Of a stretch of DNA of 64,000 bases, positions 1-64,000 are shown piece after piece. Where the stretch lies: contig JACRBM010000105.1 in assembly GCA_016219275.1 (NCBI GenBank), positions 1 to 64,000 on the forward strand, given 5' to 3'. A model generated the notes under the pieces. It was not told the DNA's origin. It searched no databases and saw only the letters and a program-made list of their open reading frames with translations. Position 1 is the stretch's first letter, and every line of letters starts with the position of its first letter. Source of the DNA: Chloroflexota bacterium (GTDB lineage: Bacteria; Chloroflexota; Anaerolineae; UBA4142). The translations under genes were made by a program, and so were the position numbers.

Positions 1-2
1 CG

Positions 3-122
3 TATCACGGCGCGGATGGCTTTGAGCGCTGGGTCGGCTGGGGCATCTTGGTCGCTAACTTGGTCGTCATTGCCCGAACACTGCACAAGCGGCGGCACCG
101 CAAACGTCATGCTCAAAACTGA
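3..122 (+). CDS. Probable transposase, C-terminal fragment (runs off left edge)
   Basis: An open frame enters from the left edge and ends at TGA 120-122, giving about 39 residues. It contains a W-V-G-W-G-I-L-V-A-N-L core followed by I-A-R-T-L and a basic tail (HKRRHRKRH). That pattern resembles the C-terminus of ISNCY/IS4-like transposases, where an aromatic-Gly helix precedes an N-L-x-x-I-(A/G)-R motif. Only the tail is visible, so the family is tentative and it cannot be told whether the element is intact. No terminal inverted repeat was recognised before the next gene. Confidence 0.5.
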   Translation, partial: YHGADGFERWVGWGILVANLVVIARTLHKRRHRKRHAQN

Positions 123-172
123 ATTTTCCAACAAGAACTAATTAGGAGAAATAGATCAATTTTGGAGAACCT

Positions 173-2233
173 ATGACCACCCAACCACCCCCCCAGCTCG
201 ACCAACTCTGCATTAACACGATTCGCTTTCTCGCGGTGGACGCGATTCAAAAAGCGAACAGTGGACACCCTGGCTTGCCGATGGGCGGCGCGCCAATGGC
301 GTACACACTCTGGACGCGTTTTCTCAAACACAGTCCCAGCAATCCGCAATGGTTCAACCGCGACCGGTTCGTCCTGTCCGGCGGACACGGCTCGATGTTG
401 CTCTATTCGCTCTTGCACCTCACCGGCTATGGCGTCTCGCTCGACGACCTGAAACAATTTCGCCAGTGGGAAAGCATCACGCCAGGTCATCCCGAACGCG
501 GACTTGCACCCGGCGTCGAAACGACGACGGGACCTCTCGGACAGGGGTTTAGCAACGCGGTCGGCATGGCAATCGCGGAAAAATTTCTCGCGGCGCGGTA
601 CAACAAACCGGGACACGACATCGTCAATCACTTGACGTACGCGATGCTCGGCGACGGCGATATGATGGAAGGCATCACCGCCGAAGCCGCGTCGCTCGCC
701 GGTCATCTCAAGCTCGGCAAGTTGATTTGTCTGTACGACAACAACTACATCTCGCTCGCCGGCGCGGCGGCGCTCTCGTTCAGCGAAGACCGCGCGAAAC
801 GCTTTGAGGCGTACGGCTGGCAAACGATCAGCGTAGACGATGGCAACGATACCGCCGCGATTGAGCGCGCGATTCGCGCCGCGCAAGCCGAAACGACCAT
901 GCCGACCTTGATTCTCGTCCGCACGATCATCGGCTTTGGCGCGCCGCACAAACAAAACACGTTCGAGATTCACGGCGCGCCGCTCGGTCCCGATGAAGTC
1001 AAGGCGACGAAAGCAAACCTGGGATGGAATCCGGACGAATCGTTCGTCGTGCCCGGCGAGGCGCTCGAACATTTCCGCGAAGCAATTGACGCCGGAAAAA
1101 AATCGGAAAACGAATGGAACGCAAAATTCGCCGCGTACGCGAAAGAATTTCCGGAACTTGCGTCCGAGTTGCAACGCGCGCTCAAAGGTGAACTGCCGGC
1201 GGGTTGGGACGCGAACATTCCGATTTTTCCGGCGGACGCGAAAGGTCTCGCGACGCGCGCGGCAGGCGGTCAAGTGCTGAACGCGATTGCGAAAAATATC
1301 CCAACACTTATCGGCGGCTCGGCGGACTTGAATCCCTCTACGAATACCGCGATGAAAGGTCTCGGCGATTTTCTCCCACCCGGACTCGCGAACGGCGACA
1401 CACAAGGCGCGGTCGGCGGCGGCATCGGTTACACAGGACGCAATTTGCACTTTGGCGTGCGCGAGCACGCGATGGGCGCGATTGCGAACGGACTGGCGGC
1501 GCATGGCGGCATCTTGCCCTTCACCGCGACGTTCCTCACGTTCAGCGATTACATGCGCGGCGCGATGCGCCTCGCCGCGATTATGGGGACACACGTCATT
1601 TTCGTTTTCACGCACGACAGCGTCGGCGTGGGCGAGGATGGACCGACGCACCAACCGGTCGAACACTTTGCCGCGTTGCGCGCGATTCCGCACCTCACTG
1701 TGATTCGCCCCGGCGATGCGAACGAAGTCGCGGTCGCGTGGCGCGTCGCCATCGAAACAAACGCGCCGGTCGCGATTCTGCTCACGCGCCAAAACCTCGC
1801 GACATTGGATCGCACGCAGTACGCATCGGCGGATGGCGTGCGACGCGGTGGGTACATACTCGCCGATGCCGCAAGCGGGCATCCTGAAATCATTTTGATG
1901 GCGACCGGTTCCGAAGTGCCGTTGATCGTTGGCGCGCAAAAGAAACTCGCCGAGCAGGGCATCGCCGCGCGTATCGTCTCGATGCCATCCTGGGAATTGT
2001 TCGACGCGCAACCGAAAGAATATCGCGATGCGGTTTTGCCGCCGAGCATTCGCGCGCGTCTCGCCGTCGAAGCGGGCATCACGCAGGGCTGGCACAAGTA
2101 CGTCGGACTCGACGGCGATGTGATCGGCTTGGATCGCTTTGGCGCGTCCGCCCCGTTCGCCGTGATTTTCGAAAAGCTGGGATTCACGGTGGATAACGTT
2201 GTCGCTCGCGCGAACAAGTTGTTGGGACGTTAG
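173..2233 (+). CDS. tkt: Transketolase
   Basis: Thiamine-diphosphate-dependent transfer of two-carbon ketol units between sugar phosphates in the non-oxidative pentose phosphate pathway; cytosolic. The 686-residue length is normal for the family. Visible motifs are the substrate-binding N-S-G-H-P-G near residues 29-34, the TPP/Mg motif GDGDMMEG at 160-167 followed by YDNNYIS at 188-194, and the central pyrimidine-domain motif G-V-R-E-H-A-M-G with the proton-relay Glu near 431. The start is supported by GGAG (about 163-166) a few bases upstream. It is the first gene of a plus-strand sugar-phosphate operon running to pgl. Confidence 0.95.
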
Positions 2234-2284
2234 ATAGTTGGATAGTTGAATCGTTGGAATAGCCAACGACCCAACTATCCAACT
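2234..2284. repeat. Imperfect palindrome after tkt (AACTATCC family)
   Basis: Arms TAGTTGGATAGTTG (2234-2247) and CAACTATCCAACTA (2271-2284) are exact reverse complements, with an inner CGTTGG/CCAACG pair. It begins directly at the tkt stop codon and has no T-run, so it is a repeat-family hairpin rather than a classical terminator. Related CCAACTATCC-type sequence occurs at 23905-23940 and inside topA near 46145-46180. Confidence 0.8.
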
Positions 2285-2302
2285 ACCAAACAAAGGTAAA
2301 AC

Positions 2303-2629
2303 ATGATTTACGAATTGCGAATTTATCACGCCACGCCGGGCAAGCTGCCCGCGCTTATCAAACGATTCGAGACGACGACGCTCAAGTTCTGGGAGAAACA
2401 CGGCATTCGCCAAGTCGGTTTTTGGACCTCCATGATCAGCGAGAGCAATCAGGATTTATACTACATGCTCGAATGGACCGACCTGGGTGAGCGTCACAAA
2501 AAGTGGGACGCGTTTATGAGTGATCCGGACTGGAACAAGGCAAAAGCCGAAACGATTAAAGACGGCGAACTTTACACACACATCTCGAATGTCATTCTCG
2601 CGCCGACCGCGTTCTCGAAATTAAAATAA
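2303..2629 (+). CDS. NIPSNAP-family protein
   Basis: A 108-residue protein that opens with the M-I-Y-E-L-R-I-Y signature of NIPSNAP (PF07978), a small ferredoxin-like alpha/beta barrel fold. The later Y-Y-M-L-E-W segment and a terminal strand fit the same fold. The biochemical role of bacterial members is unknown. AAAGG lies just upstream of the ATG. It sits between tkt and rpiB, so it is probably co-transcribed with the pentose phosphate genes, but nothing in the sequence ties it to sugar metabolism. Confidence 0.85.
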   Translation: MIYELRIYHATPGKLPALIKRFETTTLKFWEKHGIRQVGFWTSMISESNQDLYYMLEWTDLGERHKKWDAFMSDPDWNKAKAETIKDGELYTHISNVILAPTAFSKLK

Positions 2630-2710
2630 TAATTTCACTGCGAAGGCGCCGAGGCGCGAAGAAGATGAAAAAAATCTTTTGCGTCTTGGCGGTAGAAGTT
2701 TGAGGTCGAA

Positions 2711-3163
2711 ATGAAAATAGCAGTTGGCGCTGATCACGGCGGCTTTACGCTCAAGCAAACGGTGATTGACGAACTGACCAAACTTGGGCATACTATTGTG
2801 GATTGCGGCGCGCGCGCGTACGATGCCGCCGACGATTATCCGGATTTCGCGCGCGCGGTCGGCGCGGCGATTCAACGCGGGCAAGCCGAACGCGGTATCG
2901 TGTTGTGCGGCAGCGGCGTTGGCGCGGCGATTGCCGCGAGCAAAATGCGCGGCGTGCGCGCGGGGTTGTGTCACGACACGTACTCGGCGCGGCAAGGCGT
3001 CGAGCACGACCACATGAACGTGCTCGCGCTCGGCGCGCGCATCATCGGCGACGAACTCGCGCGCGAATTGGTGCGCGCGTTCGCGTCCGCGCAATTTTCG
3101 CTCGATCCGCGCTTTCAACGGCGGCTCGACAAGGTTATTGCACTCGAAAAGGAAAATTCTTGA
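2711..3163 (+). CDS. rpiB: Ribose 5-phosphate isomerase B
   Basis: RpiB/LacAB-family isomerase interconverting ribose 5-phosphate and ribulose 5-phosphate. The 150-residue protein has the N-terminal A-D-H-G-G motif (residues 7-11), the catalytic-loop C-G-S-G-V-G (66-71, with Cys66 as the expected base) and H-D-T-Y-S-A-R (88-94) followed by H-D-H-M-N-V-L-A-L-G. All are standard for RpiB. It is co-directional with tkt and tal-pgi, as expected for a pentose phosphate operon. Confidence 0.93.
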   Translation: MKIAVGADHGGFTLKQTVIDELTKLGHTIVDCGARAYDAADDYPDFARAVGAAIQRGQAERGIVLCGSGVGAAIAASKMRGVRAGLCHDTYSARQGVEHDHMNVLALGARIIGDELARELVRAFASAQFSLDPRFQRRLDKVIALEKENS

Positions 3164-3262
3164 TTTTCGAGTGCCGATTTTCGATTACCAGACCAAAATC
3201 GCAAATCAAAAACATCGTCCTGAGCAAAGCGAAGGATCGAAAATCGAAAATAGGAGAACACG
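3164..3262. repeat. Intergenic repeat cluster (GATTTTCGA / GAAAATCG family)
   Basis: The gap between rpiB and tal-pgi is filled with direct and inverted GATTTTCGA/TCGAAAATC words plus the block CGTCCTGAGCAAAGCGAAGG. The same AAATCG-type words recur at 7642-7737, in lysA (about 30148-30215) and before topA. A ribosome-binding site (AGGAGA) follows, just before the next start. No coding content is seen. Confidence 0.75.
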
Positions 3263-6055
3263 ATGTCAACGAATCCACTTCTCGACCTGAAACAACTTGG
3301 ACAATCCATCTGGCTCGACAGCATCCGCCGCTCGCACATCACGTCGGGCGGACTCAAGAAATTGATTGACGACGACGGCGTCGCCGGCGAAACGTCCAAC
3401 CCGAACATTTTCGAAAAAGCGATTGCCGGCAGTCACGATTACGATGACGATGTGCGTGACCTGATCGCGGCGGGCAAGCGCGCACTCGAAATTTACGAAA
3501 CGCTCGCGATCAAAGATGTTCAAACCGCGTGCGATGTGTTTCGCCCGGTGTACGATGCGACCCAGGGCGGCGACGGATTTGTGAGTCTCGAAGTCTCGCC
3601 GAAACTCGCGTACGACACCGCCGGCACGATTGCCGAGGCGAAACGTTTTTTCAAAGCGGTCAATCGTCCGAACGTGATGATCAAAATTCCGGGGACGCCC
3701 GCGGGCGTCCCCGCGGTTGAAGAATGTCTTTATAGTGGGTTGAATGTCAACGTCACGTTGTTGTTCGCGGTCGAAGCGTACGAGCAGGTCGCGTGGGCGT
3801 ACGTGCGCGCGCTCGAACGCCGCGCGGCGGAGGGAAAACCGATTGATCGCATCGCGTCGGTCGCGAGTTTCTTCGTCAGCCGCATTGACACGCTCGGCGA
3901 TAAATTGCTCGCGGACAAAATGAAAGCGACGACGGATCCCGCGCTCCAGGCGAAACTCGAAGCGTTGGGCGGCAAAGCCGCGATTGCGAATGCGAAGCTC
4001 GCGTACCAACTGTTCAAGAAAATTTTTGGCGACGCGCGTTTTATCGCGCTCAAGTCGAAAGGGGCGCGCGTGCAGCGACCACTCTGGGCGAGCACGAGCA
4101 CCAAGAATCCAAATTATCCCGACGTGCTGTACGTCGAAACGTTGATCGGTCCCGATACGATCAACACCTTGCCGTTGGAAACGATTGACGCGTACCGCGA
4201 TCACGGCAAGCCGCGCGTCACGATTGAAGACGCTATCCCCGGCGCGTTGCGCGTGTTGCAAGACCTGAGTTCGGTCGGCATCCGCATGCAAGCGATCACC
4301 GATCAGGTGCTCGACGAAGGCGTGGTCAAGTTCGACCAAGCGTTCGATCAATTGCTGGGTAGCATCGAAGCCAAGATTACCGCGGCGGCGAACGCGCGCC
4401 ACAGCGCGAACCTCGGCAAGTTTGCGCGCGAGGTGGACGAGGCGCTCCGCGTCGCGCAGAACTCCAAGATCGTGCCGCGCATTTGGCAAAAAGACCCGGC
4501 GGTGTGGAAAGCGAAACCCGCGGAGCAACATGAAATCGTGGACCGTCTCGGCTGGCTGACGGTTGCAACGGAGATGCGAAAAAATATCGCCGACCTGCGC
4601 GCGTTTTCGGACGAAGTGAAACGCGCCGGGTACAAATCGGTCGTGCTGTGCGGGATGGGCGGCAGTTCGCTCTGCGTCGAAACGTTGCGCGACACGCTCG
4701 GCGTCGCGCGCGGTTTTCCGAAAATGTTCGTGCTCGATACGACCGATCCCGCGACGATTCGCGCGCTCGAACGCAAACTCGATGTCAAGCGAACGCTGTT
4801 CATCATCGCGAGCAAATCGGGCGGCACGGTCGAAACGTCGTCGCACTATAAATACTTTGCGAAACAAGTGTCCGCGCAAAGTTTTGTCGCGATCACGGAC
4901 GCGGGCACCTCGCTCGATCAACTCGCGCAAGCGCAAGGTTTTCGCCACGTGTTCCGCAATCCCGCGGACATCGGCGGACGCTACTCGGCGCTCTCGTTCT
5001 TTGGTCTCGTGCCCGCCGCGTTGATGGGGATTGACTTGGATCGTCTGCTGACACGCGCGGAAGAAATGGCGCGCGCGTGCGCGAGCGACGCGAATCCTGG
5101 GTTGTGGCTGGGTGTGGTGTGGGGCGCGCTTGCGAAACACAAACGCGACAAGATCACCGTCATCACCTCGCGTGGTCTCGAAACGTTCGGCGCGTGGGCG
5201 GAGCAACTCATCGCAGAATCTACCGGCAAGGAAGGCAAGGGGCTGACGCCGGTGGACGGCGAGCCGCTCGCGCCGTCGTCGCAGTACGGCGATGATCGCG
5301 TGTTCGTTTATTTGCGATTGGCTGGCGCGAAGAACGCCGCGCTCGACCGCAAAGTGACCGCACTCGAAGAAGCCGGGCAACCGGTCGTGCGTTTGCACAT
5401 GCGCGATGTGTACGATGTGGGCGCGGAATTTTTCCGCTGGGAATTTGCGACCGCCGTCGCCGGCGCGCAGATCGGCATCAACGCGTTCGATCAACCGAAC
5501 GTGCAAGAATCGAAAGACAACACCAAGCGCGTGCTGGCGACCAAGAAACCCAAAGCCGAAAAACCGGTTTGGAAGAACAAGCAGTTCGAAGTGTTTGCGA
5601 CCGAAAAAATGTCCAAGGTCAAAACGCTGCGCGACGTGTTTCGCGCGTTCATGGCGCACGCGCAGCCGAACGATTATTTCGCGCTAATGGCGTACGTCGA
5701 GCGGTCGCCGAAAAATCATCGTGCGTTGCAAGCGATACGGGTCGGGGCGCGCCGCGCGGGCAAACTCGCGACGACGTTGGGTTTCGGTCCGCGCTTTTTG
5801 CACTCGACAGGACAGTTACATAAGGGCGGCGCGAACACCGTCCTGGGTCTGCAAATCGTCGCCGACGACGCGGCGGACGCGAAAATTCCCGGCGAGGCGT
5901 ACTCGTTCGGCGCGCTCAAACGCGCGCAGGCGCTCGGCGATTGGCAAGCGCTGCAAAGTCACAAACGCCGCGCGTTGCGGGTGCGCGTGAAACGCGGCGG
6001 GTCGCTCGCGCAACTGGCGAAGGAATTTGTAAATGCGTTGAAGGAGCGGAAATAA
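3263..6055 (+). CDS. Bifunctional transaldolase / glucose-6-phosphate isomerase
   Basis: A 930-residue fusion. Residues 1 to about 375 are transaldolase: E-T-S-N-P-N-I-F near the N-terminus, the Schiff-base lysine region V-M-I-K-I-P-G-T (Lys141) and the N-V-T-L-L-F strand. Residues about 380-930 are a phosphoglucose isomerase with two SIS folds: G-M-G-G-S-S near 464, the phosphate-binding S-K-S-G-G-T-V-E-T near 517, and N-P-A-D-I-G-G-R-Y-S further on. Such fusions are known in Chloroflexota and some other bacteria and couple the non-oxidative pentose phosphate pathway to glucose 6-phosphate. The start follows AGGAG at the expected distance. It lies between rpiB and zwf, consistent with one pathway operon. 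Confidence 0.93.
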   Translation: MSTNPLLDLKQLGQSIWLDSIRRSHITSGGLKKLIDDDGVAGETSNPNIFEKAIAGSHDYDDDVRDLIAAGKRALEIYETLAIKDVQTACDVFRPVYDATQGGDGFVSLEVSPKLAYDTAGTIAEAKRFFKAVNRPNVMIKIPGTPAGVPAVEECLYSGLNVNVTLLFAVEAYEQVAWAYVRALERRAAEGKPIDRIASVASFFVSRIDTLGDKLLADKMKATTDPALQAKLEALGGKAAIANAKLAYQLFKKIFGDARFIALKSKGARVQRPLWASTSTKNPNYPDVLYVETLIGPDTINTLPLETIDAYRDHGKPRVTIEDAIPGALRVLQDLSSVGIRMQAITDQVLDEGVVKFDQAFDQLLGSIEAKITAAANARHSANLGKFAREVDEALRVAQNSKIVPRIWQKDPAVWKAKPAEQHEIVDRLGWLTVATEMRKNIADLRAFSDEVKRAGYKSVVLCGMGGSSLCVETLRDTLGVARGFPKMFVLDTTDPATIRALERKLDVKRTLFIIASKSGGTVETSSHYKYFAKQVSAQSFVAITDAGTSLDQLAQAQGFRHVFRNPADIGGRYSALSFFGLVPAALMGIDLDRLLTRAEEMARACASDANPGLWLGVVWGALAKHKRDKITVITSRGLETFGAWAEQLIAESTGKEGKGLTPVDGEPLAPSSQYGDDRVFVYLRLAGAKNAALDRKVTALEEAGQPVVRLHMRDVYDVGAEFFRWEFATAVAGAQIGINAFDQPNVQESKDNTKRVLATKKPKAEKPVWKNKQFEVFATEKMSKVKTLRDVFRAFMAHAQPNDYFALMAYVERSPKNHRALQAIRVGARRAGKLATTLGFGPRFLHSTGQLHKGGANTVLGLQIVADDAADAKIPGEAYSFGALKRAQALGDWQALQSHKRRALRVRVKRGGSLAQLAKEFVNALKERK

Positions 6056-6056
6056 A

Positions 6057-6088
6057 TTGTAGGGGCGGGGTCACCCCGCCCCTACAAC
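6057..6088. repeat. GC-rich perfect palindrome between tal-pgi and zwf
   Basis: TTGTAGGGGCGGGG faces CCCCGCCCCTACAA with only a few bases between the arms. It starts two bases after the tal-pgi stop codon. There is no T-run on the plus strand, so it is more likely a mobile palindrome or an mRNA-stabilising hairpin than a terminator. Confidence 0.8.
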
Positions 6089-6108
6089 TTGACGGACGAG
6101 GTAATTAG

Positions 6109-7641
6109 ATGAATCCAACCGATAGCACTGTCACACCGCAACTGCGCGTCGGCATGACGCCGCAACGTCTGCCGCCGCCGGCTGCGCTCGTCATCTTTGG
6201 CGCGACCGGCGATTTAACGCAACGCAAACTCGTGCCGGCGTTGTTCGATTTGTATTGCGACAAACGCTTGCCCGAAGGATTCACCATCGTTGGATTTGCG
6301 CGCCGTGAAAAAACGAGCGACGAGTTTCGCGCCGAAATGCGCGAGGCGGTCGCGCAATTTGCGCGCAACAATTCGATGAACAATCCCAAGTGGGATGTGT
6401 TCGCGCAAGGATTGTTCTATCATCAAGCCGAGTTCCACGATCTCAACGGGTGCATCTCGCTTGCGAAATTTTTAGAGCGCGTGGCGACCGAGCGCGGCAC
6501 CGGTAGCAATGTGTTGTTCTACCTCGCGACCGCGCCGGAATACTACGCGCTGATCGTCGAGCAACTCGGCGCGGCGAAGCTGGCGCGCGCCGAGTACGGG
6601 TGGCGGCGCGTCATCATCGAAAAACCGTTTGGCACGGATCTCGCGAGCGCGTACGAATTGAATCGCGAGGTCCTCGCCGTCTTTAACGAGTCCCAGGTCT
6701 ATCGCATTGATCACTATCTCGGCAAAGAGACGGTGCAAAATATCTTGGTCTTTCGCTTTGGCAACGCAATTCTCGAACCGTTGTGGAATCGCAATTACAT
6801 TGATCACGTGCAAATCACCGCCGCCGAATCGGTCGGCGTGGAAGGGCGCGGCGGGTACTATGACGCCGGCGGCGCGTTGCGCGACATGGTGCAATCGCAT
6901 CTCTTACAGTTGATGGCATTGACCGCGATGGAACCGCCGGTGTCGTTCGACGCGACGGCGGTGCACGACGAAAAAGTCAAAGTATTGCGCGCGATTGATA
7001 TGCTTTCGCCCGATGAAATCAACAACCAAATCGTGCGCGGGCAGTACTCGGTGAACGGCGCGACCCCAGGTTATCGCGAAGAACCGCGCGTGGATCCAAC
7101 CTCGTGCACCGAAACGTTCGTCGCCTTGAAACTCGCGATCAATAATTGGCGATGGGCGGGCGTGCCGTTTTATCTTCGCACCGGCAAACGTTTGCCGCGC
7201 CGCGTCACCGAAATCGCGATTCAATTCAAAGCGGTGCCGCATCCCTTGTTCGCGCAACAAGTCGCCGAGGGCGTCGAGCCGAACGTCCTCGCGATCCGAA
7301 TTCAGCCGGACGAGGGCATCCACTTGAAATTCGCGGCGAAGCAACCGGGGCAAGCGATTCGTCTGCGCGATGTCAACATGGATTTTTATTACAAGACCGC
7401 GTTCGGCAGTGTGCCGGGCGAAGCGTACGAAACGCTCTTGCTCGACGCGTTGCGCGGCGACTCGACGCTCTTCAATCGCAAGGACGAAGTGGAAATCGCG
7501 TGGTCGCTCGTCACGCCGATTTTGGAGCAGTGGCAAAACTCGCCCTCGCCGACATTCCCGAATTACGCGGCGAATACCTGGGGACCACGTTCGGCGGATA
7601 ACTTGCTCGCGCGCGATGGGCGCGTCTGGCGAGAACCGTGA
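6109..7641 (+). CDS. zwf: Glucose-6-phosphate 1-dehydrogenase
   Basis: First step of the oxidative pentose phosphate pathway: glucose 6-phosphate plus NAD(P)+ gives 6-phosphogluconolactone. The 510-residue protein has the nucleotide-binding [11 protein letters not shown] (about 31-41), E-K-P-F-G-T-D and the catalytic [13 protein letters not shown] (about 199-211). Length and motif order are typical. It lies just upstream of pgl, the next enzyme. No 6-phosphogluconate dehydrogenase gene is seen in the window. Confidence 0.95.
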
Positions 7642-7737
7642 GGCGGATTTGCGATTTGCGATTTCTGATTTCTGATTTTTCAATCGCGGATTGCGAATTG
7701 CAAATCACAAATCGAAAATCAAAAATCGAAAATTGTA
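7642..7737. repeat. Intergenic repeat cluster between zwf and pgl
   Basis: About 95 bases composed almost wholly of short AT-rich words (GATTTGCGATT, TTTCTGATT, CAAATCACAAATCG, AAAATCG) in direct and inverted orientation. The sequence is strikingly AT-rich beside its GC-rich neighbours. It reaches to the base before the pgl start and leaves no normal Shine-Dalgarno, so pgl may be translated from the preceding message. Confidence 0.8.
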
Positions 7738-8535
7738 ATGGACGATCCCGAAATCCAAATTGTTTCTGATCGCGGTGCGCTTGCGCGGAATGCCGCAACA
7801 CGTTTCGTGTCGCTCGCGCGCCAAGCGATGGACGCGCGCGGGCAGTTCGCAGTCGCCTTGTCCGGCGGTTCGACGCCGCGCGATTTGTACGCGTTGCTCG
7901 CGACGCCGGAAATTTCCGCGCAAGTAGATTGGTCGCGCGTGCATGTTTTCTTTGGCGACGAGCGCGCGGTGCCGCCCGATCACGCGGACAGCAATTTCAA
8001 AATGGCGCACGATGCGCTCTTTGCGCGCGTGCCGCTGCCCGCTGAAAACATTCATCGCATCCGCGCGGAACTCGCGCCCGATGTCGCCGCGCGCGAGTAC
8101 GAAAACGAGATGCGCGCGTTTTTTTCTCCCTCCCCTGCAGAGCGAGAGAGACTTGGGATGGAGGTTGAAACTCCCTCCCCTGCGGAGCGGGGGAGGGTCG
8201 GGGTGGGGGTTCTTGATTTGGTTCTTCTCGGTCTCGGCGCGAACGGACACACCGCGTCGCTGTTTCCGCACGCGCGCGCGTTGCGCGAGACGGAACGCTG
8301 GGTCGTCGCCGAGTACATCGCCGAAGTGAAAATGAACCGCATCACGTTGACCGCGCCGGTCATCAACGCGGCGGCAACTATTCTGTGGCTCGTCGCGGGC
8401 GCGGACAAAGCGACGACGGTGCGCGAGGTTATGCGCGGCGCGTTCCGTCCAGACGAATTGCCCGCGCAATTGATTCGCCCGCCGAACGCGTCCGTCGTGT
8501 GGCTGCTCGACCAGGCGGCGGCAAGTGAGTTGTAA
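7738..8535 (+). CDS. pgl: 6-phosphogluconolactonase with an in-frame repeat insertion
   Basis: Hydrolyses 6-phosphogluconolactone after Zwf. NagB/RpiA-like fold with A-L-S-G-G-S-T-P-R near the N-terminus, V-H-V-F-F-G-D-E-R-A-V-P and the G-L-G-A-N-G-H-T-A-S-L-F-P motif. Between the helix ending in M-R-A-F-F and the strand D-L-V-L-L-G-L-G lies a roughly 30-residue segment (8126-8215) containing S-P-S-P-A-E-R-E-R and P-S-P-A-E-R-G-R, encoded by two copies of a CTCCCTCCCCTGC...GAG-type repeat. That segment is absent from the family fold and looks like an inserted repeat that kept the frame. The ATG is the first codon after the repeat block. Confidence 0.9.
   Translation: MDDPEIQIVSDRGALARNAATRFVSLARQAMDARGQFAVALSGGSTPRDLYALLATPEISAQVDWSRVHVFFGDERAVPPDHADSNFKMAHDALFARVPLPAENIHRIRAELAPDVAAREYENEMRAFFSPSPAERERLGMEVETPSPAERGRVGVGVLDLVLLGLGANGHTASLFPHARALRETERWVVAEYIAEVKMNRITLTAPVINAAATILWLVAGADKATTVREVMRGAFRPDELPAQLIRPPNASVVWLLDQAAASEL
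8126..8215. repeat. In-frame repeat inside pgl (CCCTCCCCTGC family)
   Basis: Two imperfect copies of CCCTCCCCTGC(A/G)GAGCG followed by GGGAG/GGGTGGGG-type sequence. It resembles the widely dispersed bacterial palindromes whose translations give S-P-A-E-R-G-R-type peptides. It lies in a surface loop position of the enzyme. Confidence 0.75.
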
Positions 8536-8552
8536 AAATACCGGGAGGATCA

Positions 8553-8585
8553 AAAAACCAGGTTTCTCCAAGAAACCTGGTTTTT
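8553..8585. terminator. Bidirectional intrinsic terminator between pgl and the STAND regulator
   Basis: Stem AACCAGGTTTC (8556-8566) and GAAACCTGGTT (8572-8582), five-base loop, with an A-run on the left and a T-run on the right. It can therefore terminate both converging operons. A close relative with one mismatch is at 35274-35305. Confidence 0.85.
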
Positions 8586-8592
8586 GTTGGTT

Positions 8593-11415
8593 TTACATCC
8601 AGATCATTTGCGGCAATTCGATCAACGGCGGTGGCTGGTTCGCCGCGTGGAGCAATCGCTCCGCGCGTTCCGCGTTGTAGAGCAAGCCCGCAGCGCGCGC
8701 GCGTTCGGCAACCTGGGTCGCGATTTTATTCACGCGCGCCGGGTCGCGTTGCGCGAGCGCGAGCGCGGCAAGCGCCAACTGCCGATCCAGTTCCATCCAT
8801 AGCGGCACATCCCCCGACGGTTTGGCGAGCAGCGGCGCGGCGTGGTCCGCCTTGCCGTCCGCGATCAACGCGAGCGCGAGCGTCGTTTGCAAACGCAGAC
8901 GCACGGCGATCTCTTGTTGCGCGGGCGGCAGTGCGAGCGCGGCGCGCAACGTCGTCTGCGCTTCGCTTAGTTGCCCCTTGAGCATTTGCGTGACCGCGAG
9001 TTTGTCGCGCAAGTAACAGCGCATCCGTCCTTCGAGCCAGCTCTCCGAATCGCGCACGACGCGCGCGATCAACGCGTGCGATTCGTCCACGCGCCCAAGC
9101 GCGATGAGCACGGTCACACGCTGATTCTCCGCGAGCGTCAGACCTTCCTGATCCTTCATCTGCCGCGCGAGATCGCACGCCTGATCGAGCCGCGCGAGCG
9201 CGGTCGCGTAATCGGTCATCGCGCGATAATTGTTCGCGGTGTGGGTGAGGAACGTGACCACCGCGTACGTGTCGCCCAGCGCCTCCGCGCGCGCGAGCGC
9301 GTGATTCCGCATCTGCAACGATTCCGCGACCTGACCCAGGTCGTAGAGCATTCCCCCGACGCTCCCTAGCGCGCTGATTTCAAGATGCGCCAACCCGACC
9401 TGGTTCGCCAATTCGCCAGTGCGTCGCCAGAGATCAATCGCGCCGGCGTAATCGCCGCGCGAGCGTTTGAACGATCCCAGTTCATAGTACGCGCGCGCGC
9501 GAATCTCATCCGCCAAGCGCGAGGAGACGCGCGCCAACTCGTTCGCCAATTGCAGCGCCTCTTCCGCACACTGTTCGCCTTCGTCCATCCGCAGCAGTGA
9601 ATGCAAGTAACTGCTCGCGCTGATTGCCAGGCGCGCGCGCAACAAGGTGTCGTGCGGCGAAATCAGTTCGAGCGCGCGCGCGGTGAGTTGATACGCTTCG
9701 GCGCGTTGACCGCGTTGGCTCAACCGATTGGCGAGCCGGCGCATGATGTCTGCGCGCACCGCCGGCGCAACATTCGCTTGCTCCGCGAGCGCGAGCGCGT
9801 CGCGATAACTGGCTTCCGCGTCCGGCGCACGCACGGTGAGCAAAAGCAAATCGCCGCGCGCAACCAACAAGCGGCGGCGCGTTTCCGGTTTGAGCGCGGC
9901 GTGGCGCGGTTGTTTGAGCATCGCTTCGATCACTTGTGCGGCGGCGAGCGCCTGACCGTTTTGGAACAAGGTCTCGACCTGATTCGAAACCAAGTCCACC
10001 GCGAGCGTGAGTTGCCCGGCGTGAACGCGATGATGCGCGGCTTCGAGCACATCGCCGCGCGCATCGTACCACTCGGCGGCGAGGCGATGCAAGCGGCGGC
10101 GGCGCGGTAGATCGGCGACGAGCGCGTGATAAAAATGATCGCGCACGAGTGGATGCAACGACGCGTGCATCGGATGTTGAATCAGATGACGGCGTTGTAA
10201 TTCGCCGACCGCGCGGCGATAATCGAAATGCTCATCTGTGCCGCGCAACAACTCGACCAGACTTTCGTCACCCAGGTCAACGGGCTGGCGAAAGATCGAG
10301 AGGAGCGACGCGAGCCGCGCGGTATTCGCGGGCAAGTGGCGGAGCACCGCGTCGAGCAAGTACGTCGCGACCTGGGGTTGACGTTCCAGGTGCGCGATAA
10401 ATCGCGTTGCGTCCGCGTCGCCGCGCGCGCCGCGCAATTGTCCGACCGCGAGCCGAATCAACATGGGACTGCCGCCGGTCTTGTTCCACAAACGTTCCAC
10501 GAGATCGGGCGTGAGCGCGCCGCCGATCAACGCGATGAGCGCGTTGGCTTCCGTCGGCGCGAGTCCTTCCATTGGCACGGTGATGACGTTGGGTAGCGGC
10601 ACGTCTTCGCGGCTGATGAACAGCAGATTGCAAAACGCGGACGCGATGAGATGTTGAAAAACCTGGGTGATATCCGAATCGTTCTGCACGAGTTGCGCGT
10701 TGTCGAAACAGAGGAGCGGGCGGAGCGGCGTCAAGCCCGCGCTGATCAAACTGATTTTTTGATCGAGGCGCATCGGCGTTTCGCGGCGTTCGCGTAAGAT
10801 CGGCTCGGCGCGCGATTGTCCGCGCGCGACGAGAAAGAGCGCGAGGCGCCGGAGAATCGCGTCCACCGAAGTCGTGACCTCGGCGGTGAATGTGAGCCAA
10901 AAGACGGGTTGCGTTTGCGCGCACTCCCGCGCGAGCGCGGCGGACAGCGCGGTCTTGCCGAGTCCCGCCATCCCGACGAGCGCGAGGCGATGATGCAGGC
11001 GCAGTTGCGCGCGCAGATTCGCGAGCGCGGCATCGCGCGGAATGTTGGGCGTGGGCGGCGCGGGAATATCTTCGAGCGCGCCGAGGTCTTCAATCGTTTC
11101 GGTTTCGGATTGAACGATGGTGCGCTGAATCGTCAGACGATTTGTCCGCGCGGGTGTGGCGGCGAGTTGCATCAAGCGCGCGGCGAACGCCGGTTCGTTT
11201 TGCAAATCGAGCGCGGGCACGAACAACGCGGCAATCGTCGCCTGGTCGGGTAGCCAGCGGTTTTGCTCAAAGCGGCAAATCTGCGCGACGCTGTACCCCG
11301 CCGCGGTCGCCAGCTCTTGTTGCGTGAGTTGTGCGCGGCGACGCAGAAAGCGCAGCAGTTCGCCAAACGTGTCGAAGGATTCGGGTGTGATTGCCGATTT
11401 GCGGGTGGTTGTCAT
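8593..11415 (-). CDS. HTH (XRE) - NTPase (NB-ARC/STAND) - TPR transcriptional regulator
   Basis: A 940-residue signal-transduction NTPase. Residues about 15-70 form an XRE-type helix-turn-helix (L-T-Q-Q-E-L-A-T-A-A-G-Y-S-V-A-Q-I). Residues 148-155 are a Walker A loop (GMAGLGKT), followed by L-L-C-F-D-N-A-Q as a Walker-B-like strand. The C-terminal half is helical A/L/R-rich repeat of TPR character. This is the architecture of STAND regulators such as the AfsR or MalT-like groups, which oligomerise on ligand binding. The ligand and target genes are not evident. A possible minus-strand promoter (TGTCAA at 11451-11456, ATTTTC at 11429-11434) would give a very short leader. Confidence 0.85.
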   Translation of the reverse strand: MTTTRKSAITPESFDTFGELLRFLRRRAQLTQQELATAAGYSVAQICRFEQNRWLPDQATIAALFVPALDLQNEPAFAARLMQLAATPARTNRLTIQRTIVQSETETIEDLGALEDIPAPPTPNIPRDAALANLRAQLRLHHRLALVGMAGLGKTALSAALARECAQTQPVFWLTFTAEVTTSVDAILRRLALFLVARGQSRAEPILRERRETPMRLDQKISLISAGLTPLRPLLCFDNAQLVQNDSDITQVFQHLIASAFCNLLFISREDVPLPNVITVPMEGLAPTEANALIALIGGALTPDLVERLWNKTGGSPMLIRLAVGQLRGARGDADATRFIAHLERQPQVATYLLDAVLRHLPANTARLASLLSIFRQPVDLGDESLVELLRGTDEHFDYRRAVGELQRRHLIQHPMHASLHPLVRDHFYHALVADLPRRRRLHRLAAEWYDARGDVLEAAHHRVHAGQLTLAVDLVSNQVETLFQNGQALAAAQVIEAMLKQPRHAALKPETRRRLLVARGDLLLLTVRAPDAEASYRDALALAEQANVAPAVRADIMRRLANRLSQRGQRAEAYQLTARALELISPHDTLLRARLAISASSYLHSLLRMDEGEQCAEEALQLANELARVSSRLADEIRARAYYELGSFKRSRGDYAGAIDLWRRTGELANQVGLAHLEISALGSVGGMLYDLGQVAESLQMRNHALARAEALGDTYAVVTFLTHTANNYRAMTDYATALARLDQACDLARQMKDQEGLTLAENQRVTVLIALGRVDESHALIARVVRDSESWLEGRMRCYLRDKLAVTQMLKGQLSEAQTTLRAALALPPAQQEIAVRLRLQTTLALALIADGKADHAAPLLAKPSGDVPLWMELDRQLALAALALAQRDPARVNKIATQVAERARAAGLLYNAERAERLLHAANQPPPLIELPQMIWM

Positions 11416-11555
11416 TGGAATGGCGATATTTTCTACATTTGCGAATGAATTGTCAAACGATTGGCGTTAGAAAGCCGCAAGAAAAATGGTGGGCGGGTGA
11501 CTATGAAAAAAATGTCAACTATCGCGCCGCGAATTTTGGTATAACACAGGCAGAT
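11416..11555. other. Divergent intergenic region
   Basis: Holds candidate minus-strand promoter elements for the STAND gene and, on the plus strand, TATAAC at 11540-11545 with no convincing -35 box at standard spacing. No open frame here is credible. Confidence 0.4.
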
Positions 11556-11715
11556 TGTAGGGCAAGTTTCTAACTTGCCCAGGTAGGGACAAGTTGGGAA
11601 CTTGCCCAGGTAGGGACAAGTTGGGAACTTGCCCAGGTAGGGACAAGTTGGGAACTTGCCCAGGTAGGGACAAGTTGGGAACTTGCCCAGGTAGGGACAA
11701 GTTGGGAACTTGTCC
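11556..11715. repeat. Tandem array of 27-bp self-palindromic units
   Basis: Five contiguous 27-bp units begin at 11581, 11608, 11635, 11662 and 11689, preceded by a diverged 25-bp copy (11556-11580). Each unit reads AGGTAGGGACAAGTT, then GGG, then AACTTGCCC, so each one is itself a palindrome (GGGCAAGTT-type arms). Units 1-4 are identical and the fifth differs at its end. The array ends about 20 bases before the LuxR-type ORF, within its likely leader. The single-copy GGCAAGTT.AACTTGCC palindrome recurs at 17298, 22602, 26243 and 47745. There are no spacers, so this is not CRISPR. Confidence 0.9.
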
Positions 11716-11736
11716 TACATTTCGGAGGAGGGCAAA

Positions 11737-11940
11737 ATGAATCACCTTAGTGCGCGCGAACGCGAGATCATCGCCTTGGTCGCGACGGGCGCGAGCAATA
11801 AAGAGATCGCGTACCAACTTGCGCTTAGTAGCAAGACAGTGACGAATGTGCTGACGCGCGTGTTTGCAAAAACGCAAACGCGTTCGCGCACCGAATTGGC
11901 AGTGCGTTGGGTCCGTTCGGCGCCGATGGCGACCGGCTAG
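11737..11940 (+). CDS. Stand-alone LuxR/GerE-type helix-turn-helix protein
   Basis: A 67-residue protein that is essentially one GerE domain: L-S-A-R-E-R-E-I-I-A-L-V, then N-K-E-I-A-Y-Q-L and S-S-K-T-V-T-N-V-L. It lacks the receiver or ligand-binding domain usual in this family. The ATG at 11737 is preceded by GGAGGAGGG (11724-11732) at ideal spacing; an in-frame TTG at 11710 would start inside the repeat array and is less likely. It heads a three-gene operon with the next small protein and a lipoprotein. Confidence 0.85.
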   Translation: MNHLSAREREIIALVATGASNKEIAYQLALSSKTVTNVLTRVFAKTQTRSRTELAVRWVRSAPMATG

Positions 11941-11954
11941 AAAGGATGCTGGCG

Positions 11955-12170
11955 ATGGCGCGAGTCATCCGGCGGGTACGCAAGCTCGTGACGACGGAAA
12001 CGTGGACCATCACCTGGGACGACGCCGGCGAATCGTTCATCGCGATTGCGTCTCCCGTCCATCACACCCGCGTCTCTATCGAAATTATCGAACTAGGCGA
12101 TCCTGCCGACGATCAACCACACTGGTTCGACGCGGGAGTACCAATCACACAGGTGGAGGAGGTTCTATGA
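11955..12170 (+). CDS. Small conserved-looking protein of unknown function
   Basis: About 71 residues, not recognised. It begins with a basic segment (R-V-I-R-R-V-R-K) and continues with a W-T-I-T-W-D-D-A-G-E-S-F-I-A-I-A-S-P strand pattern, suggesting a small beta-rich domain. GAAAGGA at 11940-11946 favours the ATG at 11955; an ATG at 11946 is also possible. Its stop overlaps the next start as ATGA, so the two are probably translationally coupled. Confidence 0.6.
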   Translation: MARVIRRVRKLVTTETWTITWDDAGESFIAIASPVHHTRVSIEIIELGDPADDQPHWFDAGVPITQVEEVL

Positions 12171-12643
12171 ATGGCAAGTTTTTTCTCGTTGCCTTTGTCG
12201 CGTTCATCGTGATGTCCTTGAACGCATGTGGTGTGTTGAGCGGCGCGAGCGCGGCAACGATCAACGACGTGCCGGCGTATCCCGGCGCAAGCGAGTTGAA
12301 AGCGGGCGATAGTCGCGTGGGCGATACGCTCGCCAAGAACATGCAGGGCGATGCCGCGCTGCGGCAAGCGATGGGCGCGGGCGGCAAGATGGAGCAAAAA
12401 GGTTTCGTCATGCCGAAAGAGGCGACGTGGGACGCCGTGAAAAGATTCTACGACGACAAGTTGAAAGCGGCGGGCTGGGGCGACAACGGTATGGTGAGCA
12501 ACGTGCTCGCGCAGGTGAATCAGCAAAACGAAATGACGCAAACCGCGCTGTACTTGCGCGGCAATCAAAACCTCGCGGTGATCCGCATCGTAGATCCGAT
12601 CTCGAAAGACGCGATGTTGATTGTGTCGCTTTCAACACGGTAA
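12167..12643 (+). CDS. Lipoprotein of unknown function
   Basis: 158 residues. The N-terminal signal peptide (F-F-L-V-A-F-V-A-F-I-V-M) ends in the lipobox L-N-A-C, so the mature protein should be lipid-anchored outside the membrane. The mature part has P-A-Y-P-G-A followed by a domain with W-D-A-V-K-R-F-Y-D-D-K-L-K-A-A-G-W, a pattern seen in small secreted domains that pair a pseudo-substrate strand with a Y-D-x-x-L-x-x-x-G-W helix. GGAGGAGG precedes the ATG. The specific function is unknown. Confidence 0.8.
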   Translation: MNGKFFLVAFVAFIVMSLNACGVLSGASAATINDVPAYPGASELKAGDSRVGDTLAKNMQGDAALRQAMGAGGKMEQKGFVMPKEATWDAVKRFYDDKLKAAGWGDNGMVSNVLAQVNQQNEMTQTALYLRGNQNLAVIRIVDPISKDAMLIVSLSTR

Positions 12644-12777
12644 CGGGAATTCCAAATCGGCGCGTAGTGGCGAAGCATTTGCATGAAACTCTTGGCTTGG
12701 GCAGATTGCTTTTCAAATGGAAACCGGCTTGTTCAAGAATCAAATCGTGGCAAATGCTTCGCCCCTCCAAGACCTAT
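12644..12777. repeat. Intergenic region with GCGAAGCATTTGC inverted repeat
   Basis: Contains GTGGCGAAGCATTTGC and, about 75 bases on, its partner GCAAATGCTTCGCCCC, forming a long-armed palindrome upstream of the promoter at 12778. No open frame is convincing. Confidence 0.6.
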
Positions 12778-12805
12778 TTGACTTGGCAGGCAATCTGAGT
12801 ATAAT
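12778..12805 (+). promoter_or_regulatory. Sigma-70-type promoter of the exporter island
   Basis: TTGACT (12778-12783) and a perfect TATAAT (12800-12805) are separated by 16 bases. Transcription should start near 12812, giving a leader of about 240 bases before the ABC transporter gene. Confidence 0.85.
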
Positions 12806-12834
12806 GCGGTCATTCTAACGAAAGGAGCAATGGG

Positions 12835-12888
12835 ATGGTGTACTACAACCTTATCGGCGGTCTGAAGGGAGTTTTCACCCTGCCGTAG
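12835..12888 (+). CDS. Candidate 17-residue leader peptide
   Basis: ATG at 12835 opens an ORF encoding MVYYNLIGGLKGVFTLP, ending at TAG. AAAGGAG (12821-12827) is at ideal distance (7 bases). An overlapping ATG at 12830 (11 codons, other frame) is too close to the SD. The ORF lies between a strong promoter and two intrinsic terminators, ahead of an ABC exporter gene. This is the layout of translation-dependent attenuation used for antibiotic-resistance genes. Expression is not proven. Confidence 0.6.
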   Translation: MVYYNLIGGLKGVFTLP

Positions 12889-12919
12889 TGCGCCCATTGC
12901 CGGAATGATGTAACGGTTT

Positions 12920-12959
12920 CGCCGTGGGTCGCATTACGCCCACGGCGATTTTGTTTTTT
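12920..12959 (+). terminator. Intrinsic terminator 1 in the exporter leader
   Basis: Perfect 9-bp stem CGCCGTGGG (12920-12928) / CCCACGGCG (12939-12947) with a ten-base loop and the T-rich tail ATTTTGTTTTTT. It lies 31 bases after the leader ORF stop and 94 bases before the ABC gene, so it can serve as an attenuator. Confidence 0.85.
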
Positions 12960-12981
12960 GCGCTATTTGCGCGCGTGTTTG

Positions 12982-13012
12982 CCGTGGGTTCTCTGTGACT
13001 CACGGTTTTTTT
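12982..13012 (+). terminator. Intrinsic terminator 2 in the exporter leader
   Basis: Stem CCGTGGGT (12982-12989) / ACTCACGG (12998-13005) with one G-T pair, followed by seven Ts. Both terminators share the GCCGTGGG word, so one upstream segment could pair with either. The second sits only 40 bases before the ABC start. Confidence 0.8.
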
Positions 13013-13052
13013 ATTCCTGCGTGTCCAACGCAGGGTCCGTTGGAGGTTTACG

Positions 13053-13871
13053 ATGTCAATCGCGATTGCTCTCGAAATGCAGAACGTCTCCAAAAGTTTT
13101 GTAACCGCCGGCTGGAATCCGTTCAAGCGCGGCGATGCCGCACACAAACCGGTGCGCGCGGTGGATAACATTTCGATTCAAGTCCAACGCGGTGAAATCC
13201 TCGGCGTGCTCGGACCGAACGGCTCTGGCAAATCCACATTCATTCGCTTGATTTCGACTCTGCTCGTGCCCGATACCGGACGCGTGACGATTTTCGGTCA
13301 CGATGTCGTACGCGAGGAACGCGCGGTGCAGAAACTGATCAACCGCGTGTCGGTCGAAGCCGCGTTTTTTAAGAAACTGTCGCCGCTCGAAAATCTGATG
13401 TACGGCGCGCGCTTGTACGGTTTGGACGGTACGGACGCGCGCGCGAAAATCGCCGCGATTCTCAAGCGCCTCGATGTGCGCGCGGGCGCGATCAACCAGC
13501 CGATGGAAGAAATGTCGCGCGGGATGCAACAAAAGGTTGCGATCGCGCGCGCGTTGCTCACCGCGCCGGTCTTGCTCCTGCTCGACGAACCGACGACGGG
13601 ACTCGACCCGCGCAGCAAGCGCGAAGTGCAAACGCTCGTGCGCGAATTGCGCGACCAGCACGATGCGACCATCGTCCTGACGACGCACGACATGAGCGAA
13701 GCGGACGCGCTGTGCGACCGCATCGCGATCATCGCCGACGGCAAAATCGTCGCGCTCGATACGCCGGACGCGCTCAAACGATTGGTCCATCGCAACGCAC
13801 ACCCGCCGACGCTCGAAGACGTGTTTATGCAATTGACCGGCAAGCAACTCAAAACAGAGAGTGACGTGTGA
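13053..13871 (+). CDS. ABC-2-type transporter, ATP-binding protein
   Basis: 272-residue ATPase of the DrrA/CcmA class. Walker A G-P-N-G-S-G-K-S-T near residue 56, signature M-S-R-G-M-Q-Q-K near 151, Walker B L-L-L-L-D-E-P-T-T-G-L-D near 172 and the H-loop T-T-H-D. The S-R-G-M signature variant (in place of S-G-G-Q) is common in ABC-2 drug and polysaccharide exporters. GGAGG precedes the ATG. The matching permease is at 15190, separated by two acetyltransferases, and all are on one strand. Regulation by the leader at 12778-13012 is likely. Confidence 0.92.
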   Translation: MSIAIALEMQNVSKSFVTAGWNPFKRGDAAHKPVRAVDNISIQVQRGEILGVLGPNGSGKSTFIRLISTLLVPDTGRVTIFGHDVVREERAVQKLINRVSVEAAFFKKLSPLENLMYGARLYGLDGTDARAKIAAILKRLDVRAGAINQPMEEMSRGMQQKVAIARALLTAPVLLLLDEPTTGLDPRSKREVQTLVRELRDQHDATIVLTTHDMSEADALCDRIAIIADGKIVALDTPDALKRLVHRNAHPPTLEDVFMQLTGKQLKTESDV

Positions 13872-13919
13872 CGGGTGGCGCGTAACGAGTGACGTAACAA
13901 ATATTTTCGGAGATTCAAA

Positions 13920-14468
13920 ATGCAAACACAACTTTTTCAAGGTACGCTCATTCGCCTCGGCGCGCTGGATGCCGACCGCGACGCGGAGATCGAATCGCGC
14001 TGGACGCAGGACGCGGAGTACGTGCGGATGCTGGGCGTCGCGCCGATTCGCCCGCGCTCGCCCAATCAAATCAAAAAGCAGTACGAAGAAATCGCGAAGA
14101 ACGAACGCCAGTTTCATTTCGCGATTCGCGCGTGCGACGACGACCGGATGATCGGATTCGTGCGGCTCGCACGCATCGAGTGGACGCACGGCATCGCACT
14201 GCTCACGTTCGGCATCGGCGACGCGGACGCGCGCGGCAAGGGCTATGCGCGCGAAGCGTTGACACTCGCCCTGCAGTACGCGTTCGACGAACTTAACTTG
14301 CATCGGGTCGCCGCCCAAGTGCCCGATTACAACGCGCGTGCCAAACAGATACTGGAACGCGCCGGGTTTGTGCTCGAAACGCGTCGCCGCGAGGTGATTC
14401 ATCGCGATGGCAAACGGTGGGATTTGTTGGGATACGGCATTTTGCGAAATGAATGGAGTCAAAAATGA
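13920..14468 (+). CDS. GNAT-family N-acetyltransferase (RimJ/RimL type), copy 1
   Basis: 182 residues with L-F-Q-G-T-L-I-R-L-G-A-L-D at the N-terminus, the acetyl-CoA loop region D-A-D-A-R-G-K-G-Y-A-R-E-A and the terminal N-L-H-R-V-A-A-Q-V-P-D-Y-N-A-R-A motif typical of RimJ/RimL-like enzymes. It transfers an acetyl group to an amine; the substrate could be a protein N-terminus or an aminoglycoside-like drug. It overlaps the next gene by ATGA. The two share the same N-terminal layout and are tandem paralogues. Confidence 0.9.
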   Translation: MQTQLFQGTLIRLGALDADRDAEIESRWTQDAEYVRMLGVAPIRPRSPNQIKKQYEEIAKNERQFHFAIRACDDDRMIGFVRLARIEWTHGIALLTFGIGDADARGKGYAREALTLALQYAFDELNLHRVAAQVPDYNARAKQILERAGFVLETRRREVIHRDGKRWDLLGYGILRNEWSQK

Positions 14469-15031
14469 ATTCGACATTGTTGCAAGGTGAACGCGTGCGA
14501 CTTGCCGCGGCGAACGCGGACAAGGATGCTGAAGTGGTGGCGCATTGGTCGCGCGATTCGGAATACGCGCGCTTGCTCGATACCGACCCGGCAACACCGC
14601 GTTCGACTCCGCAGACCAAAGAGAGCATTCAAAAGTGGATGGAGAACGACGATCCCACCAGTTTCGGTTTTATGATTCGCACGCTCGCCGATGACAAGCT
14701 GATCGGTTTTGTCGGTTTGAGTGGCATCAGTTGGTCGTCCGGCGATGGCTGGGTCGGTATCGGCATCGGCGAACGCGACTATTGGGGCAAAGGGTACGGC
14801 ACGGACGCGATGCGTGTGCTCCTGCGTTTCGCCTTCACCGAACTGAATCTTCATCGCGTTTCGCTGAGCGTGTTCGGTTACAACGCACGCGCCATGCGCG
14901 CGTACGAAAAAGCCGGTTTTCGGGTCGAAGGGCGTGCGCGCGAACTCATGCGCCGTGAGGGTGGGCGGTACGATGTGATCTGGATGGGGATTTTGCGCGC
15001 AGAATGGGAAGTGGTAAATGGTAATTCGTAA
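14465..15031 (+). CDS. GNAT-family N-acetyltransferase (RimJ/RimL type), copy 2
   Basis: 188 residues from the ATG at 14465, which overlaps the preceding stop (ATGA) and follows GGAG at 14455-14458. It contains L-L-Q-G-E-R-V-R-L-A-A, the CoA loop D-Y-W-G-K-G-Y-G-T-D-A and N-L-H-R-V-S-L-S-V-F-G-Y-N-A-R-A-M-R-A-Y-E-K-A-G-F, all canonical. It is a tandem duplicate of the upstream gene and translationally coupled to it. Substrate unknown. Confidence 0.9.
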   Translation: MNSTLLQGERVRLAAANADKDAEVVAHWSRDSEYARLLDTDPATPRSTPQTKESIQKWMENDDPTSFGFMIRTLADDKLIGFVGLSGISWSSGDGWVGIGIGERDYWGKGYGTDAMRVLLRFAFTELNLHRVSLSVFGYNARAMRAYEKAGFRVEGRARELMRREGGRYDVIWMGILRAEWEVVNGNS

Positions 15032-15047
15032 TTACCATTTACCTTTT
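15013..15047 (+). terminator. Hairpin at the end of GNAT copy 2
   Basis: GGTAAATGGTAAT (15013-15025) and ATTACCATTTACC (15031-15043) pair perfectly and are followed by TTTT. The hairpin overlaps the last codons of the gene, so repeat-derived sequence appears to encode the protein's C-terminus. It could act as a weak terminator. Confidence 0.6.
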
Positions 15048-15059
15048 ACAACACCTTCG

Positions 15060-15180
15060 CCAAAATCATAAATTCATCCGCGAATAACGCGAATGAATTT
15101 AAAAATTAGCGGAGATTCGCGTTATTCGCGGATAAAAAAACGGGTGAAAACGATTTGGCGAAGGTATTGTTTTACCAAGA
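15060..15180. repeat. Long inverted repeat (CGCGAATAACGCGAAT family)
   Basis: Left arm ATCCGCGAATAACGCGAAT and right arm ATTCGCGTTATTCGCGGAT are nearly perfect complements around an AT-rich centre, flanked by CACCTTCGCCAAAATC and GATTTGGCGAAGGT, which also pair. The whole block is one nested palindrome between the acetyltransferase and the permease. Confidence 0.8.
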
Positions 15181-15189
15181 GGATAAAAA

Positions 15190-16014
15190 ATGACGGCACT
15201 CGTCTACGAACTCAAAGCAAGTTACGCGTTCATCGAACGCAATATCAATATCGTGAAACGATACTGGGCGTGGGAGATCGTATGGTTGTTCTACTCGATC
15301 ACCAACTCGCTCTCGGTTGCGTTCATCGCGCCCGGCGTCGGCGCGTTGAGTAACGCGGCGGTGGACAGTCACTATCTCGTGCTGTATCTCATCATCGGCA
15401 CGATTGTGTGGCGCTACCTCTCGGTGATTTTCTATTGGCTCACCGACATCATCGGGATGGAACGCTGGGAAGGCACGATCGAGTACACGCTGATGGCGCC
15501 GATCACGCGTCTCACGCATCTCGCCGGGCACACCGCGTTCGCGGTTGTGTACTCGATGATCCACACGGCGGTCATTCTCGGCATCACTGCGCTCTTCTTC
15601 GAGATTGACCTATCGAAAGCGAATCTTATCGGCGGCACGCTCGTGTTGCTCGTCGGTAGCATTTCGTTCATCGGCGTCGGCGTCGCGGTCGCGATCCTGC
15701 CCTTGCTCTTTCCGGAAAAAGGACAACAGATGACGCACGTCATCATCTCGTTGTTGTTGCTCGTGTCCGGTGTGTACTATCCCGTGACGGTGTTGCCGGG
15801 CTGGTTGCAAGTCTTCGCGCGTTACTCGCCCGCGACGTACGTGCTCGAAGGTTCGCGCGCCGCGTTGCTCGACGGCGCGCCCACGCTCGCGCTATGGCAG
15901 TACATCGCGCCGCTCATCGTGATGGGCGCGTTGCTCGTGCCGCTCGGCTTGTGGATGTTCCGTACCGCGGAGCAGTACGCCAAGCGGACGGGGAAACTGA
16001 AACGAAATGGATAG
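15190..16014 (+). CDS. ABC-2-type transporter, permease protein
   Basis: 274 residues with about six hydrophobic segments and the ABC-2 permease pattern (N-terminal cytoplasmic helix, then paired membrane helices, with G-V-Y-Y-P-V-T-V-L-P before the last helices, matching the Y-P-x-x-x-L-P motif). It should pair with the ATPase at 13053 to form an efflux system. AAGAGGAT lies ahead of the ATG. The substrate is not evident. Confidence 0.9.
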   Translation: MTALVYELKASYAFIERNINIVKRYWAWEIVWLFYSITNSLSVAFIAPGVGALSNAAVDSHYLVLYLIIGTIVWRYLSVIFYWLTDIIGMERWEGTIEYTLMAPITRLTHLAGHTAFAVVYSMIHTAVILGITALFFEIDLSKANLIGGTLVLLVGSISFIGVGVAVAILPLLFPEKGQQMTHVIISLLLLVSGVYYPVTVLPGWLQVFARYSPATYVLEGSRAALLDGAPTLALWQYIAPLIVMGALLVPLGLWMFRTAEQYAKRTGKLKRNG

Positions 16015-16100
16015 TGAACAGTATTCAGTGTTCAGAATTCAGTATTCAGAACTGGGTGACTGAACACTGGACACTGAAGACTGAAGACTGAATACTGGGA
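16015..16100. repeat. Intergenic repeat (CAGTGTTCAG / CTGAACACTG family)
   Basis: Direct repeats of CAGTATTCAG and CAGTGTTCAG, then the complementary CTGAACACTGGACACTGAAGACTGAA-type words, so the region folds back on itself. The same family fills 20862-20945. No coding content. Confidence 0.85.
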
Positions 16101-17315
16101 ATGAAGAAACCAGACGCCTACACAACCTACTTGATGATGAACGGCGCGGATGGCGCAATCTCGTCGCTGATCTTCACCGTGAATATGATCTATCAAGCGA
16201 CGGTGGTCGGACTCGATCCGTTGCAACTCGTGCTCGTCGGCACGACGCTCGAACTGACCGCGTTCATCTTTGAAGTTCCAACCGGCGTCGTCGCCGATGT
16301 GTACAGCCGGCGACTCTCGGTCATCATCGGTTACATCCTGATCGGCGTTGGTTTCATCATCGAAGGAGTGTTTCCGGTTTTCGGCGCGGTGCTGATCGCG
16401 CAAATAGTCTGGGGCATCGGTTACACGTTTACCAGCGGCGCAACCGAAGCATGGCTCTCGGATGAAATCGGTGAGGCGAACGCGGGACGCGCGTTTCTGC
16501 GCGCATCCCAGGTCGGACGATTCGGTACGCTGATCGGCATCGCGGCGAGTGTCGTGCTGGGAAATGAACGTGTCAACTTGCCAATCATCGCAGGCGGTGT
16601 GGCATTCATCGTGCTGGGAATTCTTCTCGCGTGGTTCATGCCGGAAACCGGGTTCGCGCCGACGCCGCGCGGGAACCGCAACTCGTTTCAACAGATGTGG
16701 CACACGTTCCGCGCAGGCATCGCGATGGTTCGCAAACGTCCTGGGTTGACGCGAATTCTCGGCATCGGTTGGTTTCACGGTTTGTACAGCGAAGGCGTGG
16801 ACCGGTTATGGACGCCGTTCCTGTTGGTGTTCACCGTTCCAACTTTCGATGGGCTGACGACGGTGACCTGGTTCGGCATCTTGCGTGTCGGCGGGATCGT
16901 GCTCGGTATCGCGGCGAGCGAAATCGCGCACCGTCGCGTCAAGATGGAGGATGAAAACGCGATTCGGCGCGCGTTGTTCGCGATCAATATCGCGATGATC
17001 GTCGCGCTCGCCGCGTTCGCGGCATCGTTCGATTTCTGGTTCGCGGTCGTGGCGTACTGGTTGTGGTCGGCGTTACGTCGCACGTTCGGCAGATTGTATA
17101 CCGCCTGGGTGAATCAACAACTCGACTCGCAGGTGCGCGCGACGGTGCTCTCGATGAGTAGTCAGGTGGACGCGCTCGGGCAGATCGTCGGCGGTCCGCC
17201 GGTCGGTTTAATTGGCGATCTCGTTTCATTGCGCGCCGCGCTCGCGGCAAGCGCGGCGATTCTGTCGCCCGCGCTCGCGTTGTTCGCGCGCGCGTCACGT
17301 AGGGCAAATTTCTAA
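16101..17315 (+). CDS. Major facilitator superfamily transporter
   Basis: 404 residues with about 12 hydrophobic segments. The motif-A region after the second helix reads G-V-V-A-D-V-Y-S-R-R, a proton-coupled MFS hallmark, preceded by F-E-V-P-T-G. Members with F-E-V-P-T-G-x-x-A-D are drug or multidrug-efflux-like (DHA) carriers. Its place between an ABC exporter and acetyltransferases supports a drug or metabolite export role. No good Shine-Dalgarno is seen because the repeat block abuts the start. Confidence 0.88.
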   Translation: MKKPDAYTTYLMMNGADGAISSLIFTVNMIYQATVVGLDPLQLVLVGTTLELTAFIFEVPTGVVADVYSRRLSVIIGYILIGVGFIIEGVFPVFGAVLIAQIVWGIGYTFTSGATEAWLSDEIGEANAGRAFLRASQVGRFGTLIGIAASVVLGNERVNLPIIAGGVAFIVLGILLAWFMPETGFAPTPRGNRNSFQQMWHTFRAGIAMVRKRPGLTRILGIGWFHGLYSEGVDRLWTPFLLVFTVPTFDGLTTVTWFGILRVGGIVLGIAASEIAHRRVKMEDENAIRRALFAINIAMIVALAAFAASFDFWFAVVAYWLWSALRRTFGRLYTAWVNQQLDSQVRATVLSMSSQVDALGQIVGGPPVGLIGDLVSLRAALAASAAILSPALALFARASRRANF

Positions 17316-17352
17316 TTTGCCACAATCAATGGGCAAATTGGAAATTTGCCCC
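17298..17352. repeat. Palindromes of the GGGCAA(G/A)TT family
   Basis: GTAGGGCAAATTTCTAATTTGCC followed by GGGCAAATTGGAAATTTGCCCC: two adjacent palindromes, variants of the 27-bp units at 11581. The first overlaps the MFS C-terminal codons, supplying the final residues before the stop. Confidence 0.85.
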
Positions 17353-17365
17353 ACAGGAGGAAACT

Positions 17366-17472
17366 ATGCAAGCGGAAGAACAATTTCAATTCGACGTATC
17401 GATCAACCAAACGAATTGGGCACGGTGATGTTGAACGAAAGCACCGCCGTGCTGACGGGGCTTTCAAAATGA
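17366..17472 (+). other. Two overlapping mini-ORFs upstream of the RIO kinase
   Basis: A strong SD (AGGAGG near 17355) precedes ATG 17366, a 20-codon ORF (begins MQAEEQFQFDVS) ending at TGA 17426-17428. That stop overlaps an ATG at 17428 (TGATG) for a 14-codon ORF (begins MLNESTAV), whose TGA overlaps the RIO kinase ATG at 17469 (ATGA). The chain suggests coupled re-initiation, or a small ancestral protein split by a frameshift. No known peptide was recognised. Confidence 0.45.
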
Positions 17473-18437
17473 ATTTCGACACAACTCGCGAGGCGTATCT
17501 CGACGACGACGAACCAAACGCGCGACACCATCAACGCAAAGGCAAACGCGTGAGCAAGCCACCGAAACGCGCAGACGCGCCGCTCGGCAACGTGACGATG
17601 TTCGACCCAGTTGCACAACTCGGAATCGAGACCGAGTTCAATCCGACGTTTCACGCGTCGCGCTTTGAACGCGCGTGGATTCTCGAATACCTGGGTCCGT
17701 TCTACGAAGACCACTACATCGCGGATGTGTTGCGCCAGGTCAAGGGTGGCAAGGAAGCGACGGTGTATTGTTGTCTCGCCGATCCGCGGATGGAGCTACA
17801 ACACCTCGCGGCTAAAGTGTACCGTCCGAAAATCTTTCGCACGCTCAAGAACGACGCCGAGTACCGGCAAGGACGCATGATACTCGACGAAGAGAACCAG
17901 GCGATTCGCGGGCGGCGCGAAAAACTCGCGATGCAAAAAAAATCCGGCTATGGGCAAGGACTGTTGCACGATGCGTGGCTCGCGAACGAATACCAGGCAT
18001 TGGTGAAACTGCATGCCGTCGGCGTCGAGGTGGCGAAACCGATCGCGCAAGGCGGCAACGTTATCTTGATGGAATATCTCGGCGAAGCGCAGATGCCCGC
18101 GCCGACATTAAACGCGGTCCGTCTCGCGCGCGAAGAAGCGCAGCCACTGTTCGACCGCGTCGTTCACAACGTCGAAGCGATGCTCGCGCACGCCGTCGTG
18201 CACGCCGACCTGTCCGCGTTCAACATTCTCTACTGGGACGGTGACATTCGCATCATTGATTTTCCGCAAGCCGTAAACCCGTACGTCAATCCGCAGGCGT
18301 TCGCGATGTTCGAACGCGATGTCGCGCGCGTGTGCGAGTACTTTGCGCGGTACGGCGTAGAGGCGAACGCGCGGCAACTCGCGCGCGAACTGTGGAAGCG
18401 GAACGTCAAGCGCGATTCGAGCGAGGTGTTTTTATAA
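17469..18437 (+). CDS. RIO1-type serine/threonine protein kinase
   Basis: 322 residues. An ATP-binding segment V-K-G-G-K-E-A-T-V-Y is followed by A-A-K-V-Y-R-P (catalytic lysine), the loop H-A-D-L-S-A-F-N (HxD...N) and I-I-D-F-P-Q-A, which is the RIO-specific replacement of DFG. The basic, low-complexity first 50 residues are unlike the kinase core. RIO proteins act in ribosome maturation in archaea and eukaryotes; the bacterial role is unclear. The start at 17469 is coupled to the mini-ORF stop. Confidence 0.9.
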   Translation: MNFDTTREAYLDDDEPNARHHQRKGKRVSKPPKRADAPLGNVTMFDPVAQLGIETEFNPTFHASRFERAWILEYLGPFYEDHYIADVLRQVKGGKEATVYCCLADPRMELQHLAAKVYRPKIFRTLKNDAEYRQGRMILDEENQAIRGRREKLAMQKKSGYGQGLLHDAWLANEYQALVKLHAVGVEVAKPIAQGGNVILMEYLGEAQMPAPTLNAVRLAREEAQPLFDRVVHNVEAMLAHAVVHADLSAFNILYWDGDIRIIDFPQAVNPYVNPQAFAMFERDVARVCEYFARYGVEANARQLARELWKRNVKRDSSEVFL

Positions 18438-18515
18438 GCCACGACTGCCGACCACTGACCGCCGACCGCCAATTTCAAAAGCGGCGGTCGTCGGTCGGTT
18501 GTCGGCGGTCAAAGG
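18438..18515. repeat. Intergenic GACCGCCGAC-type palindrome
   Basis: CGACTGCCGACCACTGACCGCCGACCGCC faces GGCGGTCGTCGGTCGGTTGTCGGCGGTC (each described here as split words). The same CCGCCGAC words recur at 57085-57128. A hairpin of nearly 30 bp is possible. Confidence 0.75.
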
Positions 18516-18523
18516 AAGATAAT

Positions 18524-19474
18524 ATGCAAATTCGCGGCTTCACACCGAACGATTACGCCGCGATTGCGGAAATCAACAACACGTTTTGGACAGAAGAAAA
18601 ACTGACGCCAGAACAATGGCAGAGCGACGACGCGAATCGTCCGCCGCACTGCGCGCACGCGCGCTGGGTCGCCGAGGTGGATGGTCAGGTTGTCGGGATG
18701 GGCGAGTACGATCAAATCGCCGGGCGGTATCATCCCGACAAGTACTGGCTGCGCGTCGAAGTGCTCCCGGCGTTTCAACGACGCGGCATTGGCGCGGCAT
18801 TGTACGACACCGTGATGAACGCGGTGACGCAACGCGATCCCTGGCTCGTGCGATTCGCGCTGCGTGAGGATATGGACGCGAGTGTGCGTTTTCTCACGCA
18901 ACGCGGTTTTGCCGAAGAGTGGCGCTCGTACGAATCGCATCTCGATGTCACGCGCTTTGATCTCGCGTCACTCGCCAACGCGGAGGACAAACCGTACACG
19001 CGCGGCATCGCGATCAAAACGTACGCCGAACTCGCGCACGACCCGGCGCGCGATGAGAAACTGTACGACCTGTTCGAGGACACGCGCGCGGATACCGCGT
19101 TCATCGAACCGCTAACGCGCACCGAGTACGCGCGCTGGCGCGAAATGTTCCTCACGAATCATCGCGCGAACCTTGCCGCGTTTTGGGTCGCGGCGCGTGA
19201 CGGCGAGTACCTGGGTTTGGCGATGCTCGCGGCGGCAGAGCCAGGCGAACAAATTGACACGCGCTGGGTCGGCGTGCGGCGCGACGCGCGACGATGCGGC
19301 ATCGCGCGGGCGTTCAAGAAACGGATGATCGCGTACGCGCAAGCGCACGGGCATCCAAAGATTCTGACCGTGACGAATTCGCGCAACGCACCGGTTATCG
19401 CGATGAACCAAAAACTGGGTTACGTGGATCAGCCCGCATGGGTGTACTACATTAAAACCTTGCGAAGGATGTGA
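18524..19474 (+). CDS. Tandem-domain GNAT acetyltransferase
   Basis: 316 residues from the ATG after AAAGGAAG. The first GNAT domain spans about 1-150 with V-L-P-A-F-Q-R-R-G-I-G-A-A-L-Y as its CoA loop. The second spans about 165-316 with V-R-R-D-A-R-R-C-G-I-A-R-A-F and T-N-S-R-N-A-P-V-I-A-M-N-Q-K-L-G-Y near the end. Such double-GNAT proteins include mycothiol-synthase-like and drug-modifying enzymes. Here the substrate is unknown. It is part of the acetyltransferase-rich island. Confidence 0.88.
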   Translation: MQIRGFTPNDYAAIAEINNTFWTEEKLTPEQWQSDDANRPPHCAHARWVAEVDGQVVGMGEYDQIAGRYHPDKYWLRVEVLPAFQRRGIGAALYDTVMNAVTQRDPWLVRFALREDMDASVRFLTQRGFAEEWRSYESHLDVTRFDLASLANAEDKPYTRGIAIKTYAELAHDPARDEKLYDLFEDTRADTAFIEPLTRTEYARWREMFLTNHRANLAAFWVAARDGEYLGLAMLAAAEPGEQIDTRWVGVRRDARRCGIARAFKKRMIAYAQAHGHPKILTVTNSRNAPVIAMNQKLGYVDQPAWVYYIKTLRRM

Positions 19475-19490
19475 AACCTTCGCAAGGTTC
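19456..19490. repeat. Hairpin spanning the stop codon of the double GNAT
   Basis: AACCTTGCGAAGG (19456-19468) and CCTTCGCAAGGTT (19477-19489) pair perfectly. The left arm encodes the last residues of the preceding protein. No T-run, so it is not a classical terminator; the next gene's SD (GGAG) follows at once. Confidence 0.8.
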
Positions 19491-19503
19491 TGGAGAAATC
19501 ACA

Positions 19504-20853
19504 ATGAGTCTCAAAGCACAAACCTTGCAAGCCCAAATCCAATTCGGATTGATTGAACTGCCGCGTCCACTCGGCGACGGTTTGGTTCTACGCACGGCGA
19601 CGCTTGCCGACGTTGAGCCGCTCGCCAAGTTCAGCGGCGAAGTGTTTGGACGCGATCACTTTGACGAAAATGCCGCGGCGTTCACGCGCGAGTACATCAC
19701 CGCGCATCCCGCGGTCGGCGCGTCGAACGTCTTCCTCGTCGAGGACACGGTCGCGCACAAAATCGTTTCCACGATGTTGTTGATTCCGCAGACCTGGTCG
19801 TACGCCGGCATTCCCTTCGCCGTCGGTCGCCCGGAAATGGTCGCAAGCGATCCGAACTATCGCCGGCGCGGCTTGGTGCGCGAACAGTTCGACACGTTGC
19901 ACGCGCTCAGCGCGGCGATGGGACATCAGTTGCAGGGCATCACCGGCATTCCGTACTTTTATCGCCAGTTTGGGTACGAGTACGCGCTCGACCTGAGCGG
20001 CGGCAAGTTGCTCACGTTCGACGCGATTCCCGGACTGAAAGCAGGCGAGCCGGAACCGTACCGTTTGCGCGCGATGACGTACGACGATCTTGCGTTCGCC
20101 CAGTCGCTCTACGCGCGCGATTGCGCGCGGTCGCTCGTCGCGTGTCCGCGCACCGACGCGTACTGGCGATACTTGCTCGACGTATCGCCCGATTCGTACT
20201 GCAAGTGTCCGTTCAACATCATCGAAAACGCGGAAGGACGCGCGGTCGGCTATGTCGTGACCACGCGTGAGTTGGGCATGAATGCGTGGTATGGCACGTT
20301 CGAGTTCGCGGTGATCGAAGGACAATCCATGCGCGCAGTGATGCCGACGGTCTTGCGCGCAATGAAAGTGATGGCGCTCGACGAGGGCAAAAAGCAGAAC
20401 AAGGAAATCAAGGGACTCTACCTGAACCTGGGTCGCGCGCACCCGGCGTACGACGCGATGCCGGAATTGCCCACGCGCATGCGCTCGGTGTACGGCTGGT
20501 ACATTCGCGTCACCGATGTGCCGGCGTTCATCCATCACGTCGCACCTGCGCTCGAAACGAATCTGCAACAATCCGCGTTCGCGGGTCATACCGGCGAAAT
20601 CAAGATCAACGAGTATCGTGGTGGGATGCGCTTGATTCTCGACAAGGGTAGTGTGCGCGCGGAGACATGGCAACCCATCGAGCACGAAGCGGACGCAGGT
20701 TTTCCGCCGCGAGTGTTTTTGCAATTACTGTTCGGTCGCCACTCGATGACGGAATTGCGCGAGGTCTATCCCGACGCGTGGGCAAAGGACGATGCGTGGT
20801 TCTTGCTTGACGCGTTGTTCCCGAAGCGCGGTTCGTTCGTGATCCCGGTGTGA
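19504..20853 (+). CDS. Eis-like N-acetyltransferase (GNAT plus second GNAT-like and SCP2-like domains)
   Basis: 449 residues. The N-terminal GNAT contains V-A-S-D-P-N-Y-R-R-R-G-L-V-R-E-Q-F (CoA loop) and I-T-G-I-P-Y-F-Y-R-Q-F-G-Y-E-Y-A. The middle region is a second GNAT-like fold and the C-terminal ~100 residues are SCP2-like, the architecture of Eis proteins. Mycobacterial Eis acetylates aminoglycosides at several positions; this homologue may be a general amine acetyltransferase. TGGAG precedes the ATG at 19504; an in-frame ATG at 19471 lies before the SD and is rejected. Confidence 0.88.
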   Translation: MSLKAQTLQAQIQFGLIELPRPLGDGLVLRTATLADVEPLAKFSGEVFGRDHFDENAAAFTREYITAHPAVGASNVFLVEDTVAHKIVSTMLLIPQTWSYAGIPFAVGRPEMVASDPNYRRRGLVREQFDTLHALSAAMGHQLQGITGIPYFYRQFGYEYALDLSGGKLLTFDAIPGLKAGEPEPYRLRAMTYDDLAFAQSLYARDCARSLVACPRTDAYWRYLLDVSPDSYCKCPFNIIENAEGRAVGYVVTTRELGMNAWYGTFEFAVIEGQSMRAVMPTVLRAMKVMALDEGKKQNKEIKGLYLNLGRAHPAYDAMPELPTRMRSVYGWYIRVTDVPAFIHHVAPALETNLQQSAFAGHTGEIKINEYRGGMRLILDKGSVRAETWQPIEHEADAGFPPRVFLQLLFGRHSMTELREVYPDAWAKDDAWFLLDALFPKRGSFVIPV

Positions 20854-20861
20854 TAGGGCAG

Positions 20862-20945
20862 AATTCAGAATTCAGAAATCAGTGTTCAGTATTCGGTATC
20901 CAGTTCTGGATACCGAATACTGAACACTGAACACTGGCAACTGGA
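20862..20945. repeat. Long palindrome of the CAGTGTTCAG family
   Basis: TCAGTGTTCAGTATTCGGTATCCAG faces CTGGATACCGAATACTGAACACTGA (written as its split arms), forming a near-perfect hairpin of about 25 bp with a very short loop. It is the clearest member of the family also seen at 16015-16100. Confidence 0.85.
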
Positions 20946-20951
20946 GATGCG

Positions 20952-22598
20952 ATGCTCCAAATGACGCGCCTTACCAAAACATACGGCATCCAAACGATCC
21001 TCGACGACGTGTCGTTCATCGTGAACGCGGGCGAACGCGTCGGGTTGATCGGACCGAATGGGTGCGGCAAGACGACGCTGCTACGAATTATCGCGGGCAT
21101 CGAGCAACCGGATCGCGGCGTCGTGAGCGTGCGCGCGTCGCTTGGCTATCTCGCGCAAGGCATCGCGCTCGACGACACGCGCACGCTGGGCGAGTTCGTG
21201 CGCGAGGGCATGCCAGGATTCGACGCGGCGCGTGCGCGCGTCGAATCGCTTGCCGCGCGGATGGCGCAATCGTCGTCGGACGAACTGCTCGCCGAGTACG
21301 GCGACGCGATGGCGCGGTTCGACGCGCTCGGCGGTTATGCAGTCGAGCCGCGTTGCGAAGAAATTCTCGCAGGGCTGGGTCTGGATGTGCCGCCAGAGAC
21401 GCCGCTTGCCAAGTTGAGCGGTGGGCAACGTACGCGTGCGGGGTTGGCACGATTGCTGCTCGCCGAACCGGCGTTGCTGTTGCTTGACGAGCCGACGAAT
21501 CATCTCGACATGGACGCGCTCGAATGGTTGGAGCGATTCATCGTGCGGTATCGCGGTGCAGCGCTCATCGTTTCGCACGACTGGGCGTTTCTCGACGCGA
21601 CGGTGACGCGCATTCTCGAACTGGACGACAAGACGCATCGCGTTACCGAGTACGCCGGCAACTATAGCGATTACGTCGAAGCGAAAGCGCGCGCGCGCGA
21701 AAAACAATTCGAAGCGTGGCAAGACCAGCAAGACGAAATCGGACGCTTGCAAAGCGCGGCACGGCATTTGCGCGGCATCGCGCAGTTTCGCAAGGGCGGC
21801 AAGGCAGACAGCGGCGACAAGTTCGCGAAAGGATTCTTTGCGAATCGCGGTCTCGAAACGGTTCGCCGCGCGAAACAAATCGAACGACGCGTCGAACACC
21901 TCTTGACGGATGAACGCGTCGAGAAACCGGCGCGCACGTACGAAATGAAGTTGGATTTCGGCGCGATGCCGCGCGGCGGACAAATCGGCGTGACATTGGA
22001 CGACCTGGGATTTGCTTACGACGAACGATGGTTGTTTCGTCACGCGAATCAAACGTTGCGACACGGCGAACGTATCGCGCTCGTCGGCGCGAACGGGTCG
22101 GGCAAGACGACGTTGTTGCGCGTCATCGCGGGCGAACTCGCGCCGACGGAGGGGAGCGTGCGAATCGGTGCGAATGTGCGGCTGGGTTATATGCCGCAGG
22201 AACAAGAAACCCTGGATGCAGACGCGACACCGATTGAACTGATTCGCGCGCTCAAGCCGATGGACGAAACGGCGACGCGCCACTTGCTCCACTTTTTCTT
22301 GTTCACCGGCGACCAAGTGTTTACGCGCGTTGGCGCGCTGAGTTACGGCGAACGCGCGCGCTTGCTGCTTGCGCGTTTGGTCGTATCGGGTGTAAATTGT
22401 CTCTTGCTCGACGAGCCGATCAATCACCTGGATATTCCCTCGCGCGCGCGGTTCGTCGCCGCGCTCGACGCGTTTCCGGGGACGGTGCTCGTCGCGACAC
22501 ATGATCGCGCATTCATTGATCAATTCGCAACCGGCATCTGGTCGGTGCGTGAAGGAACGCTCAAAAAATATCTCGACCGTGCGGAAATGAGTCGCTAG
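20952..22598 (+). CDS. ABC-F family ATPase (ribosome-protection / translation-factor type)
   Basis: 548 residues, two ABC domains and no membrane segments. Domain 1: Walker A G-P-N-G-C-G-K-T-T, signature L-S-G-G-Q-R-T-R, Walker B L-L-L-L-D-E-P-T-N-H-L-D. A basic linker at about 225-330 fits the P-site-tRNA interaction motif. Domain 2: G-A-N-G-S-G-K-T-T, degenerate signature L-S-Y-G-E-R-A-R and Walker B L-L-L-D-E-P-I-N-H-L-D. ABC-F proteins act on the ribosome; some remove antibiotics. Its place in an efflux and acetyltransferase island makes ribosome protection plausible, but housekeeping members look alike. Confidence 0.92.
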   Translation: MLQMTRLTKTYGIQTILDDVSFIVNAGERVGLIGPNGCGKTTLLRIIAGIEQPDRGVVSVRASLGYLAQGIALDDTRTLGEFVREGMPGFDAARARVESLAARMAQSSSDELLAEYGDAMARFDALGGYAVEPRCEEILAGLGLDVPPETPLAKLSGGQRTRAGLARLLLAEPALLLLDEPTNHLDMDALEWLERFIVRYRGAALIVSHDWAFLDATVTRILELDDKTHRVTEYAGNYSDYVEAKARAREKQFEAWQDQQDEIGRLQSAARHLRGIAQFRKGGKADSGDKFAKGFFANRGLETVRRAKQIERRVEHLLTDERVEKPARTYEMKLDFGAMPRGGQIGVTLDDLGFAYDERWLFRHANQTLRHGERIALVGANGSGKTTLLRVIAGELAPTEGSVRIGANVRLGYMPQEQETLDADATPIELIRALKPMDETATRHLLHFFLFTGDQVFTRVGALSYGERARLLLARLVVSGVNCLLLDEPINHLDIPSRARFVAALDAFPGTVLVATHDRAFIDQFATGIWSVREGTLKKYLDRAEMSR

Positions 22599-22601
22599 GT
22601 T

Positions 22602-22680
22602 CGTAGGGCAATTTTCCAAATTGCCGTCCTGGGTTGAAGCGCGGACGAAGCAGGCAAGTTGGAAACTTGCCCCACATTTT
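22602..22680. repeat. Two palindromes of the GGGCAA..TTGCC family
   Basis: GTAGGGCAATTTTCCAAATTGCC and AGGCAAGTTGGAAACTTGCCCC flank a short GC-rich spacer. Variants of the unit arrayed at 11581. Confidence 0.8.
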
Positions 22681-22693
22681 CAAAGGAGTCGCC

Positions 22694-22918
22694 ATGCAAT
22701 CATTGGTTACCGGGATCATTTTCACCGTTATCGGTATTGTCGGAGTTGCCGGAGGAGTGCTGGGTTGGCAAATCCTGCTCAATCCCGCGCACAACTATAG
22801 TTTCATTCGAAGTCTCGGACCGACCGGTATTCGTGCGTTTTATATCGTCATCGGATTGTTCATCTTCGGCGTCGGCATTGCGCTGTTGTTGGGCGTGTTG
22901 CAGTTTACAAGCCGGTGA
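22694..22918 (+). CDS. Small membrane protein
   Basis: 74 residues with two hydrophobic helices (G-I-I-F-T-V-I-G-I-V-G-V-A-G-G-V-L-G-W and F-Y-I-V-I-G-L-F-I-F-G-V-G-I-A-L-L-L-G-V-L) separated by a short loop. AAAGGAG precedes the ATG at 22694. Family not recognised. It is the last plus-strand gene of the island and is followed by a terminator. Confidence 0.75.
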   Translation: MQSLVTGIIFTVIGIVGVAGGVLGWQILLNPAHNYSFIRSLGPTGIRAFYIVIGLFIFGVGIALLLGVLQFTSR

Positions 22919-22939
22919 TCCGCGCGCATCTCAAAAAGT

Positions 22940-22970
22940 GAAAGCGATTCTCGTAGCGAGAACCGCTTTT
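22940..22970 (+). terminator. Intrinsic terminator ending the exporter island
   Basis: AAGCGATTCTCG (22940-22951), three-base loop, then CGAGAACCGCTT with one mismatch and a run of Ts. It lies 21 bases after the last stop codon. Confidence 0.8.
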
Positions 22971-22984
22971 TATTTGCATGACGT

Positions 22985-23090
22985 TATCCGGAATCTCCTG
23001 GTTGTCCACGAAGGACGCGAAGAAACACGAATTTACTGTTTCAGTTTGGTGTCCTTCGTGTCCTTCGTGGATGAAAAAATCCTGATTTCG
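22985..23090. repeat. Inverted repeat (CCTTCGTG / CACGAAGG family)
   Basis: GTCCACGAAGGACGCGAAGAAACACG faces TGTCCTTCGTGTCCTTCGTGGAT (each a split arm) around an AT-rich loop. It lies between convergent genes and has no coding content. Confidence 0.75.
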
Positions 23091-23098
23091 GAGCATGT

Positions 23099-23881
23099 CT
23101 ATAAATCCAATCCGTCCGCGCGCTCGACGCGTTCGCCGAACGCGCGCGCGAATCGCGCGGCGGGCGCGCCGTCCACAATATCGTGATCGAAACTCAACGT
23201 CACGTCGAGGTACTCGCGCGCTTCGATTCGTCCCTCTACGATACCTGGCTTTGCCGATACACTGCCGACCGTCAACGCGAGCGTGTGCAACGGCACGATC
23301 CCAATGCCCCAGCCGGTAGTACGCGCGAACATTCCAATCGAAGTGACCAGGGTCGTGCCCGAGGTTCGCTTGAGCCACTGTGGATTGCGCGCAGCGATTT
23401 GAAAGAACCAGCGCCGGAGAAAACTGGGGACGTACAGACCCAGGCGCATCAATCGCCCCGAGCGTTGTGCGCTGCGCGCCGGACGCTGTTGCACCGCGCG
23501 CAGTTCGTCGTGAATCGCGCGGAACGATTTGCGATTCGCCGCGCGGACGATGTGCGGAATCGCGACGCCGCCGGCTTTTGCTTCGATCAACGTCACGACA
23601 TCCACGTCGTCGAACACGATGAGGCGATTGCGCCAATCGCGATACGCCTGCACGTACTTGTGTTCGACGATTGTCTGTGCGAGGCACGCGACGAGAAACG
23701 CGGTAAACGAAAACGATTCGCCTGTCTCGGTTTTGTGATCGCGCATCCACGCGCGGACGCGCGTCACATCTATCTCGACCAAGCCGTGAACGATGTGTCG
23801 TTGCGCGCCGACCGCGAGCGCGTCCACAATCACCGCGCGCTCGCGCGAAAACGGCATGATGGTGAATTTGTCTTTGCCCAT
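23099..23881 (-). CDS. 2-oxoacid dehydrogenase acyltransferase (E2) catalytic-domain protein without lipoyl domain
   Basis: 260 residues that resemble only the catalytic (CAT-like) domain of E2 enzymes. The terminal active-site motif reads S-F-D-H-D-I-V-D-G-A-P-A-A-R-F, keeping the catalytic His and Asp-Gly although the usual Arg after His is Asp. No lipoyl or peripheral-subunit-binding domain precedes it, so it is not a normal pyruvate dehydrogenase E2. Stand-alone CAT-like proteins of this type are known in Chloroflexota and Actinobacteria with unknown acyl acceptors. Confidence 0.85.
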   Translation of the reverse strand: MGKDKFTIMPFSRERAVIVDALAVGAQRHIVHGLVEIDVTRVRAWMRDHKTETGESFSFTAFLVACLAQTIVEHKYVQAYRDWRNRLIVFDDVDVVTLIEAKAGGVAIPHIVRAANRKSFRAIHDELRAVQQRPARSAQRSGRLMRLGLYVPSFLRRWFFQIAARNPQWLKRTSGTTLVTSIGMFARTTGWGIGIVPLHTLALTVGSVSAKPGIVEGRIEAREYLDVTLSFDHDIVDGAPAARFARAFGERVERADGLDL

Positions 23882-23889
23882 ATTGGTTG

Positions 23890-23938
23890 TTTGGTGATTG
23901 GGTAGTTGGGTGAACTATCTAACTACCCAACCACCCAA
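23890..23938. repeat. Palindrome of the TAGTTGGGT / ACCCAACTA family
   Basis: GGGTAGTTGGGTGAACTATC and CTAACTACCCAACCACCCAACTAC form an imperfect hairpin between two minus-strand genes. Part of the right arm lies just at the end of the next CDS. Related to the repeat at 2234. Confidence 0.75.
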
Positions 23939-25129
23939 CTACTTCCACGTCTCATTGATCGCCGCGACCCAGTCCGCAACCGCGCTCCGCAACGCGATTT
24001 TTTGTTCGATGTGAATGAACTTGCCGGTGTAACTCGACGCCGGCAACTGGCAGACCTGATTCGCGGGTACGTTGTTGAGCAATCGTCCGGTGACGTTCTC
24101 GGTCGCGTAGAGCGTGCACGGCGGTTGTTCGCCAAAAACCGTCACAGTCCATTTCGGTTGGCGCTTGAGCACGTTTGCGCGCAGTTCGAGCATTTTGTCG
24201 CCGGGCTTGGGCGCGACCTGGACGCCGTAACTCATAAACGCATCCACGTTCGGACAGGTGGACGCCGCCATCCCGTGAAATTGAATCGCGACCCAATCGG
24301 ATTTCGCGGGCGTGTAGAAATCGAACAACGCTTCACTCGTGGCTTGGAAAAAATTTGCCGCGTTGTGCGTTGCATCCGCTTCGCCTTCACTCGTGTTCGA
24401 GCAGGCGCTTCGCTTGGTGTTCGCATCGCGATGGGAACCGGCGAGCAAATACGTGCGCGCGTTCGTCCCTTTGAAAACGCCGATGGCTTCTTTGTCGGTG
24501 TCAATATCCGCAAGTGGGTGCGGCGCTTGAATGTTCAACTCGCGCGCGGGTTTGTTGTTGACGATGAACGTGCCCCAGCCGCGATCAATCGTGCCGTTGC
24601 TGTTCTCGTCGAGCACTTCGAGCGCGACACAGTAACTCGCGTTGTTCGCTTTGTCTTTGAATGTCGCCACCGAATAAATTTTGTCGAGCAGCGCCGGCAA
24701 TTTGATGTCGTCGCACTTGCCCGCCAACATTTGCGCCGCGACTTGTTTCCAGTCGCTCAACGCCGTGTCGCTCGGTACGCTAAATCCTTGCGTGTCGCGC
24801 CGTGGCATTTTCGCCACGACGCACGCGATCAATTCTTCGAGCGTGCCTTGCGTCGCGCACACCGCGTTTGGCGCGAACGTTGGCGCGGGCGATGCCGCCG
24901 CGACGGTCGTCGGCGTGACGACGCGCGTCACAGTCGGTGAAACCTGGGTCGCAGTTGGCGCGACAGTGGGTACAGTCGTCGCGGTTGGCGGAACCTGGGT
25001 CGCGGTCGGTGGCACGCGCGTCGCGGTTGGTGGAACCTGGGTCGCGGTCGGCGGAACAGGTGTCGCGGTTGGCGTCGGCGCGCACGCGGCGAGCAGAACG
25101 ATCAGCAAAGTAATTGTGATGCGGTTCAT
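23939..25129 (-). CDS. Lipoprotein with PT-rich linker, unknown globular domain
   Basis: 396 residues from the ATG at 25129 (GGGGAGA upstream). A signal peptide ends in L-L-A-A-C, giving lipid anchoring, then a low-complexity linker of repeated P-P-T-A-T-(Q/R)-V units (about residues 20-75), a common surface spacer in Chloroflexota. The ~320-residue globular part is not recognised. It has six or more cysteines and a T-Y-L-L-A-G-S-H-R-D-A-N segment followed by W-V-A-I-Q-F-H-G-M-A, His-containing motifs that could bind a metal, so a hydrolase is possible but unproven. Confidence 0.8.
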   Translation of the reverse strand: MNRITITLLIVLLAACAPTPTATPVPPTATQVPPTATRVPPTATQVPPTATTVPTVAPTATQVSPTVTRVVTPTTVAAASPAPTFAPNAVCATQGTLEELIACVVAKMPRRDTQGFSVPSDTALSDWKQVAAQMLAGKCDDIKLPALLDKIYSVATFKDKANNASYCVALEVLDENSNGTIDRGWGTFIVNNKPARELNIQAPHPLADIDTDKEAIGVFKGTNARTYLLAGSHRDANTKRSACSNTSEGEADATHNAANFFQATSEALFDFYTPAKSDWVAIQFHGMAASTCPNVDAFMSYGVQVAPKPGDKMLELRANVLKRQPKWTVTVFGEQPPCTLYATENVTGRLLNNVPANQVCQLPASSYTGKFIHIEQKIALRSAVADWVAAINETWK

Positions 25130-25194
25130 GGATTGATCTCCCCAAAACATGTTCGTCGTGATCGGTTTGGGCATTGTGGTGTTCGCAAAACGGA

Positions 25195-25305
25195 GTTGTC
25201 ATTGCGAGGGCGATTTTTGCCCGAAGCAATCCCCAAGCAACTAAACTCCAGAACGACGTGGGGGTTGCTTCGTCGCAAACTGCGCTCCTCGCAATGACAC
25301 ATTCA
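25195..25305. repeat. Inverted repeat with GTCATTGCGAG ends
   Basis: Outer arms TTGTCATTGCGAGG and CTCGCAATGACA, inner arms CGAAGCAATCCCC and GGGGGTTGCTTCG. This is a member of the widespread GTCATTGCGAG...CTCGCAATGAC palindrome family. A second member lies in frame inside a membrane-protein gene at 60629-60713. Confidence 0.85.
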
Positions 25306-25343
25306 CGCGCACTATCGCACTATCAAACTATCGAACTACCCAA

Positions 25344-26171
25344 CTAATAATTTCGCACTACCGCGCGATACGTCGCCGGCTGACGGCTCTGCATCGTTTG
25401 CAATTCCTCGCGATATTTTTTTACGTGGTCGAGATCAATTTTCGCAATCGCGTACGCTTCTTTCGGACGATCATTCTCGTCGCGACCGACGTGCGCGTAC
25501 GTCTCGCCGCGCGGACCCATCACGACACTCTCGCCGCCGAACGCGTACGTGTACTCGTCGCCGATGCGATTCGCGCCCGCGACGAACACCGAATTTTCGA
25601 GCGCGCGCGTTTTGATGTACGTCTTCCACTCTTCAATCGTCGCGTTCTCCCAATTCGCCGGCACGACGATCAACTCGGCGTTGTCGAGCGCGAGCGACCG
25701 CGTCGCTTCGGGAAACGCAACGTCCCAGCCGAGCAACATGCCAACCATGCCGAACGAGGTTTCGAACACCGGAAATTTATAGCCGCCGCGAAAAATCGGA
25801 CGTTCTTCCGGTTTCAAGTGGACTTTGTGGTACTGTCCCGTGACTTCGCCGTTCGGATCAATGAGCACCGCGCCGTCGTAGACGACGCTCTCGACCTTGT
25901 GCTTGATGACCATGCCGAACGCGATGTAGGTCTGGTACCGTTCCGCGCGCGCGCCCAGGTCCTCAATCGTGAATCCTGGGATTTGCTCCGCGAGTTCGGT
26001 GAATTTGACGCCGCACTCGTAGCCGGTCGTCGCGAGTTCCGGCAACACGATCAGGTTGACTTTTTGCGCGGCGCAGATGTGGTCCACGATCTCGCCGATG
26101 CGCGTCAGGTTTTTATCCGGCTCGCCGAGACGTGGATGGAATTGCGCGATCGCCACAAACACTTCACGCAT
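25344..26171 (-). CDS. Nitrilase-superfamily protein lacking the catalytic cysteine
   Basis: 275 residues with the carbon-nitrogen hydrolase fold. The catalytic Glu is in L-P-E-L-A-T-T-G-Y-E (Glu45) and the Lys in Y-H-K-V-H-L-K (Lys116). At the nucleophile position, where active members have I-C-Y-D-x-x-F-P-E, this protein reads L-G-W-D-V-A-F-P-E, so Gly148 replaces Cys. The codon is GGC, one base from TGC. The rest of the fold is well preserved, arguing against simple decay. It may be a binding or regulatory pseudo-enzyme, or the base may be a sequencing error. It is monocistronic on the minus strand. Confidence 0.88.
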   Translation of the reverse strand: MREVFVAIAQFHPRLGEPDKNLTRIGEIVDHICAAQKVNLIVLPELATTGYECGVKFTELAEQIPGFTIEDLGARAERYQTYIAFGMVIKHKVESVVYDGAVLIDPNGEVTGQYHKVHLKPEERPIFRGGYKFPVFETSFGMVGMLLGWDVAFPEATRSLALDNAELIVVPANWENATIEEWKTYIKTRALENSVFVAGANRIGDEYTYAFGGESVVMGPRGETYAHVGRDENDRPKEAYAIAKIDLDHVKKYREELQTMQSRQPATYRAVVRNY

Positions 26172-26242
26172 CGTATCCTCCGTGGGTTGATTTCAGTTGC
26201 TCGCATTCTATCACAAATAGCACAGATGTTCAAAAGTGGTGG

Positions 26243-26292
26243 GGCAAGTTTCTAACTTGCCATCAATCGCAAGTTGGAAACTTGCCCTACTT
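26243..26292. repeat. GGGCAAGTT palindrome pair at the recQ end
   Basis: GGGGCAAGTTTCTAACTTGCC, then GCAAGTTGGAAACTTGCCC: the same palindrome family as 11556-11715. The second copy stops at the recQ stop codon and could act as a terminator-like hairpin for the recQ operon. Confidence 0.8.
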
Positions 26293-28407
26293 TTTCTTTT
26301 CCGCCGCGACGACCAAGCGAATCTGTTCGTACGTGATGGCGGCGGGCAATCGCGCTTTGAGATCCGAAAGCCATTGTCCATTCCACTCGCGCATGCCCGC
26401 GCAAATCTGTTCGCGCACATCTGCCGGCACCAGTTGGTCCGCGAGAACCTTGCCCTCCGTGACGAGTTGTTCGAGATGTCCGTAAATCGTACTGATCGCC
26501 AAATCGCGTTCTTGCGCGATCTCTGCCGGCAACTTGCCTTGCTGTACGAGCGCGAGCGTACGCGCGACCGTGCCGCCGGCTTGGCGCGTGTGATGCGTCT
26601 CGGCGCGCGCGGTCGGCGATGGCGCGCGCGGCAACTCGATTGCAATCGCGGCGCGCGTGTTGACCGTCTCTTCACCCAACGGCGTGATCTGCGCGACCGG
26701 ATATTTGCCGCCAATCGTTTTCAAATAACCTTGCTTCAGCAATTGCTCGATCACGTTTTCGATTTCGCCGACGCGATAATCTGCGAGTTTACCGTAGAAT
26801 TTATGGCGCGTGTATCCGAATTGGAGAATTTCCTGCGCGTGCGAGCCGTGCAAAATTTGCGCGAGTTTCTGCGTGCCGACCTGGCGTTGCAACGTGCGCG
26901 CGGTTTCGAGAATCACGAGTGGGACCCACTCCTCCGCGCTCTCCGCGCGCCGCGTCGGCGCGGTCGTCGCCGCGCGATGATTGTCGCAACAGTCCGGCGC
27001 GTCCGCGTTGCCCGCGTCGCCAAAGTAGCGGAGAATAAATTGCCGGCGGCATTGATTCGTCTCCGCGTACGCGATTATCTGCGCGAGCAGTTTGCGCCGG
27101 TGTGCGCGGCGCTTTTCGGTTTCGGCTTCGCTCTCTGCCAGGTTGAGCGTCACGTTGGGCGTGACCTCGACGCCGATCAAGCCGCGCGCATCGCCCAAAC
27201 GTTTGAGCGCGCCGGCAAGTTCGAGTTGGCGCAACGCGAGTTGCAATTTCGAATCATTCAAGTTGGTCGCGCGCTGCAAATAACCGGGCGAGACCCAGTT
27301 CTTGGCGCGTTGGAGAATTTGATACAAGTGCGCGACCTGGCGTGGCTCGGGCGCGTCGTTCTCGATGAACCATTCTTGCAGTTCGCGGTCTTTCGGTGAA
27401 TAGAGCAGAACGACGCGCGCCGGTTCGCCATCGCGTCCCGCGCGACCGATCTCTTGATAGTACGCCTCGACCGTGCTGGGAATCGCGTAATGAATCACCG
27501 CGCGAATGTCCGGCTTGTCCACGCCCATCCCGAACGCGTTCGTCGCAACAATGATTTTGATCTTGTCGCGCATAAACGCGTCTTGCACGCGCGTGCGTTC
27601 GTCGTCCGCCATGCCCGCGTGATAGAACGCCGCGGGCGCGCGTGTGACCTCGCCGCAAAACGCGCTGATCTCTTCGGTCCCGCGGCGCGTGCCGGCGTAG
27701 ATGATCGCGCTCCCGGTATGCTCGCGCAGTAGCGCGGCAAGCTCGCGGCGTTTCGCGTCATCGTCCGGCGTGTAGCGCACGCGCAACGCGAGATTCGGAC
27801 GATTGAATCCGGTGACGATCTTGATGGGTGCGCGCAAACCGAGTTGCGCGATAATGTCGGTTTGCACTTGGGGCGTCGCGGTCGCGGTCAACGCGATCAT
27901 CGGCGGGCGATTTAGCGCGTCGGCGAATTCGCGAAGCCGCAAATAGTCCGGGCGAAAATCGTGACCCCACTGCGAAATGCAATGCGCCTCGTCCACCGCG
28001 AGCAGGGCGACGCGCGTGTGCTTGAGCGCGTCGAGAAACGCCGCGTTGCGTAATCGCTCCGGCGCGACGTAGACGATCTTGTACCACCCGCGCGCGAGAA
28101 TGTTCAGTTTGTTTTGTTGTTCCTCGGCGGAGAGCGTGCTGTTGATATAGGTCGCGCGTTTGCCGCGCGCGACGAGCGCGTCCACCTGGTCCTTCATCAA
28201 CGCGACGAGTGGGGAAATGACGAGCGTGGTGTCGGCAAGCAAAAGCGCGGAGAGTTGAAAGCAGAGCGATTTGCCGGAACCGGTCGGCATCACGACGAGC
28301 GCGTCGCGTGCGGAGAGCGTCGCGTCGAGCGCGTCGTGTTGCCCGGCGCGAAACGCGGCAAAGCCAAAGTGGTGGTCGAGCGCGGTGTGCAGGTCGGGAA
28401 CAATCAT
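26287..28407 (-). CDS. recQ: ATP-dependent DNA helicase RecQ
   Basis: 706 residues. Superfamily-2 helicase motifs: Walker A M-P-T-G-S-G-K-S (about 40-47), the DExH box V-D-E-A-H-C-I-S-Q-W-G-H-D-F-R-P-D-Y near 137, and G-R-A-G-R-D-G-E (motif VI). A RecQ-Ct zinc region with clustered cysteines (C-R-R-Q-F...C-C-D-N) and winged helix follow. The last ~90 residues look like a helix-turn-helix-40 domain (P-A-E-I-A-Q-E-R-D-L-A-I-S-T-I-Y-G-H-L) found in a subset of RecQ proteins in place of HRDC. It starts inside the stop of the PIN toxin gene (ATGA), making recQ the third gene of a toxin-antitoxin operon. Confidence 0.93.
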   Translation of the reverse strand: MIVPDLHTALDHHFGFAAFRAGQHDALDATLSARDALVVMPTGSGKSLCFQLSALLLADTTLVISPLVALMKDQVDALVARGKRATYINSTLSAEEQQNKLNILARGWYKIVYVAPERLRNAAFLDALKHTRVALLAVDEAHCISQWGHDFRPDYLRLREFADALNRPPMIALTATATPQVQTDIIAQLGLRAPIKIVTGFNRPNLALRVRYTPDDDAKRRELAALLREHTGSAIIYAGTRRGTEEISAFCGEVTRAPAAFYHAGMADDERTRVQDAFMRDKIKIIVATNAFGMGVDKPDIRAVIHYAIPSTVEAYYQEIGRAGRDGEPARVVLLYSPKDRELQEWFIENDAPEPRQVAHLYQILQRAKNWVSPGYLQRATNLNDSKLQLALRQLELAGALKRLGDARGLIGVEVTPNVTLNLAESEAETEKRRAHRRKLLAQIIAYAETNQCRRQFILRYFGDAGNADAPDCCDNHRAATTAPTRRAESAEEWVPLVILETARTLQRQVGTQKLAQILHGSHAQEILQFGYTRHKFYGKLADYRVGEIENVIEQLLKQGYLKTIGGKYPVAQITPLGEETVNTRAAIAIELPRAPSPTARAETHHTRQAGGTVARTLALVQQGKLPAEIAQERDLAISTIYGHLEQLVTEGKVLADQLVPADVREQICAGMREWNGQWLSDLKARLPAAITYEQIRLVVAAEKKK

Positions 28408-28814
28408 GGCTTGACCTCGAATCCCATCACGCGAAAGTCGTCGTCGAACGCGAACGCGGTTTTGATTTTATGTGCGCGCATCAATGCGAAACTCGTGCAG
28501 TCAACGAATGAAAAATTTTGGTCAGCGTATTTTTCGAACATACGCCATGCCGCGTCAAAGATGGTTTGGTCAGCCCACGATATACGGAGCAACTTTTTTT
28601 CTTGCGCTTCGATCACGAGACGATGAAAATGTACGGCTTTGTGATGCCCGACAGAATAGCGAAGGTGGGTATACGTTTCTGCTAAAATAAATTGCGATGT
28701 GACGACGGGCGATGTGCTCTGGATCACGTCAATATAAGACTCGCGCGCCTCTTGATGATGGCGGTCTGTTTCATCAATGATTGCAATCCAAACACTGGAA
28801 TCCACAAAGATCAT
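28404..28814 (-). CDS. PIN-domain ribonuclease toxin (VapC-like)
   Basis: 136 residues with the PIN acidic quartet: Asp5 in I-F-V-D-S-S-V-W, Glu46 in A-E-T-Y-T-H, Asp105 in F-V-D-C-T-S-F-A and Asp124/125 in F-D-D-D-F. These coordinate Mg for RNA cleavage in VapC-type toxins. Its start overlaps the antitoxin stop by ATGA and its stop overlaps recQ the same way. Confidence 0.9.
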   Translation of the reverse strand: MIFVDSSVWIAIIDETDRHHQEARESYIDVIQSTSPVVTSQFILAETYTHLRYSVGHHKAVHFHRLVIEAQEKKLLRISWADQTIFDAAWRMFEKYADQNFSFVDCTSFALMRAHKIKTAFAFDDDFRVMGFEVKP

Positions 28815-29161
28815 TTGCGTTTCCTTTTTTCGTATTCAAGCAAATAATAATCGTGGTTCTCCGCCAAATCGCCAAGACCGCTATTGGCGATGCCGATCAT
28901 TTGATAAAGCGGATTGTCTTTTAACTCGCGCGTGACACGGCGGGGCGTTTTCTTGCTAACGATTTTTTTCGCGCGACGTGTTCTCGTTGGCAACGCGCGC
29001 GGTGCGTACGTCGCGGTTTGCTCGCGCGCGACGCGCGGTTCGCCGAGGTGCGTTTCGAGCGCCTCGCGCGCGATTTGCGCGATGGACTTGCGTTGCTCGA
29101 ACGCGGTGCGGCGCAAGGTTTCGTACAGGTCGTCGCTGAGATAGATTTGCGTGCGTTTCAT
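28811..29161 (-). CDS. Ribbon-helix-helix antitoxin
   Basis: 116 residues from the ATG at 29161. The first ~45 residues form a CopG/Arc-like ribbon-helix-helix (M-K-R-T-Q-I-Y-L-S-D-D-L-Y-E-T-L then S-I-A-Q-I-A-R-E-A-L). The middle is basic and disordered-looking and the C-terminal helix is likely to bind the toxin. GGGAGA precedes the start. It probably represses its own promoter at 29181-29209. Confidence 0.88.
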   Translation of the reverse strand: MKRTQIYLSDDLYETLRRTAFEQRKSIAQIAREALETHLGEPRVAREQTATYAPRALPTRTRRAKKIVSKKTPRRVTRELKDNPLYQMIGIANSGLGDLAENHDYYLLEYEKRKRK

Positions 29162-29180
29162 CGTGTTCTCCCTCGATGGC

Positions 29181-29209
29181 ATTATAGCGTCATGCCGCCA
29201 TAACGTCAA
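29181..29209 (-). promoter_or_regulatory. Consensus promoter of the toxin-antitoxin-recQ operon with possible operator
   Basis: On the minus strand TTGACG (29204-29209) and TATAAT (29181-29186) are 17 bases apart. The interval contains GGCAT and, over the -10 box, ATGCC in inverted orientation, a plausible operator for the ribbon-helix-helix antitoxin. Confidence 0.85.
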
Positions 29210-29210
29210 G

Positions 29211-29253
29211 AAAGACCCGAAGGGTTCGCCTGCGGCGGAAACTCTTCGGGTCT
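29211..29253. terminator. AGACCCGAAGGGTT hairpin, copy 1
   Basis: AGACCCGAAGGGTT (29213-29226) pairs with AACTCTTCGGGTCT (29240-29253). It lies between divergent promoters, so here it is a repeat-family hairpin more than a terminator. Relatives at 35318-35361 and 47831-47872. Confidence 0.75.
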
Positions 29254-29260
29254 ATCGCGT

Positions 29261-29289
29261 TTGCCAACTTGCAATACCTGTGCTAGAGT
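29261..29289 (+). promoter_or_regulatory. Probable lysA promoter
   Basis: TTGCCA (29261-29266) and TAGAGT (29284-29289), 17-base spacer, about 33 bases upstream of the lysA ATG. Confidence 0.6.
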
Positions 29290-29321
29290 CGCGGCATTCC
29301 CAAACGTAGAGAAATGCAGAC

Positions 29322-30656
29322 ATGAATCTCGATCTTTTTTCTATGCACGCGCGCGTCAACGCGCGCAACCATCTCGAAATCGCCGGCTGCGATGCCATCG
29401 CCCTGGCGCGCGAATTCGGCACGCCGCTCTATGTGTACGATGACGCGCATTTGCGAACGCGCGCCGCGGAATTGCGCGACGCGTTTCGCGCGCGCTGGCG
29501 CAATTCACTGATCCTGTACGCGACCAAGGCGTACTATTCGCCGTACCTCGCGCGCATTTTCAAAGAAGCGGATCTCGGCATTGACGTGACCTCCGAAGGC
29601 GAATTAGAAATCGCGCGGCGCGTGGGACTCGACCCGGAGAGAATTTATTTGCACGGCAACAACAAGACGCTGGCCGAAATTCGCGCCGCGTTTGCACTCG
29701 GCGTGACGCACGTGGTCGTTGACAATCTCGACGAGATCGAATTGCTCGCGCAGATCGCCGACGCGATGAACGTGATGCCCCAGGTGCTCTTGCGTCTCGC
29801 GCCCGCGATTGATCCGCACACGCATCGTTACATGGCGACCGGCATTGCCGAATCGAAATTTGGTTTGCCGATGCAGACCGGCGCGGCGATGCAGGCGGTT
29901 CACCGCGTTGCCGCGCTCGCGCCGCGCGTGCAACTCGTCGGCTTGCACGTTCACATTGGTTCGCAAGTGTTCGAACTCGAACCGTATCGCGATGCGGTGC
30001 GCGCCGTGTTCGATTTCGCGGACGAACTACGCGATGCGGTCGGCGTCGAACTGCGCGAGATAGACCTCGGCGGCGGTTGGGGCGTGCCGTACTCTGACGC
30101 GCAATCATCGCTTGCGGTTGCAACCGTCGCCGAAGCAATCGTATCCGAAATCGAAAATCGAAAACCCTTGCACCGCCCGCAAGGGCAGGTGTCGAAAATC
30201 GAAAATCCCCAATTGCTTTTTGAACCTGGGAGAGCGTTGGTCGCGCAATCCGCGGTCGCGCTGTACACGATTGGCTCGATCAAGGAAATCGCCGGCGTCC
30301 GCACGTACGTCGCGGTGGATGGCGGGATGGGCGACAATGTGCGTCCCGCGTTGTACGGCGCGCAGTACACCGCGCGAGTCGCGAACAAGATGAACGACGC
30401 GCCGACGCAACGCGTTGCGATTGCCGGGCGGTACTGCGAGCAAGGCGACCTGCTCATCGAGAATGTAGATTTACCGTGCGTCGCCGCCGGCGATCTGCTC
30501 GCGATTCCGTGCGCGGGCGCGTATCAAATTCCGATGTCAAGCAATTACAACCTGATCCCGCGTCCGGCGGTGATCGCGGTGCGCGATGGCAACGTGCGTG
30601 TGATTCGCCGGCGTGAGACGATTGACGATATGTTGCGGTGTGAAGTTGATGAGTGA
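29322..30656 (+). CDS. lysA: Diaminopimelate decarboxylase with in-frame repeat insertion
   Basis: PLP-dependent conversion of meso-diaminopimelate to lysine; 444 residues. The PLP lysine lies in Y-A-T-K-A-Y-Y-S (Lys69), followed by H-I-G-S-Q (about 212-216), D-L-G-G-G-W-G, E-P-G-R, C-E-Q-G-D-L-L (about 372) and G-A-Y-Q-I-P-M-S-S-N-Y-N near the end; all canonical. Residues about 276-297 are encoded by a repeat block (about 30148-30215) containing a 32-base segment (30162-30193) identical to one upstream of topA (45200-45231). The block lies between two beta-barrel strands, just before L-L-F-E-P-G-R. Confidence 0.93.
   Translation: MNLDLFSMHARVNARNHLEIAGCDAIALAREFGTPLYVYDDAHLRTRAAELRDAFRARWRNSLILYATKAYYSPYLARIFKEADLGIDVTSEGELEIARRVGLDPERIYLHGNNKTLAEIRAAFALGVTHVVVDNLDEIELLAQIADAMNVMPQVLLRLAPAIDPHTHRYMATGIAESKFGLPMQTGAAMQAVHRVAALAPRVQLVGLHVHIGSQVFELEPYRDAVRAVFDFADELRDAVGVELREIDLGGGWGVPYSDAQSSLAVATVAEAIVSEIENRKPLHRPQGQVSKIENPQLLFEPGRALVAQSAVALYTIGSIKEIAGVRTYVAVDGGMGDNVRPALYGAQYTARVANKMNDAPTQRVAIAGRYCEQGDLLIENVDLPCVAAGDLLAIPCAGAYQIPMSSNYNLIPRPAVIAVRDGNVRVIRRRETIDDMLRCEVDE
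30148..30215. repeat. Repeat block inside lysA (identical core to pre-topA repeat)
   Basis: GAAAATCGAAAA words on both sides of a core ACCCTTGCACCGCCCGCAAG. The core plus flanks (32 bases, 30162-30193) recur exactly at 45200-45231. CTTGC/GCAAG arms make a short hairpin. Translated here as an in-frame 22-residue insertion. Confidence 0.9.
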
Positions 30657-32367
30657 GTATTTTGGAAAAATGGAAATAAGGGTAATGAAGGAAATAAGGG
30701 AAAAGAGGGAACTAAGGGAAATAAGGGAATTCCTTCATTTCCTTCATTTCCCTCTTTTCCTTGTATTGCTACTCGCGCTGACCGCGTGCGCTTCGATCAC
30801 GATTCCGCGTGTCGAAGATACACCAACGCCCGCGCCGACCCAGGTTCGCAAAGCGATTGCGCCCACCGCGATCTTGCCAACACCTACACCCGAATTGCCG
30901 GATGGCGGCACGCTCGCGATCGGTGTGGTCGGCAAAATGACACTCGAACTCAATGTGATGCCGGGCATCGTACAAGAAACGGTTTTCGATTCGCTGTTGC
31001 AAGTCAACGCGACGACCGGCGCGCTCGAACCCGCGCTCGCCAAATCGTTCCAGGTTTCGGAGGATGCGACGACGTTTACTTTTCGATTGCGTCAAAATGT
31101 GCGGTGGCACACTGGCGACGCGTTCACCGCCGACGATGTGGTGACGGCAATCAACGCGTTTGCGTCGCCGAATTTTCGCGGTACGCCCGTCACCGATTTC
31201 GGCGTCAATCCGCGCGTGATCGCGCTTGACGATGCGACCGTGCAAATCACGTTCGGCGAAGGTTATTGTCCGGCATTGACGAGCGTCGGCACATTGCCGA
31301 TTGTGCCGCGCGCGGTTGCACGCGCGACAAATTTTCCGCGTCTCACCCCCGCGCAAATGATCGGCACGGGTCCACTCAAGTTCGTCGCGAGCACGAACGG
31401 CGAAATCAAACTTGAACGAAATCCGGATTATTGGCGCGGCGCGCCGCATCTTGATGGCGTGACCGTTCGCATATTTACCGATTCCACCGCGTTGCGCGTC
31501 GCGTTCAACACCAAACAACTTGACCTGATGTTCGCCGCGCCGACCGAGTTCGCCGCGATCAAGACTATCGCGGACGCGCGACGCGTGGCGGTGGACGCGC
31601 CCGAAAGTGTGATGCTTGTTTTCAACACCGAGACGGTTGGGCTGAACGATGCGCGCGTGCGGCAAGCATTGAATTACGCGATGGATCGCAACGTGTTGTT
31701 AAATGATGTCAGTGGACAAGGACGCGTGCTCGACGCGTTGGTTTTGCCGGGATTCTGGGCGCAAACGACATCTCTGCCGCGCTATGCGTTCGATCCGGCT
31801 AAAGCCAAGCAGATGCTTGCCGAGGCGGGATGGACAAACGGGAGTGACGGACTTGTTCGCAAGAATGGCAAACCACTGCGCCTCGAACTGTGGACCGAAG
31901 CCGATCACCCGATCCTGGAACCGGTCGCGTTTCGTCTGCGCGAACAACTCGCGGCGGTTGGCATCCAAATCGTTTTGCAGTTGAACGATCGCGCGGGCTG
32001 GATGACGCGCGCGTTCGATCATCGCTTTGACTTGTTGCTCGTCTCGCGCAAAATTCCGCTCGATCCCGATCAACATTGGTACTGGCAGTCGAATCAAAAC
32101 GAAAAGGGGAACGGGCTGAACATCGGCTCGTACACGAGCGCGCGTGTGGATGCGCTTTTGAAAGATTCGTTACGCGTCAATGCGTGCGAGTCCAGTGCGC
32201 GCGCCGCTATCACGAACGAGATCAACCGCGTGCTCATTGGCGACGCGCCCGCCGCGTTCTTGTTCGCACCGAAACGATATTGGCTGGTCGGCGAGCGGGT
32301 GGCTGGGTTCGCGCCCAGCTCGTTCGCCGGCGATTTTTGGAATATCGAGCGGTGGGGCGTGCGATGA
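30649..32367 (+). CDS. Peptide/nickel-type ABC transporter solute-binding lipoprotein (SBP_bac_5)
   Basis: About 572 residues. A signal peptide ending in L-T-A-C gives a lipoprotein. After a PT-rich spacer come G-G-T-L-A-I-G, L-E-P-A-L-A-K-S-F-Q-V-S-E-D-A-T-T-F-T-F-R-L-R-Q-N-V-R-W-H (split here) and other family-5 solute-binding patterns. Start codons at 30649, 30670 and 30685 are all possible; 30649 overlaps the lysA stop. The charged n-region and first half of the hydrophobic core (K-E-I-R-E-K..., F-L-H-F-L-H-F) are encoded by a GGAAATAAGGG/CCTTCATTTCC repeat hairpin. No permease or ATPase is adjacent, so it may be an orphan binder. Confidence 0.85.
   Translation: MSEYFGKMEIRVMKEIREKRELREIREFLHFLHFPLFLVLLLALTACASITIPRVEDTPTPAPTQVRKAIAPTAILPTPTPELPDGGTLAIGVVGKMTLELNVMPGIVQETVFDSLLQVNATTGALEPALAKSFQVSEDATTFTFRLRQNVRWHTGDAFTADDVVTAINAFASPNFRGTPVTDFGVNPRVIALDDATVQITFGEGYCPALTSVGTLPIVPRAVARATNFPRLTPAQMIGTGPLKFVASTNGEIKLERNPDYWRGAPHLDGVTVRIFTDSTALRVAFNTKQLDLMFAAPTEFAAIKTIADARRVAVDAPESVMLVFNTETVGLNDARVRQALNYAMDRNVLLNDVSGQGRVLDALVLPGFWAQTTSLPRYAFDPAKAKQMLAEAGWTNGSDGLVRKNGKPLRLELWTEADHPILEPVAFRLREQLAAVGIQIVLQLNDRAGWMTRAFDHRFDLLLVSRKIPLDPDQHWYWQSNQNEKGNGLNIGSYTSARVDALLKDSLRVNACESSARAAITNEINRVLIGDAPAAFLFAPKRYWLVGERVAGFAPSSFAGDFWNIERWGVR
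30663..30765. repeat. Purine-rich inverted repeat forming the SBP N-terminus
   Basis: Direct repeats of GGAAATAAGGG and GGGAAAAGAGGG followed by the complementary CCTTCATTTCC and CCCTCTTTTCC. Related words occur in frame at 61861-61908. It overlaps the start-codon region and the h-region of the signal peptide. Confidence 0.85.
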
Positions 32368-33890
32368 ATCTCCTTTCTCTTCTTCGCGCGCTGCCCGCGC
32401 AAGCCATTCAAGACGAACGCGATATTGAAATCACCGCGATCACTTGCGATTCGCGCGCCGTCATTCCCGGCGCGCTTTTCGTCGCGATTCCCGGCGTGAA
32501 TGTGGACGGCGCGCGTTTCATTCCCGACGCGATTCAACGCGGCGCGGTCGCCATCGTCGCCGAATCCCCAATCCCCAATCCCCAATTACCAACTACCAAT
32601 CTAATTCTTGTCCCCAACGCTCGCTCTGCGCTCGCACACCTCTGCGCCGCGTGGCACGATTTTCCATCGCGCAAATTACGCGTGATCGGCGTAACCGGCA
32701 CGGATGGCAAGACGACGACGTGCGCGCTCGCCGCGTCCATCTTGCGCGCGGCGGGACACCAGGTCGGCGCGATCACGACCGTGGGCGCGACGATTGGCGA
32801 CGCCGAGTTGGACACCGGCTTGCACACGACGACGCCGGACGCGTCGGACGTGCAACACTATCTCGCGCAGATGGTGGATGCGGGGATGCAGTACGCGATC
32901 ATCGAAGCGACCTCCGAAGGACTGGCGCAACGTCGCCTCGACGCGGTCGAGTTCGACATCGCCGCGGTGACGAACATTACGCACGAGCACTTGTATTATC
33001 ACCAGACCTGGGAAAATTATCGCGACGCGAAAGCGATGTTGTTTCGCGCGCTCGCAACCGCGTACCGCAAACCGCGCACGGCGAAGGTCGCGGTGTTGAA
33101 CGCGGACGACAACGCACGCGGCGCGTTCGATTTTTTGCGCGCGATTCCGGCAGAGGAACGAATCATCTACAGCGCAAATTTGCAATTTGCAATTCGTAAT
33201 TTGCAATTCGTAATTGCGCGCGATATTCTTCACGATACGCGCGGTTTGCGGTTTGTGGTTGATACGCCATTTGGCGAATTACCAATTACCACTCCCCTCA
33301 TCGGGCGATTCAACGTGTCGAACATTCTCGCGGCGATTGGCATCGGCATCGCGCGGCGCGTGCCGTTCGACGCGATGCGCGAGGGAATCGCGCGCGTGAG
33401 TGGCGTACTCGGCAGAATGCAAGTGATGCAGGATGCGCCATTTACGGTGATTGTGGATTTCGCGCACACGCCGAACGCGTTGCACGTCGCGCTCGATACT
33501 GTGCGCGAGTTTGCGCGCGGACGCGTGATCGTCGTGTTCGGTTGCGCGGGACTGCGCGATGTGGCAAAGCGCGCGATGATGGGCGAGGTCGCGGGGAAAC
33601 TCGCGGACAAGATCATCGTCACTGCTGAAGACCCGCGCACCGAATCGCTCGCGGCGATCAACGCGCAAATCGCGGAAGGGTTGCAACGCGCGGGACGACG
33701 CGAACGCGAGGATTATTTCATCATCGAGGAGCGCGGGGACGCGATTGCGTTCGCGATTCAAAGCGCGCGTGCGGGTGATGTGGTGATCGTCTGCGGCAAG
33801 GGACATGAACGTTCGATGTGTTTCGGCGCGACCGAATTTTCGTGGAGTGACCAGGACGCGGTGACGACCGCGCTCGCCAAAATAAAATGA
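32364..33890 (+). CDS. murE: MurE-type UDP-MurNAc-tripeptide ligase with two in-frame repeats
   Basis: Mur ligase of 508 residues that adds the third amino acid to UDP-MurNAc-Ala-Glu in the cytosol. The ATP loop is G-T-D-G-K-T-T-T (112-119), followed by T-T-T-P-D (substrate loop), E-A-T-S-E-G-L and G-C-A-G-L-R-D-x-x-K-R. Where meso-DAP enzymes have D-N-P-R, this one has E-D-P-R (422-425), so the amino acid is uncertain; ornithine, lysine and DAP all remain possible. Residues about 68-82 and about 271-285 are encoded by AATCCCCAAT- and AATTTGCAATT-type repeats. The start overlaps the preceding stop (ATGA). Confidence 0.88.
   Translation: MNLLSLLRALPAQAIQDERDIEITAITCDSRAVIPGALFVAIPGVNVDGARFIPDAIQRGAVAIVAESPIPNPQLPTTNLILVPNARSALAHLCAAWHDFPSRKLRVIGVTGTDGKTTTCALAASILRAAGHQVGAITTVGATIGDAELDTGLHTTTPDASDVQHYLAQMVDAGMQYAIIEATSEGLAQRRLDAVEFDIAAVTNITHEHLYYHQTWENYRDAKAMLFRALATAYRKPRTAKVAVLNADDNARGAFDFLRAIPAEERIIYSANLQFAIRNLQFVIARDILHDTRGLRFVVDTPFGELPITTPLIGRFNVSNILAAIGIGIARRVPFDAMREGIARVSGVLGRMQVMQDAPFTVIVDFAHTPNALHVALDTVREFARGRVIVVFGCAGLRDVAKRAMMGEVAGKLADKIIVTAEDPRTESLAAINAQIAEGLQRAGRREREDYFIIEERGDAIAFAIQSARAGDVVIVCGKGHERSMCFGATEFSWSDQDAVTTALAKIK
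32565..32612. repeat. In-frame repeat 1 in murE (CCCCAATCCCCAAT family)
   Basis: Three tandem ATCCCCA/CCCCAAT words followed by TTACCAACTACCAA, translated as P-I-P-N-P-Q-L-P-T-T-N. Sits in the N-terminal substrate-binding domain. Confidence 0.8.
33172..33215. repeat. In-frame repeat 2 in murE (TTTGCAATT family)
   Basis: Two near-identical copies of TTTGCAATT(T/C)G with (C)AATTCGTAA between, translated as N-L-Q-F-A-I-R-N-L-Q-F-V-I. Confidence 0.8.
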
Positions 33891-33918
33891 GCCAGAGAGC
33901 AAAAACTCTCTGGCTTTT
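33891..33918 (+). terminator. Intrinsic terminator after murE
   Basis: GCCAGAGAG (33891-33899) / CTCTCTGGC (33906-33914), AAAAA in the loop, TTTT tail; immediately after the stop codon. Confidence 0.85.
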
Positions 33919-33963
33919 AGTAAATCGCGAAGCAAGACTTGCGCTTGTTTCGCGCGGGATTGG

Positions 33964-35109
33964 TCAACGCGGGATGTGCTTAAACAGAAATCTCTTTTGG
34001 ATCATTGCCCAAATCAGTAATACCGCGGTCAACTGCACGCTCGTGTTGACCTCGGCGTTCATACTCACTCCCGCCGGCAGTACCATCCGCGCGATGTACC
34101 ACATTGCGATCACGCCAACGTGGATCGTGTACGCGTAGAGCGCGTTCTGCCCGAGTGGCATCAACAGCCAACCCAGCGCCGACCAAATCGGTTTCCACCC
34201 CAAGGTCGCCGTGAGGTACGCGAACGAAAACAAAATAAAACCTGCGCCCAGTCGTCCCGGCGCAACCGCGCTTTTGACAAAGAGCACGGACATGGCAGAA
34301 TCCGCATCCAGTTCCCGGTGCAAGCCGAGTAACAGCAACGCGAACGTGCCAAGCAGAATGAGCACTGGTGCGCGTGGCAAGCCGATCAACATCCGTTTGA
34401 TTTTTTCGCGATGATAACCCAGCGTCATCGCGATAAAAAAGACCAGTTGCCATGCCGCGAAATTGAATGTCGGGTTATCCACGATCTGCCAGGGGATTTG
34501 CGCGTGCCCGATTTGAAACGTTAGCCACAGCACGCTCGATCCGCTGACCAACACAAGCGTGTGACGTTGATGTAACAACCACAAGGCAAGCGGCGTGGCG
34601 AGCATCAGAAAGGTGTACAACAACATCACATCGGACAAATACATCGTCTGCCGGAGCAGGAGCACATTCAGGGTAAACGTAAAGGGATTATCCATCGCCG
34701 CCGCGTTGACCCAGGGCAAGCGGAAGAGAAATGAAACGTTAGCGAGCAACAACGTCAACACCACCGTAAGTTTGTAGAGTGTCCATGCCCGTCTGATCGC
34801 CTTGCCCTGCGCCGCGCGCAATCCTTCTTCCAACGCGATTCCACTATAAACCATGCCCATTGTCAGACCGGAAATGAACACGAATGCTTCCGCCGCCGAC
34901 ACGAAGAAAGCATCGCCGCCGGTAACGAGGAAAAGCCACGACGCGCCGCCAAAGTGATTGACGACCATCATAAAAACAGCCAATCCGCGTAAGAGGTCTA
35001 TCCGCAAATCGCGTTTGCCCGCGATGGAATATGACCAATCGTGCGGAATTGCACGCGGCAAGACGCGAATCATCTTGAGCGGAAATGCCAGCCCGTGTAG
35101 TTGCACCAT
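33964..35109 (-). CDS. OpgC-like membrane acyltransferase
   Basis: 381 residues with about ten hydrophobic helices. The N-terminal R-D-L-R-I-D-L-L-R-G-L-A-V-F-M-M-V-V-N-H-F (split) and F-F-V-S-A-A-E-A-F-V-F-I-S-G-L-T-M-G match OpgC/acyltransferase-3-like proteins, in which R-x-D-x-L-R-G and the conserved His after V-N-H handle the acyl donor. OpgC transfers succinyl groups to periplasmic glucans in Proteobacteria; in a Chloroflexota-like cell the acceptor could be another surface glycan. GGAGGAGG lies just upstream of the ATG. Confidence 0.85.
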   Translation of the reverse strand: MVQLHGLAFPLKMIRVLPRAIPHDWSYSIAGKRDLRIDLLRGLAVFMMVVNHFGGASWLFLVTGGDAFFVSAAEAFVFISGLTMGMVYSGIALEEGLRAAQGKAIRRAWTLYKLTVVLTLLLANVSFLFRLPWVNAAAMDNPFTFTLNVLLLRQTMYLSDVMLLYTFLMLATPLALWLLHQRHTLVLVSGSSVLWLTFQIGHAQIPWQIVDNPTFNFAAWQLVFFIAMTLGYHREKIKRMLIGLPRAPVLILLGTFALLLLGLHRELDADSAMSVLFVKSAVAPGRLGAGFILFSFAYLTATLGWKPIWSALGWLLMPLGQNALYAYTIHVGVIAMWYIARMVLPAGVSMNAEVNTSVQLTAVLLIWAMIQKRFLFKHIPR

Positions 35110-35171
35110 TCCCTCCTCCTGCTTGCGTACATAGCATACCCGCCTACCATCAAATCATCGTCAAATTGTCG

Positions 35172-35199
35172 CAAAAAAAGACCTGCTCACGGCAGGTCT
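35172..35199 (-). terminator. Terminator-like hairpin between relA and the acyltransferase
   Basis: On the minus strand AGACCTGC...GCAGGTCT (35192-35199 with 35179-35186) is followed by seven Ts (35172-35178). It should stop transcription coming from relA. Confidence 0.8.
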
Positions 35200-35273
35200 G
35201 ATAAAAACTCGCGCATGGCTTTCAGTATGGTGCGATGCGCGTTGCCATTCTCAGGCATTCACTCGGCGCAAAC

Positions 35274-35305
35274 AAAAAACCAGATTTCCAAAGAAACCTG
35301 GTTTT
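35274..35305. terminator. Bidirectional hairpin with A/T flanks (CCAGRTTTC family)
   Basis: AAAAACCAGATTTC / GAAACCTGGTTTT; one mismatch from the 8553-8585 terminator. A second stop signal downstream of relA. Confidence 0.75.
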
Positions 35306-35317
35306 GTGATTCCTAAA

Positions 35318-35361
35318 GCAAGACCCGAAGGGTTTCCGCACAAGCGACCCTTCGGGTCTTG
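35318..35361. terminator. AGACCCGAAGGG hairpin, copy 2
   Basis: CAAGACCCGAAGGG and CCCTTCGGGTCTTG pair perfectly, just two bases after the relA stop. First of three stacked hairpins downstream of relA. Confidence 0.8.
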
Positions 35362-35363
35362 GT

Positions 35364-37523
35364 TTATCCTGTCACGCGCCGCGCTTCGATGACGTTTGGC
35401 ACGCGGTCAATTTTCGCGAGGATGCGCGTCAGTTGGTCCGCGCTCGAAATCTCCAACGTCGCGGTAATGTTCGCGATGTGATCCTTGCTCGTCATGACAT
35501 TCGCCGAACTCATGTTGACGCCGTTCTCTGCGACGACGCCGGAAATATCGTGCAACAAACCCGCGCGATCAAACGCGCGAATCTGCACGCCGACCGGATA
35601 GATCGCTTTGTCCGATTTGTGCCAGTCCACCGTGATCACGCGCTCGCGTTCCAAATCCATGTTCAACATGTTCTTGCAATCGCGACGATGGATCGTGATG
35701 CCACGTCCGCGCGTGATAAAGCCGATCACTTCATCGCCCGGCAGCGGATTGCAACAACGGGCAAGGTGATGCAGCAGGTTGCCGACGCCGTCGAACGCGA
35801 TTTTTGTTTCTGGCGGTTTCGCGATCAGGGGCGCGCGCGTCGGCAACGGCTCGACCGGCGGGGCGTGCTTGGCGCGTTCGGCGTCGAGCAGTTTGACGCT
35901 CACGGTCGTGATGCTCAAGTCCGCGTGACCGAGCGCCTCGAGAAAATCGTCTACGTTCTTAAAGTTGAACGTCTTGGCGACGTCGTCGTAATTCGTGTTG
36001 CGAATATCGAAACCGATGCGCCGTAGTTCGCGTTCGAGCAATTCGCGCCCAAGCGAGATCGCCTCGGCGCGCTCTTGATGCTTGAACCAGTTGCGAATTT
36101 TTTCGCGCGCGCGCGCGGTGCGGACGAGACCCAGACTGGGATTGAGCCAATCGCGGCTGGGACCGCCTTTTTTCGCGGTGAGAATTTCGACGCGTTCGCC
36201 GTGCTTGAGCCGGTAATCGAGCGGGACGATTTTGCCGTTCACCTTCGCGCCGCGACAACGATTGCCCACCTCGGTGTGAACCTGATACGCAAAATCAATC
36301 GGCGTTGCGCCCGCCGCCATTTCGATAATGTCGCCCTTGGGCGTGAACACGTAAACTTGATCTTGGAAAATGTCGGTCTTGAGCGAATCCACAAAGACGC
36401 GCGCGTCCGCGATGTCTTGTTTCCATTCCATCAACTGGTGCATCCAGTTGATTTTTTCTTCGAACGCCGCGCTGTGCTTGGCGCCGGGTTCTTTGTAACG
36501 CCAGTGCGCCGCCACGCCGAATTCCGCGATCTCGTGCATCTCCGCCGTGCGAATCTGCACTTCGAGCGGCTTGCCCGCCGGACCGATCACCGCGGTGTGC
36601 AGCGATTGGTACATGTTGTCTTTGGCTTTGGCGATGAAATCGTCGAACTCGCCGGGAATCGGCGTCCACAAACTGTGGACCACACCCAGGACGAGATAGC
36701 ACTCGCGCAAATCGCGCACGATGATGCGAATCGCGCGGATGTCGTAAATCTGATTAAAGTCGCGGCGCTTGCGCACCATCTTGTTGTAGATGCTGTAGAT
36801 GTGTTTGGGGCGTCCGCTGATTTCAACCGATTCGAGTCCTTCTTCGGCGAGACGTTCGCGCAGGATGGTGATGGCTTGCGCGATGTACGCTTGCTGGTCG
36901 TCCTTGTCGCCGGCGAGCAGGTGTTCGATTTCCTCGTACTTGGCGGGATCAATGTAGCGCAGCGAGAGGTCTTCGAGTTCGCGGCGTAGGTGGTAGATGC
37001 CGAGACGGTTGGCGAGCGGCGCGAAAATTTCCATCGTCTCGCGCGCGATCTTGCGTTGCTTTTCCACGGGGCGCGCGTACAACGTTCGCATGTTGTGTAG
37101 GCGATCCGCGAGTTTGATGATGACGATGCGAATATCTTCCGCCATGGCGAGAAACATTTTGCGGAGCGATTCGGCGCGCGTTTGTTCCGTGCCCATTCCC
37201 AGGCGTAATTCGGAAAGTTTCGTCACGCCGTCCACGCGTTTGGCGACCGTGTCGCCAAACTCTTTCTGAATCGTCTCCAACGTCACCGACGTATCTTCGG
37301 GCACGTCGTGCAGCAGACCGGCAATCAACGTATCTTCGTCGAGATACAAGTCGGCGAGAATGTTGGCGACCTCGACGCAGTGGGTCACGTACGGATCGCC
37401 GGTCGAACGCATTTGCCCGGCGTGCGCGGTCGCGGCGAGATCGTACGCGCGCTGAATGCGCCCGAGATCCGCCTGCGGATTATATTTGCGAACTTTGGTT
37501 AGCACGGTCAGAATATCAATCAC
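35364..37523 (-). CDS. Bifunctional (p)ppGpp synthetase/hydrolase (RelA/SpoT)
   Basis: 719 residues. An N-terminal HD hydrolase domain with H-C-V-E-V-A and L-L-H-D-V-P-E-D-T keeps its metal-binding His-Asp pair, then V-I-K-L-A-D-R-L-H-N-M-R-T. The synthetase domain follows (E-V-Q-I-R-T-A-E-M-H, H-W-R-Y-K). Next come a TGS domain (V-F-T-P-K-G-D-I-I-E-M), a zinc-finger/CC segment (C-C-N-P-L-P-G-D) and a C-terminal ACT domain. Both activities look intact, so it should make and degrade the stringent alarmone. The start is GTG at 37523. Confidence 0.94.
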   Translation of the reverse strand: MIDILTVLTKVRKYNPQADLGRIQRAYDLAATAHAGQMRSTGDPYVTHCVEVANILADLYLDEDTLIAGLLHDVPEDTSVTLETIQKEFGDTVAKRVDGVTKLSELRLGMGTEQTRAESLRKMFLAMAEDIRIVIIKLADRLHNMRTLYARPVEKQRKIARETMEIFAPLANRLGIYHLRRELEDLSLRYIDPAKYEEIEHLLAGDKDDQQAYIAQAITILRERLAEEGLESVEISGRPKHIYSIYNKMVRKRRDFNQIYDIRAIRIIVRDLRECYLVLGVVHSLWTPIPGEFDDFIAKAKDNMYQSLHTAVIGPAGKPLEVQIRTAEMHEIAEFGVAAHWRYKEPGAKHSAAFEEKINWMHQLMEWKQDIADARVFVDSLKTDIFQDQVYVFTPKGDIIEMAAGATPIDFAYQVHTEVGNRCRGAKVNGKIVPLDYRLKHGERVEILTAKKGGPSRDWLNPSLGLVRTARAREKIRNWFKHQERAEAISLGRELLERELRRIGFDIRNTNYDDVAKTFNFKNVDDFLEALGHADLSITTVSVKLLDAERAKHAPPVEPLPTRAPLIAKPPETKIAFDGVGNLLHHLARCCNPLPGDEVIGFITRGRGITIHRRDCKNMLNMDLERERVITVDWHKSDKAIYPVGVQIRAFDRAGLLHDISGVVAENGVNMSSANVMTSKDHIANITATLEISSADQLTRILAKIDRVPNVIEARRVTG

Positions 37524-37542
37524 CGTAACCCCTATGGTTCGG

Positions 37543-37571
37543 ATTTTACTCTAGCCGCCGCGTTTTGGCAA
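37543..37571 (-). promoter_or_regulatory. Probable relA/spoT promoter
   Basis: Minus-strand TTGCCA (37566-37571) and TAAAAT (37543-37548), 17-base spacer, about 20 bases from the GTG start. Confidence 0.7.
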
Positions 37572-37581
37572 TCGCGTCTTT

Positions 37582-37815
37582 TCAATCGCGCGCGATCCAT
37601 TCCAGTCCTTTGAAAAACAACCACAGCAAGACAATCAATCCGCCGGTGAGCGCGAAACACCCCAGGGCAGTGATGAGGGCGCTGCCGCCCCAAAAGAACG
37701 CGATCAATCCACCGCCGACGATCAGCGTGATGAGAATGCCGCCAACGATCAATTCGCGTTCGAGTTGACCTTGATACTTGCGCGTGTTGAAAGGGCGTTC
37801 CGGTTTTCCAGCCAT
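37582..37815 (-). CDS. Small two-helix membrane protein
   Basis: 77 residues with a basic N-terminus (K-P-E-R-P-F-N-T-R-K-Y) and two hydrophobic helices (I-L-I-T-L-I-V-G-G-G-L-I-A-F-F-W and L-G-C-F-A-L-T-G-G-L-I-V-L-L-W-L-F-F). AAGGAGACC precedes the ATG and a TATAAT (minus, 37838-37843) lies upstream. Family not recognised. Confidence 0.8.
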   Translation of the reverse strand: MAGKPERPFNTRKYQGQLERELIVGGILITLIVGGGLIAFFWGGSALITALGCFALTGGLIVLLWLFFKGLEWIARD

Positions 37816-37867
37816 CGTGGTCTCCTTTGTGATGGCGATTATACCACGCCGCGCCCGCGCGCGTCAC

Positions 37868-37896
37868 TTGTCACGCGTGCGCTCTTGCGGTAAAAT
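37868..37896 (+). promoter_or_regulatory. Promoter implying a leaderless message
   Basis: TTGTCA (37868-37873) and TAAAAT (37891-37896), 17-base spacer. The -10 box ends 7 bases before the ATG at 37904, so transcription should begin at or next to the start codon. Confidence 0.7.
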
Positions 37897-37903
37897 GTTG
37901 GCG

Positions 37904-38902
37904 ATGGCAAGTTGGTTATCCTTCAACGATTTGCTCGCGGTGCAACGGCTGCAAGCGCGCGGCGTCCAGTTGGATTTGGAACGCGCCGTGCTGTGGCCCC
38001 ACAGTGCGACCCAAGCCGCGCTCGCCGCGCATGTACCGTTCAGTTCCGTCGCCGCCGAGACGATTGTGCAGTACGCGTCGGCGAGTCGGCGCGCGCGCCC
38101 TCTCGGTTTTTTGCAGTTGCGCGCGCGCGGCGGTCGCCCCGAAGCGGATGTCGTTTTCATATCGCCCGCGCTCGATAGCGGCGGCGATATCGTTTCGATT
38201 TGGTATCGTTTGCTCGCGGAATGCGCGAAGGAAATCGGCGGTCGCGGCGGACAGCGTTTATTCGCGCAGGTCACGAGCGGCAATGGCGTCGAAGAAGTGT
38301 TTCGCCAAGCCGGGTTTATCGCGTACGCGCATGATGACGTGTTTCGGCTCGACGCGCTGCCGGCGAATCTGCCCAAGACCGCGCCCTTGCGTCATCAACG
38401 CGTGCGCGATGGCTGGGATCTGTTGCGTCTCTATGCCGAGTTTGCGCCGCGCTCGGTGCAAATCGCGGAAGGGATGCTTTCACCCCAGGGGCAAGGCGGC
38501 AAACTGGGTGACTGGTGGGATCAGTCCGGCGGGGCGGGTTATATTCTGCCGGTGGATGGCGACATTGCCGGGGCGGTGCGCGTGCGGCGCAGTTCGGCGG
38601 CGTACTGGTTGCGCTTTTGGTTGCATCCGCAAGCGGAAGAGTACGGCGAAACGTTGATCCTCGGCGCGTTCGCCTTGTTGCGCGCCGCGCCGCCGCGCCC
38701 GATCTATTGCAACGTGCGCGAGTACGAAAGCGGTTTGCGCGGCGCGCTCGATCTCCTGGGCTTTCGCAATTTGCAAACGCGCAGTTTGCTCATCAAGCAC
38801 ACGACCGCGCGCGTCAAAGAACCGCGCCTCACCTTGATGCCCGCGCTCGAAAAGCGACCGGAGCCGGCGCACAGCGCGACGCAACACAACAGCCCGGTGT
38901 AG
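37904..38902 (+). CDS. GNAT-like protein of unknown specificity
   Basis: 332 residues. The first half carries a GNAT-like pattern (G-G-Q-R-L-F-A-Q-V then V-E-E-V-F-R-Q-A-G-F-I-A-Y) and the second a similar repeat (L-R-F-W-L-H-P-Q-A-E-E-Y, then L-L-G-F-R-N-L-Q-T), suggesting a diverged double-GNAT. The classical R-x-x-G-x-G/A CoA loop is not clear, so catalytic activity is uncertain. The start at 37904 fits the promoter as leaderless; ATG 37895 overlaps the -10 box. A pair of arms at 38908-38944 ends the gene. Confidence 0.7.
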   Translation: MASWLSFNDLLAVQRLQARGVQLDLERAVLWPHSATQAALAAHVPFSSVAAETIVQYASASRRARPLGFLQLRARGGRPEADVVFISPALDSGGDIVSIWYRLLAECAKEIGGRGGQRLFAQVTSGNGVEEVFRQAGFIAYAHDDVFRLDALPANLPKTAPLRHQRVRDGWDLLRLYAEFAPRSVQIAEGMLSPQGQGGKLGDWWDQSGGAGYILPVDGDIAGAVRVRRSSAAYWLRFWLHPQAEEYGETLILGAFALLRAAPPRPIYCNVREYESGLRGALDLLGFRNLQTRSLLIKHTTARVKEPRLTLMPALEKRPEPAHSATQHNSPV

Positions 38903-38907
38903 ACAAA

Positions 38908-38944
38908 CAGGCAGACAAGCGAATCCTTTTCACTTGTCTGCCTG
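38908..38944. terminator. Bidirectional hairpin between convergent genes
   Basis: CAGGCAGACAAG (38908-38919) and CTTGTCTGCCTG (38933-38944) pair perfectly around a 13-base loop. No long T-run on either side. Confidence 0.75.
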
Positions 38945-38967
38945 TTGGTTAATGCCGCGCCTACGCG

Positions 38968-39309
38968 TTAGAAACTGCCGACCGCATCCACCGGGTTGTC
39001 GAACGATTGGAACACGTCGAGCAAGCCGGCAAGTTCGAATGCCTTTTTCACTTTGGTGGTGAGACCAGCGAGGCGCAGATCGCCGCGATTGAAACGGCGC
39101 ACTTGTTTGAGCGCGGCGAGCAACGCGCGCAGACCGGCGCTACTCATAAAATCGGTCTCGGACAAATCTACGACGATGCGAAACCGACCGTCTTTGATAA
39201 CGCGATTCAACGCCTGGTCGAGTTGGGGCGCGGTGCTCGAATCAATGCGACCGCTCACTTCGATAAGGTCCACGCGTTTGTACTGTTTGTTACTGATCTT
39301 GGTCGCCAT
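38968..39309 (-). CDS. STAS-domain anti-anti-sigma factor
   Basis: 113 residues of SpoIIAA/RsbV type: V-S-G-R-I-D-S-S-T-A-P-Q-L-D, then V-D-L-S-E-T-D-F-M-S-S-A-G-L-R-A-L with the phosphorylatable serine in the S-S-A-G motif. Such proteins bind anti-sigma kinases when dephosphorylated. No partner kinase or sigma factor is nearby. GGAGGA precedes the ATG. Confidence 0.92.
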   Translation of the reverse strand: MATKISNKQYKRVDLIEVSGRIDSSTAPQLDQALNRVIKDGRFRIVVDLSETDFMSSAGLRALLAALKQVRRFNRGDLRLAGLTTKVKKAFELAGLLDVFQSFDNPVDAVGSF

Positions 39310-39341
39310 AATTCCTCCTTGAAAATCGTTACGATGGCAGG

Positions 39342-39370
39342 ATTATAACACACACACGTCAGCGCGACAA
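39342..39370 (-). promoter_or_regulatory. Promoter of the STAS gene
   Basis: Minus-strand TTGTCG (39365-39370) and perfect TATAAT (39342-39347), 17-base spacer. Confidence 0.75.
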
Positions 39371-39403
39371 GGGGTGCGCGGTATTTTTTTCTCAAGTCAG
39401 GTA

Positions 39404-39432
39404 TTGCCAACGCCTTCATCGCGTAGTATAAT
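39404..39432 (+). promoter_or_regulatory. Promoter of cstA
   Basis: TTGCCA (39404-39409) and perfect TATAAT (39427-39432), 17-base spacer, giving a leader of about 150 bases. Confidence 0.75.
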
Positions 39433-39473
39433 TATGTCATCACTTATTCAGTTTTCGGCATTCAGAAATAAAC

Positions 39474-39563
39474 AAAGGAGGTGGTGCCTAGCAGTTACGT
39501 TTGAATTCTGCACGAGTCCGACGGTTCACTCTATTGGAAAGACTGTCGCAGTGGTGCGACAGA
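39474..39563 (+). promoter_or_regulatory. Structured cstA leader with orphan Shine-Dalgarno and hairpin
   Basis: AAAGGAGG (39474-39481) has no credible downstream gene: only a 7-8 codon GTG mini-ORF ending in TGA. CTGTCGCA (39543-39550) and TGCGACAG (39555-39562) make a perfect 8-bp hairpin with a 4-base loop, 15 bases before the real SD. Regulation of cstA translation is possible. Confidence 0.45.
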
Positions 39564-39587
39564 TTATTCGAATTTTGGAGGTCAATG

Positions 39588-41591
39588 ATGGACATCCGTC
39601 TCGTCGTTCTCTTGCTCATTTTGATCCCGCTGATCGTAACGGGCGCTATCGCCGCATCGGGCATGGCGATGAACACGTTGCTGATCGTCGTCCTGGGCGG
39701 TGTGATGATCTATCTCACCTACAATTTCTATTCTCGCCGAATTGATCGTGAGATCATCCAAGCCGACCCCAAAAAAGCGACGCCGGCAAAACTGTACATG
39801 GATGGTGTGGACTTTATGCCCACCAGCCGGAATGTGTTGTACGGTTATCACTTCAAGTCCATTGCCGCGGCAGGTCCTATCACGGGACCCATCGTTGCCG
39901 CGACATTCTGGGGCTGGCTCCCCTCTCTGCTTTGGCTCGTCCTCGGTGTGACATTCATCGGTTGGGCGGCGGATTATTCCGCCATCATGCTCTCAGTGCG
40001 CAATGATGGCAACTCGCTTAGCGCGATCACGTACCGCCTGATTGCTCCACGCACGCGCACAATTCTGTTTGTGTTCATCTTCTTCTACTTGCTCCTGGTC
40101 GCCGGCGCGTTCATGGGCGTGATGACCGCGTTGATGGCGGCGCGCCCGGATGTTCCACTCGGCTTGTTTACACTCGCCGTGATGGGGTTGCTGGCTGGTC
40201 AAATGCTCTATCGCTGGAAGATGGACTTGATCATGGTGACCGTGATTACGGTCACGCTCACCATCGCCGCGATGGCGCTGGGTCCGCTCGTCACAGGTAA
40301 AGATGCGGCAGGCAAGGATGTTCAACCCGTCGTCCAAGCCGTGACTGGTTTGAACGCCGCGATTGATGGTCTCACTAACAAACAGCCGCTCTTCGTCGTC
40401 GTTGATCCGACGCGCGCCGATCCGCGCACGCCGGCAATCGGCGCGGATGGCAAACGTCCCGAGACCGTGGCGTACGATGCCAAGAACGATGCGATCCGGA
40501 CTTTGCCGAACTATCTCTTCTGGGCGATCTTCCTGCTCGCGTTCAGTTACCTGGGCACGAACTTGCCGATCTGGCGATTCGCACAACCGGTGAACTATAT
40601 CGGTTTCTGGATCATGTTGTTCACTATCGGCTTGAGCGCAGTCGGCGGCTTGCTCGCGCCGTTCCTCGCGCCCAAGGTTGCCACGTTCACTCTGCCGGCA
40701 TTCAAGCCGAACGTCAATCTACCTAACGTGTACGACCTGGGCTTTACCTTCGTTGCCGGCAAGCAATGGCAACCGCTGTGGCCCATGCTCTTCGTCACGA
40801 TTGCGTGCGGCGCGATTTCCGGCTGGCACTCGCTCATTGGCTCGGTCAACACCTCGCGTCAGTTGGAGTACGAAACCGACGCGTTGCCGGTCGGCGGCGG
40901 CGGCATGTTGAGCGAGAACACACTCGGCTTGCTCGCGCTGACGGCAGTCGCGATTACCGGTCTGGCTGGTGTCGGCGCGTTCGCCACTGGCGTCGGTCGC
41001 TTGCTCGATGTGATCTTTGGCGGCGGGAGTGGCGCGTTCGTCGCGTACGGTACCGCGCTCGGCTTTGGCGCGTTCATGGTCATCGTGTTGACGGTGGTGC
41101 AGTTGATCTTTCGCGTGATGCGTGTGACCTTGACCGAATGGCTCGGCGAAGCGGTCCCTCTGCTCAAGAACCCGCACGTGTCCACCATCATCTCGATGGC
41201 GATCGCGTTGTTCCTCTTGCTCACTGGCACGTGGGTGTACTTGTGGCAACTGTTCGGCTCGGCGAACCAGTTGATGGCGGCGCTCGGTCTGCTCATCGTC
41301 TCGATCTGGTTGCGCTCGACCGGACGGAATCCGATGTACGCGCTCGTTCCGATGCTGTTCATGTACATCACCACCATGGCGGCGACTATCGTCATCGGGT
41401 ACAATCAATACGTCAACGTGCTCACCGCGCCGGCATTCGCCGGTCAAATGATCGTGCAAATCGGCGGTTGGACGCAGTTGATCATTTCCGCATTGCTCTT
41501 TGTCTGCGCGGCGGTCATTGCCTGGGATGCCTGGATCGCGTGGCAACGCTATTCCAAAGCGCCCAAGGCAGCGGGCGCTCAAGCAGAATAA
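39588..41591 (+). CDS. cstA: Carbon starvation protein A family transporter
   Basis: 667 residues, about 16 hydrophobic helices. Family hallmarks include H-F-K-S-I-A-A-A-G-P-I-T-G-P (the HF.SIAGAGPI.GP motif), W-G-W-L-P-S and Q-L-E-Y-E-T-D-A-L-P-V-G-G-G-G-M-L-S-E. CstA proteins import peptides or pyruvate during carbon limitation. GGAGG (39577-39581) favours the ATG at 39588 over 39585. The central loop (about residues 230-290, K-D-A-A-G-K-D...) is longer than usual. Confidence 0.92.
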   Translation: MDIRLVVLLLILIPLIVTGAIAASGMAMNTLLIVVLGGVMIYLTYNFYSRRIDREIIQADPKKATPAKLYMDGVDFMPTSRNVLYGYHFKSIAAAGPITGPIVAATFWGWLPSLLWLVLGVTFIGWAADYSAIMLSVRNDGNSLSAITYRLIAPRTRTILFVFIFFYLLLVAGAFMGVMTALMAARPDVPLGLFTLAVMGLLAGQMLYRWKMDLIMVTVITVTLTIAAMALGPLVTGKDAAGKDVQPVVQAVTGLNAAIDGLTNKQPLFVVVDPTRADPRTPAIGADGKRPETVAYDAKNDAIRTLPNYLFWAIFLLAFSYLGTNLPIWRFAQPVNYIGFWIMLFTIGLSAVGGLLAPFLAPKVATFTLPAFKPNVNLPNVYDLGFTFVAGKQWQPLWPMLFVTIACGAISGWHSLIGSVNTSRQLEYETDALPVGGGGMLSENTLGLLALTAVAITGLAGVGAFATGVGRLLDVIFGGGSGAFVAYGTALGFGAFMVIVLTVVQLIFRVMRVTLTEWLGEAVPLLKNPHVSTIISMAIALFLLLTGTWVYLWQLFGSANQLMAALGLLIVSIWLRSTGRNPMYALVPMLFMYITTMAATIVIGYNQYVNVLTAPAFAGQMIVQIGGWTQLIISALLFVCAAVIAWDAWIAWQRYSKAPKAAGAQAE

Positions 41592-41661
41592 CTCACAACC
41601 GAATACAACCGAATAAACGAATCGTCCTCGCGAATTGATCGCGAGGACGATTCTCATTTTC

Positions 41662-42306
41662 TCAAGTGATGTCTTGCGCCAGTCTTTTCAAATTGGCAAA
41701 CCAGTTGTTCGCATTGTCCTGGTTGCCGTCTGGCATCAGCCAGTGAACCTCCAGGTTCGGCACGGTGCGATGCACCGACAAGCGCACCAGTTTTCCGCCG
41801 GCTTTCGTTGCCAGGTCAATCAGCGGTTGCGCGTCGTGGTTGTCGCCGCCGGAGCGATACGCTTCGAGTCCTTGCGCGGTCAAGGGTACCGGCGTCCAAT
41901 TTTTTTTCTTGACATCGCGTTCGGTGTGATGCGTCGTCCAACCCTTCGGGTCGAACACTTCGAGTTCAAAGCGCGTGGCGTTGTCCAATTGCGCGCGAAA
42001 GATCATCAAGTCGCGTCTGCCGCGCCAACGCGACCACAACCAATGCACAGGCACATCGCGCGGCTCGAAGACGAATAGAACTTCGGCGGTGCGAAACGGC
42101 GCGAACGACTTGGTGACCTTGATTTCGGCGACCGAGGAACCCAGCCAGCGCACCGTCGCGCGCTCGCCGACCAACGGCAAGCCGCCGCGCATCCACTTGA
42201 TCACGCGATCCCCTTTGCGGATGTTCAAATGTGTGCCGATGGCGAACGCTCCTAGAATCACAACTGCGAAAGCGAGCAACAACGTAAATGTGATGTTATC
42301 CGGCAT
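41662..42306 (-). CDS. Single-pass membrane protein of unknown function
   Basis: 214 residues from ATG 42306. One N-terminal hydrophobic helix (F-T-L-L-L-A-F-A-V-V-I-L-G-A-F-A-I) followed by a soluble domain with W-M-R-G-G-L-P-L-V-G-E-R-A-T-V-R-W-L-G-S-S-V and several Trp-rich strands. Not recognised. Its promoter is back to back with that of the ArsA operon. Confidence 0.75.
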   Translation of the reverse strand: MPDNITFTLLLAFAVVILGAFAIGTHLNIRKGDRVIKWMRGGLPLVGERATVRWLGSSVAEIKVTKSFAPFRTAEVLFVFEPRDVPVHWLWSRWRGRRDLMIFRAQLDNATRFELEVFDPKGWTTHHTERDVKKKNWTPVPLTAQGLEAYRSGGDNHDAQPLIDLATKAGGKLVRLSVHRTVPNLEVHWLMPDGNQDNANNWFANLKRLAQDIT

Positions 42307-42342
42307 AACGAACCCATGTCCTTTCCGCGCGTCAGTGCGGCG

Positions 42343-42404
42343 ATTATAGCACGGCGGATAGAGGGCGTCAATTTTTTGACAAGGCATCTTCACGATGCTA
42401 TAAT
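42343..42404. promoter_or_regulatory. Back-to-back divergent promoters
   Basis: Minus strand: TTGACG (42366-42371) and TATAAT (42343-42348). Plus strand: TTGACA (42376-42381) and TATAAT (42399-42404). Both have 17-base spacers and near-perfect boxes, and the two -35 boxes are four bases apart. RNA polymerase cannot occupy both at once, so the 214-residue membrane protein and the ArsA operon may be reciprocally expressed. Confidence 0.85.
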
Positions 42405-42431
42405 GACTATGATAAGGTAGGCGAATCCACA

Positions 42432-42719
42432 ATGAGAGCCGTGGTGAAACACATGAGTTGGTTGCAAAAGGTGCGCGAGTTTTTGTATGGCTTTACGGCG
42501 TACGAATTCGAACAGCATTTTGTCGAAATGCGCGCCTCGCTCGAAACGCTTTTCATCGCGCTCACGTTTGGCGATATGCTCGGCTTGCCCATCATCCCTC
42601 CGTACTATTCATTGCGCTTGCTCCCCTTTGTCGTTCCCAGCATCAAAACGTGGAAGCGCCGCGTCAATCGTGAACGCGAACTGTTTGACGACCACGAACT
42701 CGATCTGCACGGATTATAA
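42432..42719 (+). CDS. Small hydrophobic-hairpin protein, paralogue 1 (ArsA operon)
   Basis: 95 residues, not recognised. A basic amphipathic N-terminus (W-L-Q-K-V-R-E-F-L-Y-G) precedes T-L-F-I-A-L-T-F-G-D-M-L-G-L-P-I-I-P-P-Y-Y-S (split), then L-R-L-L-P-F-V-V-P, then a W-K-R-R basic tail. The G-D-x-x-G-x-P-I-x-P-P-Y-Y-S-L-R-L-L-P core is shared with the next gene, so they are tandem paralogues. The hydrophobic core plus basic flanks suggests membrane association. Confidence 0.8.
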   Translation: MRAVVKHMSWLQKVREFLYGFTAYEFEQHFVEMRASLETLFIALTFGDMLGLPIIPPYYSLRLLPFVVPSIKTWKRRVNRERELFDDHELDLHGL

Positions 42720-42746
42720 ATTCGATTTCACACAAAGGAGTGTCCT

Positions 42747-43037
42747 ATGCCAGAAGAAAAAGCCAAGAAAGAAAAGCGCGGCGGACTTGCTGGGGTTGTA
42801 GACAACCTCAAAGAAGTTATGTATGGAATGGCGGCGCACGATATGAGCCGCTATGCCGTCCGCACGCGCGCCTCGATGGAGCACCTGTTCATCCTCATCA
42901 CGATGGGTGACCTGATCGGCGTCCCGATTTTGCCCCCGTACTACTCTCTGCGCTTGTTGCCGTACGTCGTGCCGAACATCGCGACCTGGAAACGCCGCAT
43001 GTTGCGCGAAAAAGACATCAGCGACGCGATGTTCTAG
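42747..43037 (+). CDS. Small hydrophobic-hairpin protein, paralogue 2 (ArsA operon)
   Basis: 96 residues. A lysine-rich head (P-E-E-K-A-K-K-E-K-R) is followed by the same core as its neighbour: M-E-H-L-F-I-L-I-T-M-G-D-L-I-G-V-P-I-L, P-P-Y-Y-S-L-R-L-L-P-Y-V-V-P, W-K-R-R. AAAGGAG precedes the ATG. Two such proteins ahead of two ArsA-like ATPases suggests one partner or client per ATPase. Confidence 0.82.
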   Translation: MPEEKAKKEKRGGLAGVVDNLKEVMYGMAAHDMSRYAVRTRASMEHLFILITMGDLIGVPILPPYYSLRLLPYVVPNIATWKRRMLREKDISDAMF

Positions 43038-43145
43038 CGAATGGCGAATAGCATATAGCAAATAGCCGATAGCAAATGGAAAGGTAGGCAATTTGCCATT
43101 TGCTATACGCCATCAGCCATCAGCCATCAGCCAATTGGAGTCTTC
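43038..43145. repeat. Intergenic repeat (ATAGCAAATAGC / GCCATCAGCCAT family)
   Basis: GCGAATAGCATATAGCAAATAGC-type words (split), then their complements GCAATTTGCCATTTGC and three tandem CATCAGC units. Related words lie in frame inside topA (45455-45540 and 46765-46855). Confidence 0.85.
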
Positions 43146-44117
43146 ATGTCACTCAAAGATGTTTTTCAACAAAATCCCGACCGTCGCTACATCATGTTCG
43201 GCGGCAAAGGCGGTCTGGGGAAAACGACGTTTTCCGCCGCCACCGCGTACTGGCTGGCGTCGCAAGGGCACAAGGTGCTCGTGTTCTCCGTAGACCCGCA
43301 AGCCAGCTTGACCGATATTTTCCAGAAAGATATTTTTGGCAAAGGCGCGGTCAAGATCATGGACAACCTGTGGGCGCAAGAGATTGACGCCGACAGCCAC
43401 ATCAAGAATTACCAGAACGAAATCCGCAAAAAGATTCTCGACATGTACGGCTTTGACAAAGTGCCGGACGAAATCGAGGATTATATCCAAGCCGCGTCCG
43501 CCGAACCGGCGATGGAAGAGTCCGCGATCTTTGATGCAGTCGTGGACATTATGGTCGAGGGGCAGTACGATTACTACATCTACGACCTCGTGCCGCTTGG
43601 ACACGCGCTGTACTATCTCTCGATGGCTAAAGTGTACGACGAGTGGATTAACAAGATCACCAAACTGCGCGAGGAAATGCGCGAGTACGAAACGATGGTG
43701 TCGCGCATCAAACGCGAAAAGGAAACCGACGAGGACAAGATCCTCGGCGAGTTGCTGTACATCAAAAAGCGCATCAACGCGTCGTCGCAGATCCTTACCG
43801 ACAAGGTCAAGACCGCGTTCTTCTTCGTCGTCGTGCCGGAAGAAATGATCATTCTCGATACGCAAAAAGCCGCCGAGTTGTTCGCGAAATTCGACGTGCC
43901 GATTGCCGGGTATATCGTCAACCGCGTGTTGCCGCCCGAACTGCGTAACCAAGTCGTGCCGGCGTACTTGCATAATCGCTTGCAAATGCAGAGCGGTTAC
44001 ATGGACAAGATCAAGGAAACGCTGGGCGACCAAGTGCGCGGTTATGTGCCCGAGATGGAACGCGACGTCACTGGCTTGGCGATGATCGAAAAACTCGCCA
44101 AGATCATGTACGGGTAG
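43146..44117 (+). CDS. ArsA/Get3-like ATPase A (switch I Asp kept, His lost)
   Basis: 323 residues, SIMIBI-class ATPase. Deviant Walker A G-G-K-G-G-L-G-K-T (19-27) has the signature lysine needed for dimeric hydrolysis. Switch I reads S-V-D-P-Q-A-S, where Get3/ArsA have S-T-D-P-A-H-(S/N): the catalytic Asp (Asp50) is present but the His position is Ala. Switch II reads D-L-V-P-L-G-H (147-153) against canonical D-T-A-P-T-G-H. No CxxC zinc motif and no arsenic genes nearby, so arsenite transport is unlikely. A coiled, charged segment (about 170-215) could be the client-binding helical subdomain. Confidence 0.88.
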   Translation: MSLKDVFQQNPDRRYIMFGGKGGLGKTTFSAATAYWLASQGHKVLVFSVDPQASLTDIFQKDIFGKGAVKIMDNLWAQEIDADSHIKNYQNEIRKKILDMYGFDKVPDEIEDYIQAASAEPAMEESAIFDAVVDIMVEGQYDYYIYDLVPLGHALYYLSMAKVYDEWINKITKLREEMREYETMVSRIKREKETDEDKILGELLYIKKRINASSQILTDKVKTAFFFVVVPEEMIILDTQKAAELFAKFDVPIAGYIVNRVLPPELRNQVVPAYLHNRLQMQSGYMDKIKETLGDQVRGYVPEMERDVTGLAMIEKLAKIMYG

Positions 44118-44129
44118 GAGTGAAGCAAA

Positions 44130-45113
44130 ATGGCTGGCATTGACAAATCAATGGCGCAGTACGTCAAGGACCGTCCCGGACTCAAGTACATTTTCTTCGG
44201 CGGCAAGGGCGGCGTGGGCAAGACCGTGATGGCAGGCGTTACCGCGATGTGGTTCGCGCAACAAGGTCGCAAGACGATGCTCGCGTCCACCAACCCGGTC
44301 CACTCGCTCTCCGGCTTGCTCGATCAAAACGTATTCGGGCAACCGACGGCGGTGAAAGGCGTGCCGAATCTGTGGGCGTACGAAATTGATACGAAGGAAA
44401 CCATCGAACGCTCCAAAGCCGACATCAAGAACAAGATTCAATGGTTTTTGAAATTCGCGGAAATCTCGACGCAAGCCGATCAGTTCGTCGAATCGGCGAC
44501 GATGAATCCGGCATTCGAAGAATCCGCGATGTTCGAGAACATGATCGAGTTGATGTTCAAAGACGAGTACGACGTGTACGTGTTCGACACCGCGCCGACC
44601 GCGAACGCGCGGCGCTTGCTCGGCATGAGCAAGGTCTATTCGCTCTGGGTCAACAAGATGATGAAATCGCGCGATGAAGCGCGCTCGTTGCGTGAGATGC
44701 TCTCGTTCACCAAGAAAAAAGAAGAAGACCCGCTGATGGATTACCTTATCAGTTTCCGCGATCGCATGGCTCACGCGCAAAAACTACTCACTGACAAGGC
44801 GCTCACCTCGTTCTTCTTCGTCACTCTCCCCGAGGCGTTGCCCATCGCGGTGATCAAGCGATTTATCAACTGGTTCCACGATTTCGGCATCCCGGTTGGT
44901 GGTGTGCTGGTCAACATGGTCATTCAAAAAGACCAGGTGCTCACATCGTCACCCGAATTCGTGCGCAACCGCGTCGCGATGCAAGATGCGTACATGGATC
45001 AAATCTGGAGCGATTTTAACGGTCAAGTGCGCGCGGTCATCCCGCTTCTCGATAACGAAGTGCGCGGCGTCAAAGGGTTGGAGAATTTCGTCAAGCACAC
45101 GTTCGTCGGATAG
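44130..45113 (+). CDS. ArsA/Get3-like ATPase B (switch I Asp replaced by Asn)
   Basis: 327 residues. Walker A G-G-K-G-G-V-G-K-T (24-32). Switch I is S-T-N-P-V-H-S: His is kept but the catalytic Asp is Asn (Asn55), the same substitution as the hydrolysis-dead D57N of yeast Get3. Switch II is D-T-A-P-T-A-N (153-159), keeping D-T-A-P-T and losing the G-H that ATPase A retains. The two proteins are therefore degenerate at complementary positions and probably form a heterodimer. Starts 12 bases after ATPase A; SD is AGGAGTG. Confidence 0.88.
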   Translation: MAGIDKSMAQYVKDRPGLKYIFFGGKGGVGKTVMAGVTAMWFAQQGRKTMLASTNPVHSLSGLLDQNVFGQPTAVKGVPNLWAYEIDTKETIERSKADIKNKIQWFLKFAEISTQADQFVESATMNPAFEESAMFENMIELMFKDEYDVYVFDTAPTANARRLLGMSKVYSLWVNKMMKSRDEARSLREMLSFTKKKEEDPLMDYLISFRDRMAHAQKLLTDKALTSFFFVTLPEALPIAVIKRFINWFHDFGIPVGGVLVNMVIQKDQVLTSSPEFVRNRVAMQDAYMDQIWSDFNGQVRAVIPLLDNEVRGVKGLENFVKHTFVG

Positions 45114-45132
45114 AAATTGGAAGTTGGAGATT

Positions 45133-45170
45133 AGAGGTTGGAGGTACGCGTCTCCAACCTCTTTTATTTT
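45133..45170 (+). terminator. Intrinsic terminator ending the ArsA operon
   Basis: AGAGGTTGGAG (45133-45143) / CTCCAACCTCT (45152-45162) followed by TTTATTTT; about 20 bases after the stop. Confidence 0.85.
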
Positions 45171-45199
45171 GTGGTATACTCAAGCCAATCCAAAATCAG

Positions 45200-45231
45200 A
45201 AACCCTTGCACCGCCCGCAAGGGCAGGTGTC
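45200..45231. repeat. 32-base repeat upstream of topA identical to one inside lysA
   Basis: The segment with core ACCCTTGCACCGCCCGCAAG is exactly the same as 30162-30193, and both are flanked by AAAATCGAAAT-type words. It lies in the leader just before the topA ATG. Confidence 0.92.
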
Positions 45232-45249
45232 AAAAATCGGAAATCTAAA

Positions 45250-47748
45250 ATGCCCTTCGAAGCTTATTGCGTCAAATGTAAAACCAAGCGCGAAATGCAA
45301 AACGCGCAACCGCTGTTCAACGCACGCGGCGCGGCGTACACTAAAGGCGTCTGTCCCGTCTGCGGTACGAACATCATGCGACTCGGCAACACCGAGGCGC
45401 ACTCGGCGTTGGATCGCGACGCGATGATCGCGGAAGCGAAGGCAAAGAGCGAATTGCGAATAGCGGATAGTAAATCGCAAATGGCAGATAGCAAATTACA
45501 GGTCGCGAAAAAGCGATCTGCTATTCGCCAGTCGCCATCCGCCACCGGCAAGCTCGTCATCGTCGAATCGCCTGCCAAAGCGCGCACCGTCGGCAAGTTT
45601 CTCGGCGGTGGGTATCGCGTGCGCGCGTCCATCGGGCACATTCGCGACTTGCCGCAAAAGCAAATGGGCGTGGACATCGAACACGATTTTCGTCCGCATT
45701 ACGTCATCACGCCGAAGAAGAAAGACGTAGTTAAGGAACTAAGGGAACTCGCGGGAAATGCGTCCGAAGTTTTTCTCGCGACGGACCCCGACCGCGAGGG
45801 CGAAGCGATTTCGTGGCATCTCGCCGCCGCGCTCGACCACGCGCTCGATGGCAAGCCGGTGCATCGCGTCGAGTTCCACGAAATCACGCGCGACGCGATT
45901 GACCACGCGTTTGCCCATCCGCGCACGATCAATCAGCCGCTCGTGGACGCGCAACAAGCGCGCCGCGTGTTGGATCGCATCGTCGGGTACACGATTTCAC
46001 CGTTACTCCGCAAAAAAATCAACACGAAAAATTTGAGCGCGGGGCGCGTCCAATCCGTCGCCGTGCGGCTCGTCGTTGAACGCGAGCGCGAGATTCAAGC
46101 GTTCGTGTCAGTCGAGTACTGGAGCATCGAAGCCGAGTTGGCGAAACAGTCAACCGTCCAACTATCCAACGACCAAACTTTCCGCGCGAAACTAATCAAG
46201 GTTGGCGATAAAGATTTCGAGTGCCACACCGGTGACGACGCACTCAAGTTAAAAGAGATTCTCGAGCAGTGCGCGTATCGTGTGCTCGATGTGCGGCGCA
46301 AGGACGAACGTCGCAATCCGACGCCGCCGTTCATCACTTCGACACTTCAACAAGAGGCATCACGTAAACTGGGTTTCAACGCCAAGCGCACGATGGCAAC
46401 CGCGCAACGTTTGTACGAAGGCGTCAACGTCGGCGAAGGCAGCGTCGGCTTGATTACGTACATGCGGACGGATTCGACGAACATTGCGGAGAGCGCGGGC
46501 AAAGAAGCGTGGGCGTACATCAAGGAAAAATTCGGCGACGCGTACTTGCCGCCGACGCCGCGCATCTATAAGAAAAAAGTCGCGGGCGCGCAAGAAGCGC
46601 ACGAAGCGATTCGTCCGACGAGCGCGTTCCGCGAGCCGAACGCGATCAAGGAATTTCTCGAACTTGATCAATTCAAACTGTACGACCTGATCTGGAAGCG
46701 TTTCATCGCGTCGCAAATGGCAAGCGCGATTTTCGATACGACCGCGGTGGACATTGGGGCAAGCCAAAACGCGAATAGTAAATTGCCAATGGCAGATGGC
46801 AAAACCGAATCTCCGATTGTAAACCATCAGCCATTCGCCAATCGCGGTCAGCCAGATTTTCTCTTCCGCGCCAACGGCTCGATTCTCAAGTTCCCCGGTT
46901 TCCTCGCGGTCTATCGCGAAGGCAAGGACGACGCGAATGACGAGGATGAAACGAATCGCAAACTGCCGCCGCTTGAACGCGACGAGCCGCTCGATTTGCT
47001 CGGCATTTTTCCTGAGCAACATTTCACCGAGCCGCCGCCGCGTTTCACCGAAGCGACGCTCATCAAGGCGCTCGAAGCGAATGGCATCGGTCGTCCGTCC
47101 ACCTACGCGCCGATTCTCTCGACGATTCAGGAACGCGGTTACGTTGATCGAATGCCGGACCGCAAACTCAAGCCAACCGACCTGGGTTTCATCGTCAACG
47201 ATTTGCTCGTCAAACACTTTCCAAACGAGGTGGACGTACAGTTCACCGCGCAGATGGAAGAACGTTTCGACAAAATCGCGGATGGCGAAGCGAACTGGGT
47301 GCAAGTTCTGCGCGATTTCTACGCGCCGTTCAAAGCGACGCTCGACCGCGCGGCAAATGAGATGCCGAATGTCGCGTTGCCGGTCGAAACGACGAACGAG
47401 GTGTGCGACAAGTGCGGCGCGCCGATGGTCGTCAAGCGCGGACGCTTTGGCAAATTTCTGGCGTGCTCGCGCTTTCCCGAATGTAAAGGCACGCGCAATC
47501 TTTCGGCGGGCGGTGGCAGCGCGAACACCGGCGTGCAATGTCCCGAATGCAAACAGGGACAAATCGTCGAAAAGAAATCGAAAAAGGGTCGCGTGTTTTA
47601 TTCGTGCAATCGCTATCCCGATTGCAAGTTCGCACTGTGGGACATGCCCGCGCCCACGCCCTGCCCGCGTTGTGGTAGTCTGATGACGCTGAAAGGCAAG
47701 AACACCGTCAAATGTACGAAATGCGATTACATTGGTCAAGCAACGTAG
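45250..47748 (+). CDS. topA: DNA topoisomerase I with N-terminal zinc-ribbon and three in-frame repeats
   Basis: 832 residues; type IA enzyme relaxing negative supercoils. Residues 1-43 are a DUF5679-like zinc ribbon (Y-C-V-K-C-K then C-P-V-C-G-T-N). The TOPRIM begins at about 100 (L-V-I-V-E-S-P-A-K-A, T-D-P-D-R-E-G-E). The catalytic Tyr is in T-Y-M-R-T-D-S-T (Tyr404) and Leu-Ser-Ala-Gly-Arg-Val-Gln-Ser lies upstream. The C-terminus has three 4-Cys ribbons (about 718-832). Three repeat-encoded insertions are in frame: about residues 69-97 (linker), 298-310 and 506-535. Apart from these the fold is intact. Confidence 0.92.
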   Translation: MPFEAYCVKCKTKREMQNAQPLFNARGAAYTKGVCPVCGTNIMRLGNTEAHSALDRDAMIAEAKAKSELRIADSKSQMADSKLQVAKKRSAIRQSPSATGKLVIVESPAKARTVGKFLGGGYRVRASIGHIRDLPQKQMGVDIEHDFRPHYVITPKKKDVVKELRELAGNASEVFLATDPDREGEAISWHLAAALDHALDGKPVHRVEFHEITRDAIDHAFAHPRTINQPLVDAQQARRVLDRIVGYTISPLLRKKINTKNLSAGRVQSVAVRLVVEREREIQAFVSVEYWSIEAELAKQSTVQLSNDQTFRAKLIKVGDKDFECHTGDDALKLKEILEQCAYRVLDVRRKDERRNPTPPFITSTLQQEASRKLGFNAKRTMATAQRLYEGVNVGEGSVGLITYMRTDSTNIAESAGKEAWAYIKEKFGDAYLPPTPRIYKKKVAGAQEAHEAIRPTSAFREPNAIKEFLELDQFKLYDLIWKRFIASQMASAIFDTTAVDIGASQNANSKLPMADGKTESPIVNHQPFANRGQPDFLFRANGSILKFPGFLAVYREGKDDANDEDETNRKLPPLERDEPLDLLGIFPEQHFTEPPPRFTEATLIKALEANGIGRPSTYAPILSTIQERGYVDRMPDRKLKPTDLGFIVNDLLVKHFPNEVDVQFTAQMEERFDKIADGEANWVQVLRDFYAPFKATLDRAANEMPNVALPVETTNEVCDKCGAPMVVKRGRFGKFLACSRFPECKGTRNLSAGGGSANTGVQCPECKQGQIVEKKSKKGRVFYSCNRYPDCKFALWDMPAPTPCPRCGSLMTLKGKNTVKCTKCDYIGQAT
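45455..45540. repeat. In-frame repeat 1 in topA (GCGAATAGCGGATAGTAAATC family)
   Basis: Tandem GAATAGCG, GGCAGATAGCAAAT and CTGCTATTCGCC-type words (a palindrome), translated as R-I-A-D-S-K-S-Q-M-A-D-S-K and A-I-R-Q-S-P-S-A. It forms the linker between zinc ribbon and TOPRIM. Confidence 0.85.
46144..46182. repeat. In-frame repeat 2 in topA (CCAACTATCCAAC family)
   Basis: CAACCGTCCAACTATCCAACG: same family as 2234-2284 and 23890-23938. Translated as T-V-Q-L-S-N-D-Q-T. Confidence 0.65.
46765..46860. repeat. In-frame repeat 3 in topA (AATAGTAAATTGCC / CATCAGCC family)
   Basis: GCGAATAGTAAATTGCC, GGCAGATGGCAAA and CATCAGCCATTCGCC, matching the intergenic repeat at 43038-43145. Encodes S-K-L-P-M-A-D-G-K and V-N-H-Q-P-F-A-N. 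Confidence 0.85.
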
Positions 47749-47828
47749 GGCAAGTTTCTAACTCGCTAAAACCAGGATGCAGTCGAGCATCCGCGCGAGA
47801 TGACGTTGACGGGGCTGAATGAATAAAG

Positions 47829-47875
47829 AAAAGACCCGAAGGGTTCGCTTGCGCGAAAACCCTTCGGGTCTTGTA
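47829..47875. terminator. AGACCCGAAGGGTT hairpin, copy 3
   Basis: AAGACCCGAAGGGTT (47831-47845) / AACCCTTCGGGTCTT (47858-47872), perfect 15-bp arms. Lies between convergent topA and the restriction gene and can serve both. The palindromic GTAGGGCAAGTTTCTAACT piece at 47745-47765 precedes it. Confidence 0.85.
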
Positions 47876-47889
47876 TATTATGGTTGTAT

Positions 47890-48387
47890 TTATTTCTTGG
47901 ATTCCAATTTGCTCCCAGCCAATAGCCCTTTCTCACGAATCATCTTTTCCGAAATCCCCGATTTCACTTGTATCCCTTTGTAACTCCAATTCGTGAGAAC
48001 AGTTCTGGCTTCCTTGGGAACGACGATAGCGTCTACTGGATGACCACGGCGCGTTTTTGGGTTGTAATTCCAAACGAGAATCACTATTCGGTACGGGAGG
48101 ACGCCGGTTTGAGCCTCCTGTTCAGTTAGCGGGGCGACTGTAAATGTCTTGGTTGTCCGATCTAATCGCACACTCTTAACATCGAAATTTAGCGGCTCGC
48201 CGTAATCGGGAGTCCTACTGTCATTGCGCTGGAAATCGAAACCTTTGGCGCGGCAAAACTCTTCAACATCTTTCTCCCACAACTTGCTGTTGCCCTGACG
48301 CTCTTGTGGATTTCTGATCCGGATCGAACGCCCTGATCGAAGATAGTCCAGGATTAAGGTCTTGATTTCCTCCAGCGAAAGTTCCAT
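47890..48387 (-). CDS. Probable restriction endonuclease (PD-(D/E)xK-like)
   Basis: 165 residues, family not firmly recognised. The segment T-P-D-Y-G-E-P-L-N-F-D-V-K-S gives Pro60-Asp61 and Asp69-Val-Lys71, a fit to the PD-(D/E)xK nuclease core. It lies directly downstream of a methyltransferase on the same strand and overlaps its end by 125 bases in another frame. GAGGAGA precedes the ATG. Function is inferred from motif and position; other roles remain possible. Confidence 0.6.
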   Translation of the reverse strand: MELSLEEIKTLILDYLRSGRSIRIRNPQERQGNSKLWEKDVEEFCRAKGFDFQRNDSRTPDYGEPLNFDVKSVRLDRTTKTFTVAPLTEQEAQTGVLPYRIVILVWNYNPKTRRGHPVDAIVVPKEARTVLTNWSYKGIQVKSGISEKMIREKGLLAGSKLESKK

Positions 48388-50962
48388 GATTCTCCTCGTC
48401 GTCAGATTTGATGTTACTGCGCGTGCGTGTTTTGGTCCATCGAAACAAGACCGCTTTTTCTAGCGAAGTTGCGAGTTGGATCTGAGTTGCATCAATTGTG
48501 TCTATTGGGTACCCAAGAATTTGCAAGAACACACGATCAAGCTCATTCATCAGTTGTTTGGCTTGTTCTGAGCGACGATCCCGTACACTAATGATACGAT
48601 CAAACAACTGGAGCAAACCCTGCTTGACGGTTGGGCTGATTGGTCCAAAATCCGGGCAAGGCAAATCCTGGAGATGGTTGACCTGAATCTTGAGCATGAA
48701 ACTTCCATCGTATCGCGCCCGGTGCAATGCGTATCCCTCTAAAAGAAACCGCGCGAGACGACTACACAAAAACAGGTAAACCAGTTTGGTGGTTTCTTCG
48801 TCCGAACATTCGTCAATCGTTTGGAACTGATCGGTAGCGTAAACCCTTGCGCTATTCCAGAAAACTCCGATCTCGGTGTCCACGATGCACTGCACCGCGA
48901 TTGCCGGTGGCTTGCTCAGAGATAGCGTGTACCATTCTGGGCGATGACCTTGATTCGACAAACGGTCCACCGGACGATCACATGGATTATGATGTTTGCG
49001 ACACTCTGGGCACTGGGCGCACATTCCTCGATGTGGATAAAGTTCAGGATGCTGTTTGTGTTCCTCCACTGCACGCGCTTGGCATTGCGGGCAAGCGTAA
49101 GCGACTCCGTGCTGATGGATGTACTTAGCAACTCCCTTTAGTCGGTTCGTCGAAAAACCGCGCTCGACTTGGGCAATTTTTTCGCGCAGGTTCAATAAAC
49201 GGTACTGCGTCGTAGACGGCAACACACATCCACGCACATCGCGCGAATTCCGTACAACCTTGATGAAAATATTTGCCGACTCTTCACGCGCTACTTGCGG
49301 AAACAAATCCGAATCAATCCGTAGTAAAAAGAACTCGTTGTCGCCCGATTTGATACCCATCCGCGCGATAGAATAATCACTGATCTTTTTGGGACAACGG
49401 CGTTCTATCTCAGAACGCAGTGGGTCTTGAAAAAGCGTCTGTGTCCAATTGGCGGAACGCGCCAGTTCATCACGATCTATAACATGCCCGTGCTCATCGG
49501 ACAACGGTTCATTCCAGACGGTCAAATCTTGGAACCGCAAGGGTGTTAGCGGTGTCCGCCGCACAAGCGAAAGAATGACAGTATTGGCTTTAACCTTTAG
49601 ACCCTGTTGCGTAAATGGATGGTCATGCAAGGTGTAGAGATGGCGCAATTCGACTTGTTGCGTTAGGAACCGGCGAATCGGTTTGCCATAGCGGGTGTCA
49701 AAAAAATTGCGGGAGGTAATGTACGCTAAAACTCCATTCGGGCGAAGCAGATCAGCGCCTTGCAAAATGAAAAAGTTACTTAGATCCGAAGTGGTGCGCA
49801 ATTCATACTCTGGATGCCGCTTGTTCCAGTTTTCGATGAACGCGCGTTTTTCCGTAACATGATTGCGCTGGCTTAACGCGATAAAGGGCGGATTGCCAAC
49901 GCAAATATCGAAACCGCCACGCGCCGTAAGAAATGCCTGGAGTGGATCGGCGGATTCCTCGACCAAAAAAGTGCTCTGCGTAGTGTGAGTGGATTGCTTC
50001 AATGCAACAAGCGCATCGCCGTGAACGAGATTGGGCAATGCCGGCAAGTTCTCCGAAGCGACGATCCCAATCAATTCCAGACTCGCCAACCACAATCGCA
50101 TTTTGGCGATGTGAATGGCGGTCGGCATAATGTCCACGCCATAAAGATTGTGGCTGAGAATGTGTCGGACCAATGTCGTGTGTTCTGTTGGCGAAGTGGA
50201 AAGCGAGGAGCGGCAGAATAGTCTCAAGCGGTGGAGCGCCTGCAGCGCCGCGACGAGAAATGCGCCCCCGCCCATACTCAAATCAACCAAACGAATCTCT
50301 TCGAGGACATGTTCAAGCCATTGTTGTATTTCTCGCGCGTGATGATTGTCGAGAGGTGTACCCGTTTCCCATACGTGCAAAACGGAGCGCAAATGCTCGG
50401 AATGATCAAATTGGTTCTGATACTTTACTTCCAGCCATTCTTCCAACGCGTGGGTCACAATTGAATAGGCAAGTGCGTCCGCCGTGAAATAAGAACCGGT
50501 TTTGCGGTTATCAATCCAACGTTCGTAAATGTAACCCAGCACCCAACTTTTTACTACCGGCTTGGAGTCCGTTGCGGAATGTGAATTATCTGGTAGAAGC
50601 GAAAAACGGTAGCGCGGCATTATCTCACTAGCCAGTTCAGCAATGCCTTCACGTTTGATAGAACGTGGATTAAGCAATGAACCCAGAGTCAGTTGGTCAT
50701 TTAGAAAATCCAGTGGTGAAGAATCGGGAACAGAATTTGTAAGCGATTCGAATGGAAATCCTGTCTTGCCGAAAAACCCTGCCTCATCCAAAAAACGCAC
50801 GAACAGAATTCGGCAGATCAAACCTGCTTCGGTTTGTGCGGCTTGAGCTGAATCGGACCCAAGCAACCTACCCCGCAGAGTCCAAATCGTTTTGAATAAC
50901 TCCATTGAGGCGTCCGGCTTGGGCGCAGAATTGACGTAGGTTTGACCAACTAGATTATTCAT
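48263..50962 (-). CDS. Type II/IIG-like DNA adenine methyltransferase
   Basis: 899 residues. Motifs in order: T-G-S-Y-F-T (155-160), SAM motif I D-L-S-M-G-G-G-A-F (227-235), then the catalytic N-P-P-F (357-360) of gamma-class N6-adenine methylases. A Cys-rich segment further on (C-P-Q-C, C-A-Q-C-P-E-C) may bind zinc within the target-recognition region. No nuclease motif is visible at the N-terminus, so cleavage probably lies in the next gene. The ATG at 50962 is chosen over an upstream ATG at 51001 because it sits just below a promoter (TATACT), giving a leaderless message. Codon use is less GC-rich than its neighbours, hinting at transfer. Confidence 0.85.
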   Translation of the reverse strand: MNNLVGQTYVNSAPKPDASMELFKTIWTLRGRLLGSDSAQAAQTEAGLICRILFVRFLDEAGFFGKTGFPFESLTNSVPDSSPLDFLNDQLTLGSLLNPRSIKREGIAELASEIMPRYRFSLLPDNSHSATDSKPVVKSWVLGYIYERWIDNRKTGSYFTADALAYSIVTHALEEWLEVKYQNQFDHSEHLRSVLHVWETGTPLDNHHAREIQQWLEHVLEEIRLVDLSMGGGAFLVAALQALHRLRLFCRSSLSTSPTEHTTLVRHILSHNLYGVDIMPTAIHIAKMRLWLASLELIGIVASENLPALPNLVHGDALVALKQSTHTTQSTFLVEESADPLQAFLTARGGFDICVGNPPFIALSQRNHVTEKRAFIENWNKRHPEYELRTTSDLSNFFILQGADLLRPNGVLAYITSRNFFDTRYGKPIRRFLTQQVELRHLYTLHDHPFTQQGLKVKANTVILSLVRRTPLTPLRFQDLTVWNEPLSDEHGHVIDRDELARSANWTQTLFQDPLRSEIERRCPKKISDYSIARMGIKSGDNEFFLLRIDSDLFPQVAREESANIFIKVVRNSRDVRGCVLPSTTQYRLLNLREKIAQVERGFSTNRLKGVAKYIHQHGVAYACPQCQARAVEEHKQHPELYPHRGMCAQCPECRKHHNPCDRPVDRLSNQGHRPEWYTLSLSKPPAIAVQCIVDTEIGVFWNSARVYATDQFQTIDECSDEETTKLVYLFLCSRLARFLLEGYALHRARYDGSFMLKIQVNHLQDLPCPDFGPISPTVKQGLLQLFDRIISVRDRRSEQAKQLMNELDRVFLQILGYPIDTIDATQIQLATSLEKAVLFRWTKTRTRSNIKSDDEENHGTFAGGNQDLNPGLSSIRAFDPDQKSTRASGQQQVVGERC

Positions 50963-50972
50963 ATCACGCGCG

Positions 50973-51001
50973 AGTATAGCATACGCAAAACTCTTTGGCA
51001 A
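50973..51001 (-). promoter_or_regulatory. Promoter of the restriction-modification pair
   Basis: Minus-strand TTGCCA (50996-51001) and TATACT (50973-50978), 17-base spacer. The -10 box is about 10 bases from ATG 50962, so the leader is only a few bases. Confidence 0.7.
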
Positions 51002-51015
51002 TCATAGTTATCGCA

Positions 51016-51507
51016 CTATTCCCTCACCAACTCCAACTTGCCGCCGCAGTTTGAACATTTCTGCAACGATTGTTTCACCGGAAAAGTCGAGCCGCAGTAC
51101 GCGCACTTGCGAACCATCTTGTGTTCCTTCAATCCTGGGAATACGAAAACGGTTCGCTCGCCGCGCGGTTCGCGGCGACACTGTCCCTTGCTCATCAACT
51201 CGTCGAGCGCGGCTTGCGCGGCGGACGCTGGCACGTCGAACGCGGACATGACTTGCGCGAGCGCGAGTTCGCCATCGTTCTGCGCGGCGAGATCCGTGAT
51301 GCTTGCGGACAGCGCGGCGGGCTGAACGCTCGCCCACTTGCGGTACGCCCACGCGCTCCATCCCGCGCCGCCCAAGCCAAGCGCGAGCAACACCAGCGCG
51401 AGCCACATTCGCTCCGGCACTGCCATCGCCGCGCAGAGGAACAGTACGCCAAACGCGAGCACCAAGACCGAAACTGCGAACACGCCAAAATAAATTACGC
51501 GATTCAT
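51016..51507 (-). CDS. Two-helix membrane protein with winged-helix-like segment and zinc ribbon
   Basis: 163 residues. Two hydrophobic helices near the N-terminus (F-G-V-F-A-V-S-V-L-V-L-A-F-G-V-L-F-L and W-L-A-L-V-L-L-A-L-G-L-G-G-A). A middle region with V-P-A-S-A-A-Q-A-A-L-D-E-L-M looks like a small winged helix. The tail C-A-Y-C-G-S...C-S-N-C-G is a zinc ribbon. The ATG at 51507 overlaps the upstream stop (ATGA). Last gene of the CHSA/radical-SAM cassette. Confidence 0.75.
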   Translation of the reverse strand: MNRVIYFGVFAVSVLVLAFGVLFLCAAMAVPERMWLALVLLALGLGGAGWSAWAYRKWASVQPAALSASITDLAAQNDGELALAQVMSAFDVPASAAQAALDELMSKGQCRREPRGERTVFVFPGLKEHKMVRKCAYCGSTFPVKQSLQKCSNCGGKLELVRE

Positions 51508-52658
51508 CGGTGGCTCCATTTTGACATTGCGCTTTTCAATGCACCGTCGAGCGCGTCGAAATAACTCTTGATCTGCGGCGCGGTGAGTCGCGCGTCGAGA
51601 AACGGTTGTACCTGCTTGACGAAATCCTTGGGATGCTCGTGGTACACTTTTTCATCGCGCGCGACGAGCGCGAGCTCATCCCAGGTTTTACCAAATTCAT
51701 TGATAGTGTCCGGCACATTGATATTGAGCGGCGCGAGAAATTGGTCGTGCCGATTCTGTTCGTCCATCAGCGTCTTGACGCTTTTGCTAAATCGCCCCAA
51801 CCCATCGTCCACGCTTTTGACCACGCCGAGAATGCCGGCAATCGCGCCGAGCGCGGTTTGGTAATCGTCCGTCGCGTGGTTGAGCGCGACCATCGGTTTG
51901 AGCGCGGCATTCTCGGTCGGCGTCTTCAAGTTATCGAACACGAACGTGATCGCGCGTTGGCGCGCGAGCGTACCCGTATTCTGCGCGAGGAAATCGCGTT
52001 CCTGCCGAAGCGTTGCGACGCGCGTAGTTGCTTTTTGCCATTCCTCGCGCCAGCCACTCGTGTTCTTGTCCACCATCGCGCCCAGGTCTTGCCAATCTTT
52101 CCGCACCTTTGCCAACTGCTTTTCGATTTCTTCTAAACGACCCACCGCGCGAAATCGTTCGCGGTCAATCGCGTGAATCTTCCACGCGTTGAAGATAAAT
52201 CCCAGCCCGTGCCCGAGTGTGCTCACCTGCGCGTTCAATTGATCGAGCGTACTTTTCCAACGTGCGCGATCGGTCTTGAGTTTTTCTTCCTGCTCGTTCG
52301 ATTTGGGATTCAGCGCGCGCAAATCGGCTTGCTCTTTGCGTGCCTTGGCGATCAAGCCGTCCGCCAACTGAACTCCCTGCGTGATTTGCTTGTCGAGTTC
52401 GGCGATGCGCTCGGCGATCCATTGCTGTTCAATCGGCACGCGCGCATCAACCGGCTCGCGCAGCGAGGCGTCGAGCGTTGCCAGATCGAGTTGCGCCACG
52501 AGCGCGTTGAGCGTCTTGTCGTGATCTGTTTTGAATCGCGTGTACGCGCCTTGATAATCTATTTGAATCTCTTCAACTTCGCGATACGCGTTCGCAATGC
52601 GCTTGCGTTCCTTCTCCAAGAAATCGTGGAACGCGGGCGTGGTGTACGCTGGACTCAT
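51504..52658 (-). CDS. Coiled-coil protein of the CHSA/radical-SAM cassette
   Basis: 384 residues, soluble, no known domain recognised. Long charged helical stretches (R-I-A-N-A-Y-R-E-V-E-E-I, R-L-E-E-I-E-K-Q-L-A-K-V-R-K-D, R-V-A-T-L-R-Q-E-R-D) suggest an extended coiled coil of the SMC or toxin-chaperone type. The ATG overlaps the radical-SAM stop (ATGA) and follows GGGAG, so it is co-translated with it. It may be a scaffold for the modifying enzyme. The large N-terminal reading frame continuing upstream is a shadow. Confidence 0.7.
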   Translation of the reverse strand: MSPAYTTPAFHDFLEKERKRIANAYREVEEIQIDYQGAYTRFKTDHDKTLNALVAQLDLATLDASLREPVDARVPIEQQWIAERIAELDKQITQGVQLADGLIAKARKEQADLRALNPKSNEQEEKLKTDRARWKSTLDQLNAQVSTLGHGLGFIFNAWKIHAIDRERFRAVGRLEEIEKQLAKVRKDWQDLGAMVDKNTSGWREEWQKATTRVATLRQERDFLAQNTGTLARQRAITFVFDNLKTPTENAALKPMVALNHATDDYQTALGAIAGILGVVKSVDDGLGRFSKSVKTLMDEQNRHDQFLAPLNINVPDTINEFGKTWDELALVARDEKVYHEHPKDFVKQVQPFLDARLTAPQIKSYFDALDGALKSAMSKWSHR

Positions 52659-54175
52659 GACACTCCCATTCCTTTCACTTGACCGATCCAACGGCGCTTG
52701 GCTTGCCAGATCGCATTTTCCCACGCGGGCGCGCGACGCGGTGTCGCATTTTCGATTTCCGCAAAACTGCCCACCTCGTCCCAGTAGAGCGGACACGCGC
52801 CGCAACACAAATTCGCCATTTCGCACCCGCGACAGTCGGGCGGCAGAAATTCTTTGCGCCGCCAATATCTCGCCGTGCGCGTCTGCCAAATCGCGTCGAA
52901 ATCGTCGCGCAGTAAATTGCCGATGCCTTGCTCGAAACTGGAGCACGGCAGAACATCGCCCGCCGGGTTGATCGAGAGCAGACCGTCCGCCGCCGCGCAC
53001 GATTGCGAACCCAGCCCATGTTGCGCGGGATTGAACAAACAGTACGGCACCGGCGAGTACCACACGAATCGCAGTCCGCGCGTTTCGGAGTGCTTTTTCA
53101 ACTCGAGGACGAGTTGTCCAATATCACGGTAGCCGATTTCCAAATTCGAAATTCTAAATTCGTGATTCGACCGAGCATCCGAATCTTGAATGTCGAATTT
53201 CGAATTTTGAAATCCGCCTTCCGCCTTCGGTAGTGCATCCGAATTTTTAATTTTGAATTCCGAATTCTTCCTTGCCACCGCGTTCCCCGTCCGAATCACC
53301 ATGTTCATCGAAAGATATTCCTGACCCAGGGCGGCGAGAAAATCAATCAAGCCGCGCAGGTGATCGCGATTGTGCTGATTGATCGTCGTGTTCGTGTGGG
53401 TGTGAATCCCCGCCGCTTTTAAATTGCGAATGCCCTGCACGGTTTGCGTGTACGCGCGGGGATTAGCGACGATGCGATTGTGCACCGCTTCGTCCGCCGC
53501 TTCGAGACTCACCTGTGCCGAGTCGAGTCCCGCGCGTTTCAACTCGGCGACGAATTCGGCGTTCGCGCAGCGCGTCCCGTTTGTGATGAGATTGACGCGC
53601 ATCTGTTTCGATTTCGCGTACGCGATGAGATCCGGCAAATCGCGATGCAAGGTCGGCTCGCCGCCGGTAAACGAAATCGTCGGTACCTTGGCTTGCGTCA
53701 CGATCTTGTCAATGATGCGCTTGATTTCATCCGTCGTCATTTCCGGCAAGTCGTGCGCGCGGTCGGGCGCGCTCGCGTAACAAAACGTGCAGCGATTGTT
53801 ACACCGATACGTCAACGCGATTTCGGACAGCACCGGAAATTTGATCGCGTGCGAGCCAAAGGGTGTACGTCGCACTGCCGCACCGCGCGTCGGTTTGTTC
53901 TGCAACATCCAACGCAAACTGTCGAGCAGTTTGTCGAGATCGTTTTCGATTTGCTCAAGTGGCGCGTGATAACGCGCGGCGATCTCGCGCACGACCGCGT
54001 CCGCATCCACGCGCTCGCGCGTGTAAAGCGCGTGCAACATTTCCGTTGCGGTCGCGTTGAGATGGTACGTTTTGTTCGGGCGCAAAATCAGCAGGCGATC
54101 TTCGGGACGAATAAAAATATACTCGCGCGTACTCGCGATAAAATGTTCCGCAAATTGTGAAAGCCGTTCGTTCAT
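52655..54175 (-). CDS. Radical SAM/SPASM enzyme with N-terminal PqqD-like domain
   Basis: 506 residues. Residues 1 to about 100 resemble PqqD/RRE peptide-recognition domains (R-P-N-K-T-Y-H-L-N-A-T-A-T-E-M-L). The radical-SAM cluster is C-N-N-R-C-T-F-C (Cys125, Cys129, Cys132), followed by S-F-T-G-G-E-P-T. The C-terminal SPASM region has several cysteines (C-A-A-A-D..., C-S-S-F, C-R-G-C-E-M-A-N-L-C-C-G-A-C-P) for two more Fe-S clusters. Residues about 304-348 are an in-frame repeat insertion. Enzymes of this type install thioether or C-C crosslinks in peptides; the likely substrate is the Cys/His tail encoded 26 bases upstream. Confidence 0.88.
   Translation of the reverse strand: MNERLSQFAEHFIASTREYIFIRPEDRLLILRPNKTYHLNATATEMLHALYTRERVDADAVVREIAARYHAPLEQIENDLDKLLDSLRWMLQNKPTRGAAVRRTPFGSHAIKFPVLSEIALTYRCNNRCTFCYASAPDRAHDLPEMTTDEIKRIIDKIVTQAKVPTISFTGGEPTLHRDLPDLIAYAKSKQMRVNLITNGTRCANAEFVAELKRAGLDSAQVSLEAADEAVHNRIVANPRAYTQTVQGIRNLKAAGIHTHTNTTINQHNRDHLRGLIDFLAALGQEYLSMNMVIRTGNAVARKNSEFKIKNSDALPKAEGGFQNSKFDIQDSDARSNHEFRISNLEIGYRDIGQLVLELKKHSETRGLRFVWYSPVPYCLFNPAQHGLGSQSCAAADGLLSINPAGDVLPCSSFEQGIGNLLRDDFDAIWQTRTARYWRRKEFLPPDCRGCEMANLCCGACPLYWDEVGSFAEIENATPRRAPAWENAIWQAKRRWIGQVKGMGVS
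53130..53265. repeat. In-frame repeat inside the radical SAM gene (AATTCGAAATTC family)
   Basis: Multiple AAATTCGAAATTCTAAATTCG and AATTTTTAATTTTG words (split) separated by GCATCCGAAT, encoding repeated (N/S)-(S/F)-(E/K)-F-(K/R)-I peptides. Much more AT-rich than the gene. It lies between the SAM barrel and the SPASM part. Confidence 0.85.
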
Positions 54176-54201
54176 CGTTTTATTTTCTAGCGGGTGGGGG
54201 T

Positions 54202-55935
54202 CTAGAACTTACTCACACACGCACTGTGACATGCCGAGTGGCACGCGCTATGACAGTTGCACGCGGAGTGGCACGCATCGTGACAGTTCGAATGCACGCA
54301 CGCGCTGTGACACGCGTCGTGGACGCACGCGGAGTGACACGCCGAGTGGCACGCGCTGTGGCAAGCCGAGTAACCAACTTGCTCCGGTGTACCCTCTTTC
54401 GGCGCGCCACCCGTGAGCGTCGCGGCGACCTGCTCCATCTGCCGAGTTGCGTTACCCGCGATGCCTTCGAACACACTCGCGAGTTGATGCGCGCCAGCGA
54501 CGAGCGGCGGCAACGTTTCGCGCTCGCGCGAGGACGAGCCGCCCGCGCTCGCACCGCCGCTCTCTTCGAGCGGGCGATAATCGTGCGACAAGAAAATCCA
54601 GGGATAGTTGTGTTGCACGATCACCGGGCGGTGCGTCGGCGTGGCGCGTTCGTAATCGCGCCAGGCGTCGTCCGCGCGTTGTTGGTACGCCTTACGCGTC
54701 GCGCGCGGATCCGCGTTCCAAATTTTCGTCGCGAGTTGCGCGGACACTGCCGCGATGATTTTCGTTTGCGCGTCCGCTGGGATCGTCCCATCGTCCGCGA
54801 TGCCGGTCACGAGCACGCGCTCGTAATCGTTCGCCGCTTTCGTCGCGTCAATCACGGCTAGTTGCAACGGTTTGCGATTCACGATTTCGAGCGCGCCGCG
54901 TTCGACGAGCGATAACACGATCAACGTGATGACCTTGGTGTTGTTGCCGACGTACAGCGCGGCTTCTATCGCGTCGAGGTCGGGCACCTTGCCTGGTTTC
55001 TCGAACGTTTCGATTTCGATTTCGGGCGGTTGGTACACGACTGGCTCGCGGCGTGGGCGCGCGCCGCGATACATCAGGAAACCAAAGATGAGCGCGATGA
55101 ATCCGCCGATGGCGACAAAGACCGCCCCGACCATAGCGAGAACCCAGGTTGCATCTATTTCGACCGGCGCGGAGGTCGGTTGCGTCGCCGGCGCGACGGG
55201 CGCGCGCGTCGCATTCGTATCGGCTTGGAGCGCGGCAAAGTAGCGCGCGGGAATGTACAAGCGCGCGGTGAGTTTGCCTTCGACCGGAATATTTTTCTTC
55301 GACGTGAAAATCGAAAGATAATTTTTGCCGCTCGCGAGGTCGGGCGTCGGATAGTAAATCCAGCGGTCGAACGACGATTTGCTCGCCGAGTCCTCGACGA
55401 TGCCGGCTTGGCGCACGATGTCCTGGGTCACGTGTTCCGGTTGCGTGATGTTCGCGGGCAATTCAATCGGCGCGATGAACGTGATCGTCTGTTCGCCAAT
55501 TGGCAACCCCCACTGCGGCGGCGACCAATTCACGACGCGATAATCCGCGCCGTCGCGCCGCGTCGTGTCGAGCGCGCGCTCGACGCGATAGCGCACGGTG
55601 AACGTGTACGTTTTCCCCGGCTCGGTCGTGAGCGCAAAGTTCGCGCGATATTTGTTGTCGCCGAGACTCGTGAGTGTCACGCGCGAACTGCCGCGTGCAT
55701 CGTCGAGCGTTGCGTCGGCGATTTGATGTTGCGGATCGAGCGGACCGAACGTGGTGATTTGATTGCGCGGCTCGTTCTCGAAAAAGACGAGTTGATAACG
55801 TACATTCAACTTGCCGTCGCTGAGAATCGTCACTTGCGAGTGAACGCTCGTCAGCGTCGGCGCGGCGAGCGCAATCAGCGCGAGTGACGCGCCGAGCGCG
55901 CTCGCCAAGATTAGCGCGGCGAAAATTTTCTTCAT
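54202..55935 (-). CDS. DUF2207-like membrane protein ending in a CHSA-type Cys/His repeat (candidate RiPP-type substrate)
   Basis: 577 residues. A signal peptide (I-F-A-A-L-I-L-A-S-A-L-G-A-S-L-A-L) is followed by a ~250-residue extracytoplasmic beta-rich DUF2207-like domain, a transmembrane helix near 290-318 (A-M-V-G-A-V-F-V-A-I-G-G-F-I-A-L-I-F), a cytoplasmic domain with L-D-A-I-E-A-A-L-Y-V-G-N (TIGR04222-like), then a 57-residue tail (521-577) made of C-H-S-A units. The tail has 13 Cys and 11 His, mostly at four-residue spacing, interrupted by V-H-D-A-C and V-H-S-N-C. It should lie in the cytoplasm. ATG 55935 has AGGTGA upstream; an in-frame ATG at 56034 has its own SD. Confidence 0.85.
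   Translation of the reverse strand: MKKIFAALILASALGASLALIALAAPTLTSVHSQVTILSDGKLNVRYQLVFFENEPRNQITTFGPLDPQHQIADATLDDARGSSRVTLTSLGDNKYRANFALTTEPGKTYTFTVRYRVERALDTTRRDGADYRVVNWSPPQWGLPIGEQTITFIAPIELPANITQPEHVTQDIVRQAGIVEDSASKSSFDRWIYYPTPDLASGKNYLSIFTSKKNIPVEGKLTARLYIPARYFAALQADTNATRAPVAPATQPTSAPVEIDATWVLAMVGAVFVAIGGFIALIFGFLMYRGARPRREPVVYQPPEIEIETFEKPGKVPDLDAIEAALYVGNNTKVITLIVLSLVERGALEIVNRKPLQLAVIDATKAANDYERVLVTGIADDGTIPADAQTKIIAAVSAQLATKIWNADPRATRKAYQQRADDAWRDYERATPTHRPVIVQHNYPWIFLSHDYRPLEESGGASAGGSSSRERETLPPLVAGAHQLASVFEGIAGNATRQMEQVAATLTGGAPKEGTPEQVGYSACHSACHSACHSACVHDACHSACVHSNCHDACHSACNCHSACHSACHSACVSKF
54205..54375. repeat. Coding repeat for the CHSA tail
   Basis: Degenerate 12-base coding repeat (on the minus strand TGTCACAGCGCG-type, TGCCACTCGGCG, TGCCACTCCGCG) encoding C-H-S-A. 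Synonymous variation between units shows selection on the peptide rather than recent DNA duplication. Confidence 0.8.
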
Positions 55936-55958
55936 CGCGATCACCTGCCTGAAATAAA

Positions 55959-56005
55959 AACGCTCATGGCTGGCACGTGCGGAATCACGTCCAGCCCTGA
56001 GCGTT
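55959..56005 (-). terminator. Attenuator-like hairpin upstream of the CHSA gene
   Basis: On the minus strand AACGCTCA...TGAGCGTT outer arms with GGCTGGACGT/ACGTGCCAGCC inner arms, then TTTTTATTT. It sits between the promoter-proximal ATG (56034) and the main ATG (55935), inside an open frame, so translation of the leader could control termination. Confidence 0.65.
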
Positions 56006-56039
56006 GCGCGAAATTTTTGTTGGCGTTTTGGCATCGTTG

Positions 56040-56057
56040 CCTCTCGATGTTAGTATA
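56040..56057 (-). promoter_or_regulatory. -10 box and leader SD of the CHSA operon
   Basis: TATACT (minus, 56052-56057) with no clear -35 box. GAGAGG (56040-56045) lies 5 bases before ATG 56034. The transcript would begin with that SD. Confidence 0.5.
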
Positions 56058-56102
56058 CAACGTTCCGCGCTAAAAATCCAAATACGCCATCGCGCGTTTG
56101 CC

Positions 56103-56131
56103 TTGTCCAAATCTGGGCTTGATGTTATAAT
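56103..56131 (+). promoter_or_regulatory. Promoter of the glycosyltransferase operon, leaderless
   Basis: TTGTCC (56103-56108) and TATAAT (56126-56131), 17-base spacer. ATG 56140 lies 9 bases after the -10 box, at the expected transcription start. Confidence 0.8.
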
Positions 56132-56139
56132 CGCCCGCG

Positions 56140-57084
56140 ATGCAAATTTCCGTCTTTATTCCGGCGCGCAACGAAGCCGGTAACATCGCGTCGTTGTTCG
56201 AAAAGATCGCGCGCGCGTTTGCCGATTTGAACGTCGCTGGTGAAATCATCCTCGTGGACGACGGCTCGACCGACGCGACCTGGGACGAAGCGAATATCTG
56301 TGCGGCGCGTTATCCGTTCGCGCGTTTGTTTCGTCACCGCAAGTCGCTTGGCTTGACCGAGGCGATGCGGACCGGCTTTCGCCAGTGTCGCGGCGAGGTC
56401 GTGATTTTTCTCCCCGCCGATCTCGAATCCGATCCGAGCGAAGACATTCCCAAGTTGTTTGCGAAAATCAACGAAGGGTACGATGTCGTCGCCGGTTGGC
56501 GGCAAGGACGACGCGATGGCAAAGTGTTCGCGTCGGCGATTGCGAATGTCGTCTCGCGACGATTGTTCGGCTTGACCGTGCACGATATGAACTGGATCAA
56601 GGCGTTTCGTCGCGAGGTCGTCGAAAGCATTCACCTGCGCTCGGACTGGCATCGCTACATTTTGATTCTCGCCGCCGCGCAAGGATTTACGATTGGCGAA
56701 GTGCCGGTCAATTATTATCCGCGCACGCGCGGCAAATCGCATTACGGCTTGGGACGATTGCCCGTGTCGTTTCTCGATGTGCTCGTCGTCCGATTTCTGC
56801 TAACGTTTTCGCGCAAGCCGATGCTCTTTTTCGGCGGCATCGGTCTCGGCATTGTGGGCGTGTCGCTTGCGACGTTTATCGCGTTGGTCGTAATCTATCT
56901 CGCCGACCTGGGTCAGCGTCGTCCGATTTTCGATTTTGCCGGCGTGTTGCTTCTCGTCGGCGTGCTCTTTTTCGTCGTCGGCTTTCTCGCCGAGTTGATC
57001 GTAAATCAGAACGAGCGCGTCGAAGAACTCGAAGCGCGCTTGCGCGATTTTGCCGAGTCGCAAAAAACAGAGCATCCAAAATAG
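56140..57084 (+). CDS. Family 2 glycosyltransferase with C-terminal membrane helices
   Basis: 314 residues. GT-A fold with V-F-I-P-A-R-N-E-A-G-N-I at the start, L-V-D-D-G-S-T-D-A-T, then F-L-P-A-D-L-E-S-D-P as the metal-binding region. Two C-terminal hydrophobic helices (P-M-L-F-F-G-G-I-G-L-G-I-V-G-V... and L-L-L-V-G-V-L-F-F-V-V-G-F-L) make it like polyprenol-phosphate sugar transferases (DPM1/GtrB-type). Product: probably a lipid-linked sugar for the GT-C-like proteins downstream. Confidence 0.9.
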   Translation: MQISVFIPARNEAGNIASLFEKIARAFADLNVAGEIILVDDGSTDATWDEANICAARYPFARLFRHRKSLGLTEAMRTGFRQCRGEVVIFLPADLESDPSEDIPKLFAKINEGYDVVAGWRQGRRDGKVFASAIANVVSRRLFGLTVHDMNWIKAFRREVVESIHLRSDWHRYILILAAAQGFTIGEVPVNYYPRTRGKSHYGLGRLPVSFLDVLVVRFLLTFSRKPMLFFGGIGLGIVGVSLATFIALVVIYLADLGQRRPIFDFAGVLLLVGVLFFVVGFLAELIVNQNERVEELEARLRDFAESQKTEHPK

Positions 57085-57130
57085 TTCTCGCTCGCGACCG
57101 CCGACTGCCGTCAGCGGTTGGCGGTCAAAT
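57085..57130. repeat. GACCGCCGACTGCC palindrome
   Basis: GCGACCGCCGACTGCCG and CAGCGGTTGGCGGTC form an imperfect hairpin, same family as 18438-18515. Precedes the next start, which lacks a clear SD. Confidence 0.65.
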
Positions 57131-57134
57131 CGGT

Positions 57135-58304
57135 ATGCGCGTACTCTTCCTCGCTCACGTCTTTCCGCGCACCCTCGATGATTCGATGGGCGCGTTTCTT
57201 TTGCAACTCGCCGACGCGCTCGCCGCGCGTGACATCGCGGTCGAGGTGATCGCGCCGCACGCGCCCAACCTTGCAGACGAGGAGATGTTGGGTGCGACGC
57301 GTGTGCGTCGTTTTCGCTACGCGCCCGCGCGCTGGGAACGGCTTGCCTACGCTGGGACGATGCACGAGTTTGTCGCGCGCGGCATCGTCAACAAAATTCT
57401 GTTTGCGTTGTTCACGCTCGCGTTTTTCGTAAAGACGCTCGCCGTGGTTCGAGCGGCTCGCCCGAACATTCTCCACGCGCACTGGTGGTTGCCGGGCGGA
57501 TTAGTCGGCGCGTTCGCGTCGCTCGTCACGCGCGCACCGCTCGTCGTCACCACGCACGGCACCGATGTCGAGATGCTGCGCCGCACGCGTTGGGCGCGCC
57601 CGCTCGCGCGTTTTGCATTCCGACGCGCGCGCGTGATCACGTGCGGGTCAACGTACTTGCGCGAGCAATTGTTGGAACTTGGCGTTGCAGACGCGGAAAC
57701 GATCCAAGTCATTCCAATGCCGGTACGCTCAGGATTTCAAGTTGCGAATTACGAATTACGAATTACGAATTTAGTCTTGACCGTTGCGCGCTTGACCAAG
57801 CAAAAAAGCATTGATACGTTGATCGAAGCAATGGCATTTGCGCCGAACGCGCATTTGAAAATCATCGGCGATGGACCCGAACGCGCGGCGCTCGAAAAGC
57901 AAGTGGACGAACTGGGTTTGCGCGAGCGTATTGAGTTTCTCGGCGCGTTGCCGCCCGCCGAATTGCCCCGGCATTACGCGACGTGCGCCGTGTTCGCGCT
58001 CCCCTCGATTCGTGAAGGAATGGGCATCGTGTTCGCGGAGGCGTTGCTGTGCGGCGCGCCGATCATCGCCGCGAATTCCGGCGGCGTCACCGACATTGTG
58101 CGCGACGGCGAAACCGGCGTGCTCGTGCCCGAACGCGACGCGCGCGCGTTGGCGAACGCCATCGAAAAACTTTTGAACGACCGCGTGTTGGCGCAACAAC
58201 TCGCGTCAAACGGTGCGGCGTGGGTGCGCGAGCGGTTCACTCGCACACGCGTCGCCGAGCAGTTTGAGCAAATTTATCAGGCAGGCATAAATGGAACTAG
58301 ATAA
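57135..58304 (+). CDS. Family 4 glycosyltransferase with in-frame repeat
   Basis: 389 residues, GT-B fold. N-terminal R-V-L-F-L-A-H-V-F-P-R; L-H-A-H-W-W-L-P-G-G; C-terminal G-D-G-P-E-R-A-A-L-E and the E-x7-E-like motif (S-I-R-E-G-M-G-I-V-F-A-E-A). A short repeat ATTACGAATTACGAATTACGAATT (split) at 57745-57775 encodes N-Y-E-L-R-I-T-N between the two Rossmann domains. Stop overlaps the next gene's start by 14 bases. Confidence 0.9.
   Translation: MRVLFLAHVFPRTLDDSMGAFLLQLADALAARDIAVEVIAPHAPNLADEEMLGATRVRRFRYAPARWERLAYAGTMHEFVARGIVNKILFALFTLAFFVKTLAVVRAARPNILHAHWWLPGGLVGAFASLVTRAPLVVTTHGTDVEMLRRTRWARPLARFAFRRARVITCGSTYLREQLLELGVADAETIQVIPMPVRSGFQVANYELRITNLVLTVARLTKQKSIDTLIEAMAFAPNAHLKIIGDGPERAALEKQVDELGLRERIEFLGALPPAELPRHYATCAVFALPSIREGMGIVFAEALLCGAPIIAANSGGVTDIVRDGETGVLVPERDARALANAIEKLLNDRVLAQQLASNGAAWVRERFTRTRVAEQFEQIYQAGINGTR
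57740..57778. repeat. In-frame repeat in the GT4 gene (AATTACG family)
   Basis: Four tandem AATTACG/AATTACGA units. They also appear in murE (AATTCGTAATT). Confidence 0.8.
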
Positions 58305-59283
58305 ATCCAAAATTGAAAATCCAAAATCAAAAATCGGAAATCTTCCCTGGCGTCGCATCGCCGGCTATATCCTCGCTATCGCCGTGCTCTTTTTCCTGGG
58401 TCGCATTCTCGTGCAGACCTGGGGCGATGTGACTGCGTCGGGCTTTGAGTTCAAGTTCGATTTGCCGCGCCTCGCGCTCTCGCTCGTCTTGCTCGTCGTC
58501 GCGCGCGGATTCGCGGTTGAAGCGTGGCGGCGCATTCTGATCGCGCTCGGCAATCGGCTGACGTTCGGCTTTGGCGCGCGCGTGTGGTTTCTCTCGAATC
58601 TCACGCGCTATATTCCCGGCAACGTGTGGCAAGTCGCAACGATGATGGTGATGGTGCAAGAAAAGGGCGTGAGCAAGACGAACGCGTTTCTCAGTCAGGT
58701 CGTGTACACCGCGCTTGCGCTTTCCATTGCTGGTTTGCTCGGCTTGATGTTTTTCTTGATTCGTCCCGAGCTTTTACAGGGCATGCTCGACCCAACCATC
58801 GCGGCGTACGCGCCGGCGATTGCGGCAATTCTGTTCACCTTGTTGATGATGTTCTTTGCATTGCCGCCGGTCAATCGCATTCTCATCGCGATCACTGCGC
58901 GCGTCACACGCCGCGAGATTGACGCGCCGGTGCCGACCTTTTCGCGCGGACTAGTCCCGCCGATTTTTTCGCTGTTGATGTGGCTGACCAACGGCATCGC
59001 GTTCTATCTGTTCACCGATTCGATCACGCCCGTGTCGCCGACCGATTTGCTCGCGTTTATTTCGATGAATGCGGGCGCGTATTGGATCGGCTATGCGTCC
59101 TTCTTTACGCCGAGCGGTCTGGGTTTTCGCGAGGGCGCGCTCGCGTGGATGCTCAGTCACTTTTTCCCCGCGCCGGTCGCGGTCGTGCTTTCGCTCGTCA
59201 CGCGCTTGTGGACGACGCTCGGCGAATTGTTCGGCGTGTCGCTGATCTGGTTCGGCGCGGCAATTCAGAAATCGCATGACTGA
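58291..59283 (+). CDS. Flippase-like integral membrane protein (LPG synthase TM-domain family)
   Basis: 330 residues, about eight helices. The conserved R-Y-I-P-G-N-V-W-Q motif and the later S-F-F-T-P-S-G-L-G-F-R-E-G identify the UPF0104/AglD-like (MprF N-terminal) family. These proteins translocate lipids or lipid-linked sugars. The first ~18 residues (D-K-S-K-I-E-N-P-K-S-K-I-G-N) are coded by an AAATCCAAAATTGAAAATC repeat, so the true ancestral start may be further in. Confidence 0.88.
   Translation: MELDKSKIENPKSKIGNLPWRRIAGYILAIAVLFFLGRILVQTWGDVTASGFEFKFDLPRLALSLVLLVVARGFAVEAWRRILIALGNRLTFGFGARVWFLSNLTRYIPGNVWQVATMMVMVQEKGVSKTNAFLSQVVYTALALSIAGLLGLMFFLIRPELLQGMLDPTIAAYAPAIAAILFTLLMMFFALPPVNRILIAITARVTRREIDAPVPTFSRGLVPPIFSLLMWLTNGIAFYLFTDSITPVSPTDLLAFISMNAGAYWIGYASFFTPSGLGFREGALAWMLSHFFPAPVAVVLSLVTRLWTTLGELFGVSLIWFGAAIQKSHD
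58300..58345. repeat. In-frame repeat at the flippase N-terminus
   Basis: AAATCCAAAATTGAAAATCC and AAAATCAAAAATCGG, the AAAATCG family of 3164, 7642 and 30148. Confidence 0.8.
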
Positions 59284-61195
59284 TCGTACGCTTGCCGCGT
59301 GGCTGGGTTTGTTGTTGTTCGGAATTTATTTGCTGTCGTTCAGCGGACAGTTGTACTCGCAAGACAGCATGTCCATGTTTTCGGTCACCGAAAGTTTCGT
59401 CAAGCGCGGTGAGTTCAACACCGATCAACTCTGGACGCTCTTCAAAGCGCGCGATGAAATTGCGCGGGACGGTGAATCGTACGCCAAGTACGGGTACGGC
59501 ATGTCGCTCTTCGCCGCGCCGCTGTACGCGCTCGCACTCTGGCTCGACCTGGGTCTTGCGCAGACCACTCTGCTCACGAGTAGCATCGTCATCGCGATGT
59601 CAGGCGCGCACGTGTTCCTGTCTGCGCGGCGATTGAAATTCACGCGCGGCGTTAGTCTCATCGCTGCGCTCTTGTACGGACTCGCGACGCCTGCCTGGGT
59701 CTACGCCAAACAATTTTGGAGCGAACCATACTCGCTCTTTACGCTCTTTGCCGCGTTCTATTTTCTTCAATGTTTTCGCGATGAAAGACGCGCGCGCGAT
59801 GGATTCATCGCCGGCGCGATGCTAGGCGTCGCCGTCGCGACGCGCGTGACGAATGCCGCGTTGATCCCAGTGTTTGCGTGGTACGCGTTTTGGGATTTTT
59901 ACCCTCACCCTAACCCTCTCCCTACAAGGGAGAGGGGACGCGGCATCGTCGCATTCGCATTCGCACTCGGCATCATGCTGTTCTCGATTGCGGGGTACGA
60001 TTGGATGCGCTATGGCAGTCCGCTCGCGACCGGTTATCGCGCGGACGAAACGTTCAACACGCCGTTTCTGCTCGGCGCATACGGTCTGCTGTTCAGCCCA
60101 GGTCGCGGTCTATTTGTCTACGTTCCCTTCCTCGCCGCACTCGCGTTTTCTTGCGCGGTTTTCTTTCGCCGCGCGCGTCGCGAAACAAATTTGTTTTTCG
60201 CGATTTTCGTGTTCTATGTTTTGATTTTTTCGACTTGGTATTATTGGTGGGGCGGCACGAACTGGGGACCGCGCTTTCTCGTGCCGACGATTCCATTTCT
60301 CGTGCTCATGATTGCGCCCGCTATCGAACTGGCGCAGAAACAAAAATGGTTCGCGATTATTTTTTCTGTCCTGTGCCTTTTATCTTTTTGCTTTCAACTT
60401 TTCGGCATCAGTATTCCCTCGCTCGCGTATCGCCAACGCATGTTGCGCGTCTTGCCGAACGCCGACTGGGACACGATTTTCATTCCGCAATTCTCGCCGC
60501 TCGTCGGCTACTGGAATATGCTTCGTCCCAGCACGCTTGATTTCGCGTGGGTGCGCGTCGTAGATGGCATCGCGCAAACAGATTGGCTCATCGTCGCGTT
60601 GACCGTCGCGTTCATTGCATTCTGCGCGTTGTCATTGCGAGCGATTTTAGCGAAGCAATCTCCAAACTGGTTGAGGATTGCTTCGTCGCGAAAAGCGCTC
60701 CTCGCAATGACAATCGCCATTGCCGCGCTCGCGCTATTCTCAATGTACCGTTATCGAGATGATCCGCGTCTCAGCGCGGGCGAAGGGTATCGTGCGCTGA
60801 TGCAAACGCTCGCGCGCGAAGAGCACCCGCGCGATGTGATGATTCTGAACGACGATGCGCGCGCCCCGGCATTTTTGAACGCGAACCGCGCGCGCCTGCG
60901 TTGGTACGGCTTGAGCCGCGATCCGAAACAATTCGACGACGCGACGCGCGCGTTGCTCACGCGTTTGTCGCATCAGTACGCGCGCGTGTGGTTCGCGTAC
61001 GACGACATCACCGCCGACCTGCCCGACCCGACACGCGACTGGCTCGACGCGAATTTGCGCGGCGTGAACGAACGCGATTTGGGCGAGGGCGTGCATCTTG
61101 TACTGTACGCGACTGACAAACCATATGCCAGGATGCAGAGGCAATCGCTCTCCTTTGCTCCTCTGCTCCCCTGCTCCCAAACAGATTTTCGATGA
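59276..61195 (+). CDS. Polytopic membrane protein, GT-C glycosyltransferase-like, with two in-frame repeats
   Basis: 639 residues, about 12 helices. Early loop D-S-M-S-M-F-S-V-T-E-S (with acidic residue after the first helix), Y-A-K-Q-F-W-S-E-P and F-L-V-P-T-I-P-F motifs resemble PMT/ArnT-like GT-C transferases. A repeat at 59902-59937 encodes P-H-P-N-P-L-P-T-R-E-R-G-R-G and the GTCATTGCGAG element at 60629-60713 encodes L-S-L-R-A-I-L-A-K-Q-S and S-R-K-A-L-L-A-M-T. Overlaps both neighbours, so translationally coupled. Sugar specificity unknown. Confidence 0.78.
   Translation: MTDRTLAAWLGLLLFGIYLLSFSGQLYSQDSMSMFSVTESFVKRGEFNTDQLWTLFKARDEIARDGESYAKYGYGMSLFAAPLYALALWLDLGLAQTTLLTSSIVIAMSGAHVFLSARRLKFTRGVSLIAALLYGLATPAWVYAKQFWSEPYSLFTLFAAFYFLQCFRDERRARDGFIAGAMLGVAVATRVTNAALIPVFAWYAFWDFYPHPNPLPTRERGRGIVAFAFALGIMLFSIAGYDWMRYGSPLATGYRADETFNTPFLLGAYGLLFSPGRGLFVYVPFLAALAFSCAVFFRRARRETNLFFAIFVFYVLIFSTWYYWWGGTNWGPRFLVPTIPFLVLMIAPAIELAQKQKWFAIIFSVLCLLSFCFQLFGISIPSLAYRQRMLRVLPNADWDTIFIPQFSPLVGYWNMLRPSTLDFAWVRVVDGIAQTDWLIVALTVAFIAFCALSLRAILAKQSPNWLRIASSRKALLAMTIAIAALALFSMYRYRDDPRLSAGEGYRALMQTLAREEHPRDVMILNDDARAPAFLNANRARLRWYGLSRDPKQFDDATRALLTRLSHQYARVWFAYDDITADLPDPTRDWLDANLRGVNERDLGEGVHLVLYATDKPYARMQRQSLSFAPLLPCSQTDFR
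59902..59937. repeat. In-frame CCCTAACCCTCTCCC palindrome
   Basis: CCCTCACCCTAACCCTCTCCC faces GGGAGAGGGG with CTACAA between. This palindrome family is dispersed in many bacterial genomes and recognisable when translated (P-N-P-L-P-T-R-E-R-G). Confidence 0.85.
60629..60713. repeat. In-frame GTCATTGCGAG element
   Basis: TTGTCATTGCGAG (60629-60641) and CTCGCAATGACAA (60701-60713) are exact complements; internal GAAGCAATC...GATTGCTTC arms pair too. Same family as the intergenic copy at 25195-25305, but here translated. Confidence 0.88.
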
Positions 61196-63807
61196 AGCAT
61201 CCACTCCGTACCGACACGATGATCCTGATTACCTATGCAATTCTCGCGCCGCTGCTCACCTATCCGCTCATCTCACATTTCGATTCGCACGTGCCGGGGC
61301 AACCGATTGACGCGCCCGCGCTCGCGTGGAATCTGTGGTGGTTCAAGTTCGCAATTTTCAATCTGGGTGCGAGTCCGCTTACGACCGATTTTTTGTACTA
61401 TCCGCTCGGCGTGAATCTCGTTGCGAACACTTCGACGTTTCTCAATGGCTTGATCGTGTTGCCACTGACCTTGCTCTTCGGCGCGATCATTGCGCAGAAT
61501 CTCGTCATCTTTTTCGCACTCGTCATCGGCGGCTATGGCACATTCCTGCTCGCGCGTGAAATCCTATCGCGCCACAGCAGCGAGTCCGATTTTGCATGCG
61601 CGCTCGCCGGCGCATTTTACGCGTTCGGCGCGTGGCACATCAACTATGTTTCCGCTGGGCACTTTATGCTGTTGAGCAACGAGTGGATTCCGTTCTTCAC
61701 GCTCTACCTGATTCGTTTTGAGCGCGCGCGTTGGCGCAATGGCGTACTCGCCGGTTTGTTTTTCGTGATGACCGCGTGGACCGAATTGACGTTCATTCCG
61801 TTTGTGGTGGTGCTCGCCGGGTTGTTTGTAATTCTTGTTCTGATTTCAAGCGCGGCGTCAAGAAGACAGGGCAATAAGGAAATAAGGAAAATAAGGGAAA
61901 CAAGCAGCGTCGTCTCGAATTTTGTTTCGCTGGTTGTTGTCGCCGCGCTCGGCATCGCGCCGCAACTCATCAGTCTGCTCGCCGACACGTTGCGGTACGG
62001 CTATTACATCGCGCCGGGGCAAGGACGCGCGCAAGTTTTTTCCGCCGAGCCGATTTCGTTCTTCGTGCCGTCTGCCGCGCATCCGATTTTAGGCACGGCG
62101 GCGAACGCGTTGACGAACGCGAACACGAGTTACGCGTTCATCGGTTACGCCGCGCTGATTCTCGCGATCCTGGGTTTTGTGTTTCATCGCGCGTCGCACG
62201 CCGCGCGATTCTGGGGCGCGACCGCGCTCTTCTTCGCGCTCGTTCTCCTCGGACCCACGTTGATCGTCGGCGAACAAAACACGAACGTCCCGATGCCGTT
62301 CGCGCTCTTGCGCGCGCTTCCCTTCGTCAACGCGAATCGTTACCCGGTCCGCTACAACGCGATGGTGATGCTCGCGCTTACGCCGCTTATCGCGCTCGGC
62401 GCGGCGCGCTTACAACAATCGCGTCGCGCGATCTTGGGTGTGCTCGTCGCGCTCCTCGCATTCGAGCAACTCGCGTTCCCCGTCGTGCTCACCGATTTGC
62501 GCGCACCTGACTTGGTGCGAGCGATGCGCGACGAGCCGGGCGATTTCACCGTGATGGACTTGCCGCTCGGCTGGCGCGACAGCGTGGCGATTCTGGGCAA
62601 GATTGATTACGTCGCGCAATTCCTGCAAACGTACCACGAGAAACGTTTGATCGGCGGCTTGGTCTCGCGGCATCCGAATTTCAAATTCCAGTACTATCTC
62701 GAACAACCGGCGCTCAACTCGCTCATCGCGTTGGAGAATGGGCGGACGATTGACGACGCGCAACGCGCGCGCGACCGCGAACTTGCGCCGGACGTTCTGC
62801 GTTTCTTCAACGTGCGCTACGTCATCGCCACGCGCGCGCTGACCGATGCGAGCGTGCTCGATTATGTGCGCGAGGTGTTTCCACTCCAAGAGATTTATCG
62901 CGATGACGCGCGGATTATTTTTCGCGTGACGAGCACGCCCGCGCGACTCGAACGTGTTGACCTGGCGGATGAATCCGCGCGACTGTACTTTGACGACGCG
63001 TGGGGACGCGTGCAATTTTCGCCGGCAGGATCCGCGTATCGTTGGAGCGCGCGCGGCGACGCGACGATGTGGTTGCCGCTCGACCCCGGCGCAACGGACA
63101 TCACGTTGCGTTTGCGCGGCGCGTCCGACCAGCAAGCAATGAACGTGTACGTGAATGGACAGTTCGTCGCCGAGATTCAACTGTCGAATACCTGGGAGAA
63201 TTATACGATTCCGCTTCGCCAACCGATTCTGCGCGGGGACCTGAACGAATTTGTTTTCAAAACCGACACGCGCTCGCTGAGTGTGACCCAGCAAGACAAT
63301 TACGCGATTGGCGACACGGGCTTGGTCGCGCCAGTGGACATTGCCGCGACTGGCGCGGGGTTTGATGCCGGGCGCTTCGGCGAAATTTTTGTCGCGGGGA
63401 AAAATGTCATCGAGAGCAAACGCGGTTATCATCTCGCCGCGCTCAACGCGCAGACCGGCGCGGTTGAACGCGTCGCGTCGTTCGACACATTCGCCGACGA
63501 GCAAGAATCGGCGCGGCTCGCGCAGTTCATTGCCGAGTTGCCGGTCGGGACGATTGTTGCCGGCATCGCGATTGATGACGTGTCAAAAAATTTGCAACCG
63601 AACGCGATGGACGCGTTGCATTCCATCGGCGTCGAAGGCGATTTGCGTTTTCAGTTTCGCGCGGGACACGCGTTCATCGGTGTGAAAGGTGCGCGACCGG
63701 GACAAGCGTTGGAAAGCGTGGACGGACGTTTGCCGGCGAATGTGTCGGCGGGGAAAAATGTCGCGAGCGATCGTGTGGGGTTTGCGCTGGCGAGTGTTGA
63801 GTACTAA
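61192..63807 (+). CDS. Large polytopic membrane protein (YfhO/GT-C-like) with C-terminal beta domain
   Basis: 871 residues. About 12 helices in the first ~430 residues, starting with T-Y-P-L-I-S-H-F-D-S-H and P-L-T-T-D-F-L-Y-Y-P-L-G-V-N-L (acidic loop). The soluble C-terminal half has W-L-P-L-D-P-G-A-T-D-I-T-L-R-L-R-G-A-S and V-Y-V-N-G-Q-F-V, a jelly-roll/carbohydrate-binding-like fold. This is typical of large surface-glycan GT-C or YfhO-type proteins. A repeat at 61861-61908 (GGAAATAAGG type) encodes R-Q-G-N-K-E-I-R-K-I-R. Start overlaps the preceding stop by ATGA. Confidence 0.78.
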   Translation: MKHPLRTDTMILITYAILAPLLTYPLISHFDSHVPGQPIDAPALAWNLWWFKFAIFNLGASPLTTDFLYYPLGVNLVANTSTFLNGLIVLPLTLLFGAIIAQNLVIFFALVIGGYGTFLLAREILSRHSSESDFACALAGAFYAFGAWHINYVSAGHFMLLSNEWIPFFTLYLIRFERARWRNGVLAGLFFVMTAWTELTFIPFVVVLAGLFVILVLISSAASRRQGNKEIRKIRETSSVVSNFVSLVVVAALGIAPQLISLLADTLRYGYYIAPGQGRAQVFSAEPISFFVPSAAHPILGTAANALTNANTSYAFIGYAALILAILGFVFHRASHAARFWGATALFFALVLLGPTLIVGEQNTNVPMPFALLRALPFVNANRYPVRYNAMVMLALTPLIALGAARLQQSRRAILGVLVALLAFEQLAFPVVLTDLRAPDLVRAMRDEPGDFTVMDLPLGWRDSVAILGKIDYVAQFLQTYHEKRLIGGLVSRHPNFKFQYYLEQPALNSLIALENGRTIDDAQRARDRELAPDVLRFFNVRYVIATRALTDASVLDYVREVFPLQEIYRDDARIIFRVTSTPARLERVDLADESARLYFDDAWGRVQFSPAGSAYRWSARGDATMWLPLDPGATDITLRLRGASDQQAMNVYVNGQFVAEIQLSNTWENYTIPLRQPILRGDLNEFVFKTDTRSLSVTQQDNYAIGDTGLVAPVDIAATGAGFDAGRFGEIFVAGKNVIESKRGYHLAALNAQTGAVERVASFDTFADEQESARLAQFIAELPVGTIVAGIAIDDVSKNLQPNAMDALHSIGVEGDLRFQFRAGHAFIGVKGARPGQALESVDGRLPANVSAGKNVASDRVGFALASVEY
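61861..61908. repeat. In-frame GGAAATAAGGAAAATAAGGG repeat
   Basis: Same purine-rich words as 30663-30765, here in a cytoplasmic loop between helices. Confidence 0.8.
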
Positions 63808-63881
63808 GTTAGCGTTAGCGTTAGCGTTAGAGTTAGAGTGGTGAATGTTACTCTAACTCTAACTCTAACGCTAACGCTAAC
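63808..63881. repeat. GTTAGC tandem repeat with inverted complement
   Basis: Four GTTAGCG/GTTAGAG-type units, a GTGGTGAATGTTA centre, then CTCTAACTCTAACGCTAACGCTAAC: a long, nearly perfect fold-back. Lies between convergent genes; acts as a candidate bidirectional terminator and is another member of the fold-back repeat class. Confidence 0.85.
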
Positions 63882-63998
63882 TCAGTAACTCACCGACCAA
63901 ATACTCCACAGTTGATTGTCGAGCGAGGTTGAGAACTGGGTGAGCGGTTGAAACGTGACGCCATTGTGCGTTTGCGTTTCAAATTGCGCGAGGTACGG
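63882..63998 (-). CDS. C-terminal fragment of an unknown protein (runs off right edge)
   Basis: A minus-strand frame open to the edge encodes 38 residues containing Y-L-A-Q-F-E-T-Q-T-H-N-G-V and S-L-D-N-Q-L-W-S-I-W-S-V-S-Y, ending at TGA (63882-63884). Composition looks protein-like and the stop abuts the fold-back repeat. Too short to assign. Confidence 0.5.
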   Translation of the reverse strand, partial: PYLAQFETQTHNGVTFQPLTQFSTSLDNQLWSIWSVSY

Positions 63999-64000
63999 GA

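What the first reader, a model, noticed from the sequence alone, without database searches (positions are those of the whole stretch)
43146..45113. Two ArsA/Get3-like ATPases with complementary broken switch motifs
Seen: ATPase A keeps the switch-I Asp (S-V-D-P) and switch-II G-H, but has lost the switch-I His and the T-A-P-T of switch II. ATPase B has Asn in place of the Asp (S-T-N-P-V-H-S) and keeps His and D-T-A-P-T, but lost G-H. Known: Get3/ArsA hydrolyse ATP in a closed dimer, and D57N in yeast Get3 blocks hydrolysis. Inference: an obligate A-B heterodimer, or pseudo-heterodimer as in fused ArsA, in which each half supplies what the other lacks. Neither has the CxxC zinc motif and no arsenic genes are nearby.
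Basis: partly seen in the sequence, partly recalled or inferred. Interest (0 to 1): 0.82.

Follow-up and report, generated by a model that had tools for sequence, protein, structure and literature searches.

The report
Asymmetric ATPase pair tied to CstA
Two neighbouring bacterial genes encode a matched pair of ATP-splitting proteins, one of which naturally carries the change that switches off ATP splitting in its well-studied relatives, and the pair almost always travels with a nutrient transporter (CstA) and two small membrane-type proteins, which suggests a one-engine, two-part motor serving that transporter.

Summary
In 104 A-type proteins the switch-I Asp is always present (DPQAS). In 113 B-type proteins it is always Asn (NPVHS). 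All 52 other ArsA/Get3 homologues collected keep Asp. B genes lie next to an A gene wherever the contig allows, in Chloroflexota, Acidobacteriota, Desulfobacterota and a few other lineages. A and B come from one old duplication, and both are under purifying selection.

The genes sit in an operon-like array with a CstA-family transporter and two CstX-like small proteins. In 301 Chloroflexota genomes CstA and the A-B pair co-occur (35 both, 2 pair only, 3 CstA only, 261 neither). Loci with a single ATPase serve as a control: the ATPase motifs are intact and the single CstX ends in Cys-Cys (14/14). CstX of pair loci never does (0/88).

Most likely A-B is an obligate, ArsA-like heterodimer: A hydrolyses ATP, B only binds it, and the dimer acts on CstX/CstA. 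The ArsA-CstX-CstA association, including adjacent ATPase pairs, was published in 2010 (PMC2963123). The fixed asymmetry appears new.

The parts
39501..41591 (+). CstA-family transporter gene (696 aa from the longest ORF; true start probably a little further in)
   Evidence: PF02554 CstA E=8e-102. It lies upstream of the pair in most relatives with enough flank, and its presence tracks the A-B pair across genomes.
41662..42432 (-). Gene X: about 236 aa, N-terminal hydrophobic segment, opposite strand, function unknown; optional fifth component (similar in size and topology to the published 'CstY', homology not tested)
   Evidence: Homologues in 25 of 46 distinct pair loci, between cstA and cstX or just downstream of B; none near the single-ATPase loci. 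No Pfam or NCBIfam hit.
42432..42719 (+). S1 (CstX-like small protein 1, 95 aa, ends LHGL)
   Evidence: Distant match to NF041419 cory-CC-star, E=2e-9, 37 bits, below the cut-off of 80. Conserved in pair loci.
42747..43037 (+). S2 (CstX-like small protein 2, 96 aa, ends DAMF); hydrophobic stretch with Pro-rich turn GVPILPPYYSLRLLP
   Evidence: NF041419 E=2.5e-8, 34 bits, below cut-off. The most constant neighbour of A. Predicted two-helix hairpin at low confidence.
43146..44117 (+). ATPase A, putative catalytic subunit
   Evidence: PF02374/TIGR00345; motif fixed in 104/104 A-type proteins.
43203..43226 (+). A: P-loop GKGGLGKT (intradimeric Lys21, Walker Lys26)
   Evidence: Sequence. Lys21 kept in 102/104 A-type proteins.
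43293..43307 (+). A: switch I DPQAS (catalytic Asp50 kept, His lost)
   Evidence: 104/104.
43584..43604 (+). A: switch II DLVPLGH (Asp147 kept)
   Evidence: 100/104, with DMPPFGH in the other four.
44130..45113 (+). ATPase B, putative ATP-binding, non-hydrolysing subunit
   Evidence: PF02374/TIGR00345; motif fixed in 113/113 B-type proteins.
44202..44225 (+). B: P-loop GKGGVGKT (intradimeric Lys26, Walker Lys31)
   Evidence: The lysine is kept in all 112 B-type sequences complete at this point.
44292..44306 (+). B: switch I NPVHS (Asp to Asn55, the Get3 D57N position)
   Evidence: 113/113; no other homologue collected has Asn there.
44586..44606 (+). B: switch II DTAPTAN (Asp153 kept, G-H replaced by A-N)
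   Evidence: 109/113, with DTAAVAN in the other four.

Best explanation
A and B form an obligate heterodimer with the ArsA/Get3 architecture and two unequal nucleotide sites. Site A keeps the catalytic switch-I Asp and can hydrolyse ATP. Site B, with the natural equivalent of Get3 D57N, binds ATP but hydrolyses little or none, and so acts as a fixed clamp or regulatory site. The dimer works with the two CstX-like small proteins on a CstA-family transporter, so that one ATP turned over in site A drives one open-close cycle that energises, gates or assembles CstA. It probably derives from a one-ATPase, one-CstX ancestor by joint duplication; the CstX proteins of the pair loci lack the C-terminal Cys-Cys. 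SHOWN by sequence: the fixed split, a single A/B duplication, purifying selection, co-occurrence with CstA, and parallel doubling of CstX. INFERRED: physical heterodimer, catalytic asymmetry, coupling to CstA, and direction of coupling.
For: (1) Fixed split: A 104/104 Asp, B 113/113 Asn, others 52/52 Asp; also kept in a divergent sub-lineage at about 40-50% identity (L099-L102). (2) A and B are each one clade (100/100 and 100/99) and sister to each other (98/94), so the split is older than the spread across phyla. (3) B is always adjacent to A: 25/25 genomes in the phylum of G337, 8/8 in the phylum of G336, and all in the Chloroflexota samples except at contig ends. (4) Purifying selection on both: dN 0.07-0.10 against dS 0.67-1.03 between close relatives. 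(5) The two-chain read-through model superposes on fused ArsA over both halves: 9nbw 545 residues, Z 27.6, rmsd 4.0; 1ii9 523 residues, Z 27.0, rmsd 3.4. (6) The D57N change impairs ATPase but not nucleotide binding in Get3 (PMC6633398). (7) The trans-acting Lys of A, which would serve only site B, is lost in two betaproteobacterial A proteins (L159, L160), while B's Lys, which would serve site A, is kept in all 112 sequences complete there. (8) Single-ATPase CstX loci have intact ATPase motifs (14/14) and one CC-ending CstX (14/14). Pair loci mostly have two CstX genes (38 of 46; three in two, one found in six), none ending CC, 0/88. (9) CstA and pair co-occur: 25/27 with against 0/13 without among relatives, and 35/2/3/261 in 301 phylum genomes; Fisher p about 9e-9 and 8e-40, not corrected for shared ancestry. 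This holds even where the genes are unlinked, e.g. the single-contig G029.
Against: No biochemical data. The fused model has only moderate confidence (pLDDT 75.8, pTM 0.57), and covalent joining plus known ArsA folds bias it towards a dimer; homodimers were not modelled. A also departs from consensus in switch II (TAPT to LVPL), so its own activity is not assured. The lysine-loss argument rests on two related sequences. Several CC-CstX/ATPase singles in the phylum of G336 (L269-L275) have no CstA beside them, so the ATPase/CstX module is not tied to CstA everywhere. Co-occurrence p-values ignore phylogeny. The CstA substrate is unknown here.
Confidence: 0.62

Rival explanations
1. Mutual trans-complementation: each subunit donates the switch residues the other lacks, so that composite active sites arise at the interface.
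For: The losses look complementary on paper, and the pair is obligate.
Against: In the Get3 fold the switches contact the nucleotide held by their own P-loop; the element that crosses is the intradimeric lysine (PMC10248533; cis role of switches from established structures). Both P-loops keep it in nearly all members. B's missing Asp has no obvious donor in A, whose Asp sits at A's own nucleotide.
Confidence: 0.08
2. Get3-like targeting: the ATPase pair is a chaperone that shields and inserts the small hydrophobic CstX proteins (clients) into the membrane; the effect on CstA is indirect.
For: The fold matches Get3 with clients. CstX tracks the ATPase, 1:1 or mostly 2:2, even in loci without CstA (L269-L275). 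CstX has a hydrophobic stretch and a short basic tail.
Against: The hydrophobic stretch is central and proline-broken rather than a C-terminal anchor. A natural ATP-locked subunit would slow client release. CstA presence tracks the pair very closely.
Confidence: 0.2
3. A and B work as separate homodimers with different jobs (A an ATPase, B a static ATP-bound scaffold).
For: Each keeps a complete P-loop with both lysines. The 2010 paper suggested homodimers for CstA-type ArsAs (PMC2963123).
Against: Strict adjacency and co-retention. The A-side lysine loss in L159/L160 is easiest to explain if A and B share an interface.
Confidence: 0.08
4. The motif changes are neutral or decaying: B is a degenerating copy.
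For: Motifs depart from consensus in both proteins.
Against: Strong purifying selection and absolute fixation of the altered residues over phyla.
Confidence: 0.02

Closest known systems
CstA-CstX-ArsA operons (Castillo & Saier 2010, PMC2963123)
   Same: Single-domain ArsA-type ATPases of about 330 aa with CstA and a ~90 aa CstX. Adjacent ATPase pairs were noted in Pyrobaculum arsenaticum and Symbiobacterium (cluster 15), and two CstX paralogues in a few archaea.
   Different: The paper treats CstA-type ATPases as possible homodimers. It notes that the switch-I Asp 'can be substituted only by N' without tying this to one member of a pair, and describes neither the fixed A/B split nor the absence of the CstX Cys-Cys end in pair loci.
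ArsA of arsenic pumps (E. coli, L. ferriphilum; 1ii9, 9nbw)
   Same: Two ArsA modules forming one pseudo-symmetric ATPase next to a membrane carrier; the predicted A-B arrangement superposes over about 520-545 residues.
   Different: Two genes, not fused; no cysteines; no ars genes; Asn in switch I of one half; partner is CstA.
BagA/BagB of M. tuberculosis (Rv3679/Rv3680; 6BS3)
   Same: Adjacent-gene ArsA/Get3-like A and B proteins solved together; BagA also departs at switch I (EVEGRQ instead of S-T-D-P).
   Different: A and B score far below the BagA/BagB cut-offs (38-51 bits against 400 and 521); different motif changes; no CstA/CstX link known to me.
Get3/TRC40 and its D57N trap mutant (9ns5; PMC6633398)
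   Same: Same fold; B carries naturally the change used in the laboratory to impair hydrolysis.
   Different: Heteromeric, bacterial, no CxxC zinc site.
Asymmetric ATPase heterodimers (heterodimeric ABC exporters with one degenerate site; general knowledge)
   Same: One consensus and one non-hydrolysing nucleotide site in an obligate heterodimer.
   Different: Unrelated fold; analogy only.

Membership tests
ArsA/Get3/TRC40 ATPases (PF02374, TIGR00345) | Full-length profile match above curated cut-off | tested here: met
   A 247.6/238.4 bits, B 233.1/223.7 bits; cut-offs 24.3/135
ArsA/Get3/TRC40 ATPases (PF02374, TIGR00345) | Deviant Walker A GKGGxGK with intradimeric lysine | tested here: met
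   Both in the window; 102/104 A and all 112 complete B
Arsenical pump-driving ATPase ArsA (TIGR04291) | Equivalog score above cut-off; fused double domain; metal-binding cysteines; ars genes nearby | tested here: not met
   107 and 111 bits against 650; separate genes; no Cys in either; no ars genes among the ORFs examined around the pair
Eukaryotic-type Get3 | CxxC zinc motif | tested here: not met
   No cysteine in A or B
Eukaryotic-type Get3 | Binds tail-anchored clients | not testable with these tools
   Needs pull-down or insertion assay
BagA/BagB (NF053622, NF053621) | Equivalog cut-offs | tested here: not met
   38-51 bits against 400 and 521
Get3d/NosAFP (NF050088) | Equivalog cut-off | tested here: not met
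   53 and 69 bits against 325
CstA-CstX-ArsA system (PMC2963123) | CstA-family transporter in the gene cluster | tested here: met
   PF02554 E=8e-102 at 39501-41591
CstA-CstX-ArsA system (PMC2963123) | CstX: ~90 aa protein with one hydrophobic segment next to the ATPase | tested here: met
   S1, S2 of 95/96 aa, peak hydropathy 1.63 over 19 residues; homologous to the CC-star protein of single loci by HMM. CstX sequences of the paper itself were not available for direct comparison
cory-CC-star protein (NF041419) | Score above 80 bits and C-terminal Cys-Cys | tested here: not met
   S1 37 and S2 34 bits, no CC end. Three single-locus CstX tested do pass (128.5, 131.6, 88.8 bits)
CstA pyruvate/proton symporter (NF011590) | Equivalog cut-off | tested here: not met
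   146 bits against 1188; same family, substrate unknown

The most novel reading that the evidence does not exclude
A secondary-type carrier (CstA) that works under an obligate, naturally one-stroke ATPase heterodimer: B is locked on ATP and A fires once per cycle, with two CstX proteins as the coupling arms. This would be a further case, beside ArsA-ArsB, of a soluble ArsA-type motor energising or gating a carrier, built on a built-in D57N-type subunit.
Probability: 0.3. Interest if true: 0.82.

Novelty: new variant of a known kind. Interest (0 to 1): 0.6.

Why it matters
Whether ArsA-type ATPases can energise CstA has been an untested proposal since 2010. A pair whose two sites were separated by evolution makes it testable: mutating one site at a time needs no fused protein, and nature has already made the presumed hydrolysis-dead half. 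It also asks whether one hydrolysis per cycle is enough for a Get3/ArsA-fold machine. The near-perfect co-occurrence with CstA gives a clear phenotype to look for (uptake of pyruvate-like or peptide nutrients).

Tried and rejected
Plasmids hold no CstX match for S2; among the plasmid matches of B that were listed, most are annotated as arsenic-pump ArsA and none exceeds 60% identity. Pfam has no family for S1, S2 or X; PHROGs gave nothing useful. I looked for more betaproteobacterial A proteins to replicate the lysine loss; none beyond G335 in a 229-genome class sample. The CstX model is too weak for fold search (pLDDT 61). Other single-domain ATPases in the phylum of G337 (L276-L279, SSDPTPS) have no CstX near and were not used as controls. 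I considered that B might be a pseudogene and rejected it (purifying selection). I could not fetch the Pyrobaculum and Symbiobacterium pairs of the 2010 paper, nor read BagB's switch I.

Full report
Check of the observation. Two ORFs lie where stated, A at 43146-44117 and B at 44130-45113, and both belong to the ArsA/Get3/TRC40 family. [quoted passage not shown] B reads GKGGVGKT / NPVHS / DTAPTAN. Against the archaeal Get3 proteins in the PDB, which have DPAHS and DTAPTGH at these places, A keeps both switch aspartates and loses the switch-I His and T/A/T of switch II. B keeps the switch-II Asp and the switch-I His, has Asn for the catalytic switch-I Asp, and has A-N for G-H. Neither has a cysteine.

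Is it more than chance? B orthologues were found at full length in about 26 of 40 relatives, in about 36 of 301 genomes across the phylum, in 8 of 247 genomes of the phylum of the Terriglobia MAG G336 and in 25 of 247 genomes of the phylum of the Desulfomonile MAG G337. A named-genome scan added Betaproteobacteria, Deltaproteobacteria and a few others (several are MAGs whose labels may be wrong). Each has an A gene immediately upstream unless the contig ends there. After removing duplicates, switch I is DPQAS in 104/104 A-type proteins, NPVHS in 113/113 B-type proteins, and starts with Asp in 52/52 other homologues collected on the way. A divergent sub-lineage at about 40-50% identity keeps the same split with slightly different surrounding letters (L099-L102: DPQAS/DMPPFGH and NPVHS/DTAAVAN). 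A tree of 87 proteins gives one A clade (100/100) and one B clade (100/99), sister to each other (98/94) and apart from the single ATPases. dN is about 0.07-0.10 against dS of 0.67-1.03 for A and B between close relatives. So the split arose once, early, and is maintained by selection.

Context. The recurring neighbour is a CstA-family transporter (PF02554; window 39501-41591), found near the pair in 36 of 46 distinct pair loci. Where it is not adjacent it is usually elsewhere in the genome (e.g. G029, a single-contig genome). Among 40 relatives, CstA is present in 25 of 27 genomes with B and in 0 of 13 without; the two exceptions have B at the edge of a contig. In 301 phylum genomes the counts are 35 both, 2 pair only, 3 CstA only, 261 neither. 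Between CstA and A sit two small proteins, S1 and S2, distant relatives of the NCBIfam 'cory-CC-star' family, and in 25 of 46 pair loci a 236-aa protein X on the opposite strand lies in or beside the cluster.

Prior work. Castillo and Saier (PMC2963123) described operons of CstA, a ~90-aa CstX and single-domain ArsA homologues, proposed that the ATPase energises CstA, and noted two cases of adjacent ATPase pairs and a few of paired CstX. They thought the ATPases may act as homodimers, and reported that the switch-I Asp is replaced only by Asn without connecting this to one member of a pair. No other paper in the library uses CstX together with CstA. S1 and S2 match CstX in size, position and hydrophobic segment; their sequences could not be compared directly with those of the paper.

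The control that makes the case. In Pseudomonadota, five single-ATPase loci of the order cstA-cstX-ATPase were found (L204-L208), and nine single ATPase/CstX loci in the phylum of G336 (L267-L275; two with CstA beside them, seven without a detected CstA). In all 14 the ATPase keeps switch I DPAHS/N-type and switch II DTAP(T/S)GHT-type motifs, there is one CstX, and it ends in Cys-Cys. Three of these CstX tested pass the cory-CC-star cut-off at 128.5, 131.6 and 88.8 bits. In pair loci there are usually two CstX (38 of 46; three in two, one detected in six) and none of 88 ends in Cys-Cys. So the duplication of the ATPase goes with duplication of CstX and absence of its thiol end. I read this as a homodimer-plus-CstX machine turned into a heterodimer-plus-CstX-pair machine; the direction of that change is inferred.

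Structure. A and B are in the same frame, so the pair was read as one chain through the two stop codons and predicted with 52 aligned sequences: pLDDT 75.8, pTM 0.57. The model aligns over both halves with fused ArsA (9nbw, 545 residues, Z 27.6, rmsd 4.0; 1ii9, 523 residues, Z 27.0, rmsd 3.4). This is compatible with an ArsA-like pseudo-dimer. It does not prove it, since joining the chains and the known ArsA fold favour that answer, and homodimers were not modelled.

Mechanism. In Get3 the switch-I Asp orients the attacking water, and the intradimeric Walker-A lysine reaches across to the partner's nucleotide (PMC10248533). Changing the Asp to Asn (Get3 D57N) impairs hydrolysis but not binding (PMC6633398). 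Hence site A should be able to hydrolyse and site B should only bind. The lysine pattern fits: A's lysine, which would serve site B, is missing in two betaproteobacterial A proteins (GGGGVGK, L159 and L160), while B's lysine, which would serve site A, is present in every B complete at that point. This is two related sequences and so weak evidence, but it is the direction the model predicts. What the pair does to CstA (energise, gate, or help CstX or CstA assemble) is inferred from genomic linkage. E. coli CstA takes up pyruvate (PMC5847655, PMC7730263), but the CstA here is too distant to assign a substrate (146 bits against a cut-off of 1188).

Verdict. Observation confirmed and strengthened. 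Interpretation partly right: obligate heterodimer likely, complementary trans-repair unlikely. The kind of system was predicted in 2010; the fixed catalytic asymmetry and the linked change in CstX are, as far as the held literature shows, new.

Noticed in passing
41662-42432 (-): Conserved protein X (about 236 aa, N-terminal hydrophobic segment, conserved EPRD and GRRD motifs) on the opposite strand between cstA and S1, and downstream of B in other genomes. Present in 25 of 46 pair loci, absent near single-ATPase loci. Could be the 'CstY' of the 2010 paper by size and topology, untested.
   Followed up: partly
L121 1492-1782 (-) (G000:C67, about 123.75 kb): A third, unlinked CstX-like gene in the window's own genome (56% to S2 over 86 aa); its neighbourhood was not examined.
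   Followed up: no
L159 1-60 aa of A; L160 4010-4981: Two betaproteobacterial A proteins have GGGGGVGKT: the intradimeric signature lysine is lost while the Walker lysine is kept.
   Followed up: partly
L269-L275: Loci in the phylum of G336 where a CC-ending CstX and a single intact ArsA-like ATPase sit together without a detected CstA; in L271 the next gene upstream looks like a heavy-metal P-type ATPase. The CstX/ATPase module may serve other membrane partners.
   Followed up: partly
L058 4115-4663 and similar: A small conserved protein (about 87 aa core, GWGICLACEM...) next to cstA in some relatives, not found in the window.
   Followed up: no
L103 1240-1503, L104 3649-3891, L153 4497-4745, L172 5794-6252: Some genomes carry a third CstX-like gene just after B.
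   Followed up: no
48263-51001 (-): Eco57I-type restriction-modification methylase next to a small ORF at 47890-48387.
   Followed up: no
38968-39309 (-): STAS-domain protein upstream of cstA.
   Followed up: no
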